A stretch of DNA of 64,000 nucleotides, taken from contig CACYRP010000007.1 in the NCBI GenBank assembly GCA_902776765.1, positions 1 to 64,000 of the forward strand. Direction: 5' to 3'. The DNA is from Fibrobacter succinogenes (GTDB taxonomy: Bacteria; Fibrobacterota; Fibrobacteria; Fibrobacterales; Fibrobacteraceae). Each line of letters starts with the position of its first letter. Position 1 is the stretch's first letter. The notes beneath the pieces were generated by a model. It saw only the letters and a program-made list of their open reading frames with translations, was not told where the DNA came from and searched no databases. Position numbers and translations under genes: made by a program. This document shows positions 1 to 64,000 of this stretch, in pieces.

Positions 1-222
1 GTTGAAAACAACGAATTCACCGACCTCTGCAGCCGTCACTTGTACGAACTCGCCGCCAACTGCGTGATGACCCAGTTGCTCCTCCGCGACGCCACCAAGT
101 CGCCTGAACTGTTCGACAAGAGCATGAAGGTGTACTTGAACCTCGCCGAAGCCGAAGTCGCAAAGCACTACAACTTTGTGAAGAGCGTGGATGTGGAAGC
201 GATGGAGAGCTACAGAAAGTAG
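1..222 (+). CDS. C-terminal fragment, probable acyl-CoA dehydrogenase family protein
   Basis: The reading frame is open from the first base and stops at 222, so only the last 73 residues are present. The fragment is all-helical in character. It carries a segment (LLLRDATKSPELFDKSMKVY followed by LAEAEVAKHY) that resembles the C-terminal helical domain of acyl-CoA dehydrogenases, which catalyse FAD-dependent alpha,beta-oxidation of acyl-CoA. This is a recognition from memory of the family's tail. The FAD-binding core and catalytic base lie outside the window and could not be checked. A strong hairpin terminator follows 108 bases downstream. Confidence 0.4.
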   Translation, partial: VENNEFTDLCSRHLYELAANCVMTQLLLRDATKSPELFDKSMKVYLNLAEAEVAKHYNFVKSVDVEAMESYRK

Positions 223-293
223 GAAGTAGACAGTGATTAGGGAATAATCGCGGCTACGCCGCCTACTAACGATAGTCGCGAAACCTACACTTT

Positions 294-319
294 GTCATCC
301 TGAGCGAAGTCGAAGGATC
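294..319. repeat. Dispersed intergenic repeat (GTCATCCTGA...GAAGGATC)
   Basis: The sequence GTCATCCTGAGCGAAG followed by TCGAAGGATC forms an imperfect hairpin. A longer relative lies at 16059-16093, and hairpins with related ends (CCTCGC/GCGAGGATGAC) occur near 1614-1637 and 40637-40660. It lies between genes, has no coding sense and is probably a small dispersed repeat family. Confidence 0.6.
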
Positions 320-329
320 TAAAAATTCA

Positions 330-360
330 GCCCCGGCTCATTGCGAGTCGGGGCTTATTT
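330..360. terminator. Probable bidirectional intrinsic terminator
   Basis: A GC-rich hairpin (GCCCCGGCTC, 5-base loop, GAGTCGGGGC, one mismatch) is followed by TTATTT. It sits between the convergent ends of the dehydrogenase fragment and the flavodoxin-like gene and could serve both strands. Confidence 0.7.
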
Positions 361-381
361 AGTTTCAACGTTCACACGCCA

Positions 382-915
382 TCATAGACTTTGTCCTAAT
401 TCAAAGGCTTTCTGGAGCGCATCACTGTTTCTGATATCGCCTTTGTCCTTTGCACCACGCACAAGCACCTGGCCCATATCTTCTAGTTTGAAAAAGTTCA
501 GACAAAGTTTATACTGCGTGAGGATGCTGTCGAACAGTTCCGGGAGCGACGCGGCACCGACCAAGAGCAACGCCATCTTGTGGATGTGAAATGTATCGCG
601 AATCGGATTGTGGAAGCGGTCGATGACCGCTTTCAGTTGCGCGCTCAAGCCGTAGAAATAAACTGGCGAAGCGATGACGAGCATTTCAGCCTTGGACATT
701 TTTTCGTAGATAATTTGCATGTCGTCTTTTTGGCAGCATTTGTGGTCATCGCGGGCAAAGCACGAATTGCAACCGATGCAAGGATTGACCTTGTATTCGT
801 GAACAGAAACGACCTCAACTTGGTGCTTTGGTGACGCGCCCTTCACAAACGATTCCACCAGCAAATCTGTATTGCCGCCCTTGCGCGGACTTCCCGAAAG
901 AATCAAAATATTCAT
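382..915 (-). CDS. Flavodoxin-like NADPH-dependent FMN reductase / iron-sulfur flavoprotein
   Basis: The 177-residue protein starts with the flavodoxin-fold phosphate loop MNILILSGSPRKGGNTD, which binds FMN phosphate. Around residues 50-65 it has a cysteine cluster (NPCIGCNSC..., then CC) typical of iron-sulfur flavoproteins of the NADPH-dependent FMN reductase family, and later the ASPVYFYGLSAQLKAVIDR segment. Such cytoplasmic proteins move electrons between nicotinamide or ferredoxin and small acceptors; the substrate here is unknown. The start at 915 is chosen because the flavodoxin motif begins exactly there and the upstream extension in the same frame is not conserved-looking. The next gene diverges from it with about 110 bases between the starts. 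Confidence 0.8.
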   Translation of the reverse strand: MNILILSGSPRKGGNTDLLVESFVKGASPKHQVEVVSVHEYKVNPCIGCNSCFARDDHKCCQKDDMQIIYEKMSKAEMLVIASPVYFYGLSAQLKAVIDRFHNPIRDTFHIHKMALLLVGAASLPELFDSILTQYKLCLNFFKLEDMGQVLVRGAKDKGDIRNSDALQKAFELGQSL

Positions 916-1025
916 ACCTAATCCACCGTCATATAGTTTGTTGCTACAATCTAAAAAAAAGGCAATAGCCATGTTACCACGGTCCATGGCAAGACTTTCT
1001 ATATTTGACACAAAGGACATATCGT

Positions 1026-1553
1026 ATGTGCAAACAATTTCTACTCTGCATCCTGTTTACCGTTTCTGTTTTATTCGCCGGTGAACGAGTCGATCATAAT
1101 GTGAGTTTCAGCTACGGAGTTTTCAACCTGACCGGAGGAAGCATCGTTGCAGGGAATGCCATTGCAGATTCTTTCGGTGCGGAAAACGAAAAGGACGACG
1201 TTAATCTTTTGACATTGAGTTCGTTCAATGTGGCATACGGATATCAGCTATGGGAAAAATTGGAAATCGGCGGGATACTGACTTATTCATACACCGGTTC
1301 TGGTTATAACTATCACTCCGTAACACTCATGCCTAAGGCTAAATTGAATTGGATTAACAAAATGGATTTTCGTTTTTATTCGCTATTGGCAATCGGTCCC
1401 ACATTCGGTTTCAACAGCGACAAGTTTGAAGTGGAAGCTTTATGGCAAGCATCCTTAGTCGGATTTGAGTTTGGAGACGACATTTCTTTCTTTTTTGAGC
1501 TCGGCGTTGGTCAGGCGGGCGGATTTGTAGCCGGCGTAAAGTTCGAGTTGTAG
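1026..1553 (+). CDS. Small exported protein, probably an outer-membrane beta-barrel
   Basis: The protein has 175 residues. The N-terminus (MCKQFLLCILFTVSVLFAGE) is a clear signal peptide with a cut near AGE. The rest alternates polar and hydrophobic residues in short strands rich in Gly and aromatic residues (GYQLWEKLEIGGILTYSYTG, FFFELGVGQAGGFVAGVKFEL) and ends in a strand closing with L, as small outer-membrane barrels do. ATG 1026 is preceded by AAAGGA 12-17 bases upstream. No specific family is recognised. It is divergent from the flavodoxin-like gene. Confidence 0.6.
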   Translation: MCKQFLLCILFTVSVLFAGERVDHNVSFSYGVFNLTGGSIVAGNAIADSFGAENEKDDVNLLTLSSFNVAYGYQLWEKLEIGGILTYSYTGSGYNYHSVTLMPKAKLNWINKMDFRFYSLLAIGPTFGFNSDKFEVEALWQASLVGFEFGDDISFFFELGVGQAGGFVAGVKFEL

Positions 1554-1835
1554 TTGGTTCACTACGCAAAAAATAATGGCGTTCCTCCCCAATGCCATTC
1601 AAGAAACAATGGTTCCTCGCATATGCGAGGATGACAGGTCGAAAAACTTAGCGACGGTATGAAGGCCAAAGACATTGCAGCCAAATTACTTGGGAATACG
1701 CGAGCCGCCCCCCCCTGCGCGGACCGGCTCGCCCGTGCGGTTCTCGGGAAGGGTGCTTAAAATCCACAAAATACCGGAGATTAGCCAACTTGCTTGGTGT
1801 TTCACGCGCAATAAAGAGCTATCTTTGCATACGAA
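1554..1835. other. Gene-poor stretch with a palindrome
   Basis: About 280 bases without a convincing gene. It holds an 18-base palindrome (TCCTCGCATATGCGAGGA at 1614-1631) followed by ATGAC, related to the dispersed repeat at 294-319. A run of C and a GC-rich stretch lie near 1700-1750. A short frame reading GMKAKDIAAKLLGN near 1650-1695 looks helix-turn-helix-like but is too short to call. Confidence 0.4.
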
Positions 1836-2201
1836 ATGGAACTGATCAAAAATTACGACATTAGAGTTTTGTGCAATCCCGGTGTGGAATCGGCGCAATT
1901 GCTCACGCCCGACAATAGCAGGTCCGAAAAGGTTTCGGTCACAAAGGTTTCTGTAATGCCGGGTGCAGAGCAGCCTCGTCACAAGCATTATACATCAGAG
2001 CAGGTCTGGGTTGCCATCCAGGGTTGCGGCGTTCTTTTGTTAGCAGACGACAAAGAAGTGCCGTTTGAAGCAGGCGATGTTGTCCGTTTTTCGGAAAAGG
2101 AAATTCACGGGCTCAAGAACATGGGTTCCGATATTTTCGAATACATTTCTATCAGCACGCCGCCGATGAATTTTGCATACGCGTACATGCACGAGAGATA
2201 A
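1836..2201 (+). CDS. Cupin-domain protein
   Basis: The 121-residue protein is a single cupin barrel. Motif 1 has the metal-binding pattern around residues 50-70 (PGAEQPRHKHYTSEQVWVAIQG: His, His, Glu) and motif 2 includes GDVVRFSEKEIHGLKN. Stand-alone cupins of this size often bind a divalent metal, but function cannot be deduced. No signal peptide is present, so it should be cytoplasmic. No strong ribosome-binding site precedes ATG 1836. It converges on rseP with a terminator hairpin between them. Confidence 0.75.
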   Translation: MELIKNYDIRVLCNPGVESAQLLTPDNSRSEKVSVTKVSVMPGAEQPRHKHYTSEQVWVAIQGCGVLLLADDKEVPFEAGDVVRFSEKEIHGLKNMGSDIFEYISISTPPMNFAYAYMHER

Positions 2202-2232
2202 AAAAAGGCGGCCGAGGCCGCCATTATTATTT
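2201..2232. terminator. Intrinsic terminator between cupin gene and rseP
   Basis: A perfect GC-rich inverted repeat (GGCGGCC / GGCCGCC at 2207-2222) is flanked by A7 on the left and ATTATTATTT on the right. It reads as a terminator in both directions, best on the minus strand, where the hairpin is followed by a T run. Confidence 0.75.
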
Positions 2233-2288
2233 CAGATTTTTCGACTTCGCTCCGCACAGGATGCACGATCCCGTGAGCACTTGCATTA

Positions 2289-3671
2289 TTATTTCAAGAA
2301 GAGCGAAATTTTCCCGAAATCCAGAATTGTGATGAACACGAAGAAGCTGATGAAGAAGGCTGCCGCGACGTTCTGGATTACGGATTGAGTTTTGAGGCTC
2401 AGCGGCTTGCCGCGCACTTTTTCGATTCCGAGGAACATAAGCAAACCACCATCTGTAATTGCAAGCGGGAGCAAGTTCATTACGCCCAAGTTAATGCTGA
2501 TTAGCGCAAGGAGCATAAGGAAGTCTTGGAAACCGCTCATCCACACGTTGCCCATCACGGCGACAATGGAGACCGGGCCGGAGAACGCATCGACTTTAAC
2601 TTGTCCTTGGAACAAGCGCTTGAAATAGCGGAATATGCTCGTAGTCATTTTCCAGCTGGTTGCGCAAGTTTTTTCGAAAGCTTCAATCGGGCCGCGGCGC
2701 ACGAGATGCGTTTCGCTGAACATCACGTACCCCATCTGGATTCCGACGATGTAGCGTTTGAATTCTTCGCTATAGGCTGGAGTCATTTTCACGTTGACTT
2801 TTTCGCCACCGCGCATGAGCGTCACGCTGACTTCGGCACCTTTAGAGCCATCAATCAATCGGACAACATCTTCGTAACGCGAAATGTGTTCGCCGTTGAT
2901 TTCGAAAATGGTATCGCCGCGCATGATGCCCGCCTTTTGAGCAGCAGAGCCTTCTTTCGGCGGCAAGCGTACAATCACGCGGTTACGCGGATAAATGCCG
3001 ATATCGCCAATGCCCATCTTGATGGGTTCAGAAGTCGAATCCATAGCGGGAATCACAAGCTCTTGCGGAACAACCTTGATGGAAAGCGGCTCCCCACCGC
3101 GATGCACTTCGAGCATGACGTCGGCACCGAGGCTTACGCCAATTTGTTCGCGAAAATCATCCCACCCTTGAGTTTCCTTGCCATTGATTGCAGTAATCGT
3201 ATCGCCCGGCTGGATGCCCGCTATTTCGGCAGAAGAATTTTTAGCCACAAAACCGATAATGAGGCTCTTGTTGTCGGGTTCTTGAACGCCGACCATGTAG
3301 AGGAAAATCAAGAGGATAAAAGCAAAGACAATGTTGACGAAGGGGCCTGCAAAAGCAATCGCGGCGCGCGCGCCCACGGACTTTCCCAAAAAATCATCTT
3401 GCGACGGGAGCTTGCCCTCTTCGATGCTGTCGGGATTTTCACCCGCCATCGCCACGTAACCACCAAAGGGAATCGCAGAAATGCAGTATTCGGTTTCGCC
3501 TTTTTTGAAGCGGAAAAGTTTTTTGCCAAAGCCCACCGAGAATGTATTCACGCGAACCTTGTTCCACTTGGCGACAATAAAATGCCCCAATTCATGGATG
3601 GTCACAAGGAAGCTCAGGGCCAACAGCCCCAAGACAAACATCAAAAAATTGTTCAAAATACTCGACATCAT
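2289..3671 (-). CDS. rseP: Site-2 intramembrane zinc metalloprotease RseP
   Basis: The 460-residue polytopic inner-membrane protease has the zinc motif HELGH in the first transmembrane helix (about residue 27). Two PDZ domains follow (GIQPGDTITAINGKETQGWDDF and GIMRGDTIFEINGEHISRYEDV), then the C-terminal membrane motif NLLPLAITDGG, whose Asp is the third zinc ligand (usual form N-P-x-P-x-LDGG). Family members cut transmembrane anti-sigma factors or clear signal peptide remnants. Length is normal for RseP with two PDZ domains. Two ATG codons occur at the start (3671 and 3668). It appears to be transcribed alone, without the dxr or bamA neighbours seen in many bacteria. Confidence 0.92.
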   Translation of the reverse strand: MMSSILNNFLMFVLGLLALSFLVTIHELGHFIVAKWNKVRVNTFSVGFGKKLFRFKKGETEYCISAIPFGGYVAMAGENPDSIEEGKLPSQDDFLGKSVGARAAIAFAGPFVNIVFAFILLIFLYMVGVQEPDNKSLIIGFVAKNSSAEIAGIQPGDTITAINGKETQGWDDFREQIGVSLGADVMLEVHRGGEPLSIKVVPQELVIPAMDSTSEPIKMGIGDIGIYPRNRVIVRLPPKEGSAAQKAGIMRGDTIFEINGEHISRYEDVVRLIDGSKGAEVSVTLMRGGEKVNVKMTPAYSEEFKRYIVGIQMGYVMFSETHLVRRGPIEAFEKTCATSWKMTTSIFRYFKRLFQGQVKVDAFSGPVSIVAVMGNVWMSGFQDFLMLLALISINLGVMNLLPLAITDGGLLMFLGIEKVRGKPLSLKTQSVIQNVAAAFFISFFVFITILDFGKISLFLK

Positions 3672-3793
3672 GTTGACAATTTAGAAAACCTATAACGAGC
3701 AAAAATATTGCAAACATGTAAAAAATAAACTTTTTCGACTTTTTGCACTAAGTTTGCTATTTTAAAAAAGAATACATCTACCAAGGTTAAAAA

Positions 3794-4351
3794 ATGAAAT
3801 ACTTTGCAAATACACTCTGCAGCGTGCTTTTCTTTGGAATCTCTGCATTTTCACAACATGAACCCAAACCTGTAGATACGATCATCTGTTACGACTTAAG
3901 CCATTCTGGATTTGTCGAAATCAACGAAAAATCTTTTAACGACTTGTTTTTCAATTTAAAGAACAACTCTATTTTTAGCGTTCCCCATTCCATTACAATC
4001 GATGGAACGATAAATACGGTTGACAATAACGCCACATTACAAGATATCAACGGAAAAAAAATCGGCCTACCCATCATTGGAATCACCAACACCGAGTCTT
4101 CTAAAAATACAATCAATCGAATGAAAGTTATTTCAATAAAAGACTACAAGGTTTCCAACTCAGATAAAGCCGACTCGCTAATGCTAAAGGCGTTTAATCC
4201 CCAGCAGATTTACATTCCCCAAACAATGAATGTAAACGCCGGGGATCATATTATCATCACCAATTACTCAGCCTTTTTGAACGACACCTGTTATACAGGA
4301 GTAAAAAGTCGTCAAAAGGCTTTTGTATTTGGCAACTTCAAGAAGGATTAA
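3794..4351 (+). CDS. Secreted protein of unknown function, paralogue of 9539-10198
   Basis: The protein has 185 residues with an N-terminal signal peptide (MKYFANTLCSVLFFGISAFS, cut before QHEP). The mature part is not a family I recognise. It is clearly related to the product of 9539-10198: both have EPKP near the mature N-terminus, then D-x-IIC, HSGF/HTGF, EK.F, I.I.GTI, MK.ISI, DS.MLK.F, IP and the near-identical NDTCY.G..-RQKA.V.G ending. Two conserved Cys (IIC and DTCY) could form a disulfide. AAGG lies 8 bases before the ATG. Its stop codon overlaps the stop of the convergent CLCA-like gene. Confidence 0.7.
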   Translation: MKYFANTLCSVLFFGISAFSQHEPKPVDTIICYDLSHSGFVEINEKSFNDLFFNLKNNSIFSVPHSITIDGTINTVDNNATLQDINGKKIGLPIIGITNTESSKNTINRMKVISIKDYKVSNSDKADSLMLKAFNPQQIYIPQTMNVNAGDHIIITNYSAFLNDTCYTGVKSRQKAFVFGNFKKD

Positions 4352-7300
4352 AACACGACGTCATAGTTACCGTTAAACGCCAAGTTCATCGACTGTCCGG
4401 ACACCCAGGCATTCATGCGGAACGGGCGCCCTTCAAGGTTCGTCAACTTGAACACATAGCGAGTACCCGAGGCGTAATTAAACGTTTTCGAGAAGTCCCA
4501 GTCCGTCAACGGATAAGTCGTATTCGAGTACACGAGCTTGCCCGACAGCGGAGCGCCATCCAAAGCGTAGAGGCTGATCTTCACAGATGCCGGTGTCCAA
4601 TTCTGCGGGAAATCGACAACTTCGATCCATACCGTGCCCGTCGTAGAGACCACAACGGAGCCATCGACAGACAAACGAATCGGATTCGAAGAAGAGCAAC
4701 CCGGCTGTCCTGGGCACTGCAAATCGATGGTTTCCACATCGTTTTCAATCAGGTTGCCCGAGAAGCGCAAGTCATCGACCCAAATACGATCAGCGGAGTT
4801 CAACACAATCTGGAAGCGGACATCAGAATGCATTTCAGAAAGTAACGTCATTGCCTGCTGCGGAACAGTGAACTCATACGTTGTCCAAGCGTTGAACGAG
4901 GACTGAATCGTAGCGTTCGTGCCCAACTGGATTCTCTTATTTGCCGACGGAACATTGATCCACAATTCAACCGTACCCAACCAATACTGGTTTTGAGAAG
5001 AGCCCGGAACATAGAGGTTCAAGCTCATCTTGTCACCGATAACCTTCATGTCGGCAGTCGAAACACTACGGCTTTCGATAATCTTCCATCCGGAAACAGT
5101 CGAGAGGCTGTACGAACCTTCGCTCTTAATATTTCCATCAAGTGCGATAGTAGAGTTGTCAGAATGCCAATCAGCAATGTTTTCGAAACGACCAACTTCA
5201 AGCGAAGCACCTTCGGTTTCAAGCAAGAGCAAGTTGTAGCTTGCGCCGGCAGAATGAGTTCCACTGACAACAATAACATTTCCAGGAGCAGCCAACGTAG
5301 AGCTCAAGGAGAACACGTTTCTGCCACTTGTATTGGCAACAACATTTGCAGAATACAACGGAGTATTCATATCACGCTGATCAAATACTTCAACCTTTTG
5401 AATCGAAGAAAGATTTGCCGATTGCAAGACCAAAGAGTAATTCTTAGAAGACTTGGTTCCCACAATCTTAAACTTATCTTCATCAGCACCCTGCTGCAAG
5501 AAGCCAGCAACAGAAACTTCCGGCTGAATTGTAGTTACATCATCTTCTGTGCAGCAATTGCTTACAACAAACTGACCATTGCGAATAACTTCAAACGGGT
5601 TCTTATCCGTCTTCTTCACGAAGGCGATGGAATCCGGAAGGCTAGTACCTCTTCTCACTGTATGGGCTTTCTTCTGCTTATTCGAAAGGGACACTTCCCA
5701 CTGGTATGAACCATTAGACATGATATTCGGCAAATAGCCAAAGTAAATGCCATCACCAGCCAAGGCATCGCCATGGGTACCATCGTCATAAAGATTAAAC
5801 TGCGAAGTAGTGCCGTTAGGATCGGTCAACTTACCCGTGGCAGTGACACCAGCAAGGATACCATCCTTTCCAGAAACCGATGCTGTAAAGCTAGCCTGTT
5901 CCGGCCACTTGTAAGGAGCTTCCGGCTTCATGCCAATGCTCATGCCATAAGTAGCGCGCTTTTCAAATGCCAACGTTCTAAAGTCGAGTTGCTGAGACGA
6001 CATATTATTCTTGATTGTAATCATCGACGTAGAATTCTGCTGCAAGGTAATCGAATCTACGTCTGCAATAAAGTAATTCACATTATTCAAAGTGAATGTT
6101 TCCTTGCTAAATGTAAGGTTCGCACCATTACTAGACATTACAGCAATCGGATTCGATCGTGCAGCGCCCGTATAAGAACCGTAAATACGCACTCTGCCAA
6201 CTTTTCTCGGAACATAAATATTCGAAGATGTTGCAGACGCATTCAAAACAGCAGCGGCAATCTGTTCAACACCCACGGTGTTAGCAAATACAGAAGCAGT
6301 TGCAGCATTGGCATTCAACACCAGATTTTCTTGCTGGTCGTAGAAGGTACCACCCGTTTCAGCAGCCATAAGAGCCAATCCAACCTTATCAGCATCAGAG
6401 CCATAAGCAAATGTATGTATAGCCACATTCTTAGACTTAGACAATTCAACAACTTTCGCACTATTCATCTTCGTACTTGCATTATCCAAACCATCAGAAA
6501 TAACATACAACATCTTCAAGCTAGCCTGATTGCTCGTAAATGCGTTCAAAGCCGTACCAATGGCATCGTACATAGCAGTGGTACCGCCAGTAGTCACACC
6601 CGAGATAGCACTGTAAATACTACTCTTATTCGGATTGCTCTGAAGATGATACACTTCAGTAACTTTATTATCAAACGCAAAAACGCCAACACTTACGTTA
6701 TTTGCATTATAGCCAGATCCAGTTCCCAAGAAACCGGTCGCTACATACTTAGAAGCAAGTTGAGCCTGTTGCATCTTATTATTCTTAGACATGCTTCCCG
6801 AATGATCCAAGACCACAATAATTTCGGTCTTCACGCCATCCATCCACATGATATTCAAATGCTTACGAGTTTCCTTAATATATTGAGTTTCCGTTTTACC
6901 GGCAAGTTCAACTTTCATATAAGGCAATTCAACATCTTTTGTATTGCAATAGCCAGCCTGTCTCCATGTAGCATGGCTTGCATCCCATGTACCCGTATTA
7001 TCATTATAATTGAGATAATGCGTTTTGGTAACGTAACGATCATTAGCCTTCGGAGCGCGGTTGATAAGCGACTTGAACCAGAAACGATTCCATCCGCCCC
7101 AGGACTTGTAAATCACATCGTTGGCAGGATTAGACACAACCGTTTCCCATCCGGAGAACGACTTGCCCTTTGCATTTTTATATATCACACCCTGCATCGA
7201 ATTTGTATTGAAATTAAATTTGGTGCTCAAGTTTGCCCACTGCCACGGTATTGAAGCGCCGCTTCCGCATGCTCCAAACTTGAAATAGCCCAAAGGCCAT

Positions 7301-8217
7301 TGCGTATTTTGAATCGTATGGGCCGTAGCACCTGCAGCACTAGGCAAAGAAACGCCCCAATTTCCGCTACCGGCACTTGTAATATTCACCTTATTTCCAC
7401 TAGGATTCCTCAAGGAGAAAGACACAGACGGAGAACCATCTTGCGCCCATTCGAGTTCATCAATAGTCATATAGCCATTAGCAAGCCATACAGAACTTGT
7501 AGGAGCCGTCCACGTTCCGGACGGAATCGAGCCACCATTCGGGACAAAATAGATTTGCTGTCCATTATGGAGTGCGTCCAACGAGCTTGATTCATAGGAA
7601 TTATCAGACAAAACATCTATTCGGATTTTGTCTGTCGTCGGATTTGCGGAAACCGCAACATTATTATAAAAATCCGACGGATCCGGAATAAACGAGACCG
7701 TTCCGTATTCATCGCCTAACCCATAAAGGTAATGCATCGATTCATGCGTAAGCGTCATTCCAAAATGGAACTGTTGCATTGCATTATTTGTACGGAATTC
7801 ATAATCAGGATCGCCAGAAACCCAAGCATCCGACACAATCAAGTTTCCAGATGGCGAATTGAACCCAGCAACATTCGCACGAGGCCATTCATTTAAAATG
7901 CGCCATTGGACATCGCAACCTTTAGAATTCGTGGTTCCCGTAAAAATTCGGATATTGCCCAAATAGTTACCGCCATTGGACATTTCGTACAAGCCATCGG
8001 CCCAGTACTTGATAATGTTTTCATAGCGTTCTCTGGACTTTGCCGGATCGGAGCTTCCTTGAACAGGGTTTTGTTCTAGACAAACTGTCAAGTCAACAGC
8101 TTCTTCTGACGGTTGGCCGCTTGCATCCCAAGCGACCGTACGAACCATACTAAACGGGCTTTTCCCCGCAAACAAGAATGCAGCAGAAAAAGCAACCACG
8201 CAGGTTATTTTTTTCAT
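4348..8217 (-). CDS. Large secreted CLCA-like protein: zincin domain plus von Willebrand A domain
   Basis: The protein has 1289 residues and a signal peptide (MKKITCVVAFSAAFLFAGKS). Around residues 157-171 it has THESMHYLYGLGDEYG, a zinc-protease motif of form HExxHxxxGxxDEY. This is the motif of the N-terminal domain of animal CLCA proteins (HEWAHLRWGVFDEY). A von Willebrand A domain follows at about 464-640 with an intact MIDAS (DHSGSMS, then TGGTTAM and SDGLDN). After it comes a beta domain with LYDDGTHGDALAGDGIY, as in CLCA and related surface proteins. Towards the C-terminus lies a jelly-roll-like segment (about 1035-1170, WHSDNSTIALDG...IWVDDLRFSG) that could bind carbohydrate. The same order of zincin, vWA and DDG domain supports CLCA-like architecture; self-cleavage or protease activity is inference. 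GGAGG precedes the ATG. It is probably extracellular or surface-bound. Confidence 0.8.
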   Translation of the reverse strand: MKKITCVVAFSAAFLFAGKSPFSMVRTVAWDASGQPSEEAVDLTVCLEQNPVQGSSDPAKSRERYENIIKYWADGLYEMSNGGNYLGNIRIFTGTTNSKGCDVQWRILNEWPRANVAGFNSPSGNLIVSDAWVSGDPDYEFRTNNAMQQFHFGMTLTHESMHYLYGLGDEYGTVSFIPDPSDFYNNVAVSANPTTDKIRIDVLSDNSYESSSLDALHNGQQIYFVPNGGSIPSGTWTAPTSSVWLANGYMTIDELEWAQDGSPSVSFSLRNPSGNKVNITSAGSGNWGVSLPSAAGATAHTIQNTQWPLGYFKFGACGSGASIPWQWANLSTKFNFNTNSMQGVIYKNAKGKSFSGWETVVSNPANDVIYKSWGGWNRFWFKSLINRAPKANDRYVTKTHYLNYNDNTGTWDASHATWRQAGYCNTKDVELPYMKVELAGKTETQYIKETRKHLNIMWMDGVKTEIIVVLDHSGSMSKNNKMQQAQLASKYVATGFLGTGSGYNANNVSVGVFAFDNKVTEVYHLQSNPNKSSIYSAISGVTTGGTTAMYDAIGTALNAFTSNQASLKMLYVISDGLDNASTKMNSAKVVELSKSKNVAIHTFAYGSDADKVGLALMAAETGGTFYDQQENLVLNANAATASVFANTVGVEQIAAAVLNASATSSNIYVPRKVGRVRIYGSYTGAARSNPIAVMSSNGANLTFSKETFTLNNVNYFIADVDSITLQQNSTSMITIKNNMSSQQLDFRTLAFEKRATYGMSIGMKPEAPYKWPEQASFTASVSGKDGILAGVTATGKLTDPNGTTSQFNLYDDGTHGDALAGDGIYFGYLPNIMSNGSYQWEVSLSNKQKKAHTVRRGTSLPDSIAFVKKTDKNPFEVIRNGQFVVSNCCTEDDVTTIQPEVSVAGFLQQGADEDKFKIVGTKSSKNYSLVLQSANLSSIQKVEVFDQRDMNTPLYSANVVANTSGRNVFSLSSTLAAPGNVIVVSGTHSAGASYNLLLLETEGASLEVGRFENIADWHSDNSTIALDGNIKSEGSYSLSTVSGWKIIESRSVSTADMKVIGDKMSLNLYVPGSSQNQYWLGTVELWINVPSANKRIQLGTNATIQSSFNAWTTYEFTVPQQAMTLLSEMHSDVRFQIVLNSADRIWVDDLRFSGNLIENDVETIDLQCPGQPGCSSSNPIRLSVDGSVVVSTTGTVWIEVVDFPQNWTPASVKISLYALDGAPLSGKLVYSNTTYPLTDWDFSKTFNYASGTRYVFKLTNLEGRPFRMNAWVSGQSMNLAFNGNYDVVF

Positions 8218-8543
8218 TGATCCACCTCCAAAATATAAGTGTAAGTGATAGAGACCAAAAATTTACTATAAATTTCTATAAGTTTGTCATTAAAGATCAA
8301 AAATTTATGTAAAAATTTATTTAAAAAAATACAAACAATATTTCTCAAATTTTTATTATCTTATTATCTAAAATTTAGATTAACTTATAAATAATACATT
8401 ATCCGAAATTAAAACCAGCAATTTCAGATTGTATAATAAGCTAGTCCATTACAGAGTAACGAATGAGAATAGAACTTTATTACAAAGTTCACATTTATTG
8501 CTATAATCAAAATTTATTCAAAACACCAAAAAAGGGAGCAAAA
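8218..8543. other. A/T-rich divergent promoter region
   Basis: About 325 bases between the CLCA-like gene (minus) and the PDZ gene (plus). It is extremely A/T-rich with no credible reading frame. It must contain both promoters, but I see no unambiguous -35/-10 pair, operator or RNA structure. Confidence 0.5.
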
Positions 8544-9356
8544 ATGAATAAACTCAATAAAGTCGTTTTCACCACAATCATTTCAGCATGCGCTGCAATG
8601 GCAAACGAAAGCTTCGGGGGAATCGGAATTTCTTTCCAGCAAGAAAACGATGGTATCAAAATTCTTGACATCATTCCCAACACCCCCGCTGCAGAAAGCA
8701 AGCTTCAAGTCAGCGACAAGATTATTGCGGTTGACGGGATTTCACTTAAAGGGAAATCCGTTGATGACACAAAGCAATTGCTTCGCGGCCCCAAGAATAA
8801 GCCCATAGAAGTGACATATGTGAGCAATGGCGAAACATATTCGACCATTCTTTCTCGCGTTCAAATCACGGTCAAGTCCCTCGACCAGAAGGATATCGAA
8901 AACTGGTACGGCGACAAGAAAGAGCTCAATTCTAGTGAAATTGAGACATACGCTTCAGCAACAGAAGGCGACAAGAAGCTACTGGCCGTTCTTCAAAAGG
9001 GCGCCGTACTCCAAGACAAGGAAGCTACATCCGCTAAAAATTTGGACGGCGTTTACGCGGAAAAAGCAAAAGCGGCTCCAGTAAAAACAACCGCTGCGAA
9101 GCCAATTTCAAACAACATAGCAGCATTAAAGAGCTTTGACCGCAAGAACATCGCATTTGATTTGAAGGAAGCGGGCAAGACAACAGTCACCATCACCAAC
9201 GTCGATGGCAAGCAAATTGCCCAATTCAGCTTAAAAGACGCAAAGGCAGGCTATAATACAATTTCATGGAATGGCGAAAAAGTTCCTAACGGAAGCTACA
9301 CTGTATCCATAGATTACAACAGCAGCACAAGCGGAACAGTCGTCACTCTGAAATAA
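8544..9356 (+). CDS. Secreted PDZ-domain protein with a FlgD-like C-terminal Ig domain
   Basis: The protein has 270 residues. Its parts are a signal peptide (MNKLNKVVFTTIISACAAMA), a PDZ domain at about 24-95 (GGIGISFQQENDGIKILDII, then GKSVDDTKQLLRGP), a charged middle region, and a C-terminal Ig-like domain. The last (VTITNVDGKQIAQFSL ... GYNTISWNGEKVPNGSYTVSI) has the pattern of FlgD-type Ig domains, used in several phyla as a C-terminal sorting or scaffold module on secreted proteins. No protease domain is attached, so it may bind C-termini as an adaptor in the periplasm or on the surface. The start is chosen at 8544 because AAAGGGAG sits 6 bases upstream and the signal peptide begins there. 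Confidence 0.75.
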   Translation: MNKLNKVVFTTIISACAAMANESFGGIGISFQQENDGIKILDIIPNTPAAESKLQVSDKIIAVDGISLKGKSVDDTKQLLRGPKNKPIEVTYVSNGETYSTILSRVQITVKSLDQKDIENWYGDKKELNSSEIETYASATEGDKKLLAVLQKGAVLQDKEATSAKNLDGVYAEKAKAAPVKTTAAKPISNNIAALKSFDRKNIAFDLKEAGKTTVTITNVDGKQIAQFSLKDAKAGYNTISWNGEKVPNGSYTVSIDYNSSTSGTVVTLK

Positions 9357-9383
9357 AAAATCTCTCCACATAAAATAAAGCAG

Positions 9384-9424
9384 CCTAGGCTTCGAGCTTC
9401 ATCGCAAAAAGCCTAGGTTTTTGT
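9384..9424 (+). terminator. Intrinsic terminator of the PDZ gene
   Basis: A nine-base stem (CCTAGGCTT / AAGCCTAGG) with a loop of about 16 bases is followed by TTTTTG, 28 bases after the stop codon. Confidence 0.75.
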
Positions 9425-9538
9425 ATTCATTTTTTTTAAAAAGAGTCCATCATTCATTCAAAATACTTTCTATAAAAAAATTTTCGTCCCTTAATTATTT
9501 ATATTAAAAACAAACTTTTATCAAAGGCAAGATTACAA

Positions 9539-10198
9539 ATGAAACATTTATCCATTTTACTATTCCTTTTAGGAGTTCTTGCCTCAGCGCAAGAACCCAA
9601 GCCCAACGTTTCAGACATAATTATTTGCGAAACTATCGACCACACTGGATTTATAAGCGTCTCAGAAAAAAACTTTTTTGAAGTTTTTTATTTCGTCAAA
9701 GATTCTACATTCGAACGGTTGCGTTTTTCGATTGACATAAACGGTACGATTGATTCCGTTTTCGAAAATTACTCTCGCGTCCCCAATTTATACGGTCAAG
9801 TCACATCGGTTCCCGTGACAGGAGTTGTCGACCACAAGACCACGCAAATGAAAGCCATCAGCATTAGCAATCGCACCATAAATCTCCCCACGGGTAACGA
9901 TTCCGCCATGCTCAAGAACTTTAAAGCAGAACGAGTCTTTATTCCTAAAAGCCTGACCGCAAAAAAAGGCGACAAGATTACCATTAAAAATTACGTTGCC
10001 ATAATGAACGATACTTGTTACGCCGGCGAAAACACTCGACAAAAGGCAGCTGTTTATGGGGAATATGTCCTCAATCCAAATCCAATAGCCTTGCCCAAAA
10101 ACAACAGAGCACACGCACCACAAAAGGCGCCAAAGCACAACCGCGACGCTAGCGGCAGATTCTTTACGAAAAAGCCAAATTATTACATCGAGTACTAA
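9539..10198 (+). CDS. Secreted protein of unknown function, paralogue of 3794-4351
   Basis: The protein has 219 residues with a signal peptide (MKHLSILLFLLGVLASAQ). It shares the EPKP, IIC, HTGF, GTIDSV, MKAISIS, DSAMLKNF, FIPKSL and NDTCYAGENTRQKAAVYG positions with its paralogue. It adds about 40 residues of basic, Asn/Pro-rich tail (KNNRAHAPQKAPKHNRDASG), which could anchor it to an acidic or polysaccharide surface. AAAGGCAAG lies just upstream of the ATG. The family is not recognised; the pair brackets the CLCA-like and PDZ genes, which suggests a shared export or surface role, but that is inference from position. Confidence 0.7.
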   Translation: MKHLSILLFLLGVLASAQEPKPNVSDIIICETIDHTGFISVSEKNFFEVFYFVKDSTFERLRFSIDINGTIDSVFENYSRVPNLYGQVTSVPVTGVVDHKTTQMKAISISNRTINLPTGNDSAMLKNFKAERVFIPKSLTAKKGDKITIKNYVAIMNDTCYAGENTRQKAAVYGEYVLNPNPIALPKNNRAHAPQKAPKHNRDASGRFFTKKPNYYIEY

Positions 10199-10279
10199 TT
10201 TAAAATCAACCATGCCCACAAGCGAGTGATTTTTAAAGCAACATCTAGCGCGTGCTCAATCCTAAAGACTTAAACGAAA

Positions 10280-10309
10280 AACGACGCTCCTTTCGGAGCG
10301 CCGTTTTGC
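10280..10309 (-). terminator. Intrinsic terminator of the downstream GH9 gene
   Basis: On the minus strand GGCGCTCC-GAAA-GGAGCGTC is followed by a T run (GTTTTTCG). It lies about 70 bases beyond the stop of the 10376-12403 cellulase. Confidence 0.8.
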
Positions 10310-10375
10310 ATTCTATGAACATGAGATTTTTAAATTCTCGGAGATTACCGATGGCGTCGAAAACGACGTACTACA

Positions 10376-12403
10376 TTACTTGACGCGGTGACCTTTCAAG
10401 TCAAAGCGTTTGCCGCCCTTTTCGACGAAGAGAGAGTGACCATCAAAGCGGAAGCGCGGTTGCTGAGAACGCACAATCTTAGATTCAATCGGTGCATGAA
10501 TTGCATTTGTTCCCTGCGAACTTGAAGATTCGATATTTGCAGACGAGCTCGACACATCAGGCCCGGCAATCGACGAAGAAGAACTTGCAGGAATTACAGA
10601 AGACGAACTCTGCGGAACGCTTGACGAGGACTGGACTTCAGAAGAACTCGATACAGCCTCAACACTCGACGAAGAACTTGATGCAGGAACATCATTCTTT
10701 GCAACTCCAGCGGCAGCAAATTCCGGAGCATAGCCTGCATTAACGGCTTCGATAGCGCCCGCGAGATAAGCCAGCGGAGCATTCCAGTTAATCGCCACTT
10801 CGTTCGTTGCATAGCTGCAACGCTGATCGGTGTAAGCAGTAGCGACTTGACCTGTACGGTAATCAGCGCACTTCCATTCTGCAGCAGAGCCAACATCTTC
10901 GCCGCCAGGCTGCGGGCCACCCACGAGCATACCCGGAATCGGTTCTTCTACGTTATCCGAAGTACTCGGGCGATGATGCGGCATTTTTGGAGACTTCGTG
11001 CCGTAACCCGTGACGAAAGACATGTCGAGCGGATTCTTGCCAAGGAGATAATCGAGAGCCTTGACCGCCGCCTTGTAGTACTTTTCTTGACCCGTAAGGT
11101 AATAAGCATGCAACAGCCAAACGCCCTGATTCGAAGCTACAGCGTTGGAGCCCCATACAAAGTCATCCTTAGCCATCACGACGCCAAAGCCTTTTTCGGC
11201 ACGGTTGACAAATTTATCGGCAGTGCCCAAAATTTTCTGTTTTGCTTCATTAGCGTCACCACCGAATTGTTTTGGGTGCGTAGCCTTTTCGTACGTGGCT
11301 AGGCCCATGACATCGCCCCAGTAAGAGACGTATTCCGAAGAACCAGACTGTTTGTAAGAAGCATCGCCCGTTGTAATGTAAAGTTCTGTACCGGCGAGAA
11401 CTTTTTCATCATTCGGTTTGTCATTTTCGTAAGCGCCCGTCGAAACATCACTCGGATTCGCAAGATAGTTCTGGTTCGGATGCTGTTGCCCCCAAGCGAA
11501 AGCTTTCTTAGCAGCTTCGAGACACATGGATGCATAGGTCGCATCAAACGGCTTGTAGATACGAGACGCCATCGCCATCACGGCCGCAAAGTCAAACGTA
11601 CCTGCCGTGCTCTTACCAATAACATAAAGCTCGGAGTCGTCCTGCGCCGGCATCACATCCCCCGGGAAACCGAGAGAAGTGAGTTTGTGATAGACGCCGC
11701 CATCAGAAGCCTGCATGGTGAGCATCCAGTCGAGATTGTACTTGATTTCGGCAAGCAAATCCGGCAAAGAGCCTTCGGCCGGAATGTTCCACTTGAGCGA
11801 TTTGAAATATTGCGGGAAATGTTCGTAAAGAGAGAGAAGCGTGTAAGTTGTAATGCCCGAGTTCACAATGTAACGGCCATAATCACCAGCATCGTACCAG
11901 CCCTTGCTCGACTGGATTGTACCCGACTCACCAGTAGAATTGTGGAGTCTTGCAGTCGCATTCGAGTGGCCGGCAGCACGGGCCCACTTGCCCGCGTACC
12001 GCGATTCCAAAGCCATGGAAGCGCGTTGGTAATAGAACCACTTGATGGAGGCCTTGACAATTTCTTCGAACGTTTGCGATTTTACAACAAGGTCGGAACG
12101 GAGCACATTACCGTTCACCTTGATGCTGTACGTACCAGCCTCAGAGAGTTCCGAGAAATCGACAAGCTGGACATTCTGACCGCTAGCATTCCAATAAGAT
12201 GCATCCTTCGGCGTCACAGAAAGCACGACCTGACCGGCAGCATTCACGAAATCCACGTTGCCGTTGGCATCGACGAGAGCGAGTTCCTTGAAATCGCCCG
12301 GACGATAACCGATTTGGTTGATGTAAGCGGTCGCAGCAAAGGAAGGAACCGCAACGATCGCGGCAAGCGCAACAGATTTTATCACATGATTTTTCACAAA
12401 CAT
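10376..12403 (-). CDS. GH9 endoglucanase with serine-rich linker and basic terminal tail
   Basis: Secreted cellulase of about 675 residues, inverting beta-1,4-glucanase family. After a signal peptide (cut near PSFA-ATAY) comes the N-terminal Ig-like domain of GH9 theme-D enzymes (about 28-110). The (alpha/alpha)6 catalytic domain follows with the paired acidic residues in WYDAGDYGRY (about 170-180), the PHHRPS motif and the C-terminal NEVAINWNAPL segment holding the general-acid Glu. A linker of repeated SSSSS blocks (about 575-645) leads to a short basic tail ending RFDLKGHRVK, shared with the neighbouring enzyme and probably used for surface sorting or attachment. ATG 12403 has a purine block directly against it; GTG 12397 is better spaced from GAGG and may be the true start. 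It is the second gene after its paralogue but has its own -10-like sequence. Confidence 0.93.
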   Translation of the reverse strand: MFVKNHVIKSVALAAIVAVPSFAATAYINQIGYRPGDFKELALVDANGNVDFVNAAGQVVLSVTPKDASYWNASGQNVQLVDFSELSEAGTYSIKVNGNVLRSDLVVKSQTFEEIVKASIKWFYYQRASMALESRYAGKWARAAGHSNATARLHNSTGESGTIQSSKGWYDAGDYGRYIVNSGITTYTLLSLYEHFPQYFKSLKWNIPAEGSLPDLLAEIKYNLDWMLTMQASDGGVYHKLTSLGFPGDVMPAQDDSELYVIGKSTAGTFDFAAVMAMASRIYKPFDATYASMCLEAAKKAFAWGQQHPNQNYLANPSDVSTGAYENDKPNDEKVLAGTELYITTGDASYKQSGSSEYVSYWGDVMGLATYEKATHPKQFGGDANEAKQKILGTADKFVNRAEKGFGVVMAKDDFVWGSNAVASNQGVWLLHAYYLTGQEKYYKAAVKALDYLLGKNPLDMSFVTGYGTKSPKMPHHRPSTSDNVEEPIPGMLVGGPQPGGEDVGSAAEWKCADYRTGQVATAYTDQRCSYATNEVAINWNAPLAYLAGAIEAVNAGYAPEFAAAGVAKNDVPASSSSSSVEAVSSSSEVQSSSSVPQSSSSVIPASSSSSIAGPDVSSSSANIESSSSQGTNAIHAPIESKIVRSQQPRFRFDGHSLFVEKGGKRFDLKGHRVK

Positions 12404-12433
12404 CCTCACTTTAAAAAGTGCTTGAATTTACCC

Positions 12434-12445
12434 CATATAATATAG
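12434..12445 (-). promoter_or_regulatory. Possible -10 region of the downstream GH9 gene
   Basis: On the minus strand CTATATTATATG lies about 30 bases before the start of the 10376-12403 cellulase. The same TATATTATAT core occurs in front of the upstream cellulase (14511-14522), which suggests that both genes use similar promoters. No clear -35 element was recognised. Confidence 0.4.
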
Positions 12446-12525
12446 AGCCGTCACGGGAAACATACTACCCTTTGCCGATGCAATTCAGAAAATACTGTAG
12501 CAAGTGTTTACACAACATTTTTCAC

Positions 12526-12557
12526 AAAAAAAACGGCGCCCTAAAGAAGGGCGTCGC
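12526..12557 (-). terminator. Intrinsic terminator between the two GH9 genes
   Basis: On the minus strand GACGCCC-TTCTTTA-GGGCGCC is followed by GTTTTTTTT, about 60 bases after the stop of the upstream cellulase. This argues for two mostly separate transcripts rather than one simple operon. Confidence 0.8.
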
Positions 12558-12618
12558 TTTGCATTCTATGAATATGGAAATTTTTCGTTTAAGAAGATTC
12601 CCCTTCGGGAACATTCGA

Positions 12619-14481
12619 TTATTTCACGCGGTGGCCTTTAAGGTCAAAGCGCTTGTTGTTCTTTTCGATGAACACTTTCTGGTCGTCAAAGCGGAGACGC
12701 GGAGCCTTTTCTGCCGATGTACGATTTCTCGCAATCGAAGGCTTGATTGCCGAAGTGCCACCCTTAGCAACACCCGGAACCGCAAAAGACGGAGCTTGGC
12801 CAGCATTCAAAGCCTCAAGAGCACCAGCTATATATGCAAATGGAGCATTCCAGTTGATAGCCACTTCATTCGTCGCATAGCTGCAACGATCATCAATGTA
12901 AGAAGTTGCCGGGACTCCCGTCTTATAATCCTTACATTCCCAAGACTTCGAGCCAATATCTTCACCACCTGGCTGCGGGCCACCCACAAGCATACCCGGG
13001 ATGGGAGCCGTAATTTTATCCGCTGTACTCGGGCGATGGTGCGGCAACATCGGCGACTTCGTTCCAAAACCAGTCAAGAAAGACATGTCAAGCGGGTTCT
13101 TTCCAAGCAAATAGTCCATTACTTTTTTGGCAGCTTCGTAATACTTTTGCTCGCCCGTAATGTAGTAAGCATAAAGAAGGAATACGCCCTGATTACCGGC
13201 CACAGCATTGGAGCCCCAGACAAAGTCTTCATTTGCCATCACAACGCCAAAGCCTTTCGAAGCCTGATAGACAAATTCATCTGCATAATTAATCAACATC
13301 GACTTTGCCTTTTCAGCATCTGCCCCTACTTCCGTTGCGTGAGAGGCGGCACCATAAAGTGCAAGGCCGTACATTTCAGGCCATGCAGGAACAATATTCA
13401 CCTTGTTTTCATCTATCGTCGGCTTGTACGAAACATCCCCTGTAGAGATAAACAATTCCATGCCAGCAAAAGCAAATTCATCGGAGAATTCACCATCGCT
13501 ATAAGAACCTGTTGCCACATCCATCGGATTGTAGAATGCGACTTTCGGATTCTGGAGTGCCCAAGCATAAGCCTTCTTGGCCGCTTCAAGGCACTGGGTT
13601 GCATATGTTGCATCAAACGGTTTATACACACGATATGCAGCAGCCATCACGCCAGCAAAATCAAGCGTTGCGGCAGTTCCTTTACCGATAACATAAAGTT
13701 TTTCCGTATCCTTGATAGGCATCACGTCGCCCGGGAACTGGAGCGTTGAAAGCTTGTGGTAAACCATACCGTCAGATGCCTGCATGGTCAACATCCAATC
13801 GAGATTGTACTTGATTTCGGCAAGCAAATCCGGGAGCGTTCCTTCGGCAGGAATATTCCACTTGAACGTCTTGAAGAATTCCGGATAGTGTTCGTAAAGC
13901 GAAAGGAGCGTGTAAGTCGTAATGCCCGAGTTCACAATATAGCGGCCATAGTCACCAGCATCGTACCAGCCCTTGCTCGACTGGATTGTTCCCGAAGCAC
14001 CTGTGGATTTATGAAGGTCCACTGTTGCATTCGTGTGACCCGCATCGCGTTTCCAATCGCCGGCATACTGTTCTTCCAAAGCCATGGAAGCACGCTGATA
14101 ATAGTACCACTTGAGCGACGCCTTCGCGACATCTTCGAAAACTTTATCTGCAATTTTCAAGTCAGAACGAAGAACCTGACCGCCCTGCTTGATGCTGTAA
14201 GTTCCCGGAGTTTTCAATTCAGAAATATCAACCAACTGCACATTCACTGCACCGGGATTCCAATAAGAAGCCGCCTTCGGAGTGACCTTGAGAACAGTTT
14301 GACCAGCGGCATCGACAATTTCGATATCGCCATTACCTTCGGTCAAGGCAAATTCCTTCGGATCCGAAGTACGATAACCGACTTGGTTGATGTAAGCCGT
14401 TGCGGCGGTCGCAGCCGTTGCTAGCGAAAGCAAAGCCGCCGCGAGAGGGATAAACTGTTTCAAGCCAAATTTAACCTGCAT
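12619..14481 (-). CDS. GH9 endoglucanase with basic terminal tail
   Basis: The 620-residue paralogue of the next enzyme has the same domain order: signal peptide (cut near ATAA-TAYI), N-terminal Ig-like domain, GH9 catalytic domain with WYDAGDYGRY, PHHRPS and NEVAINWNAPF, and a basic tail ending RFDLKGHRVK. It lacks the long serine-rich linker; only about 20 residues separate catalytic domain and tail. ATG 14481 is chosen because AAGGAG lies 8 bases upstream; the GTG at 14490 is too close to it. From memory, a tandem pair of GH9 endoglucanases with a basic terminal domain (CelD/CelE) was described from Fibrobacter succinogenes, and this pair may correspond. Confidence 0.93.
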   Translation of the reverse strand: MQVKFGLKQFIPLAAALLSLATAATAATAYINQVGYRTSDPKEFALTEGNGDIEIVDAAGQTVLKVTPKAASYWNPGAVNVQLVDISELKTPGTYSIKQGGQVLRSDLKIADKVFEDVAKASLKWYYYQRASMALEEQYAGDWKRDAGHTNATVDLHKSTGASGTIQSSKGWYDAGDYGRYIVNSGITTYTLLSLYEHYPEFFKTFKWNIPAEGTLPDLLAEIKYNLDWMLTMQASDGMVYHKLSTLQFPGDVMPIKDTEKLYVIGKGTAATLDFAGVMAAAYRVYKPFDATYATQCLEAAKKAYAWALQNPKVAFYNPMDVATGSYSDGEFSDEFAFAGMELFISTGDVSYKPTIDENKVNIVPAWPEMYGLALYGAASHATEVGADAEKAKSMLINYADEFVYQASKGFGVVMANEDFVWGSNAVAGNQGVFLLYAYYITGEQKYYEAAKKVMDYLLGKNPLDMSFLTGFGTKSPMLPHHRPSTADKITAPIPGMLVGGPQPGGEDIGSKSWECKDYKTGVPATSYIDDRCSYATNEVAINWNAPFAYIAGALEALNAGQAPSFAVPGVAKGGTSAIKPSIARNRTSAEKAPRLRFDDQKVFIEKNNKRFDLKGHRVK

Positions 14482-14510
14482 AAGGCACACTCCTTTCCAT
14501 TATTCGACAC

Positions 14511-14522
14511 TATATAATATAT
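14511..14522 (-). promoter_or_regulatory. Possible -10 region of the upstream GH9 gene
   Basis: On the minus strand ATATATTATATA lies about 30-40 bases before the cellulase ATG and shares its core with the sequence at 12434-12445. The assignment rests only on this shared A/T-rich core and position. Confidence 0.4.
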
Positions 14523-14702
14523 CGCGAAATAAAACGGAACGCCCCTTCACTAAAGCAAAAACTGGATACAGCTGTACCCAATTGTGAGAAATTGCAAATA
14601 CACCCAACAGTCCTTCAATATAATCCCAACGGACAGCAACTTACATGATATTTTTGTTACATTTCTTTACGATTATTAAAACAAATACCAGCAAGGATTT
14701 TT

Positions 14703-16049
14703 ATGAATATTGCGATTGTCGGAACAGGATATGTAGGACTTGTCAGCGGCACATGCTTTGCCGAAATGGGCGTCAACGTGACTTGCGTTGATGTGAATCA
14801 AGCTAAAATCGAATCCCTCCAAAAAGGCGAAATCCCTATATACGAACCGGGCCTCGACGAAATGGTACTCCGCAACCAGCGCGAAGGCCGCCTCAAATTT
14901 ACAACCGATCTAGCAAGCATTCTTGACGATGTAGAAATGGTCTTTAGCGCTGTAGGAACGCCCCCAGACGAAGACGGCTCCGCCGACTTGCAATACGTGC
15001 TCGCCGTTGCCCGCACCTTCGGCCAGAACATCAAAAAATACACTGTTCTTGTGACCAAGTCCACCGTCCCGGTCGGAACCGCCAAGAAGGTCAAGGCCGC
15101 CATTCAAGAAGAGCTTGACAAGCGCGGCGTGAACGTTCCGTTCGATGTTGCAAGCAACCCGGAATTTTTGAAAGAAGGCAGTGCCATCACGGACTTCATG
15201 AAGCCCGACCGCGTTGTCGTGGGCGTCGAAAGCGAACAAGCTAAGGAACTCATGACCCGCCTTTACCGCCCGATGATGCTCAACAACTTCCGCGTGATTT
15301 TCACGGACATCCCGAGCGCCGAAATGATCAAGTACGCCGCGAACTCCATGCTCGCGACCCGCATCAGTTTCATGAACGACATCGCGAACCTCTGCGAACT
15401 CGTCGGTGCCGACGTGAACATGGTCCGCAAGGGCATCGGTAGCGACACCCGCATCGGTTCGAAGTTCCTCTACCCCGGCTGTGGCTACGGCGGAAGTTGC
15501 TTCCCCAAGGATGTGAAGGCTCTCATCAAGACCGCCGAAAAGAACGGCTACAAGATGGGCGTTTTAAAAGCCGTCGAAGAAGTGAACGAATACCAAAAGA
15601 CCGTTCTTTTTAACAAACTCGCAAAGCGATTTGGCGGCGAAGCGAACCTCAAGGGCAAGACCATCGCCATGTGGGGCCTAGCCTTCAAACCAGAAACTGA
15701 CGACATGCGCGAAGCAACCGCCCTCGTGCTCATCGACAAACTCACGAAGGCCGGAGCAATCGTCCGCGTGTACGACCCAGTCGCCATGAACGAATGCAAA
15801 CGTAGAATGGCTGCGCGAGAAGATGCCGCCACCATCGAAAGCCAAATCGTCTACTGCAACGACATGTACGAAGCGTTGCTCGATGCCGAAGCCCTCCTGC
15901 TCGTAACCGAATGGAAACAGTTCCGCATGCCAAGCTTCGGCGTGATGAAGAAGTCGATGAAGAACGCGCTCATCATCGACGGACGCAATATCTATGACGC
16001 CAAGGAACTTGCCGAAGCCGGATTCGAATACTCTGCGATTGGATGCTAA
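14703..16049 (+). CDS. ugd: UDP-glucose 6-dehydrogenase
   Basis: The 448-residue cytoplasmic enzyme oxidises UDP-glucose to UDP-glucuronate with two NAD. The N-terminal Rossmann motif GTGYVGLVSGTCFAEMG, the segment VTKSTVPVGTAKKV, NPEFLKEGSAI and the catalytic-cysteine segment YPGCGYGGSCFPKD (about residue 260) are all intact. The C-terminal nucleotide-binding domain (GLAFKPETDDMREA) is also present. Length is normal for the family. AAGGA lies 6 bases upstream of ATG 14703. It is the first gene of the polysaccharide locus and supplies glucuronate for the following epimerase. Confidence 0.95.
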   Translation: MNIAIVGTGYVGLVSGTCFAEMGVNVTCVDVNQAKIESLQKGEIPIYEPGLDEMVLRNQREGRLKFTTDLASILDDVEMVFSAVGTPPDEDGSADLQYVLAVARTFGQNIKKYTVLVTKSTVPVGTAKKVKAAIQEELDKRGVNVPFDVASNPEFLKEGSAITDFMKPDRVVVGVESEQAKELMTRLYRPMMLNNFRVIFTDIPSAEMIKYAANSMLATRISFMNDIANLCELVGADVNMVRKGIGSDTRIGSKFLYPGCGYGGSCFPKDVKALIKTAEKNGYKMGVLKAVEEVNEYQKTVLFNKLAKRFGGEANLKGKTIAMWGLAFKPETDDMREATALVLIDKLTKAGAIVRVYDPVAMNECKRRMAAREDAATIESQIVYCNDMYEALLDAEALLLVTEWKQFRMPSFGVMKKSMKNALIIDGRNIYDAKELAEAGFEYSAIGC

Positions 16050-16058
16050 GCCACACGC

Positions 16059-16093
16059 GTCATCCTGAACGAAACGCAGTGAAGTGAAGGATC
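16059..16093. repeat. Dispersed intergenic repeat (GTCATCCTGA...GAAGGATC)
   Basis: A longer relative of the repeat at 294-319, with the same ends and a different middle. It lies in the 97-base gap between ugd and the epimerase gene and does not interrupt either. Confidence 0.6.
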
Positions 16094-16146
16094 CAGTAAA
16101 GGTTCAGCAATATAGGTGTTTTGGGTTTGTTGCAAAGGAATATATA

Positions 16147-17235
16147 ATGCTTGATAAAAACGTTATTCTAGATGGAAAAACAGTCCTTGTGACAGGAGCC
16201 GCAGGCTTTATCGGATGCAACCTCTGCAAAAAGTTGCTGAACGGCTACACCTGCTCAGAACTCGTTGGACTCGATTCCATTACCGACTACTATGACGTGA
16301 ACATCAAGTACGAACGCCTCAAAGAAATCGAGGCGTTAGCGACCGCAACAGGCAAAAAGTGGACCTTCATCAAAGCGGACCTCGCCGACAAAACCGCCAT
16401 CGACAGCCTATTCGAAAAATACCGCTTCGCCGTCGTTGTGAACCTCGCCGCCCAGGCCGGCGTCCGCTATTCCATCACTAACCCCGACGCCTACATCCAG
16501 AGCAACCTCATTGGCTTTTACAACATTCTCGAAGCATGCCGCAAGGGAGCAAGCAATGGCGAACTCGAACACCTCGTCTACGCAAGTTCCTCCAGCGTGT
16601 ACGGCAGTAACAAGAAAGTTCCCTACTCCACCGACGACAAAGTGGACAACCCCGTATCGCTGTATGCCGCCACCAAGAAGAGTAACGAACTCATGGCGCA
16701 TGCCTACAGCAAGCTCTACAACATCCCGAGCACGGGACTGCGCTTCTTTACCGTCTATGGCCCCGCAGGTCGCCCGGACATGGCCTACTTCGGCTTCACC
16801 AACAAGCTCAAGGCAGGCAAGACCATCCAGATATTCAACTACGGCAAGTGCATGCGCGATTTCACCTACATCGATGACATCGTCGAAGGCGTTGTACGCG
16901 TGATGCAGCACGCCCCCGAAAAGCAGAACGGCGAAGACGGACTACCACTCCCGCCGTACAAGGTCTACAACATCGGCAACAACCACCCCGAGAACCTGCT
17001 CGACTTCGTGACCATCCTCCAGGAAGAGCTCGTTCGCGCAAAGGTACTCCCCGCCGATTACGACTTCGAAGCGCACAAGGAACTTGTGCCCATGCAACCC
17101 GGCGACGTGCCAGTGACCTACGCCGACACATGTGCCCTAGAAACCGATTTCGGATTCAAACCAGCCACCCCGCTCAGGGAAGGGCTAAGAAAATTCGCAG
17201 AATGGTATGCGGAGTGGTATGGAGGGAGGGGATGA
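16147..17235 (+). CDS. NAD-dependent nucleotide-sugar epimerase, probably UDP-glucuronate 4-epimerase
   Basis: The 362-residue extended short-chain dehydrogenase has GAAGFIGCNL (NAD-binding GxxGxxG) near residue 17, the Ser-x24-YxxxK catalytic set (SSSSVYG, then SLYAATKK) and the RFFTVYGPAGRPDMA substrate segment typical of UDP-glucuronate epimerases. It would convert UDP-glucuronate, the product of the preceding gene, to UDP-galacturonate for the surface polysaccharide. The start at 16147 is chosen because AAAGGAA lies 6 bases upstream and the dinucleotide motif follows at a normal distance. A dTDP-glucose dehydratase or other epimerase is less likely. Confidence 0.88.
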   Translation: MLDKNVILDGKTVLVTGAAGFIGCNLCKKLLNGYTCSELVGLDSITDYYDVNIKYERLKEIEALATATGKKWTFIKADLADKTAIDSLFEKYRFAVVVNLAAQAGVRYSITNPDAYIQSNLIGFYNILEACRKGASNGELEHLVYASSSSVYGSNKKVPYSTDDKVDNPVSLYAATKKSNELMAHAYSKLYNIPSTGLRFFTVYGPAGRPDMAYFGFTNKLKAGKTIQIFNYGKCMRDFTYIDDIVEGVVRVMQHAPEKQNGEDGLPLPPYKVYNIGNNHPENLLDFVTILQEELVRAKVLPADYDFEAHKELVPMQPGDVPVTYADTCALETDFGFKPATPLREGLRKFAEWYAEWYGGRG

Positions 17236-17433
17236 GAAAAGAGTGAAAAAAAAATTGTAATGTTTTTAAACACTTTTGTACTCTAGGGGCTTGTAAAGAT
17301 TCCCCACATATATGTAAATTGTAAAAAATAATTATTGGAATTATAATGATGTTCAATTGCGCATTTACATTATTCAGGACAATAACAGCTTTTGAAAAGT
17401 CGGTTGATTTGCGCTACAGCAACATCAATTTTA

Positions 17434-17461
17434 AGCTCAACCGGTTAGAGCGTCGGACTCA
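17434..17461 (+). other. 28-base tRNA fragment (D arm and 5' half of the anticodon arm)
   Basis: AGCTCAACCGGTTAGAGC, then GTCGGACTCA, reads as the D stem-loop and the start of the anticodon arm of a methionine-type elongator tRNA. No acceptor stem precedes it, and after ACTCA the sequence departs (CACCCCATAG), so no anticodon 3' side, T arm or CCA is present. It is a remnant, not a gene. It marks the exact passage from ordinary DNA to the A/T-rich polysaccharide genes. Confidence 0.55.
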
Positions 17462-17498
17462 CACCCCATAGAATTTTACAAAACAAAATGGATTGATT

Positions 17499-18473
17499 AT
17501 GAATATCGTTTATGCAAGTGATGATAATTTTGCGGAAATAATGGGCGTGTCCATGCTCTCCTTATTTGAAAACAATAAGGACGTTGAGGAAATTGTTGTC
17601 TTTATTTTGGACGATGGAATAAAACAAAAAAATAAAGCAAATTTGGAACAGCTTGCAAAAGAATACCATAGAACAATAACATTAATCCCTTTAAAAGACC
17701 TTAAACTTAAGTTAAACAATCTTTCCCAACAAAGGGGATCAATAAGTACTTTTTCAAGATTATTTTTATCAACTCTACTCCCAGAATCTTGCAATAAAGC
17801 ATTATACCTTGATTGCGATACTATTGTACGTCATTCAATCAAACCACTGTATAATACAGATTTCGAAAATAATATTGTATGTGGAGTAATGGATTGTATC
17901 AGCAAGCAACATCGTTCTAGAGTCGGATTAGCAGACAATGCGACTTATATAAATGCAGGCATGATGCTAATCGATTTACAAGCCTGGAGAAGCCACCATA
18001 TCGAAGACAATATCGAATCTATTATACTCAAATTTAATGGTCGTGTTCCTTACGCAGACCAAGGAATCATCAATTTAGCCTTGCAAGGTGCAATAAAAAT
18101 CGTCCACCCTCAATACAACTGCATTTCGGTGTATACAGCATTTGACTTTAACGATTTGTTAGAATACAGACAACCTAGTGCCTGCCTTTCCAGCGCGGAA
18201 ATAAATGAAGCCAAAAATGATCCAACTATTGCTCATTTTGTAACCCTGTTTTGCATATCGCGACCTTGGATGAAAAATTCTGTCGGCCCATTTTTTGATG
18301 AATGGAAATCCTATAAACAAAGATCTCCGTGGAAAAACGATCCAGAAAGACCAGTCAAAAAGAATATATTTCAAACAATCGCCGCACTTTTTTACCAACA
18401 CGCCCCTAAAAGCATTAGCCTAACATTACTAGGGTTTCTACACGCACGTATAAAACCAATAGTTATGAGGTAG
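17499..18473 (+). CDS. Family 8 glycosyltransferase
   Basis: The 324-residue cytoplasmic protein is of the GT8 (LPS galactosyl/glucosyltransferase, glycogenin) type. It starts with IVYASDDNFAEIMGVSMLSLFENN, the UDP-sugar-binding strand of this family. It has the metal-binding DxD as YLDCDTIV (about residue 108), the NAGMMLIDL segment and DQGIINLAL. GT8 enzymes retain configuration and usually use UDP-glucose or UDP-galactose. The start at 17499 places the family's first strand directly after Met; the ribosome-binding site is weak. First gene of the A/T-rich block. Confidence 0.88.
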   Translation: MNIVYASDDNFAEIMGVSMLSLFENNKDVEEIVVFILDDGIKQKNKANLEQLAKEYHRTITLIPLKDLKLKLNNLSQQRGSISTFSRLFLSTLLPESCNKALYLDCDTIVRHSIKPLYNTDFENNIVCGVMDCISKQHRSRVGLADNATYINAGMMLIDLQAWRSHHIEDNIESIILKFNGRVPYADQGIINLALQGAIKIVHPQYNCISVYTAFDFNDLLEYRQPSACLSSAEINEAKNDPTIAHFVTLFCISRPWMKNSVGPFFDEWKSYKQRSPWKNDPERPVKKNIFQTIAALFYQHAPKSISLTLLGFLHARIKPIVMR

Positions 18474-18582
18474 TATTTAATAATGCAAGCTAAGTTTGAA
18501 ATTTGAATTCAATATTATTCTTCAAAAAAAATGATAAAAACAACGACTCTACGCGACCTTAAAAAAATTTGAGGAACACAAA

Positions 18583-19362
18583 GTGTCTATAAAGAAAGTT
18601 GTATATACCGTACTAACGGGAAATTATGAGCAATTAGCACAGCATAGTTATGTTGATGCATCTTATGATTACATTTGCTTTTCTAATGACTTCAAGGATT
18701 CTCGTATTGGTATTTGGAAAATTCGAAAAATATCTCTTAATTCTAACGAGAATCAACTAGTATCAAGGTTCCCCAAATTACAGCCACACAAGGTTTTAAA
18801 AGATTACGATATCTCGCTTTACGTAGACGCCAACGTCAACATAAAAACAAAATTCATATTCGATTCCATAGAACAATTACATTCAAAAGGAATATCATTC
18901 GCAGGAGTAAAACACCAAGAAAGGGATTGCTTATATGAAGAAAGCTTAATGGTATTACTAAAAGGCAAAGAACGAAATTTTAGAAAAGTAAAAGAACAAA
19001 TGTCTTTTTATAAAAAAAATCATTTTCCAAAACATTTCGGACTATACGAAGCGAATGTAATTTACCGTATACACAATTCAGAAGATGTGATAAAGCAAAG
19101 TAATGATTGGTGGTTTTGGAGAAAAAATTATTCACGCAGAGATCAACTAAGTCTATCCTATACATTATGGGAAAATAATATACCTTTACATTTTCTGTTA
19201 CCAGAAAACCAAAGTACAAGAAATTCAAAAGAGATTTCATGCAACCCACACCCCATAACAGACAAATACATAATACTACGTTTAAAAAACGCTTATTGTA
19301 AATTTATAATTCCAATTATATTTCGACTTTTTTTCCCTATTTATTACAGACTCATCATTTAA
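18583..19362 (+). CDS. Glycosyltransferase-like protein (DUF616 type)
   Basis: The 259-residue protein resembles the DUF616 family (TOD1/MUCI70-like glycosyltransferases). Markers are VVYTVLTGNYEQL at the N-terminus, DYICFSNDF, the segment ending ISLYVDANV, where a Asp-x-Asn replaces a DxD-like site, GVKHQERDCLYEE and RRDQLSLSYTLW. Start is GTG at 18583, supported by GAGGAA 6 bases upstream; no ATG in frame fits. It has no signal peptide. Probably adds a sugar to the lipid-linked repeat unit at the inner face of the membrane. Donor and acceptor unknown. Confidence 0.75.
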   Translation: MSIKKVVYTVLTGNYEQLAQHSYVDASYDYICFSNDFKDSRIGIWKIRKISLNSNENQLVSRFPKLQPHKVLKDYDISLYVDANVNIKTKFIFDSIEQLHSKGISFAGVKHQERDCLYEESLMVLLKGKERNFRKVKEQMSFYKKNHFPKHFGLYEANVIYRIHNSEDVIKQSNDWWFWRKNYSRRDQLSLSYTLWENNIPLHFLLPENQSTRNSKEISCNPHPITDKYIILRLKNAYCKFIIPIIFRLFFPIYYRLII

Positions 19363-19375
19363 ATTGCAGTAAATT

Positions 19376-20281
19376 ATGAATTCAGTAACAATAATAATTT
19401 CAACATACAACGGATCAAAACATCTTGACAGGCAATTAAAGTCTATATTGTCTCAAATAAATGTTGACATGCATATTTATATTCGAGATGATGGATCTAC
19501 CGACGACAGCACAAGAGACATTTTAGAGAGATATAAACAAAATTATTCTAATATAGATGTTGATTTTGGGAAAAATGTTGGATGGCAGCAAAGTTTCATG
19601 TTAGGTTTAGAAGCCGCCCCAAAAGCTGATTTCTATGCATTTTCCGACCAAGATGATTTATGGTTTGACAATAAATTAGCAACCGCTATTCTATCATTAA
19701 AAAAAGAAGACCCCCAAAAAGCCTTGTTATTTCACTGCAACAAAATATCAACAGACCAAAAGCTAAAACCATTATCCAATCAAATCATACGTTTACCCAA
19801 GCCAATAAATCACCAAAACGCCTTAGTTCAAGAATATGCACAAGGATGCTCTATTGTTATTAACGAAACGGCACGTAATTTGATATTAAAAAAAAGGCCT
19901 TTAGACAATACACCTCATGATTATTGGTGCGGATTAATCTGTTATCTGTTTGGGAAAATCATATATGATGCACAACCATATTTTTACCACATTAGCTATG
20001 GGTTAAACGCATCAGGAGAAGGACATCTATGGAAAAGCAGACTTTTAAGACTCAAATCTTTTTTTGCAAAACAAAATGTATATCACATACCCATAGAGCA
20101 ATTATTGGAAGGCTATTTACATTTATTAGATAAAGAAGACAAAGATTTTTTAGTCAAACTACAAAAATACAAAAAATCAATCACAACCAAATTATCAATT
20201 TTATTTTCTTCAAAATTTCGCAGAAATTCAATTTTAGGAACATTATCTTTAAAATTAGCAATCTTACTTAACAAAATTTAA
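19376..20281 (+). CDS. Family 2 glycosyltransferase (rhamnosyltransferase-like)
   Basis: The 301-residue GT-A enzyme shows VTIIISTYNGSKHLDRQL at the N-terminus, the donor-binding RDDGSTDDS (about residue 40), FSDQDDLWFDNKL (DxD region, about 95) and GCSIVINETA. This combination is typical of the branch annotated as rhamnosyl- or alpha-L-Rha transferases. It inverts configuration and uses a nucleotide sugar in the cytoplasm. It follows the DUF616 gene after 13 bases and is followed after 4 bases by the next transferase, so they are co-transcribed. Confidence 0.85.
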   Translation: MNSVTIIISTYNGSKHLDRQLKSILSQINVDMHIYIRDDGSTDDSTRDILERYKQNYSNIDVDFGKNVGWQQSFMLGLEAAPKADFYAFSDQDDLWFDNKLATAILSLKKEDPQKALLFHCNKISTDQKLKPLSNQIIRLPKPINHQNALVQEYAQGCSIVINETARNLILKKRPLDNTPHDYWCGLICYLFGKIIYDAQPYFYHISYGLNASGEGHLWKSRLLRLKSFFAKQNVYHIPIEQLLEGYLHLLDKEDKDFLVKLQKYKKSITTKLSILFSSKFRRNSILGTLSLKLAILLNKI

Positions 20282-20285
20282 AAAT

Positions 20286-21347
20286 ATGTTAAAATACGCA
20301 ATAAATGGTAGATATCTCATTCGGAAGCAAACTGGACAGGAAAGGTTTGCCAACGAAATCGTAAGAGAATTAGACAAAATTGTAAAGCCAGAAGAATTCG
20401 TCATAGTCGTACCCCAATACGCCCAGATCCATGCACAATACGAAAACATTAAAATTGTAAAATATGGTTCCGTCAAAAGCCATTTATGGGAACAAATTAG
20501 TTTTCTCCGATACATAGTCAAAAATAAATTACTTTCAATAAACCTGACCACAACATGTCCTTTTTGGTCACCAGGAATCGTTTGCATTCACGATGCAGCT
20601 TATTTCGAAATATCAAATTTACTAACAACAAACTTATATGGGAAGCTATCTACAATTTGGCACAGAATCTTAGCCTATGGGGCCGCAAAACGAGCAAAAA
20701 AAATACTAACGGTAAGCAATTATTCAAAAAATCGATTAGCAGAAAATTTAAACATTCCGACAAGTCGTTTTGCAATTTTGCGAAATGGTTGGCAGCATTT
20801 AAATAGAATCAACCCAGACGAGTCTATTTTTTCAATTTTTCCCCCAAAAATCATCCGCCATGAATACTTTATGGCGTTAAGCAGTTTATCTCCTCAAAAG
20901 AATTTCATATGGATTAAAGAAATTGCCAAAAGAAATCCATTGAAGCAATTTATAATATGCGGGAAATATGACGGGGCAACAAATGTTGGACAAGAAACTT
21001 TAAAAAATGAGAACATCTTTTTTACGGGTTACATTAGTGATGAACAAATGAAAGCGCTTATGTCCAATTGCAAAGCATTTATACACCCCGCAATTTATGA
21101 AGGATTTGGAATTCCTCCTTTAGAAGCATTATCTTGTGGAGCACAGTTGATTCTGTCAAACACAACATGTTTGCCCGAAATTTATGAAAATAGTGCACAT
21201 TATATAGATCCTCATAAATACGATTATAACTTAGACAAATTATTACAGGACCCAGTTGAATCAGCCGAGATAATACTAAAAAAATACAATTGGGCAGAAG
21301 AGGCTAAAAAATTACTTGAGGTTATTGATGAAATTGAAAAAAATTAA
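20286..21347 (+). CDS. Family 4 glycosyltransferase
   Basis: The 353-residue GT-B enzyme has a KQTGQERFANEIVREL start matching the acceptor domain of GT4 mannosyl- or glucosyltransferases. In the C-terminal donor domain it has ALSSLSPQKNFIW, FTGYISDEQMKALMSNCKAF and the nucleotide-sugar-binding E-x7-E motif HPAIYEGFGIPPLEALSCG. It starts 4 bases after the preceding gene and has no membrane segment. Sugar specificity cannot be read from sequence. Confidence 0.88.
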   Translation: MLKYAINGRYLIRKQTGQERFANEIVRELDKIVKPEEFVIVVPQYAQIHAQYENIKIVKYGSVKSHLWEQISFLRYIVKNKLLSINLTTTCPFWSPGIVCIHDAAYFEISNLLTTNLYGKLSTIWHRILAYGAAKRAKKILTVSNYSKNRLAENLNIPTSRFAILRNGWQHLNRINPDESIFSIFPPKIIRHEYFMALSSLSPQKNFIWIKEIAKRNPLKQFIICGKYDGATNVGQETLKNENIFFTGYISDEQMKALMSNCKAFIHPAIYEGFGIPPLEALSCGAQLILSNTTCLPEIYENSAHYIDPHKYDYNLDKLLQDPVESAEIILKKYNWAEEAKKLLEVIDEIEKN

Positions 21348-21473
21348 TTTTATGGAAATCTTAGTCATTTCATTTGAGGCTAGAAGCTTATTAAATAAAG
21401 AATAATACAATACTATTTTCACATTCGATAGAATAGCATCGTCAATCAACATCTGCAAAATAAGAGGATTAAC

Positions 21474-22631
21474 ATGAAGTCAATTCTTTTTGATTTATGG
21501 CAAGCTCAGCCATTAGCCGGTTATAAATATCATGGAGGAGCAGAATATATAAAATCAGTATACAATCACTTGATAAATTTTTTTTCTGAAGAATGCTCTA
21601 TTACCGTTTTTTTCAATCCAGCACTTTTTCTTGACGAATGGATTCTAGAATCTATTAACACACATAAGATTACAATAGAACCTATAAAAACAAAAGCGGA
21701 TATCCAAAAAATTTTAGATAAAACGAAATATGATGTATTCTATTCTGGTCTTCCATACATGTATGGGACTTTACGAATTCCAACAGAAACAGTATTTTTC
21801 GGAACAATTCACGGACTACGTTCTATAGAATTTCCAGGAGATGATTTCGCATACAAATATTACGCATCCCCATGGGCTTCAATCAAATCATTTATAAAAA
21901 ATAAAATAAAGGAATTTTATCGAAAAAAAAATATAGAGTTATTAAAAAAAGGAATATTAAATTTAGATAATATTGTATGCGTTTCAAATCATACAAAATA
22001 CGCGATAAAAAATTTTTACCCATTATTAAATAAAAATATCGAATGCTTATACACCCCTCAAAAAGTCTGTTTGTCCCCCAAAATAGACAAGCCAATTATC
22101 AATGATAAATACATTCTATTAATCAATTGCGACAGGATTGAAAAAAATTCATATCGGGCAATCGTTGCTTTAGAAAAACTTTTTTCAAAGAGATTACTTG
22201 AAAAGCATAAAGTTGTAACTATTGGGAAATTACCCCCAAAAATAATTAAAACAATCGTACATAAAGACAAATATATTTCTTATGATTACGTTTCTACAGA
22301 ATCGCTTGAAGGGCTTTACGCCAATTGTGATATTTTTCTTTATCCGACCCTAAACGAAGGATTTGGAATGCCTCCATTAGAAGCAATGAAATACGGTAAA
22401 ACTTGTATTGTGTCTGCCATATGTTCTGTTCCTGAAGTCTGCGGAGATGCTGTTTATTATATCAATCCCTATGACATCAACGAAATTCAAACAAGAATTT
22501 TACTTGCTATAGAAAATAAAATTTCCGAAAAAAAAATAACACAACAATTGCAATTAATTTCCGAAAAACAAAATTCAGATTTACACAAACTTTGTCAACA
22601 CATTACAAACGCATATAAGACTTTTAAATAA
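21474..22631 (+). CDS. Family 4 glycosyltransferase
   Basis: The 385-residue GT-B enzyme has YKYHGGAEYIKSVYNHL in the N-terminal domain and in the C-terminal domain FLYPTLNEGFGMPPLEAMKYGKTCIVS, the EX7E donor-binding region. AGAGGA lies 5 bases before ATG 21474. It is Lys/Ile/Asn-rich like its neighbours, reflecting the A/T bias of the block. A 126-base gap separates it from the preceding gene. Confidence 0.87.
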   Translation: MKSILFDLWQAQPLAGYKYHGGAEYIKSVYNHLINFFSEECSITVFFNPALFLDEWILESINTHKITIEPIKTKADIQKILDKTKYDVFYSGLPYMYGTLRIPTETVFFGTIHGLRSIEFPGDDFAYKYYASPWASIKSFIKNKIKEFYRKKNIELLKKGILNLDNIVCVSNHTKYAIKNFYPLLNKNIECLYTPQKVCLSPKIDKPIINDKYILLINCDRIEKNSYRAIVALEKLFSKRLLEKHKVVTIGKLPPKIIKTIVHKDKYISYDYVSTESLEGLYANCDIFLYPTLNEGFGMPPLEAMKYGKTCIVSAICSVPEVCGDAVYYINPYDINEIQTRILLAIENKISEKKITQQLQLISEKQNSDLHKLCQHITNAYKTFK

Positions 22632-22677
22632 CCATGTATTTTACCATTAATCCATCACTTTTCAAAAGGAGTGAAAA

Positions 22678-23865
22678 ATGAATTCCATAAGCAATCATAT
22701 AAAACATGTCCTTTTTTTTACATACATTCTAGGATGCTTGTCTTTTTTCGATCCCACTTTTTTTGATATTACACCCAAAGCACTTCGTTACATACAAACA
22801 ATTTCATTTGTTTTTTTATACATATTTCTCATAAAAAATAAAATAAAAATAACACCCTATTTTAAAGGTTTTTTTTTGATTGGCGTGGGTATGCTGTTTT
22901 CAATAGGTACAGCAAGTACAATGCATGAAGGACAGTCTTTCACGGAAAGTTTTTTTGCAATGTTACCCCGTTTTTTATCATATATGTTATTTTTTATCTT
23001 ACTAAAATTACAGCCAAACATCCGGTTCACTGAACAAATCATTTTTTTCATAGGCTTAACTAGCGCTCTTGTAGTTATCCAAATATGGATTCTATACCCC
23101 AACATTCTTTTCGGATCTTTTGTAGATTCTTCTATACGAGGAACAAGAATGACCGCAAACGGAGATACGTTTAAAATATGTTTTATGTTTTACAGTCTCA
23201 ACATGCTTCTATTAAAAAATTCATCAAAAAAATATGTTTTTTTCTTCATCATATGTGCAATTAGTGTTATTTTGGGGATTGTTAGACAAGTTATAGTTAT
23301 AACAACAGCGCTATGCTTAATGTTCTGTTTTTTCCACATCAGCATAAAAAAATGGGCATTTTTGCTTATCATTGTAACAATTGGTTTTATTTCTATTTCA
23401 AAAATGGATTTTTATCAAAGATTAGTTGAATTAACCGAAATAGAACGACACGAAGATCGAGGAGGAGAAAACATCAGAATTACTGCTACAAGATATTACA
23501 TAAACGAGGCTCAAGAAAACTTAATTACTAGAATTTTTGGCAACGGAGTACCAACTGAACAAAGCGCCTATGCAAAGAAGGTTGTACAAAACGAATCAAA
23601 AACACTATGTTTCGGTTCCGATGTAGGGTTGGCTTATTTTTATCACTTATACGGAATTTTAGCCATATTGGGATTAATATCACTTACTTGGGCTACATGG
23701 AAAATAAAGATTCCATTTAGATTTCTATATTTAAAATACTGTTTTGCATATATTCTATTAGCATCAATTGCATCTGGTCCAATAATATATGTTAACGAAT
23801 GTATCGCATTACCATTTATTTGTTACATGCTAGGAAAAATAAACAAAGAAGAGAAAATAGTTTGA
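22678..23865 (+). CDS. wzy: Polytopic membrane protein, probable O-antigen/capsule polymerase (Wzy type)
   Basis: The 395-residue protein has about ten to eleven hydrophobic membrane segments and a large outside loop between about residues 250 and 325 (RHEDRGGENIRITATRYYINEAQENL). This topology and the position in the locus point to the polymerase that joins repeat units in the periplasm. Sequence is poorly conserved in this family, so the call depends on topology and context; an O-antigen ligase is the alternative. AAGGAG lies upstream of ATG 22678. It overlaps nothing and is 11 bases before the next transferase. Confidence 0.72.
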   Translation: MNSISNHIKHVLFFTYILGCLSFFDPTFFDITPKALRYIQTISFVFLYIFLIKNKIKITPYFKGFFLIGVGMLFSIGTASTMHEGQSFTESFFAMLPRFLSYMLFFILLKLQPNIRFTEQIIFFIGLTSALVVIQIWILYPNILFGSFVDSSIRGTRMTANGDTFKICFMFYSLNMLLLKNSSKKYVFFFIICAISVILGIVRQVIVITTALCLMFCFFHISIKKWAFLLIIVTIGFISISKMDFYQRLVELTEIERHEDRGGENIRITATRYYINEAQENLITRIFGNGVPTEQSAYAKKVVQNESKTLCFGSDVGLAYFYHLYGILAILGLISLTWATWKIKIPFRFLYLKYCFAYILLASIASGPIIYVNECIALPFICYMLGKINKEEKIV

Positions 23866-23876
23866 GGTAACAACAA

Positions 23877-24791
23877 ATGCAAGTTTCTATTATCATCATC
23901 ACATACAACACATGCCAAATGACATCAAAATGTATTGAAAGTATCTTTTCCAAAACACACGATGTTGAATTTGAAGTTATACTAGTTGATAACGCAAGTT
24001 CTGATGGTAGTAAAGATTTTTTTGAAAAGGATTCTCGCATAAAATACATTTATTCGAATGAGAATCTAGGTTTTGGAAGAGGCAATAATTTAGGCTACAA
24101 GTATGCAACCGGAAATTATATTTTTTTACTAAATTCAGATACCATCCTATTAAATAATGCAGTAAAGGAATTTTATGATTTCATGCAAAATGCACCCCAA
24201 AAAATAGGTTGTGTAGGATGTGTTATGCAAAAGAATGATGGATCTCGAATACATTCATACCATACTATATATCCCTGCCTTTCTTGGATATTCAAAGAAA
24301 TTCTGTGTTATATTATACCCAGAATATATAATCCATATAAAAAGCGCGATCTTAATCAACAAAAAAATGTTTACCCATTACAAGTTGCAGTTGTTACAGG
24401 AGCAGATTTATTTATTCGACGTGAAGTTCTCGAAAAATGCGGTCTATTTGATTCTGATTTCTTTATGTATTACGAAGAAACAGAATTACAATATCGTTTT
24501 TTAAAGCATGGTTTCCAAAGTTACATTATCAATACACCAAAAATCATTCACCTTGCTGGCGAGTCATCAAAAAATCAAAAACACATACTTCAAAAAATGC
24601 AAATGCCTTTAAAAAGTCGATTTATATATGCAAGCAAAATATTTTCGCCGATCCAACTTATTATTTTTCGTTTTATGCACCTGTTGATGATACCTCGTAT
24701 TTTAATCTCATTGACATCATGGGAAAATAAGAAAAAAATATTAAAAATTCTTTTTGCAAAATATCGTGTAAAAAGATCATTTCCCGATTAA
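23877..24791 (+). CDS. Family 2 glycosyltransferase
   Basis: The 304-residue GT-A enzyme shows VSIIIITYNTCQMTSKCIES, VDNASSDGSKDFF, NLGFGRGNNLGY and NSDTILLNNAV, the donor-binding pattern of the rhamnosyltransferase WbbL-like GT2 branch. GADLFIRREVLEKCGLFDSDFFMYYEETE is the catalytic-base region of the same branch. A hydrophobic amphipathic stretch near the C-terminus may touch the membrane. GAGG at 23864 overlaps the stop of the polymerase gene, so translation is likely coupled. Confidence 0.88.
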   Translation: MQVSIIIITYNTCQMTSKCIESIFSKTHDVEFEVILVDNASSDGSKDFFEKDSRIKYIYSNENLGFGRGNNLGYKYATGNYIFLLNSDTILLNNAVKEFYDFMQNAPQKIGCVGCVMQKNDGSRIHSYHTIYPCLSWIFKEILCYIIPRIYNPYKKRDLNQQKNVYPLQVAVVTGADLFIRREVLEKCGLFDSDFFMYYEETELQYRFLKHGFQSYIINTPKIIHLAGESSKNQKHILQKMQMPLKSRFIYASKIFSPIQLIIFRFMHLLMIPRILISLTSWENKKKILKILFAKYRVKRSFPD

Positions 24792-24837
24792 ACGGAATGC
24801 ATATTCATTTTTAACAATATTACTTTTTTAGATTTTT

Positions 24838-25560
24838 ATGATGAATTATTTTTTTGATAAAATTGCAATCTTATTGAGGCAACTACGGTGTCTGCCATAT
24901 ACATTGTATTTTAACTTTCATTACTTACCATTTAAACAGGCAATAAAGCTTCCAATTATTTTATATAAATCAAGTCTAATAAAATGCAAGGGACGCATAA
25001 TTATTGAATCTAATAAGATTTGGCATTCCATGATTATATTAGGAAAACACACATGCTCTATTTATCCAAATTCAGGAATAACCTATGAAAACAACGGAGG
25101 AACATTAGTATTCAAAGGCAAATGCTTAATCGGCAGCGATTCATTTATATCAATAGGGCCCAAAGCTACTGTTTCTATTGGTGATAATTTCGAATGTAAC
25201 GCAGCATTGAAACTTGTTAGCCACTACAAAATAGACTTTGCCAATGATGTAAGTATCGGTTTTGAGAACTTTATTGTTGATACTGACTTTCATAGACTAT
25301 CTTGTGTAGAAAATCAATTTACAAAAGATCTCCATAAAGCATATGAAGCTATACAAATTGGCGAGAGTTGTTGGTTAGGCTCTAAATGTTGCACTTTTAA
25401 GGGAACCTTTTTACCAGATTTTTGCGTAGTCGCATCGTGTTCTATGCTTAACAAAAAGTACAATGTTCCATCATATACTTTACTAGCAGGCATTCCGGCA
25501 ACAGTTAAAAAAAATGGTATATATCGAAATCGCAAAAATGATAAAATAATAATTGATTGA
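24838..25560 (+). CDS. Left-handed beta-helix acyltransferase
   Basis: The 240-residue protein has hexapeptide-repeat character from about residue 95 onward (LIGSDSFISIGPKATVSIGDNF, ANDVSIGFENFIVDTDFH, IGESCWLGSKC) and a proximal lysine/asparagine-rich N-terminal part. It is related to the WbbJ/maltose-O-acetyltransferase group, which moves acetyl from acetyl-CoA to a sugar hydroxyl. The His of DTDFHRLS could be catalytic. It probably O-acetylates the polysaccharide repeat. Confidence 0.75.
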   Translation: MMNYFFDKIAILLRQLRCLPYTLYFNFHYLPFKQAIKLPIILYKSSLIKCKGRIIIESNKIWHSMIILGKHTCSIYPNSGITYENNGGTLVFKGKCLIGSDSFISIGPKATVSIGDNFECNAALKLVSHYKIDFANDVSIGFENFIVDTDFHRLSCVENQFTKDLHKAYEAIQIGESCWLGSKCCTFKGTFLPDFCVVASCSMLNKKYNVPSYTLLAGIPATVKKNGIYRNRKNDKIIID

Positions 25561-25570
25561 GGATGTATTC

Positions 25571-26557
25571 ATGACAAGTGTTATAGTAAAAACATTCGCT
25601 CCCGTAATTATTCCAACATTGTGCAGATATCAACATTTTGTAGAATGCCTAGAATCGCTAGCACATTGCACTTGGGCTAATAAAACAGATGTTTTTATCG
25701 GATTAGATTATCCAGCAAATGATTCGCATAGGGACGGCTATAACAAAATTAAGATTTATTTGCAGAAAAACAAAAAAAATTTAAATTTTAAATCTTTAAA
25801 TATTATAGAACGAAAATTCAACTACGGTTTAGGAAAACATGGAAATCTCAATGAATTAAAAAAAGAGGTCCTAACTAAATATGACCGTATTATTGTAAGT
25901 GAAGATGACAATATTTTTAGTCCGAATTTTTTAGTTTACATGAACAAGGGATTAGAAATATTTCAAAACGACACATCCGTACTAGCCATTAACGGATACC
26001 GTCATCCATATCCCTTAAAATATAATAACAATACTTTTATAAGAGAAAATGTTGACTTTTCAGCATGGGGATATGGTATTTGGAAAAATCGAGATGAAAA
26101 AGCAGAATCACTAAGCATAAATTTTTTTAGAAAAAAATTTTCTTTAATAAATTTTTTCAAAATTTATTTGGATAATGGCGGTAATCGCGCCCTTAATTTT
26201 TATGATTATGCATTTAGATGGAATGGACTTATGAGTGATTCACCTTTAAGTATTTATGCAAAACTAGAAAAAATGGATGTAATAATGCCCGCAGCTATTT
26301 CACTTGTTCGAAACATGGGATGGGATAATTCGGGAGAACATTATTTAAGCAACAGCAACCTTCAATCAATCCATTCCAATCAAAAAATTTCAGAAAAAAA
26401 TGATTTTATTTTTAATGGAACAGGCTTTGAATATTATACCGAAAACAGGAAAATTTTTAAAAATTATTCATACGCCAAAATACCTAATAAGGTGTTTTGG
26501 AGAAGATGTTTGAAAATTATTGCAAAATATTTTTTTCTAAAATTCAGACTTTTTTAA
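25571..26557 (+). CDS. Glycosyltransferase of GT-A fold
   Basis: The 328-residue protein shows APVIIPTLCRYQHFVECLESL at the start, a candidate metal-binding segment in IIVSEDDNIFSPNFLVYMNKGLE (EDDN instead of DxD) and SAWGYGIWKNRDEKAESL. This pattern resembles GNT-I-like bacterial transferases found in capsule loci. ATG 25571 is chosen over the earlier in-frame ATG, which would overlap the preceding gene, because GAGGA lies 7 bases upstream. The sugar donor is unknown. A 200-base gap without a recognisable feature follows. Confidence 0.75.
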   Translation: MTSVIVKTFAPVIIPTLCRYQHFVECLESLAHCTWANKTDVFIGLDYPANDSHRDGYNKIKIYLQKNKKNLNFKSLNIIERKFNYGLGKHGNLNELKKEVLTKYDRIIVSEDDNIFSPNFLVYMNKGLEIFQNDTSVLAINGYRHPYPLKYNNNTFIRENVDFSAWGYGIWKNRDEKAESLSINFFRKKFSLINFFKIYLDNGGNRALNFYDYAFRWNGLMSDSPLSIYAKLEKMDVIMPAAISLVRNMGWDNSGEHYLSNSNLQSIHSNQKISEKNDFIFNGTGFEYYTENRKIFKNYSYAKIPNKVFWRRCLKIIAKYFFLKFRLF

Positions 26558-26755
26558 ATTATGATCCTTTCAAAAAAAATCATACAAAGCATGTACCAAA
26601 TGTCATATTGTCACCATATAACAACAAAACCGCGAATAGCAACACTATATTACGATAAATATTGATAATAGATCTTTTTTCATCTAGAAAAAAATTGCCA
26701 AATAAAACATATTTGTTTATGTTTTTATTTTTTATATAGTTATAGAAGGACATAT

Positions 26756-27871
26756 ATGGCACAATCTTTAATTACAGTCACATCCCCACTTCTTCCTTCA
26801 TTGGAAGAATTTGAACCTTTTCTCAAAGACATTTGGAATCGCAAATGGCTAACCAATAACGGTCATTATCATCAGGAATTGGAAAAGGCTCTTGCAGAGT
26901 ACCTTGGTGTGGAATATATCAGCCTTTTTACAAATGGAACACTCCCCCTGATTACAGCTTTGCAAGCGATGCGCATTACCGGAGAGGTCATCACGACTCC
27001 ATACAGTTTTGTTGCAACGACGCACTCAATCTGGTGGAATGGTCTCTCTCCAGTATTTGTAGATGTGGATCCGGCAACGGGCAACCTAGACCCGCAGAAA
27101 ATTGAAGAAGCTATTACACCCAAAACGACAGCCATTATGCCGGTGCACGTTTACGGGAACCCTTGCGACATCGATGCCATTCAGGAAATTGCGGACCGAT
27201 ATGGTCTTGCGGTGATTTATGATGCAGCACATGCATTCAACGTGAAGGTGAACGACCGCACCATCCTTGATGCAGGCGACATGAATACGCTCAGTTTCCA
27301 TGCGACAAAGACTTACAATACGGTTGAAGGTGGCGCTCTAATTTGTCATGATGCACGCACCAAGAAGCGCATTGACTATCTCAAGAATTTCGGCTTTGCC
27401 GGAGAAACTACTGTGGTAGCTCCAGGCATCAATAGCAAGATGGATGAAATTCGTTCAGCTTATGGTCTTTGTAATCTCAAGCATATTGATGGGGCAATCG
27501 CAGCTCGTAAGAAAGTTGCCGAAACTTATCGCAAGGCTCTTACAAACATTCCTGGCATTTCCACGTTTAAAGAACGCGAAGATGTTACTTATAACTATTC
27601 GTACTTCCCGATTTTCGTGAATGAAGCTGAATACGGTATGAGCCGTGATGCATTATACGAAAAAATGAAGTCGCAAAATGTTTTGGGGCGTCGTTATTTC
27701 TATCCGCTCATTAGCGATTTTGCCATGTATCGAGGCCTGCCTTCAGCAACCAAGGAAAACCTTCCTGTTGCAACTAGAATGGCAAACGAGGTAATTTGTT
27801 TACCTATGCATGCGGGACTGAGTGAAAACGATATCAGTCGGGTTTTAGAAATCATCATCGGCAAGGTATAG
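26756..27871 (+). CDS. PLP-dependent sugar aminotransferase (DegT/DnrJ/EryC1/StrS family)
   Basis: The 371-residue fold-type I enzyme shows FTNGTLPLITALQAM (cofactor phosphate), TTPYSFVATTHSIWWNGL, VIYDAAHAF (Asp that contacts the pyridine nitrogen, about residue 160) and the Schiff-base lysine in SFHATKTYNTVEGGA (about 186). It would aminate a 4-keto-6-deoxy nucleotide sugar, like VioA or FdtB, and the acetyltransferase at 29388 could then N-acetylate it. GAAGGA precedes ATG 26756. Base composition here is visibly less A/T-rich than in the preceding block, suggesting different ancestry. Confidence 0.9.
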   Translation: MAQSLITVTSPLLPSLEEFEPFLKDIWNRKWLTNNGHYHQELEKALAEYLGVEYISLFTNGTLPLITALQAMRITGEVITTPYSFVATTHSIWWNGLSPVFVDVDPATGNLDPQKIEEAITPKTTAIMPVHVYGNPCDIDAIQEIADRYGLAVIYDAAHAFNVKVNDRTILDAGDMNTLSFHATKTYNTVEGGALICHDARTKKRIDYLKNFGFAGETTVVAPGINSKMDEIRSAYGLCNLKHIDGAIAARKKVAETYRKALTNIPGISTFKEREDVTYNYSYFPIFVNEAEYGMSRDALYEKMKSQNVLGRRYFYPLISDFAMYRGLPSATKENLPVATRMANEVICLPMHAGLSENDISRVLEIIIGKV

Positions 27872-27887
27872 TTTTTATATTTCCAAC

Positions 27888-29348
27888 ATGACCAGGAATG
27901 AACTATTAGAAAAGCTCAAAGATATTGAGTGGGACGACTTTGAAGTCAAAGAGGCAGCAACAGAACTCCCCAAGAACATTTGGGAATCTGTTAGTGCTTT
28001 TTCAAATACTTCTGGTGGATGGATTGTTCTTGGCGTTAAACAGATTGGCAAAAAATTTGAAGTAACCGGGATTCAAAACGGAGAAAAGATTGAATCTGAT
28101 TTTTTCAATGTAGTCAACGGCAAGCAGAAATTAAATCACCAAATTTCGGTTTCTGCAAAGAAGTATAAGATTCAGGGCAAACTTGTAATAGCCATTTACA
28201 TACCATCATCGCTAATAAAACCGATATATGTAAATTCACTTCAAAATACATTCTTGCGCTCGGGAAGTGGTGATAGGCGAGCATCTGAAATAGAAATCAA
28301 CGCAATGTTTCGCGACCAAGCTTTCGGAACAAAGAGTGAACAGGTTATTGAAGATTCCTCTATTGAAATGCTGAATCAGCATTCGTTACTAACTTATCGA
28401 AATAGGATTGCCAATGTCAATCCAGACTTCCCGTATAACGAATTACCGCCGGAAGAATTTTGTGAAAAAACAGGCATTACACGAAAAGGTTTGCTCACTT
28501 ATGGTGGGTTACTAATGCTTGGTAAGCGCGATGCAGTCCAGTTGCATGTTAGTAATTTCTGGATTGACATGCTTGAAATTCCAGGAACTACCCCAGGTGA
28601 AGCAGAACCACGATACACATTCCGCATGCCGGAACAAGAAAACATTTGGGAATACTACAATGTTCTAATTCAGCGGTTACGTCTCCATGTGGATGCCCCT
28701 TTTACGGCAGGTCCGGATGGATTTGCTCCAGACGACAATTCGGAGCTATATGCTTTGCGCGAAGGCCTTGTGAATATGCTTGCTCATGCAGACTACTTTA
28801 GTCCCATGCATTCAACAGTAAGGGTGTTTACAAATCGAATAGAGTTCCAGAACGCCGGTCGTTTCATGTTCGACTTGAACGAACTGAAAAAACAAATGCA
28901 TTCTATGCCACGAAATCCAGTGCTTATCAAACTTTTCCGGTTTGCAAAGTTGAGTGAAAACGCAGGATATGGCATTGATAAAATGCTTACATGGGAAAAG
29001 CTTACTCATAATTCAGTTGAATTTTCAAGCGACTTGATTTGCTCTACGGTAACTTATTATCGAAAAAGTTCTGTAAAGGATTGTCGGAACGCAGTAAAAA
29101 ACCATCTAGAAAACCATCTAGAAAACCATCTAGAAAACCATCTAGAAAATTTAACAGATAAACAAATAGATTTATTGAATTATATAAAGGGACACCCCAA
29201 TACAAGCATTGTTGAAATTGTAGCAAATGTTAAATCAGCAACCACAGGTGGCGTAAAGCATAATATAGAAGTGCTGAAGCAAAAAGGTTTCCTGGTTCGA
29301 GTGGGGCCCGATAAAGGTGGGCACTGGGAAGTTGTTGGACTAAACTAA
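27888..29348 (+). CDS. AlbA_2 (Schlafen-like) ATP-binding protein with winged-helix tail
   Basis: The 486-residue protein has an N-terminal AlbA_2 domain (FEVKEAATELPKNIWESVSAFSNTSGG, then WIVLGV; about 15-125). A GHKL-like C-terminal part follows (LREGLVNMLAHADYF ... IEFQNAGRF ... LIKLFRFAKLSENAGYGIDKM). A NHLE repeat comes at about residues 405-420, and a winged-helix domain ends the protein (TSIVEIVANVKSATTGGVKHNIEVL). Proteins of this build are annotated as putative transcriptional regulators or helicase-like proteins, and some occur in defence islands; the true role is unknown. It sits 16 bases after the aminotransferase on the same strand, yet has no evident part in glycan synthesis. 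It is an accessory insertion in the locus. Confidence 0.78.
   Translation: MTRNELLEKLKDIEWDDFEVKEAATELPKNIWESVSAFSNTSGGWIVLGVKQIGKKFEVTGIQNGEKIESDFFNVVNGKQKLNHQISVSAKKYKIQGKLVIAIYIPSSLIKPIYVNSLQNTFLRSGSGDRRASEIEINAMFRDQAFGTKSEQVIEDSSIEMLNQHSLLTYRNRIANVNPDFPYNELPPEEFCEKTGITRKGLLTYGGLLMLGKRDAVQLHVSNFWIDMLEIPGTTPGEAEPRYTFRMPEQENIWEYYNVLIQRLRLHVDAPFTAGPDGFAPDDNSELYALREGLVNMLAHADYFSPMHSTVRVFTNRIEFQNAGRFMFDLNELKKQMHSMPRNPVLIKLFRFAKLSENAGYGIDKMLTWEKLTHNSVEFSSDLICSTVTYYRKSSVKDCRNAVKNHLENHLENHLENHLENLTDKQIDLLNYIKGHPNTSIVEIVANVKSATTGGVKHNIEVLKQKGFLVRVGPDKGGHWEVVGLN
29100..29147 (+). repeat. Four exact 12-bp tandem repeats inside the AlbA_2 gene
   Basis: The unit AACCATCTAGAA occurs four times in a row without change and encodes Asn-His-Leu-Glu four times. 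Being a multiple of three, copy-number changes alter the linker length without shifting frame. It joins the ATPase-like part to the winged helix. Confidence 0.95.
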
Positions 29349-29387
29349 AAAAAAGGTACAAAATAAATTAATTAAAAGGAACCTTTC

Positions 29388-29930
29388 ATGAATAGCTTTT
29401 ATACAGAAGAAGAACTACAAAAATTAGGTTTAAAAAAATATGGACATACAGTCCTTATAAGTAGAAAATGTTCAATTTACTCTCCAGAAAAAATAAGTAT
29501 CGGAGACAATGTAAGAATTGACGATTTTTGTATACTGAGTGGAACAATAACAATAGGTTCTCATATTCACATTTCTGCATATAGTGCCTTATACGGAGCA
29601 AAAGGAATCTATCTCGAAGACTACACAGGAATTTCACCAAGATGCACTATTTTTTCTGCAATGGATGATTTTAGCGGAAATTATCTAATCGGGCCAATTC
29701 ACACAAGCAAATTTACAAATGTCGAAGGAGGCCCTGTCACCATGAAAAAATATTCTCAATTAGGCACAAATACAGTCGTCTTTCCATCCATCGTTATTGA
29801 AGAAGGTGCGGTTACCGGAGCAATGACTTTAGTTAATAAAAATCTCGCTCCATGGACTATCAATTTCGGTATACCTGTTGCAGAAAAAAAGAAACGATCT
29901 AAAGGTTTACTTACATTGAAATCTGAATAG
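29388..29930 (+). CDS. Hexapeptide-repeat acetyltransferase
   Basis: The 180-residue left-handed beta-helix protein (CSIYSPEKISIGDNVRIDDFCILSG, then ITIGSHIHISAYSALYG) starts MNSFYTEEELQKLGLKKYG, a pattern familiar from acyltransferases of O-antigen loci. It ends with KNLAPWTINFGIPVAEKKKRS. It probably acetylates a sugar or nucleotide-linked amino sugar with acetyl-CoA. AAAGGAAC lies 8 bases before ATG 29388. It may work with the aminotransferase at 26756 on the other side of the AlbA_2 gene. Confidence 0.82.
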   Translation: MNSFYTEEELQKLGLKKYGHTVLISRKCSIYSPEKISIGDNVRIDDFCILSGTITIGSHIHISAYSALYGAKGIYLEDYTGISPRCTIFSAMDDFSGNYLIGPIHTSKFTNVEGGPVTMKKYSQLGTNTVVFPSIVIEEGAVTGAMTLVNKNLAPWTINFGIPVAEKKKRSKGLLTLKSE

Positions 29931-30178
29931 CTACAAAAGAGTATCATCTCTCATATAAAAGGAATGTATTGAAAAACAATAATAGAGAGCATCCTTTAAT
30001 ACTGTAACGTATAAAAAGTGGGTATTCAAATAGCCAAAAAATTCCTACAAAAACGATACAACAAAATCGGAGATTGTACTCAGCATACACAAAATTCGAT
30101 TTGCCAAGGAGAGGTATATATATACCGAAGAGCAAATAGGATTACTCCTATCTCCAACGATTAAATCAGCAAATAAAC

Positions 30179-31636
30179 ATGTCACTAAAGTCTTCCGTCA
30201 TATCTTCTCTTTTTTGGAAATTTTTTGAGCGCATAGGAACACAAGGCGTTCAGTTTATCGTAGCAATAGTTCTTGCACGATTGTTAGCACCATCAGATTT
30301 TGGATTAATAGCATTAGTAACTGTATTTATCGCTATTGCAAATGTTTTCGTACAAAGCGGTTTGAACACAGCTCTAATACAAAAGAAAAATGCAGACAAC
30401 ATAGACTTTTCTACAGTATTTTACGCAAGTTTGGGTCTTTCACTTGTTCTATATGGAGTTCTATTTGTTGGAGCCCCGCTAATTGCCAAATTCTACAACA
30501 ATCAAACGTCTCTCATTCCGGTGATTCGTGTATTGGGTTTAATACTCCTACTTGGAGCCGTCAATTCCATTCAAGAAGCTTACGTAGCCCGGAATATGAT
30601 GTTTAAAAAACTTTTCTATCGAAGTATCGGAGCCATAATTCCTGCAGGTACAATTGGGGTTATTTGCGCCTATAAGGGATTGGGAGTATGGGCTCTTGTC
30701 GCCCAGCAATTGTCAAATTCCTTACTTGTATGCATTATTATGTGGTTTACAGTTAAATGGCGACCTTCTTTAATTTTTTCTTTTGAACGATGGAAACAGT
30801 TATTTTCTTTTGGATGGAAATTACTGTGTTCAGGTCTACTAGATACGGTTTTTAGAAATTTGCAAAATCTAATTATTGGCAAGTTTTTTTCGCCTGCAGA
30901 TTTAGGTTTTTACAATCGAGGGGATCAATTTCCTAATTTGATTGTTAATAATATAAACACGTCAATTCAATCAGTCATGTTACCATCTTTTTCATCATTA
31001 CAAGATGATCGAGTTCGCTTAAAATCCGTTGCCCGCCGAGCTATTTCTATAAGTTCATTTGCAATATTACCATTGATGGCAGGACTTGCCGCCGTTGCAG
31101 AGCCGCTTACAATTGTTGTTCTTGGCGAAAAATGGTTACCAGCAGCGCCCTTTATACAGATATGTTGCTTTAGCTACGCATTTTGGCCCATTCATACAAC
31201 AAATTTATCTGCTATAAACGCAGTTGGTCGCAGTGATATTTTTTTGAAACTTGAATTTATAAAAAAAGGTTATTCCTTGATTGCTTTATCTTTGGCTTTA
31301 ATTTTTTACCAATCTCCCATAGGGATTGCGGCAGCAACTGCTATTACAGCTCCATTAGGAGCTTTTGTAAACGCCTATCCAAACAAAAAATTGCTAAACT
31401 ATGGATATCTAGAGCAAATGAGAGATATTTTACCTTCATTTGGATTAGCTACAGCGATGGGAATATGTATTTACGCGCTTTCAAAGACGATTGCAATTCC
31501 TGCAATGTTGCAATTAATTGTTTTGACAATAATCGGAATGATTTTCTATCTGCTATGTGCTAAATTATTCAAAATGGAAAGTTTTGATTATATAATACAA
31601 ACTATCAAAGAGATTAAAAACAAGAAAGGTCTATAG
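30179..31636 (+). CDS. wzx: Polysaccharide flippase (Wzx, MOP superfamily)
   Basis: The 485-residue membrane protein has about twelve to fourteen hydrophobic segments. Its N-terminus SLKSSVISSLFWKFFERIGTQGVQFIVAIVLARLLAPSDFG contains the signature of WzxC/TuaB-type flippases. The segment NLIIGKFFSPADLGFYNRGDQFPNL is also typical. It should move the lipid-linked repeat unit across the inner membrane to the polymerase. It ends 2 bases before glf begins, so both are probably co-transcribed. The 248 bases upstream carry no recognised gene. Confidence 0.9.
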   Translation: MSLKSSVISSLFWKFFERIGTQGVQFIVAIVLARLLAPSDFGLIALVTVFIAIANVFVQSGLNTALIQKKNADNIDFSTVFYASLGLSLVLYGVLFVGAPLIAKFYNNQTSLIPVIRVLGLILLLGAVNSIQEAYVARNMMFKKLFYRSIGAIIPAGTIGVICAYKGLGVWALVAQQLSNSLLVCIIMWFTVKWRPSLIFSFERWKQLFSFGWKLLCSGLLDTVFRNLQNLIIGKFFSPADLGFYNRGDQFPNLIVNNINTSIQSVMLPSFSSLQDDRVRLKSVARRAISISSFAILPLMAGLAAVAEPLTIVVLGEKWLPAAPFIQICCFSYAFWPIHTTNLSAINAVGRSDIFLKLEFIKKGYSLIALSLALIFYQSPIGIAAATAITAPLGAFVNAYPNKKLLNYGYLEQMRDILPSFGLATAMGICIYALSKTIAIPAMLQLIVLTIIGMIFYLLCAKLFKMESFDYIIQTIKEIKNKKGL

Positions 31637-31638
31637 AA

Positions 31639-32766
31639 ATGAACGCAAAATATGACTACCTCATCGTTGGCTCCGGCTTATTTGGAGCAACTTTTGCATA
31701 TCACGCCCATAAGGCTGGCAAAAAATGCCTAGTCATTGATAAGCGCCCGCAATTGGGAGGCAATGTCTATTGCGAAAACATTGAAGGAATTAATGTACAC
31801 AAGTATGGCGCCCATATTTTTCATACCAACAACAAACAAGTATGGGACTTTGTAAACTCTATTGTAGAATTCAATCGCTATACAAATAGCCCCATTGCGA
31901 ATTATAAAGGCAAGCTTTATAACTTGCCATTCAATATGAATACATTCTACCAGATGTGGGGCGTTACAACTCCGGCAGATGCCCTTAAGAAAATAGAAGA
32001 ACAAAAAGTCGAAGCTCTAGCCACATTAAACGGTCGCGAGCCAGCAAACCTTGAAGAACAAGCTCTGACACTTGTTGGTAAAGATATCTTTGAAAAACTC
32101 ATCAAGGAATATACCGAAAAACAGTGGGGACGTAGTTGCAAAGATTTGCCGGCGTTTATAATCAAACGTCTCCCGGTGCGTTTAATTTTTGACAACAACT
32201 ACTTTAACGACCGTTACCAAGGAATTCCTATCGGTGGATATAACAAACTTATTGATGGACTATTAGATGGCATAGAAGCTCATACAGGCGTAGATTTTTT
32301 TGTAGAATACAAAAACAAATGGCGCAATGTAGCAAACAAACTAGTCTATACCGGTGCCATTGATGAATATTTCAATTACAAGCTTGGAAGACTTGACTGG
32401 CGTACAGTAAACTTTAAAACGCGCATCGAAAACACTCCGAACTATCAAGGAAACGCCGTAGTAAATTATACATCGCACGATCAGCCTTACACCCGTATTA
32501 TTGAACACAAGCATTTCGAAATGTTCGGGCAGACCGTTTACGATTACCCGAAAACGGTTATTTCAGAAGAATATTCAACAGAATATACAAATGGAATGGA
32601 ACCCTATTATCCTGTAAATGACGAACGCAACAACACACTCGCCGAAGAATATCGCAAGTTAACAACCACAGAAACAGATGTTATTTTTGGAGGTCGCCTT
32701 GCGCAGTACAAATACTACGACATGGCTCCAGTGATAGAACAAGTACTAAACATGAAAATAATTTAA
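31639..32766 (+). CDS. glf: UDP-galactopyranose mutase
   Basis: The 375-residue flavoenzyme interconverts UDP-galactopyranose and UDP-galactofuranose with reduced FAD. It shows the FAD motif DYLIVGSGLFGATFA, the substrate-loop region HKYGAHIFHTNNKQVWDFV, then YTEKQWGRS and RYQGIPIGGYNKLIDGLL, and the C-terminal FGGRLAQYKYYDM, which holds the conserved arginine and tyrosines. Length is normal. It implies galactofuranose in the surface polysaccharide. It follows wzx by 2 bases with AAAGG upstream. Confidence 0.95.
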   Translation: MNAKYDYLIVGSGLFGATFAYHAHKAGKKCLVIDKRPQLGGNVYCENIEGINVHKYGAHIFHTNNKQVWDFVNSIVEFNRYTNSPIANYKGKLYNLPFNMNTFYQMWGVTTPADALKKIEEQKVEALATLNGREPANLEEQALTLVGKDIFEKLIKEYTEKQWGRSCKDLPAFIIKRLPVRLIFDNNYFNDRYQGIPIGGYNKLIDGLLDGIEAHTGVDFFVEYKNKWRNVANKLVYTGAIDEYFNYKLGRLDWRTVNFKTRIENTPNYQGNAVVNYTSHDQPYTRIIEHKHFEMFGQTVYDYPKTVISEEYSTEYTNGMEPYYPVNDERNNTLAEEYRKLTTTETDVIFGGRLAQYKYYDMAPVIEQVLNMKII

Positions 32767-32866
32767 AAGTCTCTTTTTTCGTGTACACGCACACTGGAAC
32801 ACGCCCTCTTTTAACACATCAACTTAGTCCATTGACCTCCCCTATGTATTTTTATATATTGATGAC

Positions 32867-32940
32867 ATGGGAATTTACGTCAATCCGAACAAGTCAACTT
32901 CCAAGAAGCTCTGAATTCGCCCATTTATTCTCACTTTTGA
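32867..32940 (+). pseudogene. Decayed 5' end of an AAA-ATPase-like/PD-(D/E)XK family gene
   Basis: In one frame ATG 32867 reads MGIYVNPNK. After a two-base shift the neighbouring frame reads NFQEALNSPIY before a stop. Together these rebuild the N-terminus commonly seen in the AAA-ATPase-like family (MGIYLNPGN..F..ALNS.IYVDKT), from memory of that family. The remnant lies 88 bases upstream of an intact member (33028), so it is probably the relic of a former tandem copy. GC-rich palindromes (GACGCC-TACG-GCGTC and GCGAAAAC-AA-GTTTTCGC) follow it up to the intact gene. Confidence 0.55.
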
Positions 32941-33027
32941 CGCCTACGGCGTCCGCGGCAGCGGTTGTCCTATGCGAAAACAAGTTTTCGCGCTGTACAA
33001 CCCGCACTCTTTTATTATATTACTAAT

Positions 33028-34608
33028 ATGGCTCGTATTTTCCCTATAGGCATACAGACTTTTGCGAAAATTCGCAAAGAAAACGCAATATACATCGACA
33101 AAACCGACTTGATTTACAAGTTGGCTCACGAAGGTAGCGTCTATTTTTTATCGCGACCACGCAGGTTCGGAAAATCGCTGCTTATAGATACGATTAACGA
33201 TTATTTTGCAGGCCGAAAGGATCTGTTCGAAGGACTTGCCATAAACAAACTTGAAACGGAGTGGAAAAAGCACCCTGTACTTCGCTTTGATTTTAGTCAA
33301 AAAAAATATATAAGCCTTGAAAAGCTAGAAGAACAACTGAACCTCAATTTAGCAAAATATGAAGAAATATATGGAAGAAACAAAGACGAAATATCACCGA
33401 GTTCAAGGTTAGCAGGGCTCATTTTACGAGCTGAACAACAAACTGGCCAAAAAGTCGTTTTCCTTGTCGATGAATACGATGCTCCGTTGCTCGACACGCT
33501 CGTCGATTCAAAGACGTTTGAGAAAATGCGACAGATGTTGCGCGATTTCTACAGCCCGCTCAAAGCCAATGACGCACACATCAAGTTTATCTTTATTTCT
33601 GGAATCACCAAATTTAGCCAGCTAAGCATTTTCAGCGAACTGAACAACCTGAACCTCATCAGTATGGATAATGCATACGCCTCAATCTGCGGCATTACCG
33701 AAGAAGAAATGCAAACGCAAATGAGACCCGAAATCGAAAAATTAGCGCAATCAATTGGACAGTCTTTCGAGCAGGCATGTGCAGATCTCAAACGGAAATA
33801 CGACGGTTATCATTTCGCCAAGAAATCTCCCGATATTTATAATCCGTTCAGTTTGATGAGTGCCCTTTCAAAGAAGGAACTTGGCAATTATTGGTTCGAG
33901 ACAGGGACTCCGACATTTCTTGTGGAGCAAATTCGCAATTACATAATCGATCCGGTTGCACTTGAAACAGGTTTGCAAGCCGGTGAAGATGAATTTAACG
34001 TTCCCGCAGAAGGCAACAAGAGCCCAATTCCGGTTCTTTATCAAAGCGGCTATTTGACGATTAAGGGCTTTGATGGTTCCAAGTTCTTGCCCTATACGCT
34101 GGCTTACCCGAACGAAGAGGTTCGTGAAGGTTTTATCAAAGGTTTGCTAAAAAACTACTCCGGTCAAGAAGCTACCGCCTACAACACTGTTGCAAATACC
34201 ATTATCAACGGGTTCAATTCAGGCGATATCGAGCCGGTAATAGACGCCATCAAGGCATACCTAAGCGACATTCCATACGATGCAGCAAAACGAGACGAGC
34301 GTTTTTACAGCACAATCATTTTTGGGGTATTCTACCTGGCGACACCTTTCCTTGTAGCATGCGAACGCAAAACTGCGACAGGCAAGGCTGATGTTGTTGT
34401 AGAAACAAAAACCTCCGTTTACGCAATCGAGTTCAAGTTGGACGGCTCCATCGAAGAAGCATTGAATCAAATCGACGAAAAGGGTTATTTGATACCCTAC
34501 AAGAATCACCGCACCGAAAATGGCGACCCCAAGAAATTGTACAAGATTGCAGTAAATATCGATTCCAAGAAAAGAACGATTAGCGAATGGAAAATAACAA
34601 ACAAATGA
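33028..34608 (+). CDS. AAA-ATPase-like protein with C-terminal PD-(D/E)XK nuclease-like domain
   Basis: The 526-residue protein begins with FAKIRKENAIYIDKTDLIYKL and the P-loop-like FLSRPRRFGKSLLIDTI (about residues 42-58; the family uses RPRRFGKS instead of the usual Walker A). Then comes VVFLVDEYDAPLLDTL, a Walker B-like segment (about 148). The C-terminal part includes GKADVVVETKTSVYAIEFKLDGSIEEALNQI, the PD-(D/E)XK signature (D, E-x-K). The family (AAA-ATPase_like plus PDDEXK_9) is expanded in many gut anaerobes and its role is unknown. ATG 33028 is chosen because the family's conserved part starts there. Confidence 0.85.
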   Translation: MARIFPIGIQTFAKIRKENAIYIDKTDLIYKLAHEGSVYFLSRPRRFGKSLLIDTINDYFAGRKDLFEGLAINKLETEWKKHPVLRFDFSQKKYISLEKLEEQLNLNLAKYEEIYGRNKDEISPSSRLAGLILRAEQQTGQKVVFLVDEYDAPLLDTLVDSKTFEKMRQMLRDFYSPLKANDAHIKFIFISGITKFSQLSIFSELNNLNLISMDNAYASICGITEEEMQTQMRPEIEKLAQSIGQSFEQACADLKRKYDGYHFAKKSPDIYNPFSLMSALSKKELGNYWFETGTPTFLVEQIRNYIIDPVALETGLQAGEDEFNVPAEGNKSPIPVLYQSGYLTIKGFDGSKFLPYTLAYPNEEVREGFIKGLLKNYSGQEATAYNTVANTIINGFNSGDIEPVIDAIKAYLSDIPYDAAKRDERFYSTIIFGVFYLATPFLVACERKTATGKADVVVETKTSVYAIEFKLDGSIEEALNQIDEKGYLIPYKNHRTENGDPKKLYKIAVNIDSKKRTISEWKITNK

Positions 34609-34670
34609 CATTTTTTTTCGTTGCAAAAAAGCCCCATCTTTTACATTTTCTTGTTTTCCGCCGAATTACA

Positions 34671-34685
34671 TTACATAAAATGTAA
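34671..34685. promoter_or_regulatory. Inverted-repeat operator TTACAT-AAA-ATGTAA upstream of pyrG
   Basis: A perfect 15-bp inverted repeat of the form TTACA-N5-TGTAA. The same form recurs upstream of gltB and the FNT gene, glnN and dapF. Here no convincing sigma-54 promoter follows. Candidate binding site for the regulator encoded at 58610-60136, by association only. Confidence 0.5.
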
Positions 34686-34756
34686 CAGTTCAAAAATTGT
34701 TACAAAAATTTTTTAGTCATTTCTTGCCGCGCGGCACTTTTTTTCTACATTATAAG

Positions 34757-34939
34757 TCCGATGAAAATATCGGAATCCATCGAAGCCCACCTGTGCTCAG
34801 CCGTTGCAGCAATCTCGCAACGCAATCAGGCGACTCTCACTAAACAGGTTTTCGAGCATCCGATTTACTTTTCTGTCTATAACTGTCATTATCATCTTTA
34901 TCGTCTGGCAAAAGCATCTGGCTTTTGCCTTTCTTTTTG
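34757..34939 (+). ncRNA. Structured leader or small RNA upstream of pyrG, ending in a terminator
   Basis: The 411 bases between the AAA-ATPase-like gene and pyrG hold no convincing gene. After the operator at 34671 comes a small hairpin (TCCGAT-GAAAAT-ATCGGA, 34757-34774). Further on lies a nine-base stem (GGCAAAAGC / GCTTTTGCC, 34907-34929) followed by TTTCTTTTTG. The latter is a good intrinsic terminator placed 80 bases before the pyrG start. The transcript could be a leader with attenuation or a separate small RNA; boundaries are guesses. A 72-codon frame (34761-34979) runs through it but lacks a ribosome-binding site. Confidence 0.4.
34907..34939 (+). terminator. Intrinsic terminator within the pyrG leader
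   Basis: Perfect nine-base stem with a five-base loop, followed by TTTCTTTTTG, oriented with and upstream of pyrG. Confidence 0.7.
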
Positions 34940-35019
34940 TACAAACTTTAAACAACGTCCGGCTTGGAGGTCGGAATGACGTGAGCACACCATGACTCAC
35001 GAATTCAAGGAGAAGCAAC

Positions 35020-36711
35020 ATGGCTAAGGCAACCGCAAAGAATACGGCAAAACAGCCCAAGTACATTTTTATTACTGGCGGCGTGGTGAGTTCGCTCGGC
35101 AAGGGTATTACATCGGCATCACTCGCGCTCCTCTTGAAGAGCCGTGGCTATAAGGTGTTCATGCAAAAGCTCGACCCGTACTTGAACGTGGATCCGGGTA
35201 CAATGAGTCCGTACCAGCATGGCGAAGTTTTCGTGACGGATGACGGTTACGAAACAGACTTGGACCTTGGTCACTACGAACGTTTCGCGGGCGTGCAATG
35301 TTCCAAGGCATCGAGCTACACATCGGGCCGCATCTATTCTTCTGTACTTTCGAAGGAACGCGCAGGCCATTACTTGGGCGGCACGGTACAAGTCATTCCG
35401 CACATCACGAATGAAATCAAGGATGCTTTCCGTTCGGCAGCCGAAAGTGGCGCAGATATTATTTTGTGCGAAATCGGCGGTGTGGCGGGCGATATTGAGT
35501 CGCTGCCGTTCCTTGAAGCGGCAAGGCAATTCCGTTTTGAAGTCGGCATCGAAAACACTTGCTTTATCCACTTGACTTTGGTGCCGTACCTCAAAGCCGC
35601 AGGCGAACTCAAGACCAAGCCTTCGCAGCATTCCGTGGCCGAGCTCCGCAATATCGGTATTTTCCCGGATATTCTCGTGTGCCGTACAGAAATGCACATT
35701 CCGCAAGAGCACTTGGACAAGCTTGCACTTTTCTGCAATGTGAAACCCGAATGCGTGATTGAAGAAAAAGACGTGACGGATTCCGTTTACGCTGTACCGC
35801 GTGAACTTTCAAAGCAGGAACTTGACTTGCGCGTTTTGGAGCAGCTCCACTTGAGCGTTCACCCCATCATCCATTCCGAATGGGATAGCCTTGTCAAGAA
35901 AGCGACCAAGCCCAAGTATGAATGCACCATCGCACTCGTGGGCAAGTACATCGCTATCCGCGATGCTTACAAGTCCGTACACGAAGCGTTGCAGCATGCA
36001 GGCATGGCAAACAACGCGAAGGTGAAAGTGGAATGCATCGAAGCTGAAGAGCTCGAAAAGAATCCGAACCTCATCAAAAAAGCTGACGGCATCTTGATTC
36101 CAGGCGGTTTTGGAAGTCGTGGCGTGAATGGCAAATGCGTTGCCATCCGTTATGCACGCGAACATAAAGTTCCGCTGCTTGGCATTTGCCTCGGCATGCA
36201 GTGCTGCGTGATTGAATTTGCGCGTAACGTTCTCAATTGGAAGGATGCAAACTCCACTGAATTCGATGAAAAGACAACGCACCCGGTCATCGACTTGATG
36301 GACGAGCAGAAGAACGTCACCGAAAAAGGCGGCACCATGCGCCTCGGCGCTTACCCCTGCAAGCTAGCCAAGGATTCCAATGCGGCAAAGCTTTACAAGA
36401 GCACAAGCATCAGCGAACGCCACCGTCACCGTTACGAGTTCAATTACAATAGCGAATTCCGCAAGGAACTCGAAAAGGCCGGTCTCAAGATTGCAGGAAC
36501 ATCGCCCGACGGAAAGCTCGTCGAGATGGTGGAACTCAAGAACCACCCCTATTTCGAAGCTTGCCAGTTCCATCCGGAATTCAAGAGCCGCCCCACCGAT
36601 CCGCATCCGTTGTTTACGGGTCTTGTAAAGGCAGCCCTTGACCAGAAAAAAACGGGCGCTAAAAAGGCAGCTCCGGCGACCACGGCCGCCCCAAAATTCA
36701 AAACAAAATAA
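35020..36711 (+). CDS. pyrG: CTP synthase (glutamine hydrolysing)
   Basis: The 563-residue enzyme forms CTP from UTP, ATP and glutamine. The synthase domain has [21 protein letters not shown] (ATP loop) and [25 protein letters not shown]. The class I glutamine amidotransferase domain has [12 protein letters not shown], the nucleophile Cys in [10 protein letters not shown] (about residue 390) and the His-Glu pair in [11 protein letters not shown]. It is slightly longer than usual because of basic, Ala/Lys-rich ends ([12 protein letters not shown] and [21 protein letters not shown]). AAGGAG precedes ATG 35020. It opens a run of glutamine-using genes. Confidence 0.96.
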
Positions 36712-36722
36712 ATATTAGATTT

Positions 36723-36755
36723 TTACATTTTCTGAATTTACTGCAATTTCTGTAA
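36723..36755. promoter_or_regulatory. Two degenerate TTACA-N5-TGTAA half-conserved sites upstream of glnB
   Basis: TTACA-TTTTC-TGAAT (36723-36737) keeps the left half, and CTGCA-ATTTC-TGTAA (36741-36755) keeps the right half of the operator form found perfectly elsewhere. They lie about 90-105 bases before the glnB sigma-54 promoter, the spacing expected for an enhancer. Confidence 0.4.
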
Positions 36756-36768
36756 AACTAAAATTTGT

Positions 36769-36801
36769 AATCGCGGCCATCACGGCTGCGATTTTTCTTT
36801 T
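36769..36801 (+). terminator. Intrinsic terminator of pyrG
   Basis: AATCGC-G-GCC / GGC-T-GCGATT stem with a short loop, followed by TTTTTCTTTT, 58 bases after the pyrG stop. Confidence 0.75.
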
Positions 36802-36842
36802 ACTTTTGGCGAATTCGAGCGAATTTCGCCATTTTTGATATT

Positions 36843-36860
36843 TTGGCACGGGCTTTGCAT
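36843..36860 (+). promoter_or_regulatory. Sigma-54 promoter of glnB-amt
   Basis: TTGGCACGGGCTTTGCAT matches the -24/-12 consensus TTGGCAC-N5-TTGCA, with GG and GC exactly ten bases apart. It lies about 46 bases before the glnB ATG. Confidence 0.88.
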
Positions 36861-36905
36861 TAGAGGGGCGTACAAGAAAAATGAACCCTAAAAAAGGATA
36901 ACATC

Positions 36906-37247
36906 ATGAAGCTAGTTACAGCTTACATACAACCCGAAAGGTTAAACAATGTAAAGCAATCGCTATACGAAAAGAAGATCTACAAGATGTCTGTCACGAA
37001 CGTCTTGGGTTGCGGTCAGCAGAAGGGTTACAATCAACGTTTCCGTGGCGTTGTGACCGAAGTGAATTTGCTCAAGAAGATTTGCTTGAAGATTGCCGTG
37101 AATGATGAGTTTGTACAGCCTTGCATTGATGCGATTATCGCGGGCGCCCGTACAGGCAGCATTGGCGACGGAAAGATATTTGTTACAGCACTCGAACAGT
37201 GCGTTCGCATCCGCACCGGCGAAACAGGGCCGGAGGCGATTGGATAA
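36906..37247 (+). CDS. glnB: P-II nitrogen regulatory protein
   Basis: The 113-residue trimeric sensor binds ATP/ADP and 2-oxoglutarate and controls the ammonium channel and other partners. It aligns without gaps to GlnB: Q39-K40-G41 of the T-loop, then GDGKIFV and [10 protein letters not shown] at the C-terminus are conserved. The uridylylated Tyr51 is Thr and Tyr46 is Phe ([13 protein letters not shown]), so classical uridylylation at 51 is not possible. AAGGA precedes the ATG, and the sigma-54 promoter lies directly upstream. It is followed by amt, the usual glnK-amt order, so the glnK name would be equally apt. Confidence 0.93.
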
Positions 37248-37402
37248 ATAGCAATGAGCACGCTTCGCTTTGGGGTATGAGCTCGGGGCTTCGCCCCTCT
37301 GAGCAGCACCTTCGGTGCCTAACTATAGCCCCAAGCCATGCTATGCATGGCGACCTCAAAGCGAGCTAGCGAGCGACCCCATACCTCATACCTCAAATTT
37401 TC
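37248..37402. repeat. Mosaic of short hairpin repeats between glnB and amt
   Basis: About 155 bases with a chain of small GC-rich palindromes: GGGGC-TTC-GCCCC, GCACC-TTC-GGTGC, CCATGC-TAT-GCATGG and GCGAGCTAGCGAGC. The outside elements GGGGTATGAG and CCCCATACCTCATACC pair with each other, so the whole could fold into one branched structure. It may shield or process the glnB-amt messenger, or is simply an inserted repeat. Confidence 0.6.
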
Positions 37403-37419
37403 AAAAAGGATTTATACAA

Positions 37420-38685
37420 ATGAACGAAGTAGCAAATGTCGCAACCGTCAGTGACGCAATCTTTATGACGGAAAACATCTGGATCATGATTAGCGCTATG
37501 TTGGTGTTCATCATGGGTCTCGGTTTCGCATGCGTTGAAGCAGGCCTTGTACGCGCTAAGTGCTCTGCCAACGTGGCTTTCAAAAACATCGCCGTTCCGG
37601 CTATCGGTATTACGATGTACGCTGCATTAGGTTTCGGCCTGATGTATCCGGGCACCTTCAACGGAATTCTCGGTTTCGCAGGCTTCGGCATTGGCGACTG
37701 GGCAAATCCGGCAAACTTCACCGCCGCCTACAACGGACACTTCACACTGTTCACAGACTGGCTGTTCCAGGCAATGTTCGCCGCCACCGCAGCAACGATT
37801 GTCTCTGGCGCTGTTGCTGAACGCGTCAAGCTCAACTCCTTCCTGATTTTCACCATTGTCTATGTGGCTCTCGTTTACCCGATTGTCGGTTCCTGGACAT
37901 GGGGCGGCGGCTGGCTCTCTACCTTCGGTGCTCACGGTTTCCACGACCTCGCCGGTTCTACCCTCGTTCACTCTGTGGGTGGTTGGGCAGCTCTCGCTGG
38001 CGTGATGATTCTTGGACCGCGTATCGGTAAGTATGTCGGTGGCAAGGTTCACGCTATCCCGGCTCACAACATTCCGCTCGCCACTGTCGGTGTGTTCATG
38101 CTCTGGTTCGGTTGGTGGGGATTCAACGCCGGTTCTGCTCTTAACGGCGACCCGAAGGCCACTAGCTGGATTCTCGTGACCACGAACCTCGCTGCCGTTG
38201 CAGGCATCATTACCGCAACGCTTACCAGCTGGATTGTCTCCAAGAAGCCGGACGCCACCATGGCCCTCAACGGATGCCTTGCTGGCCTCGTCGCTATCAC
38301 CGCTGGTGCTGACGTGGTAACCCCGCTCTCCTCCTGGATTATCGGTGCTATCGCTGGTGTGCTCGTCGTCGGTGCAGTATTCCTCTTCGACCGCCTCCAC
38401 TTGGACGACCCGGTCGGTGCACTCTCTGTCCACCTCGTTAACGGTGTCTGGGGTACGCTCGCTGTCGGTATCTTCGATATCACTGGCGACTACACTCTCG
38501 GCACTCAAGCCGTCGGCGTTCTCGCTTACGCCATCCCCTGCTTCGCAGCAGCAAGCTTGATCTTCTTCGTCATCAAGAAGACAATCGGTCTCCGCGTGAC
38601 TGAAAAGCAAGAAATGCGTGGCCTCGACCAAGCTGAACACGGTCAAGAAGCTTACAGCGGCTTCCAAATCTTCAGCAACATGTAG
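37420..38685 (+). CDS. amt: Ammonium transporter
   Basis: The 421-residue inner-membrane channel has about eleven transmembrane helices. The start WIMISAMLVFIMGLGFACVEAGLVRAK is the typical first helix. The pore histidines appear in STLVHSVGGWAALAG and in the segment GALSVHLVNGVWGTLAVG; the phenylalanine gate region is ADWLFQAMFAATAATIVSGAVAER-like (DWLFQAMFAATAATIV). AAAAAGGA lies 9 bases before ATG 37420, the first Met consistent with the family. It is co-transcribed with the P-II gene, whose product would block the channel in ammonium excess. Confidence 0.95.
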   Translation: MNEVANVATVSDAIFMTENIWIMISAMLVFIMGLGFACVEAGLVRAKCSANVAFKNIAVPAIGITMYAALGFGLMYPGTFNGILGFAGFGIGDWANPANFTAAYNGHFTLFTDWLFQAMFAATAATIVSGAVAERVKLNSFLIFTIVYVALVYPIVGSWTWGGGWLSTFGAHGFHDLAGSTLVHSVGGWAALAGVMILGPRIGKYVGGKVHAIPAHNIPLATVGVFMLWFGWWGFNAGSALNGDPKATSWILVTTNLAAVAGIITATLTSWIVSKKPDATMALNGCLAGLVAITAGADVVTPLSSWIIGAIAGVLVVGAVFLFDRLHLDDPVGALSVHLVNGVWGTLAVGIFDITGDYTLGTQAVGVLAYAIPCFAAASLIFFVIKKTIGLRVTEKQEMRGLDQAEHGQEAYSGFQIFSNM

Positions 38686-38692
38686 CTTTGGG

Positions 38693-38788
38693 AGTTAATA
38701 GTTCTAAGTTACTAGTTACTAGACTTTTTCAAGTAAGAATCTTCTATTAACTACTAACTATTAACTACTAACTTCATTCTAGTAACTG
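38693..38788. repeat. TAACTA-type repeat cluster
   Basis: Many copies and inversions of AGTTACTAGTTACTAG and CTATTAACTACTAAC are packed into about 95 bases after amt. Close relatives lie at 44230-44326 and 60169-60236. The arms can pair into a long A/T-rich hairpin. Confidence 0.75.
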
Positions 38789-38829
38789 CGACGAAGTCGC
38801 GAACAAAAGTATCTCTGTTGACTACTTAA

Positions 38830-38862
38830 CCCCGGAACGACTGTTCCGGGGTTTTACGTTTT
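38830..38862 (+). terminator. Intrinsic terminator of glnB-amt
   Basis: Perfect CCCCGGAAC-GACT-GTTCCGGGG stem followed by TTTTACGTTTTT. It is nearly identical to the purF terminator at 40518. Confidence 0.85.
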
Positions 38863-38901
38863 TCATTCCGCCTTTTCTCTACTTCGTTTATCAGAATAAT
38901 T

Positions 38902-38916
38902 TTACATTTTACGTAA
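38902..38916. promoter_or_regulatory. Operator-like TTACA-TTTTA-CGTAA upstream of purF
   Basis: One mismatch from TTACA-N5-TGTAA, with flanking TT/AA that extend the symmetry. It lies 84 bases before the purF sigma-54 promoter. Confidence 0.45.
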
Positions 38917-39000
38917 AACAATAATTGTAACAACACCCCAAATAACTTTTCCAGCCGGCAAAATCGGTCTTTTAGCGTCAAAAACGGCATTTTTCAAATT

Positions 39001-39018
39001 TTGGCACACTTTTTGCAT
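39001..39018 (+). promoter_or_regulatory. Sigma-54 promoter of purF
   Basis: TTGGCACACTTTTTGCAT matches the -24/-12 consensus, with GG and GC ten bases apart. The purF ATG lies 70 bases further on. Confidence 0.85.
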
Positions 39019-39088
39019 TTATTGGGCAAAATTTTACGCCTCTGCGCCCGCAAAGCGCAGAAAAAGGAACTGATCAGAAAGAGGCATT

Positions 39089-40474
39089 ATGCTCGACGAA
39101 TTGCACGAGGAATGTGGCGTTATCGGCATCTACAATGGCGATAGCGTTGTACGCAATGTAGCTATGGGACTTTACGCTTTGCAGCACCGCGGTCAAGAAA
39201 GCGCGGGTTTTGCAATTACTGACGGCGATAAAATCCGCGTCCGCAAATCCATGGGGCTCGTTTCGACACTCCTCCGCGAACACAACATTGACGAACTTCA
39301 AGGCTTTGCAGGCATCGGCCACGTGCGTTACAGCACCACAGGAGCCTCCACCCTCGCAAACGCACAACCGATTCTCGTGAGTTGCAAATGGGGGCAGCTC
39401 GCAGTCGCCCACAACGGCAATATTACCAACGCCAACGAACTCCGCGCCGAAATGGAAGCCGACGGCCACATATTCCAGACAACATCTGATTCCGAAATTC
39501 TCCTTCACGAAATTGCACGAACAAACGCCGATACTTTAGGCGAAGCCATCAAAAAAGCAATTACAAAATTCACCGGTAGTTTCTGCCTCGTATTCATCAG
39601 CAAAGATTCCATGTTTGTCGCACGAGACGGCTACGGATTCCGCCCGCTCTCCATCGCCCGCATGGGAAAAGCCTGGTGTGTTGCCAGCGAAACTTGCGCA
39701 TTCGACCTTCTCGGGGCAAACTACGTTCGCGATATCCAGCCCGGTGAATTTTTGACCATCACGCAAAACGGTCTCCATTCCGAACGCTTTACGCACAAAG
39801 ACAGACTCGCCCATTGCATTTTCGAATACATCTACTTTAGCCGTCCGGATTCCAAAATTTTCGAACAAAGTTGCGACAAGATTCGCCGTAAAATGGGCAA
39901 GCAGCTCGCCAAGGAATGCCCCGTCGATGCAGACATCGTGATTTCCGTGCCCGACAGCGCGACAACTGCAGCACTCGGCTACGCGCAAGCAAGCGGCATC
40001 CGTTTTGAAATCGGCCTTTTGCGCAATCACTATGTCGGAAGAACGTTCATCGACCCCACGCAAAACGTGCGCGAGCAAAAAGTCAAACTCAAGTTTAACC
40101 CCATCGTGGGCGTGCTCAAGAACAAGCGCGTATGCGTTGTCGAGGATTCCATTGTCCGCGGCACCACGCTCAAGATTTTGTCCAAAATGCTCCGCGATGC
40201 AGGCGCTCTCGAAGTTCACATTCGAATTGCATCACCTCCGGTGGCTCACCCGTGCTTCTTTGGTATGGATTTCCCAAGCCAGGGCGAACTTGCCGCAAGT
40301 TCCATGACGCCCGAAGAAATCGCAAAGATGCTTGGCGTCGAAAGCCTCGGTTACTTAAGCGTCGAAGGCATGAAGGAATGCACTGGCGAAGGCGAAAATT
40401 ACTGCGCCGCCTGCTTCGACAACGACTACCCGGACTACATCGGCAACAATACAAACAAGACTCGTTGCGGCTAA
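39089..40474 (+). CDS. purF: Amidophosphoribosyltransferase (first step of purine synthesis)
   Basis: The 461-residue enzyme transfers the glutamine amide to PRPP. It has a short propeptide MLDELHEE followed by Cys9 (ECGVIGIY), which becomes the N-terminal nucleophile after processing. Then come YALQHRGQESAGFA and GIGHVRYSTTGAS, and the PRPP loop VCVVEDSIVRGTTLK (about residue 345). Cysteines in HPCFFGMDFP, CTGEGENYCAACF match the form of the enzyme that carries a 4Fe-4S cluster. AGAGG lies upstream of the ATG. The gene is alone between a sigma-54 promoter and a terminator, unusual for a purine gene. Confidence 0.95.
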   Translation: MLDELHEECGVIGIYNGDSVVRNVAMGLYALQHRGQESAGFAITDGDKIRVRKSMGLVSTLLREHNIDELQGFAGIGHVRYSTTGASTLANAQPILVSCKWGQLAVAHNGNITNANELRAEMEADGHIFQTTSDSEILLHEIARTNADTLGEAIKKAITKFTGSFCLVFISKDSMFVARDGYGFRPLSIARMGKAWCVASETCAFDLLGANYVRDIQPGEFLTITQNGLHSERFTHKDRLAHCIFEYIYFSRPDSKIFEQSCDKIRRKMGKQLAKECPVDADIVISVPDSATTAALGYAQASGIRFEIGLLRNHYVGRTFIDPTQNVREQKVKLKFNPIVGVLKNKRVCVVEDSIVRGTTLKILSKMLRDAGALEVHIRIASPPVAHPCFFGMDFPSQGELAASSMTPEEIAKMLGVESLGYLSVEGMKECTGEGENYCAACFDNDYPDYIGNNTNKTRCG

Positions 40475-40517
40475 GGCGAATCACAAACGACAAAAGAATT
40501 CTCTGTTGACGAAACAA

Positions 40518-40545
40518 CCCCGGAACGAAAGTTCCGGGGTTTCAT
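40518..40545 (+). terminator. Intrinsic terminator of purF
   Basis: CCCCGGAAC-GAAA-GTTCCGGGG followed by TTTC. Both this and the amt terminator are preceded by CTCTGTTGAC, so the two are copies of one module. Confidence 0.8.
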
Positions 40546-40669
40546 GTTATAGTAAAATTTTTCAACAGCGAAGAATATCTGCACGCGAAAATGACAGAAC
40601 TCAATTCATCATATTCACGAAAGTGAACATCTTACAAATCCTCACCTTCGTGAGGATGACGTATTCATT

Positions 40670-42793
40670 TTACATCCAATCCGCAAACGAGGCGTCGCTC
40701 GGCATGCGCCAATCGGCGCGGGGCGAGAGCGATATTGTTCCGACTTTAGGGCCGTCCGGAATGCAACTACGTTTGAATTGTTGCGTAAAGAAGCGACGCA
40801 CAAAAACCGTGAGCGCTTTTTCAAGTTCCTCATCGCTGAACTTTCCCGCAAATGCGTACTTCGCCAAGAACAAAAGTTTTTGCGGTGGTGCACCATACTT
40901 TGCAAAATGATAGAGGAAGAAATCGTGAATTTCGTAAGCGCCTAAAATGCTTTCGGTCTTTTGCGCAATTTGACCGTTATCATCAGCAGGTAAAAGTTCC
41001 GGTGACACAGGTGTATCGAGAATATCGCGAAGGACTTCAGCGAGAGACGCCATGTTCGAGGACTGTGCCGAAGCAATGGAATCGAGATGAGCGACATTTT
41101 CACCAGTTTCGAAATGTACAGTCTTTTCGCCGTTTTCGAGATGCGTAGCATTTTTGCGTATTTCGAGCGGCGCGACAGATTTATCTGCATACCAGCTCAC
41201 GATGTGCCGCACAAGCGTTTTTGGAATATCGCAATTCACCGCATACATGGACATGTGATCCGCATTGTACGTGCTCCATCCAAGTGCAATCTCGGACAAG
41301 TCGCCCGTACCAATTACAATTCCGCCAACGCTATTTGCAATATCCATCAAAATTTGAGTGCGTTCGCGTGCCTGCACATTCTCGTAAGTCACATCGAGCT
41401 TTTGCGGGTCATGACCGATATCATTGAAATGTTGCAGACAAGCTTCCTTAATGCTTACGGTCTGCAGTTCAACGCCCAAAAGTTTTGCAAGTTCAACCGC
41501 ATTATTCTTCGTACGTTTTGTCGTTCCAAAACCAGGCATCGTGAGCGCCAAAATTTCTGAAGCTGGGCGATTCAACAGCTTGAACGTTTCTGCCACAACC
41601 AAAAGCGCAAGCGTCGAATCAAGACCGCCCGAGAGTCCAATCACCGCACGTTTAGAGCGCGATGCTTCAAGGCGTTTTGCAAGGCCTGCACATTGAATAT
41701 TGAAAATTTCCGTGCAGGATTGGTCGCGCGTTTCAAGCGACCCCGGAACAAACGGCGTTGGAGAAACAAAGCGGTATTGGAGTTTTTCAAGCGGCCGCAT
41801 TTCATTAAACGCAACAGCGCGGGCGTAAAAGCCGCGACTGTCAAAATCTTGGAACGAGCCTTCGCTCAACCGCTGCATATTCAAGCGTTCCACATCCACA
41901 TCCGCGTATACAATTTCTGTTTCGCGAGAAAACGGCTTGCTTTCTGCAATCATGCTTCCATTTTCAGCAACCATCAAATGACCGCTAAAGACCATGTCTG
42001 TCGTCGATTCATGCACGCCCGCAGACGCATAGACATACGCCGCCATGCAACGCGCCGACTGGTTCATCACCAAATTACGGCGATAATTGCGTTTACCTAC
42101 AAGCGCATCACTTGCAGACAAGTTTACAATCACATTCGCACCGGCCAAAGCGAGTTCACCGCTCGGCGGCGCCGGAGTCCACAAGTCTTCGCAAAGTTCA
42201 ACACCAATGCGAACCTCAGAGCCATCGCCCGAGCAATTCGCAGCACCCGCGCAGCCATCAACTGCGCTAGAAGTTCCGCGCCCCTTCACCGTAAAGAAAT
42301 TCGTTACCGGAACTTCACCCACGCCTTCAATTGTGCACATCATGGCACCTGCAACATTCCCAGCCATAGCGCCACACGACCCGCGCAGCAAATCACGACC
42401 GCTGGAGAAATGGCGTTTCTCATAGAATTCACGCTGGTTCGGCAAATGGATTTTCGGCGTAATCGCCACGACGCGTCCGCGCTGCACAAAGGCCGCGCAG
42501 TTATACAAACGGCCCAACATTCGCAAAGGCAAGCCCACCGCAATAACCACGTCGTTATCGGCGAACGCCTGCGCAATTTTCAACAACGCACGAGTGCTGT
42601 TCTGCAACAACAATTCCTGATGGAACAAATCGCTGCAAGTGTATCCGGTAATACAAAGTTCAGGAAAAACGACAAAAGCCGCCCCATTGGAGACGGCAAT
42701 ATTTGCGCTTTTGATGATTTCTTCGGTATTGAAGGCTGTATCCGCAACTTTTAAAATCGGGGATACAGCAGCAAAACGATAGAATCCAAACAT
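40670..42793 (-). CDS. nadE: Glutamine-dependent NAD+ synthetase
   Basis: The 707-residue two-domain enzyme has an N-terminal nitrilase-like glutaminase (FVVFPELCITGYTCSDLF with catalytic Glu; lysine in ITPKIHLPNQREFYEKRHF; catalytic Cys in RIGVELCEDLW). The C-terminal synthetase has the ATP loop RAVIGLSGGLDSTLALLV (about residue 385) and VTYENVQARERTQILMDIAN. It converts nicotinate adenine dinucleotide, ATP and glutamine to NAD. Around residues 590-615 it carries a Glu/His-rich insert of repeated units (ATHLENGEK, TVHFETGEN, VAHLDS) not usual in the family. It starts 28 bases after gltD ends and is probably its operon partner. Confidence 0.93.
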   Translation of the reverse strand: MFGFYRFAAVSPILKVADTAFNTEEIIKSANIAVSNGAAFVVFPELCITGYTCSDLFHQELLLQNSTRALLKIAQAFADNDVVIAVGLPLRMLGRLYNCAAFVQRGRVVAITPKIHLPNQREFYEKRHFSSGRDLLRGSCGAMAGNVAGAMMCTIEGVGEVPVTNFFTVKGRGTSSAVDGCAGAANCSGDGSEVRIGVELCEDLWTPAPPSGELALAGANVIVNLSASDALVGKRNYRRNLVMNQSARCMAAYVYASAGVHESTTDMVFSGHLMVAENGSMIAESKPFSRETEIVYADVDVERLNMQRLSEGSFQDFDSRGFYARAVAFNEMRPLEKLQYRFVSPTPFVPGSLETRDQSCTEIFNIQCAGLAKRLEASRSKRAVIGLSGGLDSTLALLVVAETFKLLNRPASEILALTMPGFGTTKRTKNNAVELAKLLGVELQTVSIKEACLQHFNDIGHDPQKLDVTYENVQARERTQILMDIANSVGGIVIGTGDLSEIALGWSTYNADHMSMYAVNCDIPKTLVRHIVSWYADKSVAPLEIRKNATHLENGEKTVHFETGENVAHLDSIASAQSSNMASLAEVLRDILDTPVSPELLPADDNGQIAQKTESILGAYEIHDFFLYHFAKYGAPPQKLLFLAKYAFAGKFSDEELEKALTVFVRRFFTQQFKRSCIPDGPKVGTISLSPRADWRMPSDASFADWM

Positions 42794-42821
42794 AATTTTG
42801 CGCGCAGTTTAATTATTCAAA

Positions 42822-44198
42822 CTACTTGATCGAAGCCACTTTCGCTTTCGCGTCGGCCATGGCGCGCACCACGAGGGATGCACCATTAGCGCAGTCACCC
42901 ACTGCATAAATATGGCGAGCAGGATCCTGAATAATTGCAGTACGCGGCGTAAGCGTGAGGCCCAAATCGTTCACAATGCCTTCGGCCGGAACTCCGGTGA
43001 AGCCCATAGCAAGCACCACCAAATCCGTATCGATGACTTCGGTAGAATTCGGAACTTCGTTCGGCTTGAGCGGGCGACCCTGCGGGGACATTTCCCATTC
43101 CACGCGAACCGCTTCCACTCCAGCAACACGGCCATCTTTTACGATAAACTGCTTGGAAGATACATTCCAACGGCGTTCACCGCCTTCGTGCTGTGCATAG
43201 CTTGTACGCAACATATACGGCCAATCCGGCCACGGCGTAGATGGAGAACGTTCCTCAGGCGGCTTCGGCATGAATTCTACCTGCAAAACGCTTTCGCAAC
43301 CTTCACGAATAGCCTTACCGACGCAGTCGTTACCCGTATCGCCACCGCCAATCACCAAGACCTTGCGGCCCTTGGCAGAGAACTTTTCCGGATTTGTTTC
43401 GCCCGATTTTTCGGCACCATGCAAAAAGTCGAGAGCAAGAAAAATGCCTTCGGCATCACGGCCAGGAATTTTCAAGTCACGAGCATTCGGCGTACCAATA
43501 GCAAGGAATACTTCATCAAAATTCTTGTGGATGTATTCCGCCGCGATGTCCTTCCCTATTTCGGTATTGTAAACAAACTTGATTCCGGCGGCTTCGAGCA
43601 GAGCAATACGACGGTCGATTACAGATTTATCGAGTTTCCAGTTCGGGATACCATAGCGCAAAAGACCACCGGCCTTTTCACGCTTTTCGTAAACCGTCAC
43701 GGCATAACCTTTACGGCGAAGCGCTTCGGCAGCAAAGAGGCCTGCAGGACCAGAGCCAATCACAGCGGCACTCTTTCCGTTCGGTTCAGCAGCCGGGAGC
43801 TTTACCCAGCCTTCTTCAAACGCCGTTTCGATAATAAACTTCTCAATCTGGCGCACCATCACCGGGTCGTTATGCACGTTGCCGGTACAGGCGGATTCGC
43901 AAAGAGCTGGGCAAACGCGGCCTGTAAATTCCGGGAAGAACGCCGTCTTGCTGATAATATCGTAAGCGCGTTCGGCATTGCCCAAAGCAACTGCGGCATT
44001 GAATTCGGGAATCAAGTTTCCGAGTGGGCAACCAGCGCCATGGCAGAACGGAATTCCGCAACTGTGGCAACGACCGGCCTGGCCAACAATTTCGACAGAA
44101 GTCAGTTTGCGTTCAACTTCCTTGTTGTCTTTAACACGCTCTTCAACAGGGCGGTAAACATCTTGTATGCGGTTTATTTGTTGCATAAAAAGATCCAT
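42822..44198 (-). CDS. gltD: Glutamate synthase (NADPH) small subunit
   Basis: The 458-residue flavoprotein carries electrons from NAD(P)H to the large subunit. It has two cysteine clusters for 4Fe-4S centres near the N-terminus (GRCHSCGIPFCHGAGCPLGN and GRVCPALCESACTG), the FAD motif AAVIGSGPAGLFAAEALRR (about 145) and the NAD(P)H motif VLVIGGGDTGNDCVG. Length is normal. ATG 44198 and ATG 44186 are both possible starts. It lies downstream of gltB after 124 bases filled with a TAACTA-type repeat. Confidence 0.94.
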   Translation of the reverse strand: MDLFMQQINRIQDVYRPVEERVKDNKEVERKLTSVEIVGQAGRCHSCGIPFCHGAGCPLGNLIPEFNAAVALGNAERAYDIISKTAFFPEFTGRVCPALCESACTGNVHNDPVMVRQIEKFIIETAFEEGWVKLPAAEPNGKSAAVIGSGPAGLFAAEALRRKGYAVTVYEKREKAGGLLRYGIPNWKLDKSVIDRRIALLEAAGIKFVYNTEIGKDIAAEYIHKNFDEVFLAIGTPNARDLKIPGRDAEGIFLALDFLHGAEKSGETNPEKFSAKGRKVLVIGGGDTGNDCVGKAIREGCESVLQVEFMPKPPEERSPSTPWPDWPYMLRTSYAQHEGGERRWNVSSKQFIVKDGRVAGVEAVRVEWEMSPQGRPLKPNEVPNSTEVIDTDLVVLAMGFTGVPAEGIVNDLGLTLTPRTAIIQDPARHIYAVGDCANGASLVVRAMADAKAKVASIK

Positions 44199-44229
44199 TT
44201 TTCTTTTTAATTAAACTTTTCATTTCAAC

Positions 44230-44326
44230 AAGTTACTAGTTACTTCGCCCTTCGGGCTAGTTAATAGTTACTAGAGATTTTTTCTTGAAAAAGTCTAGTA
44301 ACTAGTAACTCAGAACTATTAACTAC
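44230..44326. repeat. TAACTA-type repeat cluster between gltB and gltD
   Basis: Arms AGTTAATAGTTACTAGA and TCTAGTAACTAGTAACT face each other and a short CGCCC-TTC-GGGC hairpin lies within. Same family as 38693-38788 and 60169-60236. It overlaps the last codons of gltB by a few bases. Confidence 0.75.
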
Positions 44327-47300
44327 TTCTTTGCCAATGCGTTGCGGTAATCCACCGGGAAAATTTTCACGAACTTCGGACGTTCGCTATTCCAGTTTTC
44401 AAGAATGCGCTTGCCCTTTTCACTGCCTGTTGCCTGAACATGCTGACCAATGATATCGAGAAGTTCACGCTCGCTATCTGTACCCGGAAGCACACTTTCA
44501 AGGTCCACAGAATCCACGTTGCAGCTCAAGTCAAAGTGACCCGTTTCGTCATATACGTAAGCGAAACCGCCCGTCATACCTGCGGCAAAGTTCACGCCTA
44601 CACGACCAAGCACAACCACGCGGCCACCCGTCATGTATTCGCAACCGTGGTCGCCCACGCCTTCCGAGACAAGGAGCATACCGGAGTTACGGATACCAAA
44701 GCGTTCGCCAGCGAGACCGTTAATGAAGATCTTACCAGAAGTACCACCGTAACCGATAACGTTACCGGCAATGACGTTGTCTTCAGCCTTGAAGCTTGCA
44801 TTGCTTGGCGGGCGCACAATAATCTTACCACCCGAGAGGCCCTTGCCCATAAAGTCGTTGGCTTCGCCTTCGAGGTCAAGCGTTACACCCGGAGCAAGGA
44901 AGGCACCGAAGCTCTGACCTGCCACACCGTGCAAATGAACCTTAATCGTATCTTCAGGGAGGCCCTTCACGCCAAAGTGTTCGTCTACTTCGCCAGAAAG
45001 TTCCGTACCCACCGTGCGGTCGGTATTGTGAACAACAGTGCAAAGTTCCACATTGGCACCGCTCTTGAGCGTATCCTGCACAAACGGCAAGAGTTCGCGG
45101 CGGTCGAAGTTGACCAACTCTTCCTTCACATAGTTCTTGTCGAAAGACTTGATGCCGCCTTCAACGGTCTGGAAAATCTTCGAGAAGTCGAGGTTATGAG
45201 CCTTGTAGAATGCAATGGCTTCATCACGTTCCAGCAAGTCGCTACGTCCGCAGGCTTCATCGAGGCTCTTGAGACCAAGACTTGCAAGGATTTCACGAAC
45301 TTCGTCTGCAATAAAGTAGAGGAAGTTTTCAACGTATTCCGGCTTACCGGCAAAGCGCTTGCGGAATTCCGGATCTTGAGTTGCAATACCCATGGGGCAC
45401 TGGTTCGTATGGCACTTGCGGTCCATCACGCAGCCAAGGCTAACGAGCAAGTTTGTTGCAAATCCAAATTCTTCAGCACCGAGGAGAGCTGCCACCACCA
45501 CGTCACGGCCCGTCTTGAGCTGGCCATCGACCTGGAGCTTGATACGGCCGCGCAAGTCGTTAAGAACAAGCGTCTGTTCTGCTTCGGCAATACCGAGTTC
45601 CCACGGAAGGCCAGCATGCTTGATAGAAGTAAGCGGAGAAGCACCCGTACCGCCATCGTGACCAGAAATGAGCACCACGTCGGCATGAGCCTTGGCAACA
45701 CCCGCGGCAATCGTACCCACACCCACTTCGGACACGAGCTTCACGGAAACACGGGCCTTCGGGTTCGAGTTACGCAAGTCGTAAATGAGCTGGGCCAAGT
45801 CTTCGATCGAGTAAATATCGTGGTGCGGCGGAGGAGAAATCAACGACACATTCGGAATCGAGTGACGGATGCGAGCCACAAATTCGTTCACCTTGTGAGC
45901 AGGCAACTGACCGCCTTCACCCGGCTTTGCACCCTGAGCCATCTTGATTTGCAAATCCTTAGCATGGCGCAAGTAGTCAATCGTCACACCAAAGCGGCCC
46001 GAAGCAATCTGACGAATAGCGGAGCTACGGATATCACCGTTAGCAGCAGGAGTATTGCGATCCGGATCTTCACCACCTTCACCGCAGTTGCTCATGGCAC
46101 CGATACGGTTCATGGCGATAGCAATCGTTTCGTGGGCTTCCGGGCTCAAAGAACCAAGGCTCATGGCGCCAGCCACAAAATGCTTGATAATCGATTCGCG
46201 GCTTTCGACTTCAGAAATATCAATCGGAGTCGTCTGTTTGAACTTGAAGAGTCCGCGCAAAGTTGCCTGACGTTCAGACTGGTCGTTAATCAGCTTGCTA
46301 TAAGCCTTGAACTTTTCATAGTCACCGCCCTGCACAGCCTGGCGGAATGTCGCAAGCGACTGCGGAGTCCACAAGTGTTTTTCACCTTCCTTGCGGAAAG
46401 CGTACTGGCCGCCGGACTGGAGCACCTTACTTGCATCGGCAAAGGCAATGTTCTGGCGATCGCCCACTTCATGGGCAATTTCTTCGAGGCCAATACCTTC
46501 GATGCGGCTTGCCGTACCCGGCAGGAACTTTTCGACAAGTTCATGGTTCAAACCGACCGCTTCAAAAATCTGGGCACTGCGGTAGCTACGGAGGGTAGAA
46601 ATACCCATCTTCGACATGATCTTCAAAAGTCCCTTGTCCACAGCCTTTACATAATTTGCAGCAGCCGTCACCGGATCGACATCCAAGTCGCCGCTATGGC
46701 ACATGCTGGTAAGGCTCTGGAAAGCAAGATACGGGTTAATTACCGTTGCACCGTAACCAAGCAACAGCGCAAAGTGCATCACTTCGCGAACTTCACCGGA
46801 CTGCACAATCAAACCGATTTCTGGACGAACACCTGCTTCCACCAAAGCGCGGTTCACGGCTGCCGTCGCCAAAAGCGAAGGTATAGGCACATAGCCCCAA
46901 TCGATGTTCTTATCCGAAAGCACGATGATATCGTAGTTGTCCTGCACGGCACGCACGGCATCGCCAGCAAGGTTCTGCAAAGCAGCTTCCAAGACTTCGC
47001 CGTTACCACCGAGCGGGAACTGCATCTTGAGCACCTTCGCCTTAAACGCCTTATCACCGATATTTTCAAAACGGCGGATTTCGTCTTCGGTCACAATCGG
47101 GCGCGGGATCTTAATCAGGTGCGCTTGTTCCGGAGTTTCTTCGAGAATGTTGCCATGGTTACCGATGTAAGTCGTAAGGCTCATCACGAGCTCTTCACGA
47201 ATCGGGTCAATCGGCGGGTTCGTCACCTGTGCGAACAACTGCTTAAAGTAGTTGAACAACGGCTGCGGCTTATCCGAAAGCACGGCCAAAGCGGCATCGT

Positions 47301-48738
47301 TACCCATAGAACCGATCGGTTCTGCACCGGTCTTTGCCATCGGCTTCAAAATCACAGACAAGTCTTCGGCAGAATAACCGAAACGCTTCTGCTGAACCAG
47401 AATATCATCAGGAACATCAGACGGGTTGATTTCGCTAAAGAGTCCGCGAACGCTCATCTTATTTTCGGCAACCCAGCGACGGTAAGGCTTGCTACGAGCC
47501 ACCTGAGCCTTCATTTCGGCGTTCTTCAAGATTCTGTGGTTTTCCAAATCCAAGTAAATAATTTCACCCGGTTTGAGGCGGCCCTTTTCTTCGACTTCGT
47601 CATCGCGCAAATCGAGCACGCCCGTTTCAGAAGCCATCACAAAGAGACCATCTTTACATAAAGTGTAACGTGCCGGACGGAGACCGTTACGGTCAAGGAT
47701 TGCACCCGCATTGATACCGTCAGAGAATGCGACAGCAGCCGGGCCATCCCACGGTTCCATGAGCATGGATTCATATTCAAAGAAGCCACGCACATCGCGG
47801 CCGAGGTAATGCTTCTGGCCCCATGCCTGCGGCATGAGCATCATCATCGCATGCGGAAGGCTACGTCCCGCAGCGACGAGAAGCTCAAACATGTTGTCAA
47901 GGCTAGCAGAGTCGCTCTGACCTGCCGGAACGAGCGGCAAAAGTTTCTTGATATCGTCGCCAATAATTTCGCTCTTCAAGTGCGGTTCGCGAGCCTTTAA
48001 GCTGTTGAGGTTACCGCGAAGCGTGTTGATTTCACCGTTGTGAGCGAGGTAGCGGAACGGGTGTGCCAGCGGCCAAGTCGGGAACGTGTTGGTCGAATAA
48101 CGCTGGTGAACAAGAGCAATCGGAGATTCAAAATCGAGATCGTTCAAGTCCTTGTAAAAACCTTCAATCTGGCTTGCGAGCAAAAGACCCTTATAGACAA
48201 TGCTACGGCGGCTGCAGCTGCAAACATACAATCCCTTGCATGCCTTTTCCATCAGGCGGCGGGCCACATAAAGCTTAATATCAAAAGCCTGGTCCGATTC
48301 AAAAGCAGAACCGTCAAAGAACACCTGGCGGATATGCGGCAACGTTTCGCGAGCCGTGCGACCGATCTTGGCCGGATTTACAGGCACTTCGCGGAACTGG
48401 AGAACCTTCACACCCTCAGCTTCGGCAACTTCACGAATCTTGGCGTCAAAAGCGTTTGCTTCAAGCGTGTTCTCGACAAAGAACATCGCCACACCGTAAC
48501 GCGCCGGAAGTTCCGGGTACAACTTACGGAAGAACTTGTGCGGCATAGAAAGCAAAAGACCCGCACCATCACCAGTTTCCGGGTCTCCACCTGCAGCACC
48601 GCGGTGCATGAGTCTCTTCAATACGGTAATACCCTGCAACACAATCTGGTGCGAGGCAACATTATTTATATTAGCGACCAAGCCGACACCGCAGGCGTCG
48701 TGTTCGTTAATCGGGTCGTAAAGTGCTTGAGCTTTCAT
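44323..48738 (-). CDS. gltB: Glutamate synthase large subunit
   Basis: The 1471-residue enzyme makes glutamate from 2-oxoglutarate and glutamine. It begins MKAQALYDPINEHDACGVGL; Cys17 is the class II amidotransferase nucleophile after removal of a propeptide. The FMN-binding synthase domain has SVKLVSEVGVGTIAAGVAKA and ISGHDGGTGASPLTSIKHAG. Cysteines for the 3Fe-4S cluster lie in LGCVMDRKCHTNQCPMGIAT (about residue 1140). The C-terminal GXGXG beta-helix has GEANDFMGKGLSGG. AAGGAA precedes the ATG and a sigma-54 promoter lies about 35-50 bases upstream. With gltD and glnN it forms the GS-GOGAT cycle. Confidence 0.96.
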   Translation of the reverse strand: MKAQALYDPINEHDACGVGLVANINNVASHQIVLQGITVLKRLMHRGAAGGDPETGDGAGLLLSMPHKFFRKLYPELPARYGVAMFFVENTLEANAFDAKIREVAEAEGVKVLQFREVPVNPAKIGRTARETLPHIRQVFFDGSAFESDQAFDIKLYVARRLMEKACKGLYVCSCSRRSIVYKGLLLASQIEGFYKDLNDLDFESPIALVHQRYSTNTFPTWPLAHPFRYLAHNGEINTLRGNLNSLKAREPHLKSEIIGDDIKKLLPLVPAGQSDSASLDNMFELLVAAGRSLPHAMMMLMPQAWGQKHYLGRDVRGFFEYESMLMEPWDGPAAVAFSDGINAGAILDRNGLRPARYTLCKDGLFVMASETGVLDLRDDEVEEKGRLKPGEIIYLDLENHRILKNAEMKAQVARSKPYRRWVAENKMSVRGLFSEINPSDVPDDILVQQKRFGYSAEDLSVILKPMAKTGAEPIGSMGNDAALAVLSDKPQPLFNYFKQLFAQVTNPPIDPIREELVMSLTTYIGNHGNILEETPEQAHLIKIPRPIVTEDEIRRFENIGDKAFKAKVLKMQFPLGGNGEVLEAALQNLAGDAVRAVQDNYDIIVLSDKNIDWGYVPIPSLLATAAVNRALVEAGVRPEIGLIVQSGEVREVMHFALLLGYGATVINPYLAFQSLTSMCHSGDLDVDPVTAAANYVKAVDKGLLKIMSKMGISTLRSYRSAQIFEAVGLNHELVEKFLPGTASRIEGIGLEEIAHEVGDRQNIAFADASKVLQSGGQYAFRKEGEKHLWTPQSLATFRQAVQGGDYEKFKAYSKLINDQSERQATLRGLFKFKQTTPIDISEVESRESIIKHFVAGAMSLGSLSPEAHETIAIAMNRIGAMSNCGEGGEDPDRNTPAANGDIRSSAIRQIASGRFGVTIDYLRHAKDLQIKMAQGAKPGEGGQLPAHKVNEFVARIRHSIPNVSLISPPPHHDIYSIEDLAQLIYDLRNSNPKARVSVKLVSEVGVGTIAAGVAKAHADVVLISGHDGGTGASPLTSIKHAGLPWELGIAEAEQTLVLNDLRGRIKLQVDGQLKTGRDVVVAALLGAEEFGFATNLLVSLGCVMDRKCHTNQCPMGIATQDPEFRKRFAGKPEYVENFLYFIADEVREILASLGLKSLDEACGRSDLLERDEAIAFYKAHNLDFSKIFQTVEGGIKSFDKNYVKEELVNFDRRELLPFVQDTLKSGANVELCTVVHNTDRTVGTELSGEVDEHFGVKGLPEDTIKVHLHGVAGQSFGAFLAPGVTLDLEGEANDFMGKGLSGGKIIVRPPSNASFKAEDNVIAGNVIGYGGTSGKIFINGLAGERFGIRNSGMLLVSEGVGDHGCEYMTGGRVVVLGRVGVNFAAGMTGGFAYVYDETGHFDLSCNVDSVDLESVLPGTDSERELLDIIGQHVQATGSEKGKRILENWNSERPKFVKIFPVDYRNALAKK

Positions 48739-48771
48739 AAAATTCCTTTTCTAATTTTTTGCGACCACATA

Positions 48772-48789
48772 ATGCAAAAACTGTGCCAA
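48772..48789 (-). promoter_or_regulatory. Sigma-54 promoter of gltB
   Basis: On the minus strand TTGGCACAGTTTTTGCAT fits the -24/-12 consensus with ten bases between GG and GC. The gltB ATG lies 34 bases downstream. Confidence 0.88.
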
Positions 48790-48926
48790 AAAGGAACTCT
48801 GCACAATCATAGCCCGTAAAGTGCGTATCAATTAGTGAAAAAGCGGTCAAAAATGTAAAACTCGAAGTTTTGTCGCCAAGTCCGTGCAAATCACTATTAC
48901 AATTTTTGAAAATAAATATCGGGATT

Positions 48927-48941
48927 TTACATTCAATGTAA
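48927..48941. promoter_or_regulatory. Shared operator TTACAT-TCA-ATGTAA between gltB and the FNT gene
   Basis: A perfect 15-bp inverted repeat, extended by GGAT/ATCC-like flanks. It lies about 137 bases upstream of the gltB promoter and about 42 bases upstream of the FNT promoter, so one site could serve both divergent genes. Confidence 0.55.
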
Positions 48942-48983
48942 TCCAAAGAATAATTTCAGGCTCCAAACCGACTCGCCAAAAAT

Positions 48984-49001
48984 ATGGCATCATTTTTGCA
49001 A
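48984..49001 (+). promoter_or_regulatory. Sigma-54 promoter of the FNT channel gene
   Basis: ATGGCATCATTTTTGCAA keeps GG and GC ten bases apart and the TTTTTGCA -12 element; the -24 element is TATGGCAT instead of TTGGCAC. The gene starts 145 bases downstream. Confidence 0.68.
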
Positions 49002-49056
49002 AACATTTTTCCCTATGAAAAATGCAATATACGCAAACCTAAAATTATCTAAATAC

Positions 49057-49114
49057 GCATCCTCACGGATGCATTTAATACGGCTCACTCATGTCAAAAC
49101 ATAAATGTTTTGAC
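49057..49114 (+). other. Two hairpins in the leader of the FNT channel gene
   Basis: GCATCC-TCAC-GGATGC (49057-49072) and the perfect nine-base stem GTCAAAACA-TAAA-TGTTTTGAC (49093-49114) both fall between the sigma-54 promoter and the start codon at 49146. They may regulate translation or be protein-binding sites. Confidence 0.45.
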
Positions 49115-49145
49115 GCGACACTCACCTTTAATTAAATTTGGCGCC

Positions 49146-49769
49146 ATGATTAATTTTATCAAATCCGTCTATTCCGGCCTTTGCATCGGACTCGGCGGCA
49201 CAGCCTTCCTCTCTTGTGACAATAAAATTTTGGGATCGTTCCTTTTCGGTCTCGGACTCTTTACCATCCTTAATTTCGGATTCAACCTTTTTACGGGCAA
49301 AGTCGGTTACTTTGTCAACAAGAGACCCAATTATTGGGGATTCCTTGCCATCGTCTGGCTCGGAAATTTCGTCGGAACATTCTTATTCGCTAAAATGATG
49401 GCCGCCACCCGCTACGGCGAGGCGCTCCAAGCCAAAGCAAACGCGCTTTGCATTATTAAAGATAGCGACAGCCCCTTGAGCCTTTTGGTGCTCGGGATCT
49501 TTTGCGGCATGCTCATGTTCATCGCCGCCGACGGCTACAAAACCATCGAAAACCAGGTCGGAAAAGTCTTCACCGTGTTCCTCCCTGTCATGGTCTTTAT
49601 CTTGAGCGGATTCGAACACTGCATTGCCGATATGTTCTACTTCTCGCTTGCAAGCGACTTTTCTCTGGCCATGTTCAAAGCGCTTTTAGCCATTACCATC
49701 GGCAATACAATTGGCGGCGGGCTTATCCCGCTCATGCAAAAACTGAAAGACAAAGCACCTAATATATAA
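49146..49769 (+). CDS. Formate/nitrite transporter (FNT) family channel
   Basis: The 207-residue inner-membrane protein has six hydrophobic helices. Family markers are YSGLCIGLGGTAFLSC in helix 1, GFNLFTGKVGYFVNKRPNYWG, WLGNFVGTF and the signature SGFEHCIADMFYFSL with the pore histidine. Members pass formate, nitrite, hydrosulfide or similar small anions; this one is a bit short. Start at 49146 is chosen because helix 1 follows directly; the ribosome-binding site is poor. Its sigma-54 promoter and its divergence from gltB point to a nitrogen-linked role such as nitrite uptake, but formate is also possible in a fermenting anaerobe. Confidence 0.85.
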   Translation: MINFIKSVYSGLCIGLGGTAFLSCDNKILGSFLFGLGLFTILNFGFNLFTGKVGYFVNKRPNYWGFLAIVWLGNFVGTFLFAKMMAATRYGEALQAKANALCIIKDSDSPLSLLVLGIFCGMLMFIAADGYKTIENQVGKVFTVFLPVMVFILSGFEHCIADMFYFSLASDFSLAMFKALLAITIGNTIGGGLIPLMQKLKDKAPNI

Positions 49770-49775
49770 TTACAG

Positions 49776-50516
49776 TTACCACCACTGGAGATTGAAAGTT
49801 ACCGTGTAACGGTCAATAGGGTGTGTTCGCGTCGAGTTCCACTCAGCGATTTTATAAGTCAAATCACGACCGTAACGAATTTCGATACCGAAAGCTAATC
49901 GTTTGCTAGCACGCACGGCAATATAACCACCTGCACCGACTTCATCGTAAAACACAGGCGCAGAGGAATGATTAAACATAGCACCATCTTCTGCTAAAAA
50001 TCCTTCTCGACCGTTTCGAGAAATATGCTGAGTTAGACCTATACGGAATTGATGCGATGAAATTGGGATTTGTTCGATAACAGTAATTCCACCACCCCAT
50101 TGAAAATCAGCATGCTCGTATTTTTCAAGTTGCCATAAACACATGTTACTCCATCCCATTACTCCAAAATAATCCGAGACAAAACCAACTTGGAAATACG
50201 GCGTAATCCAGTCAAAACCACCACCTATTTTGAAATTTCCGATTTTTTTTTGAAAGTCAAATGTTATTTGCCCCGGAATTTCGTCATCACTGTAAGAGTG
50301 ATCTTTGGGTGGTGATTTACTTTTAACGCTTTTGTAGGGATAATACCTTGGATGCTGTTCATCATGTCCAGAAGAAAAAGCCAAAGTTACATTTTTCTGC
50401 AAATCGCCATCACCTTGTTCCATAAACGCAGCGGCTGAAGGCGGATGGATAATCGACAAACTACATCCGCACAACCCCAACACAACGATCAAAAGAATTA
50501 CATTCAAACGAATCAT
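49776..50516 (-). CDS. Outer-membrane-like lipoprotein, paralogue of 51357-52073
   Basis: The protein has 246 residues with a lipobox (VVLGLCGC, Cys17) after a short hydrophobic segment. The mature part starts HPPSAAAFMEQGDGDLQKN, then continues as alternating amphipathic strands ending in QWW, as in a small beta-barrel. It is about half identical to the gene at 51357, with FVSDYFGVMGWSN, QWGGGITVIEQ, GLTQHISRNGRE and EIRYGRDLTYK shared. Function unknown. It converges on the FNT gene with 6 bases between the stops. Confidence 0.7.
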   Translation of the reverse strand: MIRLNVILLIVVLGLCGCSLSIIHPPSAAAFMEQGDGDLQKNVTLAFSSGHDEQHPRYYPYKSVKSKSPPKDHSYSDDEIPGQITFDFQKKIGNFKIGGGFDWITPYFQVGFVSDYFGVMGWSNMCLWQLEKYEHADFQWGGGITVIEQIPISSHQFRIGLTQHISRNGREGFLAEDGAMFNHSSAPVFYDEVGAGGYIAVRASKRLAFGIEIRYGRDLTYKIAEWNSTRTHPIDRYTVTFNLQWW

Positions 50517-50571
50517 AGGGAGAATATATAAATTAAGCGGAATTCATTTCAAGCAAATTCCGACAAAACGC

Positions 50572-50593
50572 AAAAAAGCCGGGACAACCCGGC
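50572..50593 (-). terminator. Intrinsic terminator of the superoxide dismutase gene
   Basis: On the minus strand GCCGGG-TTGT-CCCGGC is followed by TTTTTTG, 56 bases past the stop codon. Confidence 0.75.
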
Positions 50594-50648
50594 CATTTTA
50601 ATATCTTGCGCAATCAATTTTCGTGCAATCAACAACGAGCGCGAAACA

Positions 50649-51248
50649 TTATCCGAGACGATCGTTCACAACGTCCCAATTTACAATATTCCACAGTGAC
50701 TTCAAGTAATCTGGACGACGATTGCGGTAATCTATATAATAGGCATGTTCCCACACGTCAAACGTTAAAAGCGGCGTGAGCCCCTTGGTAATCGGGTTCT
50801 GTGCGTTACCTTCTTGCGTAATCACGAGCTTGCCCGAAGCATCAGCCGAAAGCCAAACCCAGCCGGAACCGAAAAGCCCAGCGCCCTTCGCCTGGAATTC
50901 TTCTTGGAATTTTTCGAAAGATCCGAAATCACGAGCAATCGCATCCGCAATTTTTCCCGTCGGAATATTCCCTTCCTTGGGAGCCGCGAACTGCAAGAAA
51001 TACATCGCATGGTTCAAAATCTGGCCCGCGTTATTGAAAACGCCCCCATCAGCAGATTTCACTATTTCTTCCAGAGACTTTCCCTCGAAAGCACTCCCCG
51101 GAAGAGCCGCATTTAAGTTGTTCACATAAGTCTGCAAATGCTTGCCGTAATGGAACTCAATCGTTTCGGCGCTTAAGACCGGAGCTAAATCAGTTGCCGC
51201 ATACGGAAGAGACGGCATTTCAAATTTACCATTGATGGGTTGAGTCAT
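50649..51248 (-). CDS. sodB: Iron/manganese superoxide dismutase
   Basis: The 199-residue cytoplasmic enzyme dismutates superoxide. The four metal ligands are in place: His in IEFHYGKHLQTYVNNLN, His in GQILNHAMYFLQF, and Asp plus His in LLTFDVWEHAYYIDYRN. GLFGSGWVWLS is the usual mid-protein motif. Iron versus manganese use cannot be fixed from sequence, although an anaerobe most often uses iron. GCGAGG lies 6 bases before the ATG. Its first 39 codons and leader are duplicated as a fragment at 55605-55816. Confidence 0.93.
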   Translation of the reverse strand: MTQPINGKFEMPSLPYAATDLAPVLSAETIEFHYGKHLQTYVNNLNAALPGSAFEGKSLEEIVKSADGGVFNNAGQILNHAMYFLQFAAPKEGNIPTGKIADAIARDFGSFEKFQEEFQAKGAGLFGSGWVWLSADASGKLVITQEGNAQNPITKGLTPLLTFDVWEHAYYIDYRNRRPDYLKSLWNIVNWDVVNDRLG

Positions 51249-51356
51249 AGAACCTCGCTTTTCTCACTTCTTTTTCCGCCGACATTGGCGAAATCTCTTT
51301 GTAATATACATAAGAAAACAGGAAATGTAACGTCTATAAATTAAATTCATCGACTA

Positions 51357-52073
51357 TTACCACCACTGGACATTAAACATCAACGTAAATCGATTTACAG
51401 ATTTTTCTTTTTCGCCATCTACAACCTTATAGGTCAAATCACGACCATAACGGAATTCTAGACCCATACCGAGGCGTTTGCCGACAATTCCCGCGACATA
51501 CGCACCACCGCCGATTTCATCGTAAAAAACGGGAGCAGGAGTTGCCGACAGTTCGCCAAATTTATTTTGATACGCTTCTCGGCCATTTCTAGAGAGGTGT
51601 TGAGTAAGGCCGACACGAAGTTTGCGGAAGTAAAAAGGCAATTGTTCAATAATTGTAATGCCGCCACCCCATTGCAAATCATGCTCTACTTTTTCAAATT
51701 TCCATAAACACAAATTGCTCCATCCCATTACGCCAAAATAATCCGACACAAAACCAAATTGTAAAAAAGGCGTGAGCCAATCCAGTCCGCCTCCAATTTT
51801 AAAATTTCCAATTTGCTTTTGAATATCGAAGCTCGCCTGAAAATTCCATTCCATATTGTTGTAACTGTAATCTTCACTGGGCAATGAACTTTTCTTTATC
51901 GTTTCATAAGATTCATAACGCCCGTCGCCCTTTGTACCCCAGACGCCCGAAACAGTCGCATTTTTCTGCAAATCGCCATCGCCCTTTTCCATAAACGCAG
52001 CGGCAGAAGGCGGATGAACCGCACAACCCGAAAAAACAAGAGCAAGAGCTATAAGAATTACATTGAACTTCAT
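51357..52073 (-). CDS. Outer-membrane-like lipoprotein, paralogue of 49776-50516
   Basis: The protein has 238 residues with a lipobox (ALVFSGC, Cys17) and the mature start AVHPPSAAAFMEKGDGDLQKN. Further shared features are IGNFKIGGGLDWLTPF, FVSDYFGVMGWSNLCLWKFEK, GLTQHLSRNGREAY and a last strand ending VQWW. It looks like a lipid-anchored barrel or a barrel with a retained lipoprotein-like signal. Two close paralogues on either side of sodB suggest a local duplication. No known family recognised. Confidence 0.7.
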   Translation of the reverse strand: MKFNVILIALALVFSGCAVHPPSAAAFMEKGDGDLQKNATVSGVWGTKGDGRYESYETIKKSSLPSEDYSYNNMEWNFQASFDIQKQIGNFKIGGGLDWLTPFLQFGFVSDYFGVMGWSNLCLWKFEKVEHDLQWGGGITIIEQLPFYFRKLRVGLTQHLSRNGREAYQNKFGELSATPAPVFYDEIGGGAYVAGIVGKRLGMGLEFRYGRDLTYKVVDGEKEKSVNRFTLMFNVQWW

Positions 52074-52127
52074 GATTGTAAATAATAGCTATCAACGCAG
52101 TTTAATTCAAACAAATTACAATAAAAT

Positions 52128-53174
52128 ATGACAAAACGTAAAAAAACGGAGACAAATTGGGAAAAAAATCAAATTAAAAAGTTTCCTTTGTATATTATTT
52201 TCATGCGAAATACTAGAAGATTTTTTCACGGAGTCATTCCTCTTCAAGGCATGACTGCTGCGGTTATCCAATACGAACGCAAGCGTTCGTGCTGTCTAAC
52301 CTTGCACGTCATTCTCTTGCTCGCGATGCTGATGGCACCGCTTTTCGCACATGACTACTGGCTAGAGCCCGGAGATATTAAATGCGACGGTCTGGCAGGC
52401 CTATTAGGCGGAGGAGGCGGAGGAATTGCCACAAAGATAATCTGCGGTATAAAAATTCCTTCTAAAGGCCCCGACGATATTTTCCAGTGCTACACTCCTG
52501 ACAACAAAGGAATCTGCCATCCAAGCAACCTATACGCAAGCCGTTCGGAACTCCCCGCTCTAGAACAACCCAAAACCTTAGAACGCGACATCAGCTGCTA
52601 CCGGTATAAAAACGAAGCCTACATCGTTGTCGAAACATCCATCCCGGAACAAGTCATCGACTCCATGACGCAACACCCTATTGTCACAAGATGCTACATA
52701 GACAGCATGGGGTGTCAAGAAGCTATCGTTAACCAGGATAGTGGAAAGTGGTGGCCATACCATTTTCATTTTTGCAAAAACACCGAAACCACGGCTATGG
52801 GCTGCCCAGTTTCAGAAAAAGGGCTTTCGCTTGTTTTCAACGAAAAGGGTCAATTGACAGAATGGAATCTCGACGCATTACGACTTTACCTTGACATGAA
52901 ATCAGAAAACAATGTCTCGCGATTCATGAAGAGGGCGGAACAGGAACGAACTCACAAAATCAATTACACAATAACATTACCATGGAAATTTTCAAAAGAA
53001 GACGCTATAGCACTCAGCACATCATCTGTTCAAAACGCAAAAGGAATGCAGTTTTTCTCGGGCACTAAAAAAGAAGGCCGAATCGACATAAAGCTTAATT
53101 CAATGCAAGACGCAATCAATACTTGCAAAGAACAGCCCTTGAAAAATTCGGTCCAGATTGGAGGTAAAAAATGA
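52128..53174 (+). CDS. Cysteine-rich secreted protein, first gene of a three-gene operon
   Basis: Up to 348 residues. The export signal (CCLTLHVILLLAMLMAPLFA, cut before HDYW) begins well inside the frame, so the true start is more likely ATG 52203 or ATG 52251 than 52128; none has a good ribosome-binding site. After a glycine run the protein has many cysteines. A module at about residues 150-245 (ISCYRYKNEAYIVVETSIPE, then TRCYIDSMGCQ, CPVSEKGLSLVF, TEWNLDALRLY) recurs in the third gene. No known family. Its stop overlaps the next ATG (ATGA). Confidence 0.6.
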   Translation: MTKRKKTETNWEKNQIKKFPLYIIFMRNTRRFFHGVIPLQGMTAAVIQYERKRSCCLTLHVILLLAMLMAPLFAHDYWLEPGDIKCDGLAGLLGGGGGGIATKIICGIKIPSKGPDDIFQCYTPDNKGICHPSNLYASRSELPALEQPKTLERDISCYRYKNEAYIVVETSIPEQVIDSMTQHPIVTRCYIDSMGCQEAIVNQDSGKWWPYHFHFCKNTETTAMGCPVSEKGLSLVFNEKGQLTEWNLDALRLYLDMKSENNVSRFMKRAEQERTHKINYTITLPWKFSKEDAIALSTSSVQNAKGMQFFSGTKKEGRIDIKLNSMQDAINTCKEQPLKNSVQIGGKK

Positions 53175-54145
53175 TCAGAAAAACATTTGCCTCCATCCTA
53201 TTTCTAGGCATCAGCGCTCTATTCACATTTGCAACATCAAGCGAAATTCCAGACAACATTCCTGCCTATTGCATCACTTTCACGAGCGACAACAGCTACA
53301 AGACATCACTCATTCATAAAGCAAAAGGCATTGAAATATCGCGGAGCTACAGCCAAACTACATTCAACAATTTTCCTCGAAACCTGATTGATTCATCTCT
53401 TGAAAGCAATGTTTACCATCTAGAAAATGCAAAAGAAATCCTTCCCAAGTTTTACGGAAAAATTTTCCGCGGAAGCCAAAGCGAGAGCGACTGCAACGGC
53501 CACAAAGTAAAGCGCAAAGAAAAGGAATTCGACGTTTTGCTCGTCGGCCCATGCGTAAAATCCATGCCGGTCGCCCACTATTGCCTCATCGAAGGGAAGC
53601 AACCAATTCTTCACCGCACCGAAACATTTGAAAATATTCCAAAGGTAACGCTATTTGAAACATCTGACGGTAACCGATACAGTGACATTTATTGCAGTGG
53701 CACCGCTAAAATGGAAAATATTACAGCATGGGACTTCCCTGAAATTGGCAAATTCAAGCTAGGCCATTTTGTAGAAGAAGACACATGCCATGGGCAAAGT
53801 TATTGGCGTCGGAACAACACCACAATCCTTCCCGAATACATTGATTTATCAGCCGACACCGCCTTTTCTGTCACAACGCCACAGCTAAAGCAACTATACG
53901 GCAAGAACATTCCGATTACATGGGACATCTCCATGGAATGCAACTTTGACAAAGTAAACAAGCATATCGAATACGAAATTTTGATCACAGGAAAATGCCC
54001 GTCCAAAATCAAATACAACAGCAAAAAGCAACAGGCAATAGAGCCGTGGAGCAACAGCAAATTAAAAATACACGGAAAGGATTACGACTACTATACCAAT
54101 AAGAATTGGCAAGAATTCTGCATCGAAAGGAAGGTTATCAAATGA
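53171..54145 (+). CDS. Cysteine-containing secreted protein with an internal repeat
   Basis: The protein has 324 residues with a signal peptide (MIRKTFASILFLGISALFTFA). Two related modules are visible. One (about 75-130) reads SSLESNVYHLENAKEILPKF, then C, then FDVLLVGPCVKS. The other (about 225-280) reads LSADTAFSVTTPQLKQLYGK, then C, then EYEILITGKCPSK. The third gene carries the same kind of module. The Cys pair in each may form a disulfide. It overlaps its neighbours by four bases at both ends (ATGA), implying coupled translation. Family unknown. Confidence 0.65.
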   Translation: MIRKTFASILFLGISALFTFATSSEIPDNIPAYCITFTSDNSYKTSLIHKAKGIEISRSYSQTTFNNFPRNLIDSSLESNVYHLENAKEILPKFYGKIFRGSQSESDCNGHKVKRKEKEFDVLLVGPCVKSMPVAHYCLIEGKQPILHRTETFENIPKVTLFETSDGNRYSDIYCSGTAKMENITAWDFPEIGKFKLGHFVEEDTCHGQSYWRRNNTTILPEYIDLSADTAFSVTTPQLKQLYGKNIPITWDISMECNFDKVNKHIEYEILITGKCPSKIKYNSKKQQAIEPWSNSKLKIHGKDYDYYTNKNWQEFCIERKVIK

Positions 54146-55470
54146 AATACAGAGCAATGCCTATATTCGTGATGATTTTTCTTTTCGTATTCCTAGCGGA
54201 ATCTGCTTGGAGTAAAGGCCCCGTTCAATTCTGTGCCTCATTCGAAGACGAGAGTCATTACAGATTGTTGCTGCTCGATGAACAGCAACCACTCTCCGAT
54301 TTAAAACCGCAGCCAGGGAAACAAGCGATTCCGGATTCAATCGATTGCGAGCACCACTTCTGGGCACATTCACTTTGGCCCAGTTTCGAAGGCGATAAAC
54401 GAAGCAACTTTAAGCGATTCAACTACGACGTAGGAAATCCAAGGGATATCGATAAGCAATGTCGCACAAACGCCTTATCCGCCAAGGATTTTCTAAAAAA
54501 GTTCGCAGTTCCTAAACTGGAATGGAATTACGCATCCATTGATGCATCCTTGTACGAAAGAGACTCGGCAGAGAAATTCCTAAAGCGTTTTTATAATAAA
54601 GTATTTACCGGCTATTGGATGGCAGACCTCGTCTGCGTTTGTCCCCACTTTGAAGCATCACATCAATCGCGTACCATCAAGGCAAAGCTTATCGGAAAAT
54701 GCAAACCCGATTTCAAAAAAGAAAAGCGAATCATTCCCGAAAGCTACGAATTGCAAATAAAATTTGATGACGATGAGGATAACAAAATTATCCCGAAACT
54801 TAAAAATCCAAACTGGATTCCTTGTTACAGGGATGACTGGAAAGGGGGTTGTGAAATTAGAAACTATGCTAGTAAAAATACGATTCCCGTTCACGGACAA
54901 ACTTCAGGAATCGACGAAAGTTTGGAATGCTATCACGTTGACGGAAAATTTTATCTGAATTTCGCCACCAATCTACCCAAAATATCCTACGGAACAAGCC
55001 TCGATTACCAGCCCTGCTATACAGACAGCACTCGCTGCAAATACGGTGATTATTCTGCCCCACAACTCAAAACCCCATTTTATTCATGCGAAAAATTCAA
55101 CCTCAAGGAAGGCGGCTGCGAAACCGTTTCACACGGTCTTGACTTCATTGTTGCCGAAGACCTAAAATTTCACGGCTGGAACCGCGAAGGATACTTTTAC
55201 TTCTTTAGGCAAAAGACAGAAAACGAATTGGACGATTTTTTAGGAAACATTTTCTATAATCGCAAGCCATTCAAAGAATATTACAGCGACATATTGCCCG
55301 AAGGAATTTCAGACAAAGATATTTCCCGCATGGGCGACGAGGCCGTCCGCGTAACGCCCGGCATGTTTTTTTACGATGGACTCTCGAAAGTCGGTTACGA
55401 AAAGTTCGAAAAGCCCATGTTCAAAAACCTCAAAGAAGCCTTGCAGCACTGCAAGGAACATAGGTTCTAA
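54142..55470 (+). CDS. Cysteine-rich secreted protein combining modules of the two preceding genes
   Basis: The protein has 442 residues with a signal peptide (about MKYRAMPIFVMIFLFVFLAE, cut near AWS). The first half holds a module like those of gene two (YASIDASLYERDSAEKFLKR, C-V-C, then IKAKLIGKCKPD). The second half holds the module of gene one (LECYHVDGKFYLNFATNLPK, YTDSTRC, SCEKFNLKEGGC, GLDFIVAEDLKFHGWN). It therefore looks like a fusion of both building blocks. ATG 54142 has AAAGGAAGG upstream. Function unknown; export and disulfides suggest a periplasmic or surface role. Confidence 0.65.
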   Translation: MKYRAMPIFVMIFLFVFLAESAWSKGPVQFCASFEDESHYRLLLLDEQQPLSDLKPQPGKQAIPDSIDCEHHFWAHSLWPSFEGDKRSNFKRFNYDVGNPRDIDKQCRTNALSAKDFLKKFAVPKLEWNYASIDASLYERDSAEKFLKRFYNKVFTGYWMADLVCVCPHFEASHQSRTIKAKLIGKCKPDFKKEKRIIPESYELQIKFDDDEDNKIIPKLKNPNWIPCYRDDWKGGCEIRNYASKNTIPVHGQTSGIDESLECYHVDGKFYLNFATNLPKISYGTSLDYQPCYTDSTRCKYGDYSAPQLKTPFYSCEKFNLKEGGCETVSHGLDFIVAEDLKFHGWNREGYFYFFRQKTENELDDFLGNIFYNRKPFKEYYSDILPEGISDKDISRMGDEAVRVTPGMFFYDGLSKVGYEKFEKPMFKNLKEALQHCKEHRF

Positions 55471-55604
55471 AAAAATTTTATAGCTCCTTTTGAATCAGTT
55501 TGCTCCGAAAATACAGCTTTTGTCGCGATGTCCAAATCTGTAAGAAGTTATTTTAAGAACTACGAATTCATCGTTTCAAAGGAAAATAAACCGAGCGATA
55601 CATG

Positions 55605-55751
55605 TCAAAAAACATAGTTGAGAATGGCGAGAAATTGCAAATGCTTGCCGTAATGGAACTCGATCGTTTCGGCACTCAAAACCGGAGCCAAATCACTTGC
55701 AGCATAAGGAAGAGACGGCATTTCAAATTTACCGTTGATGGGTTGTGTCAT
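55605..55751 (-). pseudogene. Truncated duplicate of the sodB 5' end
   Basis: From ATG 55751 the frame reads MTQPINGKFEMPSLPYAASD and continues through EFHYGKHLQ, identical to sodB except for one residue in 39. It then runs into unrelated sequence and stops after 48 codons. The match continues upstream through the leader (GCGAGG, CTTTTTCCGCCGAC) to about 55816. The metal-binding core is missing, so no dismutase can result. Confidence 0.88.
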
Positions 55752-56019
55752 AGGACCTCGCTTTTCTCACTTCTTTTTCCGCCGACACCGACGAAATCAC
55801 GTTGTAATACACATAAGATTTTAGAGAATGGAGGAATTCACGCCTGAAGGGTATCAAATAAATGGCCAAAATACAAGGAACAGCGTTGCGACACAAAATG
55901 TAAAATGCGTTTTCCAGCTAAAAATTCAGCTTTCTTGTCTATTTTCAATCTTCAATCGATAATACCTGCATAGTGAACTAGCCTATCCAAAGCATAACTT
56001 CCCTACAGCAAAGCATCGT

Positions 56020-56034
56020 TTACACATTTTGTAA
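56020..56034. promoter_or_regulatory. Operator TTACA-CATTT-TGTAA upstream of glnN
   Basis: A perfect TTACA-N5-TGTAA inverted repeat 115 bases upstream of the glnN sigma-54 promoter, the distance of a typical enhancer site. Confidence 0.5.
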
Positions 56035-56149
56035 TTTCACTCACAATTTTTCAAAATCTGTAATTTTCAAAACACGAAATAAAAGCGCCGCTGATTTTCA
56101 TTTTTTCGTTTTCGCACGAATTTAGCGGTTTTTCAGGCAAATTTCCGAA

Positions 56150-56167
56150 TTGGCACACTTTTCGCTT
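56150..56167 (+). promoter_or_regulatory. Sigma-54 promoter of glnN
   Basis: TTGGCACACTTTTCGCTT keeps a perfect -24 element and the GG-N10-GC spacing; the -12 element is TCGC instead of TTGC. The start codon follows after 32 bases. Confidence 0.78.
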
Positions 56168-56199
56168 ATAAGGCTGCGAAAAAACTTAAGGAGATTGCC

Positions 56200-58320
56200 A
56201 TGAGCAACGAATACAGATTAAAAGCTATCAAAGAAATCGCTAGCGAAGCAGCTGGCGCAAACCTTCCTGCAGCACCTGCAAACATCGACTTTTACGGCGA
56301 GGACGTATTTAACGCAGACGCCATGCGTGCCTACCTCCCGAAAGAAATTTGCAAAAAGTTGTTCGCAACGATTGACGACGGCGCACCGCTCGATCCGAGC
56401 ATCGCTGGCGAAGTCGCTCACGCTATGAAAAAGTGGGCCATCGACCGCGGCGCAACTCACTTTACTCACTGGTTCCAGCCGCTCACCGGCTCTACCGCCG
56501 AAAAGCACGACTCCTTCCTCGAACCCGAAAATGGCAAAGCCATCCTCGCTTTCAGCGGCAAGAACTTGATTGTCGGCGAACCGGATGCATCTTCCTTCCC
56601 GAGCGGCGGCCTTCGCTCTACGTTTGAAGCCCGCGGCTATACAGCTTGGGACCCGACCTCTCCGGCATTCATCAAGCGTCACGGCAACGGTGCAACACTC
56701 TGCATCCCGACCGCTTTCTGTAGCTACACTGGCGAAGCCCTCGACAAGAAGACTCCGCTCCTGCGCTCCATCCAAGCTTTGCAGAAATCTGCCGACCGTC
56801 TCATGGGCCTCTTCGGTGTCGCTCCGCAGAAGGTGAACGTCACTCTCGGTGCCGAACAGGAATACTTCCTTGTCGACAAGCGCTTCTACCTCCAGCGTCC
56901 GGACCTTTACCAGGCAGGCCGCACCTTGTTCGGCGCCGCTCCGGCAAAGCACCAGCAGATGGAAGACCACTACTTTGGTAGCATTCCGGCTCGCATTTTG
57001 AACTTCATGAACGATGTGGAAAAGGAACTCTGGAAGCTCGGCATTCCGGCAAAGACCCGCCACAACGAAGTCGCTCCGGCTCAGTTCGAACTTGCTCCTA
57101 TGTTCGAAGAAGTGAACCTCGCTTGCGACCACAACATGCAGATTATGGAAGTCCTCCGCCAGGTCGCTGACCGCCACGGACTCGTCTGCCTCCTCCACGA
57201 AAAACCGTTCGCAGGCATCAACGGTTCTGGCAAGCACAACAACTGGTCCGTGAACTACGGCAAGACCAACCTCTTGAACCCAGGCAAGGATCCGCACCAG
57301 AACGCCATCTTCCTCACCACCCTTTGCGCTGTCATTTACGCTGTCGACACTCACGCAGACTTGCTCCGTATGGCTGTAGCAAGTGCCGGTAACGACCACC
57401 GCCTTGGCGCCAACGAAGCTCCTCCGGCAATCATCTCCATGTACCTCGGCGACCAGCTTGCCGACGTCATCGAACAGCTCGAAAAGGGCGATCCGAAGTC
57501 CAGCAAGCAGGCTGGCGCTCTCAAGCTCGGTTCCGACACGCTCCCGCCGCTCCCGCGCGATGCTACCGACCGTAACCGTACTTCTCCGTTCGCTTTCACC
57601 GGCAACAAGTTCGAATTCCGTGCACCGGGTTCTAGCCAGAGTTGCTCAGAACCGAACGTTATCCTCAACACCATCGTTGCCGAAGCCTTCGACATCATCG
57701 CCGACAAGCTCGCAAACGTTCCTGCCGACAAGTTCCACGAAGAACTCCAGAAGCTCTTGCAGAAGATTGTCAAGGAACACAAGAAGGTTATCTTCAACGG
57801 CAACGGCTATACCGACGAATGGGTCGAAGAAGCTGCAAAGCGCGGCCTCCCGAACATCCGCACCACCATGGAAGCACTCCAGGCTCTCACCAAGAAAGAA
57901 AATGTCGCTCTCTTCGAAAAGTACGGCGTGTTCAACAAGCGCGAACTCGATTCTCGTTACGAAGTCAACATGGAAGATTACCACAAGAAGATTCACATCG
58001 AAGGCGAAATCGCACGCGACATGGCGAAGGACATCATCCTCCCGCAGGCAGTCAAGGCATACTCTTGCACGCTCAAGGCAAACGAAATGGCTTTGAACCA
58101 GGGGCTTCCGGCTCTCGATTCTTACGCCAAGCCGCTTGGCGAAGGCATCAAGAAACTCCTTGCCGCAATCGAAGTCATGGAAAAGGCCCTCGCCGGGAAG
58201 CACGAAGACATTCTTAACGGCATGCTCGACCTCCGCTTGGTTGTCGATTCTCTCGAAAAGATCGTTCCGGACGAACTCTGGCCGCTTCCGAAATACCGTG
58301 AGATGTTGTTCATCTATTAA
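56200..58320 (+). CDS. glnN: Type III glutamine synthetase
   Basis: The 706-residue enzyme joins ammonia to glutamate with ATP; type III forms are long (about 700) and common in Bacteroidetes, cyanobacteria and Fibrobacter. Markers are [20 protein letters not shown], the [15 protein letters not shown] segment with metal-binding Glu, [20 protein letters not shown], the nucleotide and ammonium region [19 protein letters not shown] and [19 protein letters not shown] lies 7 bases before the ATG. The stop codon sits inside a perfect ten-base hairpin that opens a structured 3' region. Confidence 0.96.
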
Positions 58321-58462
58321 GATGAACAACTCGGTCTCCCGTCGAAGGTGGGAGACCTCAATGCTCATTTCATTTACTAATGAAAAGCATTGGCCGTGCG
58401 TCAAAGGTGCACGGCCTCAATGCAAGTTCATCTACTAATGATTAGCATTGGGTAAACAACCC
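58305..58462 (+). ncRNA. Tandem structured RNA in the 3' region of glnN
   Basis: The series begins with a ten-base hairpin over the stop codon (58305-58330). Then come two copies of a two-hairpin unit of about 58-59 bases. Unit A has stem GGTCTCCC/GGGAGACC, loop GTCGAAGGT, then TC and hairpin AATGC...TACTAATGA...GCATT. Unit B has stem GGCCGTGC/GCACGGCC, loop GTCAAAGGT, then TC and the same second hairpin with CTACTAATGA. The first-stem arms differ at four positions, each compensated by the opposite base, while loops and linkers are kept. GGGT-AAACAA-CCC follows, then the terminator. Class unknown. Confidence 0.6.
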
Positions 58463-58496
58463 ACACCATTTACACTTCGAACCTCATAAAAACAAG

Positions 58497-58526
58497 TCCA
58501 TCGGCAAAGCCGACGGATTTTTTTTC
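58497..58526 (+). terminator. Intrinsic terminator of glnN and its 3' RNA
   Basis: TCC-A-TCGGC-AAA-GCCGA-C-GGA stem followed by eight T. Confidence 0.85.
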
Positions 58527-58555
58527 GCATTGGGAAATCGCAAAAAGAAACACAC

Positions 58556-58590
58556 AAAAAAAAAGGCCGTGCACTTTCAAATGCACGGCC
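58556..58590 (-). terminator. Intrinsic terminator of the sigma-54 activator gene
   Basis: On the minus strand GGCCGTGCA-TTTGAAAG-TGCACGGCC is followed by nine T. The arms share GGCCGTGC/GCACGGCC with unit B of the glnN 3' RNA. Confidence 0.85.
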
Positions 58591-58609
58591 TTACAATCAA
58601 AGGATTTTT

Positions 58610-60136
58610 TTATCGCCCAGACTTAATCCCGAGCTTATTCATGCGGTAATTCATCATGCGCGGAGAAACGCCCAAGTCGCGCCCCGCCGCCGAAATATTA
58701 CCATCATTACGCTTGATTGCTTCAGTAATGATTTCGCGTTCGTAATTTTCCATCATCACTTCAAGCGGAGCAATCTTTTCGTTCGGAGCACCAATCGTAC
58801 CCACGCTCAAACTTGTCTGGAGTGAAGGAGGCAAGTTGTAGCTATGGACGCAATCATCAGTAGCCGTAAGCACAGCACGTTCAATGCAGTTTTCCAGTTC
58901 ACGCACGTTGCCCGGCCAGTGATAGCTCATGAGCAAATTAATTGCCGTTGTCGAAAGGCGCTGCACCTTCTTGTTGTAGCGCAGATTCATCTTTTCGATA
59001 AAGTGTTCTGCAAGCAAGATAATATCGGACTTGCGCTTTGCCAAATCAGGCATCGTGATCGGGAAAATATTCAAACGGTAGAAAAGGTCTTCGCGGAACT
59101 TGCCCTGAGCAATAAGCTCTTCAAGATTACGGCTCGTTGCCGCCAAGAAGCGCACATCAGAATGGAGTTCTTCGTTGCTACCCACGCGGCTAAAAGTACG
59201 TTCCTGCAAAAAGCGCAACAACTTGACCTGAGTCTGCATGGTCAAATCGCCAATTTCATCGAGAAAGAGCGTACCCCCATCAGCCGCTTCTGCACGGCCA
59301 ATACGGCGGTTCAAGGCGCCCGTAAACGCGCCCTTTTCATGTCCGAAAAGTTCACTTTCTACAAGGTTTTCCGGGAGGGCTGCGCAGTTGAGCGTAATGA
59401 ACGGCTTGTCCTTACGTCCAGACAAGTTCACAATAGCGCGAGCAATCATTTCCTTACCCGTACCGCTACCGCCACGAATCAACACCGTCGCATCGCTTGG
59501 CGCCACCTGACGCACTTGTTCGTAAACCTGGCGCATTTCGCGGCAGTTACCCACAAGCTCACCCGGATTGTTCGAAAGCATATCGCGCAACTTGCGGTTT
59601 TCTTCGAGCATCGCCTCGCGTTCACCATGAAGCTCAATGCATTCGTTTGCCGCATCGCCCGTAATATTGGCAATAATTTCGAGCAACGCCACATCTCGAT
59701 CCAAGTCGGTCGAGCCGTCTACCGGGCGGTCAATCGAAAGCGTTCCAATAACTTGTCCGTCATGAATCAGCGGCACGCAAATAAACGCAACCTGCGTATC
59801 GTAATGGCGGCTACCTGTGCGGTTCAAGAACCTGGAATCCTTGCGCAAGTCAGGAATCACATGGCTCAAGCCGCGTTCGGCCACGTGCCCCGTAATACCT
59901 TCGCCCATTCGATAAGAGCCACGCTGTTTTTCGGATTCGTCAAGCCCGCGCGAAGCCTCGATTTTCAGCGTATCGCCAAAAAGCAGCGCAAAAGTTCCGC
60001 GCAGCATTCCAAGTTCAGATTCCAAAATGCTCAGCACATTCTCGAGCAACTTTTCAACATCGCGCTCGTGAATAATCGCAACGCTAATCTTCTGGATGAC
60101 CGAAATTTCTGGACCTATAGAAGTTGGCATGGACAT
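58610..60136 (-). CDS. NifA-like sigma-54-dependent transcriptional activator (GAF-AAA+-Fis)
   Basis: The 508-residue protein has an N-terminal GAF sensor domain at about 25-170 (FICVPLIHDGQVIGTLSID). The AAA+ domain at about 190-425 carries Walker A RGGSGTGKEMIAR, the sigma-54-contacting GAFTGA loop in ELFGHEKGAFTGALNR, Walker B GGTLFLDEIGDL and the arginine finger FREDLFYRLN. A Fis-type helix-turn-helix ends the protein (NDGNISAAGRDLGVSPRMMNYRMNKLGIK). There is no receiver domain, so control is by a ligand or partner such as P-II rather than phosphorylation (inference; NifA GAF domains bind 2-oxoglutarate). It is the likely activator of the sigma-54 promoters in this window. It follows dapF and dapL on the same strand. 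Confidence 0.93.
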   Translation of the reverse strand: MSMPTSIGPEISVIQKISVAIIHERDVEKLLENVLSILESELGMLRGTFALLFGDTLKIEASRGLDESEKQRGSYRMGEGITGHVAERGLSHVIPDLRKDSRFLNRTGSRHYDTQVAFICVPLIHDGQVIGTLSIDRPVDGSTDLDRDVALLEIIANITGDAANECIELHGEREAMLEENRKLRDMLSNNPGELVGNCREMRQVYEQVRQVAPSDATVLIRGGSGTGKEMIARAIVNLSGRKDKPFITLNCAALPENLVESELFGHEKGAFTGALNRRIGRAEAADGGTLFLDEIGDLTMQTQVKLLRFLQERTFSRVGSNEELHSDVRFLAATSRNLEELIAQGKFREDLFYRLNIFPITMPDLAKRKSDIILLAEHFIEKMNLRYNKKVQRLSTTAINLLMSYHWPGNVRELENCIERAVLTATDDCVHSYNLPPSLQTSLSVGTIGAPNEKIAPLEVMMENYEREIITEAIKRNDGNISAAGRDLGVSPRMMNYRMNKLGIKSGR

Positions 60137-60168
60137 AAGATAGTAATTCGTATTTGCGCCTTCGGCGC

Positions 60169-60236
60169 AGTTACTAGTTAATAGTTATCAGTTACTAGAA
60201 TTTTTAAGACCTAGTAACTAGCAGTTTAGAACTTAG
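60169..60236. repeat. TAACTA-type repeat cluster
   Basis: AGTTACTAGTTAATAGTTAT and the inverted CTAGTAACTAGCAG lie just upstream of the activator gene. Same family as 38693-38788 and 44230-44326. Confidence 0.7.
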
Positions 60237-60254
60237 CTGGCAGAGCTTAGTTGG

Positions 60255-60276
60255 CCCTTCGACAGGCTCAGGGACC
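60255..60276. repeat. Inverted-repeat partner A around dapL
   Basis: CCCTTCGACAGGCTCAGGGACC. Its reverse complement occurs with one mismatch at 61607-61628, so the two copies face each other across dapL. The CCCTTCGACAGGCTCAGG word is also familiar as a dispersed repeat in many bacterial genomes. Confidence 0.7.
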
Positions 60277-60310
60277 TCGATAAGGTTGGTGAGCTTGCCA
60301 AACCAAAGCT

Positions 60311-61519
60311 CTAAAGTTTCTCTCTGATTCTTCTCAGCGCTTCGCAGGTGCGTTCGTAATCGCCAAAAGCTGTCAAGCGGAAATAACCTTCGCCACACGG
60401 ACCAAAGCCACTTCCCGGCGTACCCACGACTTCGCAAGTTGCAAGCAGGCGATCAAAGAAATCGAACGATTTTTCGCCATCCGGAATCTTCCACCAAATG
60501 TACGGAGCATGCTCGCCGCCGAACACCGTGTAACCGGCCGCACTCAATTCCTTACGAATCACGCCAGCCGTGCGCATGTAGCCCGCAATCACTTCCTTTG
60601 TCTGTTGCCAGCCCACCGGCGAATAAATCGCTTCGGCGGCACGCTGCGTCACATAGCTCACACCGTTAAACTTCGTGCACTGGCGACGGTTCCACATCGC
60701 ATGGAGTTTCGAAAGTTCGTGCGGAATCACCGTATAAGCGCAACGCACGCCCGTAAAGCCAGCCGTCTTGCTGAAGCTGCGGAACTCAATCGCGCAAGTA
60801 CGAGCACCCGGAATTTCAAAAATCGAATGCGGCAAAGATTCATCCTGAATGTAGCAGTTGTAGGCGCCATCAAACAAAATCAACGCCCCATTTTCGTTGG
60901 CGTAGTTGACAAACTTCTGAAGCGTTTCACGACTAAGCACCGTACCCGTCGGGTTGTTCGGGCTGCAAAGGTAAATCAACTGCACCGGATTCTTCGGCAA
61001 TTCCGGCTGGAAATTATTTTCCGCCGTCGAAGCAAGGTAAGTCACTTCCGAGAAATGACCGTCCGCCTGGAGCACGCCCGTACGCCCAGCCATCACGTTG
61101 GAATCCAAATAAACAGGATAAACCGGATCCGGAATTGCGATCTTTACATTTTCTGAAAAAAGTTCCTGGATGTTCGCCACATCGCACTTGGAACCATCGC
61201 TCACGAAAATATCGTTCGGGTCCATCTCGATGCCGCGGGCCGTGTATTCGCCACGGACAATCGCCTCGCGCACAAAATCATAGCCCTGTTCCGGACCGTA
61301 ACCGCGGAAAGTCCCCTTCACCGCCATTTCGTCAACAGCTGCATGCATGGCCTTGATGACCTCAGGAATAAGCGGCGTCGTCACATCGCCGATTCCAAGA
61401 CGGATGATATCCGCATTCGCATGCGAGCCCTGATATTCCTTGATTTTCTGGGCAATGGTCGAGAAGAGGTAGCTGCCAGGAAGGCGATCGTAGTAGGAGT
61501 TGATGTAAGATTCGTTCAT
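60311..61519 (-). CDS. dapL: LL-diaminopimelate aminotransferase
   Basis: The 402-residue PLP enzyme makes LL-diaminopimelate from tetrahydrodipicolinate and glutamate in one step. Markers are MNESYINSYYDRLPGSYLFS at the start, GIGDVTTPLIPEVIKAM, PDPVYPVYLDSNVMAGR, CSPNNPTGTVL and the Schiff-base lysine in FRSFSKTAGFTGVRCAYTV (about residue 268). Start at 61519 is chosen as the family's conserved first residue; a longer frame upstream is not conserved. dapF lies upstream on the same strand after 162 bases, giving two successive steps of lysine and peptidoglycan precursor synthesis. Confidence 0.94.
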   Translation of the reverse strand: MNESYINSYYDRLPGSYLFSTIAQKIKEYQGSHANADIIRLGIGDVTTPLIPEVIKAMHAAVDEMAVKGTFRGYGPEQGYDFVREAIVRGEYTARGIEMDPNDIFVSDGSKCDVANIQELFSENVKIAIPDPVYPVYLDSNVMAGRTGVLQADGHFSEVTYLASTAENNFQPELPKNPVQLIYLCSPNNPTGTVLSRETLQKFVNYANENGALILFDGAYNCYIQDESLPHSIFEIPGARTCAIEFRSFSKTAGFTGVRCAYTVIPHELSKLHAMWNRRQCTKFNGVSYVTQRAAEAIYSPVGWQQTKEVIAGYMRTAGVIRKELSAAGYTVFGGEHAPYIWWKIPDGEKSFDFFDRLLATCEVVGTPGSGFGPCGEGYFRLTAFGDYERTCEALRRIREKL

Positions 61520-61606
61520 ATTTTTAGTGGTTAGTAAACAGTGATTAGTGGTGAGGGTGAAAGGGGCAGGTCTTCCCCTCGCTTCCATCAGCATTCTCAG
61601 TGACCA

Positions 61607-61628
61607 GGTCCCTGAGCCTGCCGAAGGG
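61607..61628. repeat. Inverted-repeat partner B around dapL
   Basis: GGTCCCTGAGCCTGCCGAAGGG, the reverse complement of 60255-60276 with one change. It lies between dapF and dapL and is followed by a GC-rich hairpin (GCGGGCT/AGCCCGC). Confidence 0.7.
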
Positions 61629-61681
61629 CGCTACCCTTTCTAGCGGGCTTCAAGCGCCAGCCCGCAACGCCAGGCTTTGTG

Positions 61682-62545
61682 CTAAATGCTGATTTCTCCT
61701 TTAAACACTTCTTCCGCAGGGCCAGTCATCAAAACAGGGCCATCTTCTTCATGCTTGATGTGCAAAACGCCACCGTCAAGAACAACATCTGCCTCGACGC
61801 CCACGCGGCCCGTACGCTGGGCCGCAACGAGGGTGGCGCAGCTGCCAGTACCACAAGCCATCGTCACGCCGCACCCTCGTTCCCAAACCCGCATGCGGAT
61901 TTGCGTGGGCGAAATCACCTGAGCAAATTCAATGTTGCATCGATCCGGGAACTGCTTATCGACTTCTAAAATGCTTCCCCATTTTTCAAGCTGAATCTTT
62001 TCGATATCATCAACAAAAATGACCGCGTGCGGGTTCCCCATGGAAACCGTCTCCGCGGTAAAATCATAGCAGTCTGCCGTAAGCTTAATCGAGCCAAGGA
62101 ACGTCCTCGGATGTCCCATGTCAACGCACACGCGACCATCGTCCAAAAGCGTCGGACGAACAAGACCGCTCTTCGTGTGCAAATTGAAAACCTTCGTGTC
62201 TTCGGACTTTGCAAGACCGCGACTACGGATAAACTTCGCCACACAACGCGTAGCGTTTCCGCACATAGCCGCTTCCGATCCATCCGCATTGAAAATTCTC
62301 ATTTCAAAATCGACGCCGTTTGCAACAGCCTTTGATGCAGGACCCGCACCGCCGACACCGTTTAGCACAAGGCAGCCCTCGCCATCCATGGGAGTCACAA
62401 GGACCACGCCATCGGCACCAATACCGAAACGGCGGTCGCAAAGTTTAATGATACGCTGTTCAAACCCGCTGCCAAAATCCAGCGCTTCACCCGGTTCCAG
62501 GAGCACGAAATCGTTACCCAACCCGGTCCATTTTGAAAAATTCAT
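61682..62545 (-). CDS. dapF: Diaminopimelate epimerase
   Basis: The 287-residue PLP-independent epimerase turns LL- into meso-diaminopimelate. It has the start MNFSKWTGLGNDFVLLEPGE, DRRFGIGADGVVLV and the two catalytic cysteines in MCGNATRCVAKF (about residue 100) and MACGTGSCATLVAA (about 240). ATG 62545 is chosen because the conserved NFSKWTGLGNDF begins there; no strong ribosome-binding site is present. A good sigma-54 promoter and a large palindromic operator lie directly upstream, which is not usual for dapF. Probably first gene of dapF-dapL-activator. Confidence 0.94.
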   Translation of the reverse strand: MNFSKWTGLGNDFVLLEPGEALDFGSGFEQRIIKLCDRRFGIGADGVVLVTPMDGEGCLVLNGVGGAGPASKAVANGVDFEMRIFNADGSEAAMCGNATRCVAKFIRSRGLAKSEDTKVFNLHTKSGLVRPTLLDDGRVCVDMGHPRTFLGSIKLTADCYDFTAETVSMGNPHAVIFVDDIEKIQLEKWGSILEVDKQFPDRCNIEFAQVISPTQIRMRVWERGCGVTMACGTGSCATLVAAQRTGRVGVEADVVLDGGVLHIKHEEDGPVLMTGPAEEVFKGEISI

Positions 62546-62587
62546 AAGCACATTCCGTGAAAGGAGGTTTAATTTACCGCCCCCTAT

Positions 62588-62605
62588 ATGCAAAGAACGT
62601 GCCAA
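62588..62605 (-). promoter_or_regulatory. Sigma-54 promoter of dapF
   Basis: On the minus strand TTGGCACGTTCTTTGCAT matches the -24/-12 consensus, with GG-N10-GC. It lies 42 bases before the dapF ATG. Confidence 0.87.
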
Positions 62606-62689
62606 TTTTACAGAAATTGTTAAAATTGCTGAATTTACGCTAAAAACGGCAATTTTAAGGAATTATTCTGTATTTTACAAAATCCAAGC

Positions 62690-62737
62690 TTTACAATAAA
62701 TGTAAAATTAAACATTTAATTTTACATTTATTGTAAA
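62690..62737. promoter_or_regulatory. 48-bp perfect palindrome with two TTACA-N5-TGTAA operators
   Basis: Arms of 23 bases each (starting TTTACAATAAATG, ending CATTTATTGTAAA) surround the two-base centre CA with no mismatch. Each arm includes one operator: TTACA-ATAAA-TGTAA (62691-62705) and TTACA-TTTAT-TGTAA (62722-62736), 31 bases apart from start to start, or about three helical turns. They lie 85 and 116 bases upstream of the dapF promoter, as expected for paired enhancer sites. It could also act as a hairpin ending the 62812 transcript. Confidence 0.65.
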
Positions 62738-62811
62738 ATATTATGCAATTATCCCATAACATTTTAGGTCTGTTTTCAAAATATTGAAAAACAAAAAACT
62801 TTTTCAACCCA

Positions 62812-63291
62812 TCAACGATAGACACTGCTTAACGGCTGATCCCAAGGATAATTTTCAACAGAAGAATCGGGCGTTTCTACAGGAATCACAAACTCGCTAG
62901 GAAATTTTCCAAAATCAATACAAATCAAAAACACAGGAAACACAAAAGCAAATATGAAACTCAACGATCTATTCCCAGCTTCAAGCTCTTCCCTTTCCTC
63001 TTTCTTCGTTTTCCCCGTAAACCAATCGCGTTCATCATCACGACTGTGGTCAATTTCTTGCTTTTGGCGATGTACATAAGCGGCACCATAAACAACATTA
63101 TCTTTTTTCGCTTCTAAATACATTTCACTTTCGGCCGTACTTTCAATAGTGCAAGCATCGCTTGCCGAACACACCAATTCACCATTCCTGTAAATAGAAT
63201 AATCCCCAGCCCCATCCGAAACGCGAACGCGGACATAAGAAGAGCAACCAACAAACCACAGCATCAAAAACAATAAACTAATCTTTCTCAT
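62812..63291 (-). CDS. Small lipoprotein with C-terminal membrane segment
   Basis: The protein has 159 residues with a lipobox after MRKISLLFLMLWFVGCSS (Cys16). The mature N-terminal part is strand-like (YVRVRVSDGAGDYSIYRNGE) and holds a Cys pair (CSASDACTI). A charged stretch (RDWFTGKTKKEEREELEAG) leads to a hydrophobic segment (LSFIFAFVFPVFLICIDFG). PEGA-like surface lipoproteins look similar, but no family is certain. Its ATG overlaps the stop of the upstream gene (ATGA), so both are one operon. Confidence 0.65.
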   Translation of the reverse strand: MRKISLLFLMLWFVGCSSYVRVRVSDGAGDYSIYRNGELVCSASDACTIESTAESEMYLEAKKDNVVYGAAYVHRQKQEIDHSRDDERDWFTGKTKKEEREELEAGNRSLSFIFAFVFPVFLICIDFGKFPSEFVIPVETPDSSVENYPWDQPLSSVYR

Positions 63292-64000
63292 ACACCAAAC
63301 TTCACCATAACAGAAAAACCATGAACAATACTTTTCGAGCCATCAAGAATATCCTTCTGTTTATAAAGTTCCCTAAAATACCGAGACTCAAGCATAATGT
63401 GGATTTCATTTTTCATTTTCATCGAAAGTCCCATTTCTAAAAAATAACCCGGAGTATGCCCCGTTTCGCTAAAGGGCTCTTTGACCTTTACGCCATACAT
63501 TTTTTCGACTTCCTTTTCTATTTCCGTTGAAAAAATTGCGTAATTCATACCCGCTCCTAAATAGGGAACCACAAAACGATGACCAAACATATACGCTACA
63601 GAAAATGAAATACCCATCATGGAACCTCGCACACCTTTAGGCTTTGATCCTAAATAAGCAATGTCCAAATCCATCGCCAACTTGAAGGATTCCACATTAA
63701 ACTGTATAAAAGGTTCATAATTGTAATCCACAAAACGATTCAGAGAAATCAAGCCCATGGCACCAAAACCGAACCCGCAAATAAATTCATTTTCCCACGC
63801 ATTCATTCTACGAACAACACGTTTTACAATAGGAACAAACCCCTCAGGCGAATAAGCTATGTGACCATAAGACCAAAGGATTTCGCCACTGTCGTTCATC
63901 TTTTCAAAAACAACAACAACTCCTTTTTCTTTTAAGATCAACTTTATTTGCAATAAAAAATCGCAATCAGATTTATTGGAGACAATTTCATCACCTTCAT
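63288..64000 (-). CDS. Partial gene, probable outer-membrane beta-barrel protein
   Basis: The frame is open to the window edge, so the N-terminus is missing; 237 complete codons precede the stop. The visible part begins EGDEIVSNKSDCDFLLQIKL. From about the middle it alternates in amphipathic strands with many Gly and aromatic residues (GFGFGAMGLISLNRFVDYNY, VAYMFGHRFVVPYLGAGMNY). It ends VHGFSVMVKFGV, a typical last barrel strand. Family unknown. It is translationally coupled to the lipoprotein gene downstream. Confidence 0.6.
   Translation of the reverse strand, partial: EGDEIVSNKSDCDFLLQIKLILKEKGVVVVFEKMNDSGEILWSYGHIAYSPEGFVPIVKRVVRRMNAWENEFICGFGFGAMGLISLNRFVDYNYEPFIQFNVESFKLAMDLDIAYLGSKPKGVRGSMMGISFSVAYMFGHRFVVPYLGAGMNYAIFSTEIEKEVEKMYGVKVKEPFSETGHTPGYFLEMGLSMKMKNEIHIMLESRYFRELYKQKDILDGSKSIVHGFSVMVKFGV

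What the first reader, a model, noticed from the sequence alone, without database searches (positions are those of the whole stretch)
52128..55470. Operon of modular cysteine-rich secreted proteins, the third a combination of the other two
Gene two contains two copies of one module (…VY..., C, …L.GKC). Gene three has that module followed by the module that forms the second half of gene one. All three have export signals, and the stops and starts overlap by four bases at both junctions. No known family was recognised, so this could be a new secreted complex or toxin/adhesin set.
Basis: partly seen in the sequence, partly recalled or inferred. Interest (0 to 1): 0.58.

Follow-up and report, generated by a model that had tools for sequence, protein, structure and literature searches.

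The report
Exported immunity-like protein operon in Fibrobacter
A three-gene operon in a rumen Fibrobacter encodes exported proteins built from the same modules as the self-protection partners of a family of large secreted, peptidase-like weapons, so it looks like a toxin-less shield rather than an adhesin or toxin.

Summary
Three genes (52128/52203-53174, 53171-54145, 54142-55470) overlap by ATGA at both junctions and have signal-like N-termini. Gene 3 is module B followed by module A. Gene 1 ends in A. Gene 2 is two diverged B modules. The genes are under purifying selection and confined to Fibrobacteraceae; no Pfam, NCBIfam or PDB relative was found. Fold prediction failed (pLDDT 41 and 30).

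Relatives explain the modules. Stand-alone B proteins, and a second exported family (S2) that resembles gene 2's second half, lie directly downstream of large secreted polyserine proteins. After a conserved YDALGR-like boundary these end in one of two unrelated HExxH domains. Type P1 goes with B, type P2 with S2. Carriers 71-85% alike before the boundary can differ wholly after it. Relatives lacking the HExxH domain lack the partner (0 of 7). HExxH tail remnants sit before orphan partners, also in the window's own genome. That is polymorphic effector/immunity anatomy. Module A is one of the effectors' variable middle domains.

Best reading: a peptidase-less exported polyimmunity operon that also carries an effector-type domain. 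Homology and linkage are shown; neutralisation, and what A does, are inferred. The "new adhesin or toxin set" reading is only partly supported.

The parts
52128..53174 (+). Gene 1: exported protein, Gly-rich Cys-flanked segment + module A (likely start ATG 52203)
   Evidence: dN/dS 0.18-0.48
52476..53135 (+). Module A of gene 1
   Evidence: A profile E 4.4e-77 (the profile includes this sequence); independent hhalign E 4.7e-40 against gene 3 C-half
52233..52307 (+). 75-bp repeat insertion, in frame, in the export-signal codons of gene 1, flanked by GTCATTC
   Evidence: absent from orthologue L058, present in L062, L056, L057; 8 other full or partial matches in the own genome
53171..53174 (+). 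ATGA stop/start overlap of genes 1 and 2
53171..54145 (+). Gene 2: exported protein with two diverged B modules
   Evidence: dN/dS 0.15-0.29
53255..53563 (+). Module B1 of gene 2, the type found behind P1 effectors
   Evidence: hhalign E 5.6e-42 against stand-alone B proteins
53564..54142 (+). Module B2 of gene 2, resembling the S2 family found behind P2 effectors
   Evidence: hhalign E 6.8e-7 over 130 columns against S2, lowest shuffled control 0.0023
54142..54145 (+). ATGA stop/start overlap of genes 2 and 3
54142..55470 (+). Gene 3: exported protein, module B followed by module A
   Evidence: dN/dS 0.10-0.21
54217..54768 (+). Module B of gene 3
   Evidence: hhalign E 6.1e-26 against stand-alone B proteins
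54808..55464 (+). Module A of gene 3
   Evidence: hhalign E 2.8e-23 against the middle domains of the L052, L053 and L060 polyserine proteins

Best explanation
The operon encodes exported, toxin-less immunity-type proteins (a polyimmunity operon) belonging to a Fibrobacteraceae polymorphic effector system. In that system a large secreted polyserine-linked carrier ends, behind a YDALGR-like boundary, in an exchangeable HExxH (metallopeptidase-like) domain. The next gene(s) downstream encode an exported partner matched to that domain: B for type P1, S2 for type P2. Gene 2 joins a P1-type B module to an S2-like module, as in the fused partner proteins behind some P1 effectors. Genes 1 and 3 carry module A, which in some carriers is the variable middle domain; gene 3 fuses it to a B module. 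Proposed working: the three proteins are made together by coupled translation and exported to the periplasm or cell surface. Their B modules bind and block incoming HExxH effectors of rivals. The A modules place them where A-type effectors dock, or act as decoys. Shown: module homology, linkage, cassette exchange, tail remnants, orphan partners. Inferred: that HExxH domains are toxic peptidases, that B and S2 neutralise them, and everything about what A does.
For: A B profile made from operon proteins alone (26 sequences) finds the stand-alone partner B proteins at E 2e-45 to 3e-6. A stand-alone B profile matches gene 2 B1 at 5.6e-42 and gene 3 B at 6e-26; gene 2 B2 matches S2 at 6.8e-7. P1 domains covering 90% or more of the profile: 11 of 11 have B downstream, but 9 of these 11 loci were found through B, leaving 2 of 2 unselected. 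P2 domains covering 60% or more, with enough downstream DNA: 15 of 16 have S2; 11 of the 16 were not used to build the P2 profile, and 11 of those 11 have S2. Carriers without an HExxH domain: 0 of 7 have B or S2 downstream. P1 distance tracks that of its neighbour B: r 0.977, 0 of 20000 permutations, 11 loci. Eight carrier pairs 71-85% identical before the boundary have no match after it. P1 tail remnants precede B in 5 of 5 cases. A P2 tail remnant precedes S2+B in the window's own genome, which has no P1 match and no complete P2 domain. Module A is the middle domain of 4 of 14 carriers tested, one of which (L052) has P1 and is followed by B.
Against: No toxicity, binding or neutralisation was tested. 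The operon is not next to any P1 or P2 domain or remnant in the window. It looks vertically kept: in the window, L057, L058 and L062 it sits between the glutamate-synthase-like gene and the type III glutamine-synthetase-like gene (gene names recognised by me), with the same three genes in 11 loci, unlike the strain-to-strain variation described for polyimmunity loci (passages of PMC3482391). Its B modules form their own clades rather than recent copies. Immunity proteins are not known to me to carry an effector's middle domain, so A is unexplained. Six of the 15 operon-bearing genomes also have a complete P1 or P2 domain, so 'shield without weapon' is not general. One P2 locus (G106:C267) is followed by B-B, not S2. 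Divergent P1-like domains in G003 and G105 (4 loci) have no B.
Confidence: 0.5

Rival explanations
1. The operon is an independent, vertically kept envelope complex (structural or ligand-binding) whose modules A and B were separately reused by the effector system as middle domain and immunity domain.
For: Same three-gene order in 11 loci and a fixed chromosomal place in 4 of them; purifying selection; operon B modules form own clades; A is present although immunity proteins need no carrier domain; a beta-barrel-like lipoprotein gene lies divergently beside it in the window and L058.
Against: Most stand-alone B genes lie behind HExxH effectors or their remnants, gene 2 has the B + S2-like layout of fused partner proteins, and an effector/partner pair plus a three-gene operon share a contig in G082 (L049).
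Confidence: 0.3
2. B and S2 are not immunity proteins but processing partners, secretion chaperones or propeptide-like inhibitors of a digestive surface protease; the operon is a chaperone set that lost its client.
For: Partner genes directly follow the HExxH domain and track its type; known secreted-protease inhibitors also lie beside their protease (recalled, no call).
Against: Tail remnants with orphan partners, tandem partner arrays and swaps of the whole C-terminal cassette behind an otherwise 71-85% identical carrier are expected of effector/immunity displacement and not of a housekeeping protease.
Confidence: 0.12
3. One reading: a secreted toxin or adhesin set.
For: Exported, Cys-rich, modular; module A also occurs in large secreted polyserine proteins.
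Against: The toxin-like part of those proteins (HExxH domain) is missing here; B belongs to the partner family; no adhesin or toxin family in Pfam, NCBIfam or PADLOC.
Confidence: 0.06

Closest known systems
Polyimmunity loci and polyimmunity proteins of polymorphic toxin systems (passages of PMC3482391)
   Same: Closely spaced same-direction genes without an intervening toxin cassette; proteins joining two or more immunity-type modules; partners of C-terminal toxin cassettes.
   Different: B and S2 matched none of the families searched; the proteins are exported; gene content is fixed across species rather than variable; two proteins carry an effector middle domain (A).
CdiA/CdiI and their orphan toxin/immunity modules (passages of PMC9086364)
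   Same: Conserved boundary motif before an exchangeable C-terminal domain, matched downstream partner, displaced toxin fragments with orphan partners.
   Different: Carrier is a polyserine-linked Cys-rich protein, boundary is YDALGR-like, C-terminal domains carry HExxH, partners are exported, remnants are short C-terminal tails.
DUF922 (Pfam PF06037)
   Same: 5 of 9 P1 domains give weak DUF922 matches (best E 0.002) and both have HExxH (for DUF922 recalled).
   Different: The scores I saw (15.2 and 13.4 bits) are below the curated cut-off of 27 bits.

Membership tests
Polymorphic toxin system (the related effector loci) | Conserved carrier with exchangeable C-terminal domain behind a boundary motif | tested here: met
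   8 carrier pairs 71-85% identical before YDALGR with no match after it
Polymorphic toxin system (the related effector loci) | Downstream partner gene matched to the C-terminal domain | tested here: met
   P1-B 11 of 11 (9 selected through B), P2-S2 15 of 16, domain-less carriers 0 of 7; distance correlation r 0.977
Polymorphic toxin system (the related effector loci) | Displaced toxin fragments with orphan partners | tested here: met
   P1 tails before B 5 of 5; P2 tails among S2 genes in G015:C40 and before S2 in G000:C15
Polymorphic toxin system (the related effector loci) | C-terminal domain belongs to a known toxin family and is toxic | tested here: inconclusive
   invariant HExxH in 9 of 9 P1 and 5 of 5 P2 rows, DUF922 only below cut-off; toxicity not testable here
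Polyimmunity locus (the window operon) | Members homologous to immunity proteins adjacent to toxins | tested here: met
   the immunity role of those partners is itself inferred
Polyimmunity locus (the window operon) | Tandem, same orientation, tiny spacing, no toxin cassette between | tested here: met
   ATGA overlaps; no P1 or P2 in the window
Polyimmunity locus (the window operon) | Content varies between strains | tested here: not met
   same three genes in 11 loci, though two-gene forms with a 732-755 aa fusion exist; so it is not filed as a typical polyimmunity locus
Polyimmunity locus (the window operon) | Neutralises toxins | not testable with these tools
   needs binding or protection assays
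Type IX secretion cargo | C-terminal sorting domain | tested here: inconclusive
   no Pfam sorting-domain match in genes 1-3 or the carriers scanned; Fibrobacter-specific signals may not be in Pfam

The most novel reading that the evidence does not exclude
Fibrobacteraceae run an undescribed polymorphic effector system that acts in the cell envelope: polyserine-linked secreted carriers with exchangeable HExxH domains, protected by exported, cassette-matched immunity modules. The window operon is a vertically fixed shield that fuses immunity modules to an effector's own targeting domain (A), protecting by co-localisation or decoy at the docking site rather than by cytoplasmic neutralisation.
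Probability: 0.35. Interest if true: 0.75.

Novelty: new variant of a known kind. Interest (0 to 1): 0.6.

Why it matters
Fibrobacter species are major fibre degraders of the rumen, yet I found no paper describing contact or diffusible protein weapons in them (searches; only open-licence full texts, and the sole relevant hit was the general survey PMC3482391). If right, this gives two exported immunity-type families (B, S2), two effector-domain types (P1, P2) and a testable pairing rule, and turns several sets of unannotated Cys-rich secreted genes into a competition system. An immunity module fused to an effector's own middle domain would be an unusual way to defend.

Tried and rejected
Structure: two AlphaFold2 jobs, gene 3 (pLDDT 41.3, pTM 0.38) and gene 2 (pLDDT 30.1), too poor to interpret. 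Foldseek gave no match with E at or below 0.001 and VIA-align 2 had best Z 2.3, so the fold is unknown. Profiles against PDB: nothing for A, B, P1 or P2.

Glutaredoxin-like weak hits to gene 3 (E 0.03-0.6) and the Imm17 and ferredoxin-oxidoreductase hits to gene 1 were rejected as far below cut-off, as were scattered sub-threshold Pfam hits of single members.

Idea that all effector middle domains are A: rejected. 4 of 14 match at E 6e-12 or better; the other 10 at 8e-4 or worse.

First automatic split of gene 2 modules was faulty; its hhalign values were discarded and redone.

Viral contigs, plasmids and phages: no relative.

Dropped from counts: P2 loci L208 and L211 (683 and 493 bp of downstream DNA only), carrier L255 (cut by the contig end), carrier L053 (contig end).

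Full report
What is there. The window lies in a Fibrobacter genome: relatives found are rumen Fibrobacter MAGs (one record is titled only 'Bacterium'), and the window is contig C7 of G000. Three genes on the + strand overlap by ATGA at both junctions. Profile comparison confirms two unrelated modules: A (gene 1 second half, gene 3 second half; E 4.7e-40) and B (gene 3 first half and, diverged, both halves of gene 2; E 8.9e-16, 8.4e-7 and 2.8e-6), with column-shuffled controls no better than 0.022 and A vs B no better than 0.048. All three have a strong N-terminal hydrophobic stretch (heuristic only). dN/dS is 0.10-0.48 in 18 of 18 pairwise gene comparisons.

Distribution. Gene 3 relatives occur in 19 of 111 family genomes. 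In 167 genomes of the phylum, module A occurs in 18, all in one genus, and module B in 30, in three genera of one family; all 18 A genomes also have B. The three-gene order was read directly in 11 loci. A two-gene form, gene 2 plus a 732-755 aa B-A fusion with an extra C-terminal part, is in G000:C49, G060, G037 and G036. No match was found in viral contigs (gene 3), plasmids (gene 3) or phages (gene 2).

The relatives that explain B. Reading the loci of stand-alone B genes showed that most lie directly behind a large secreted gene with polyserine linkers and a C-terminal HExxH motif. These carriers share a Cys-rich region ending in a YDALGR-like motif. Behind it follows one of two domains, P1 (9 rows) or P2 (5 rows), which do not match each other (E 0.33) but both hold an invariant HExxH. 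P1 is weakly like DUF922, below the curated cut-off.

Pairing. P1 with 90% or more profile coverage: 11 of 11 followed by B; 9 of these loci had been found through B, so only 2 are unselected. P2: 15 of 16 loci with enough downstream DNA are followed by S2, an exported family; the exception is G106:C267, followed by B-B. Of the 16, 11 were not profile seeds, and all 11 have S2. A Fisher test on 11/0 versus 1/15 gives 9e-7, which overstates the case because of the selected P1 loci. Carriers that end about 20 residues after the boundary, or otherwise without P1 or P2, have no B or S2 behind them: 0 of 7. P1 identity and neighbour-B identity correlate at r 0.977 (0 of 20000 permutations, 11 loci). 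Linked genes would correlate anyway; the telling control is that carriers 71-85% identical before the boundary have wholly different domains after it in 8 pairs. So domain and partner move together and the carrier does not.

Remnants and orphans. Short P1 tails precede B in 5 of 5 cases, and P2 tails lie among S2 genes in G015:C40. In the window's own genome a P2 tail, S2 and B remain at G000:C15 (L047, L216), while no P1 match and no complete P2 domain was found in this 93% complete assembly. This is the picture described for displaced CDI modules (passages of PMC9086364).

Where the operon fits. A B profile made only from operon proteins finds the stand-alone B proteins at E 2e-45 to 3e-6. 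A stand-alone B profile matches gene 2 B1 at 5.6e-42; gene 2 B2 matches S2 at 6.8e-7 over 130 columns (lowest shuffled control 0.0023), so gene 2 repeats the B + S2 layout of fused partners such as L049:4419-5447. Operon B modules form their own well-supported clades among the partner B modules, and B2 falls on the S2 side with modest support, 87/66; several long branches make deep placements unsure. Module A is the middle domain of 4 of 14 carriers tested. In G082 an effector/partner pair and a three-gene operon lie on one contig 2.7 kb apart (L049).

Mechanism. I take B and S2 to be exported immunity or inhibitor modules and the operon to be a toxin-less, exported polyimmunity operon that also carries an effector-type domain (confidence 0.5). 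Against it: the operon is vertically stable, constant in content and not next to any effector, and A is unexplained. Six of 15 operon genomes also have a complete P1 or P2 domain (G029, G036, G077, G080, G082, G085). The main rival is an independent envelope complex that shares modules with the effector system (0.3).

Known or new. Pfam, NCBIfam and PADLOC have no family for genes 1-3. Single members of A and B have only sub-threshold Pfam hits, and the PDB has no relative by sequence profile. For the carriers, S2 and the stand-alone B protein scanned, NCBIfam and PADLOC gave nothing. The kind of system is known; the families, the export of the partners and the A-bearing immunity-type proteins are the new part. 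Literature searches. Of the papers I saw passages of PMC3482391 and PMC9086364, and search listings only for the rest.

Noticed in passing
window 52233-52307: A 75-bp repeat with a palindromic core sits in frame in the export-signal codons of gene 1 between GTCATTC repeats. It is present in 3 orthologues (L062, L056, L057), absent in L058, and 8 further full or partial matches lie elsewhere in the genome.
   Followed up: partly
window 49776-50516 and 51357-52073 (minus strand): Two paralogous lipoprotein genes with beta-barrel-like sequence ends flank a superoxide-dismutase-like gene; the second is divergent from gene 1, and L058 has the same neighbour.
   Followed up: no
L046:6494-9819 (G000:C49); also L050, L061, L065: Second copy of the system in the own genome: a gene-2 relative plus a 732-aa B-A protein with a coiled-coil-like stretch and a further unassigned C-terminal part.
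   Followed up: partly
window 52377-52445; L046:9259-9753; N-termini of L052 and L063 carriers: A Cys-flanked run of glycines (LLGGGGGG-like) recurs in gene 1 of the window, in B1 of the other gene-2 type and at the start of some carriers, hinting at segment exchange.
   Followed up: no
L161, L162, L175, L176, L177 upstream of the carriers: A small lipoprotein gene (about 160-185 aa) precedes the polyserine carrier in several loci and may be part of the effector operon.
   Followed up: no
L221 (G106:C198): An S2 match lies in the same long open frame as a P2 match, with the P2 tail in another frame: a frame-broken or fused effector/partner.
   Followed up: no
window 18001-26000: GC falls to 0.30-0.33 against about 0.5 in much of the rest of the window, suggesting an acquired block.
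   Followed up: no
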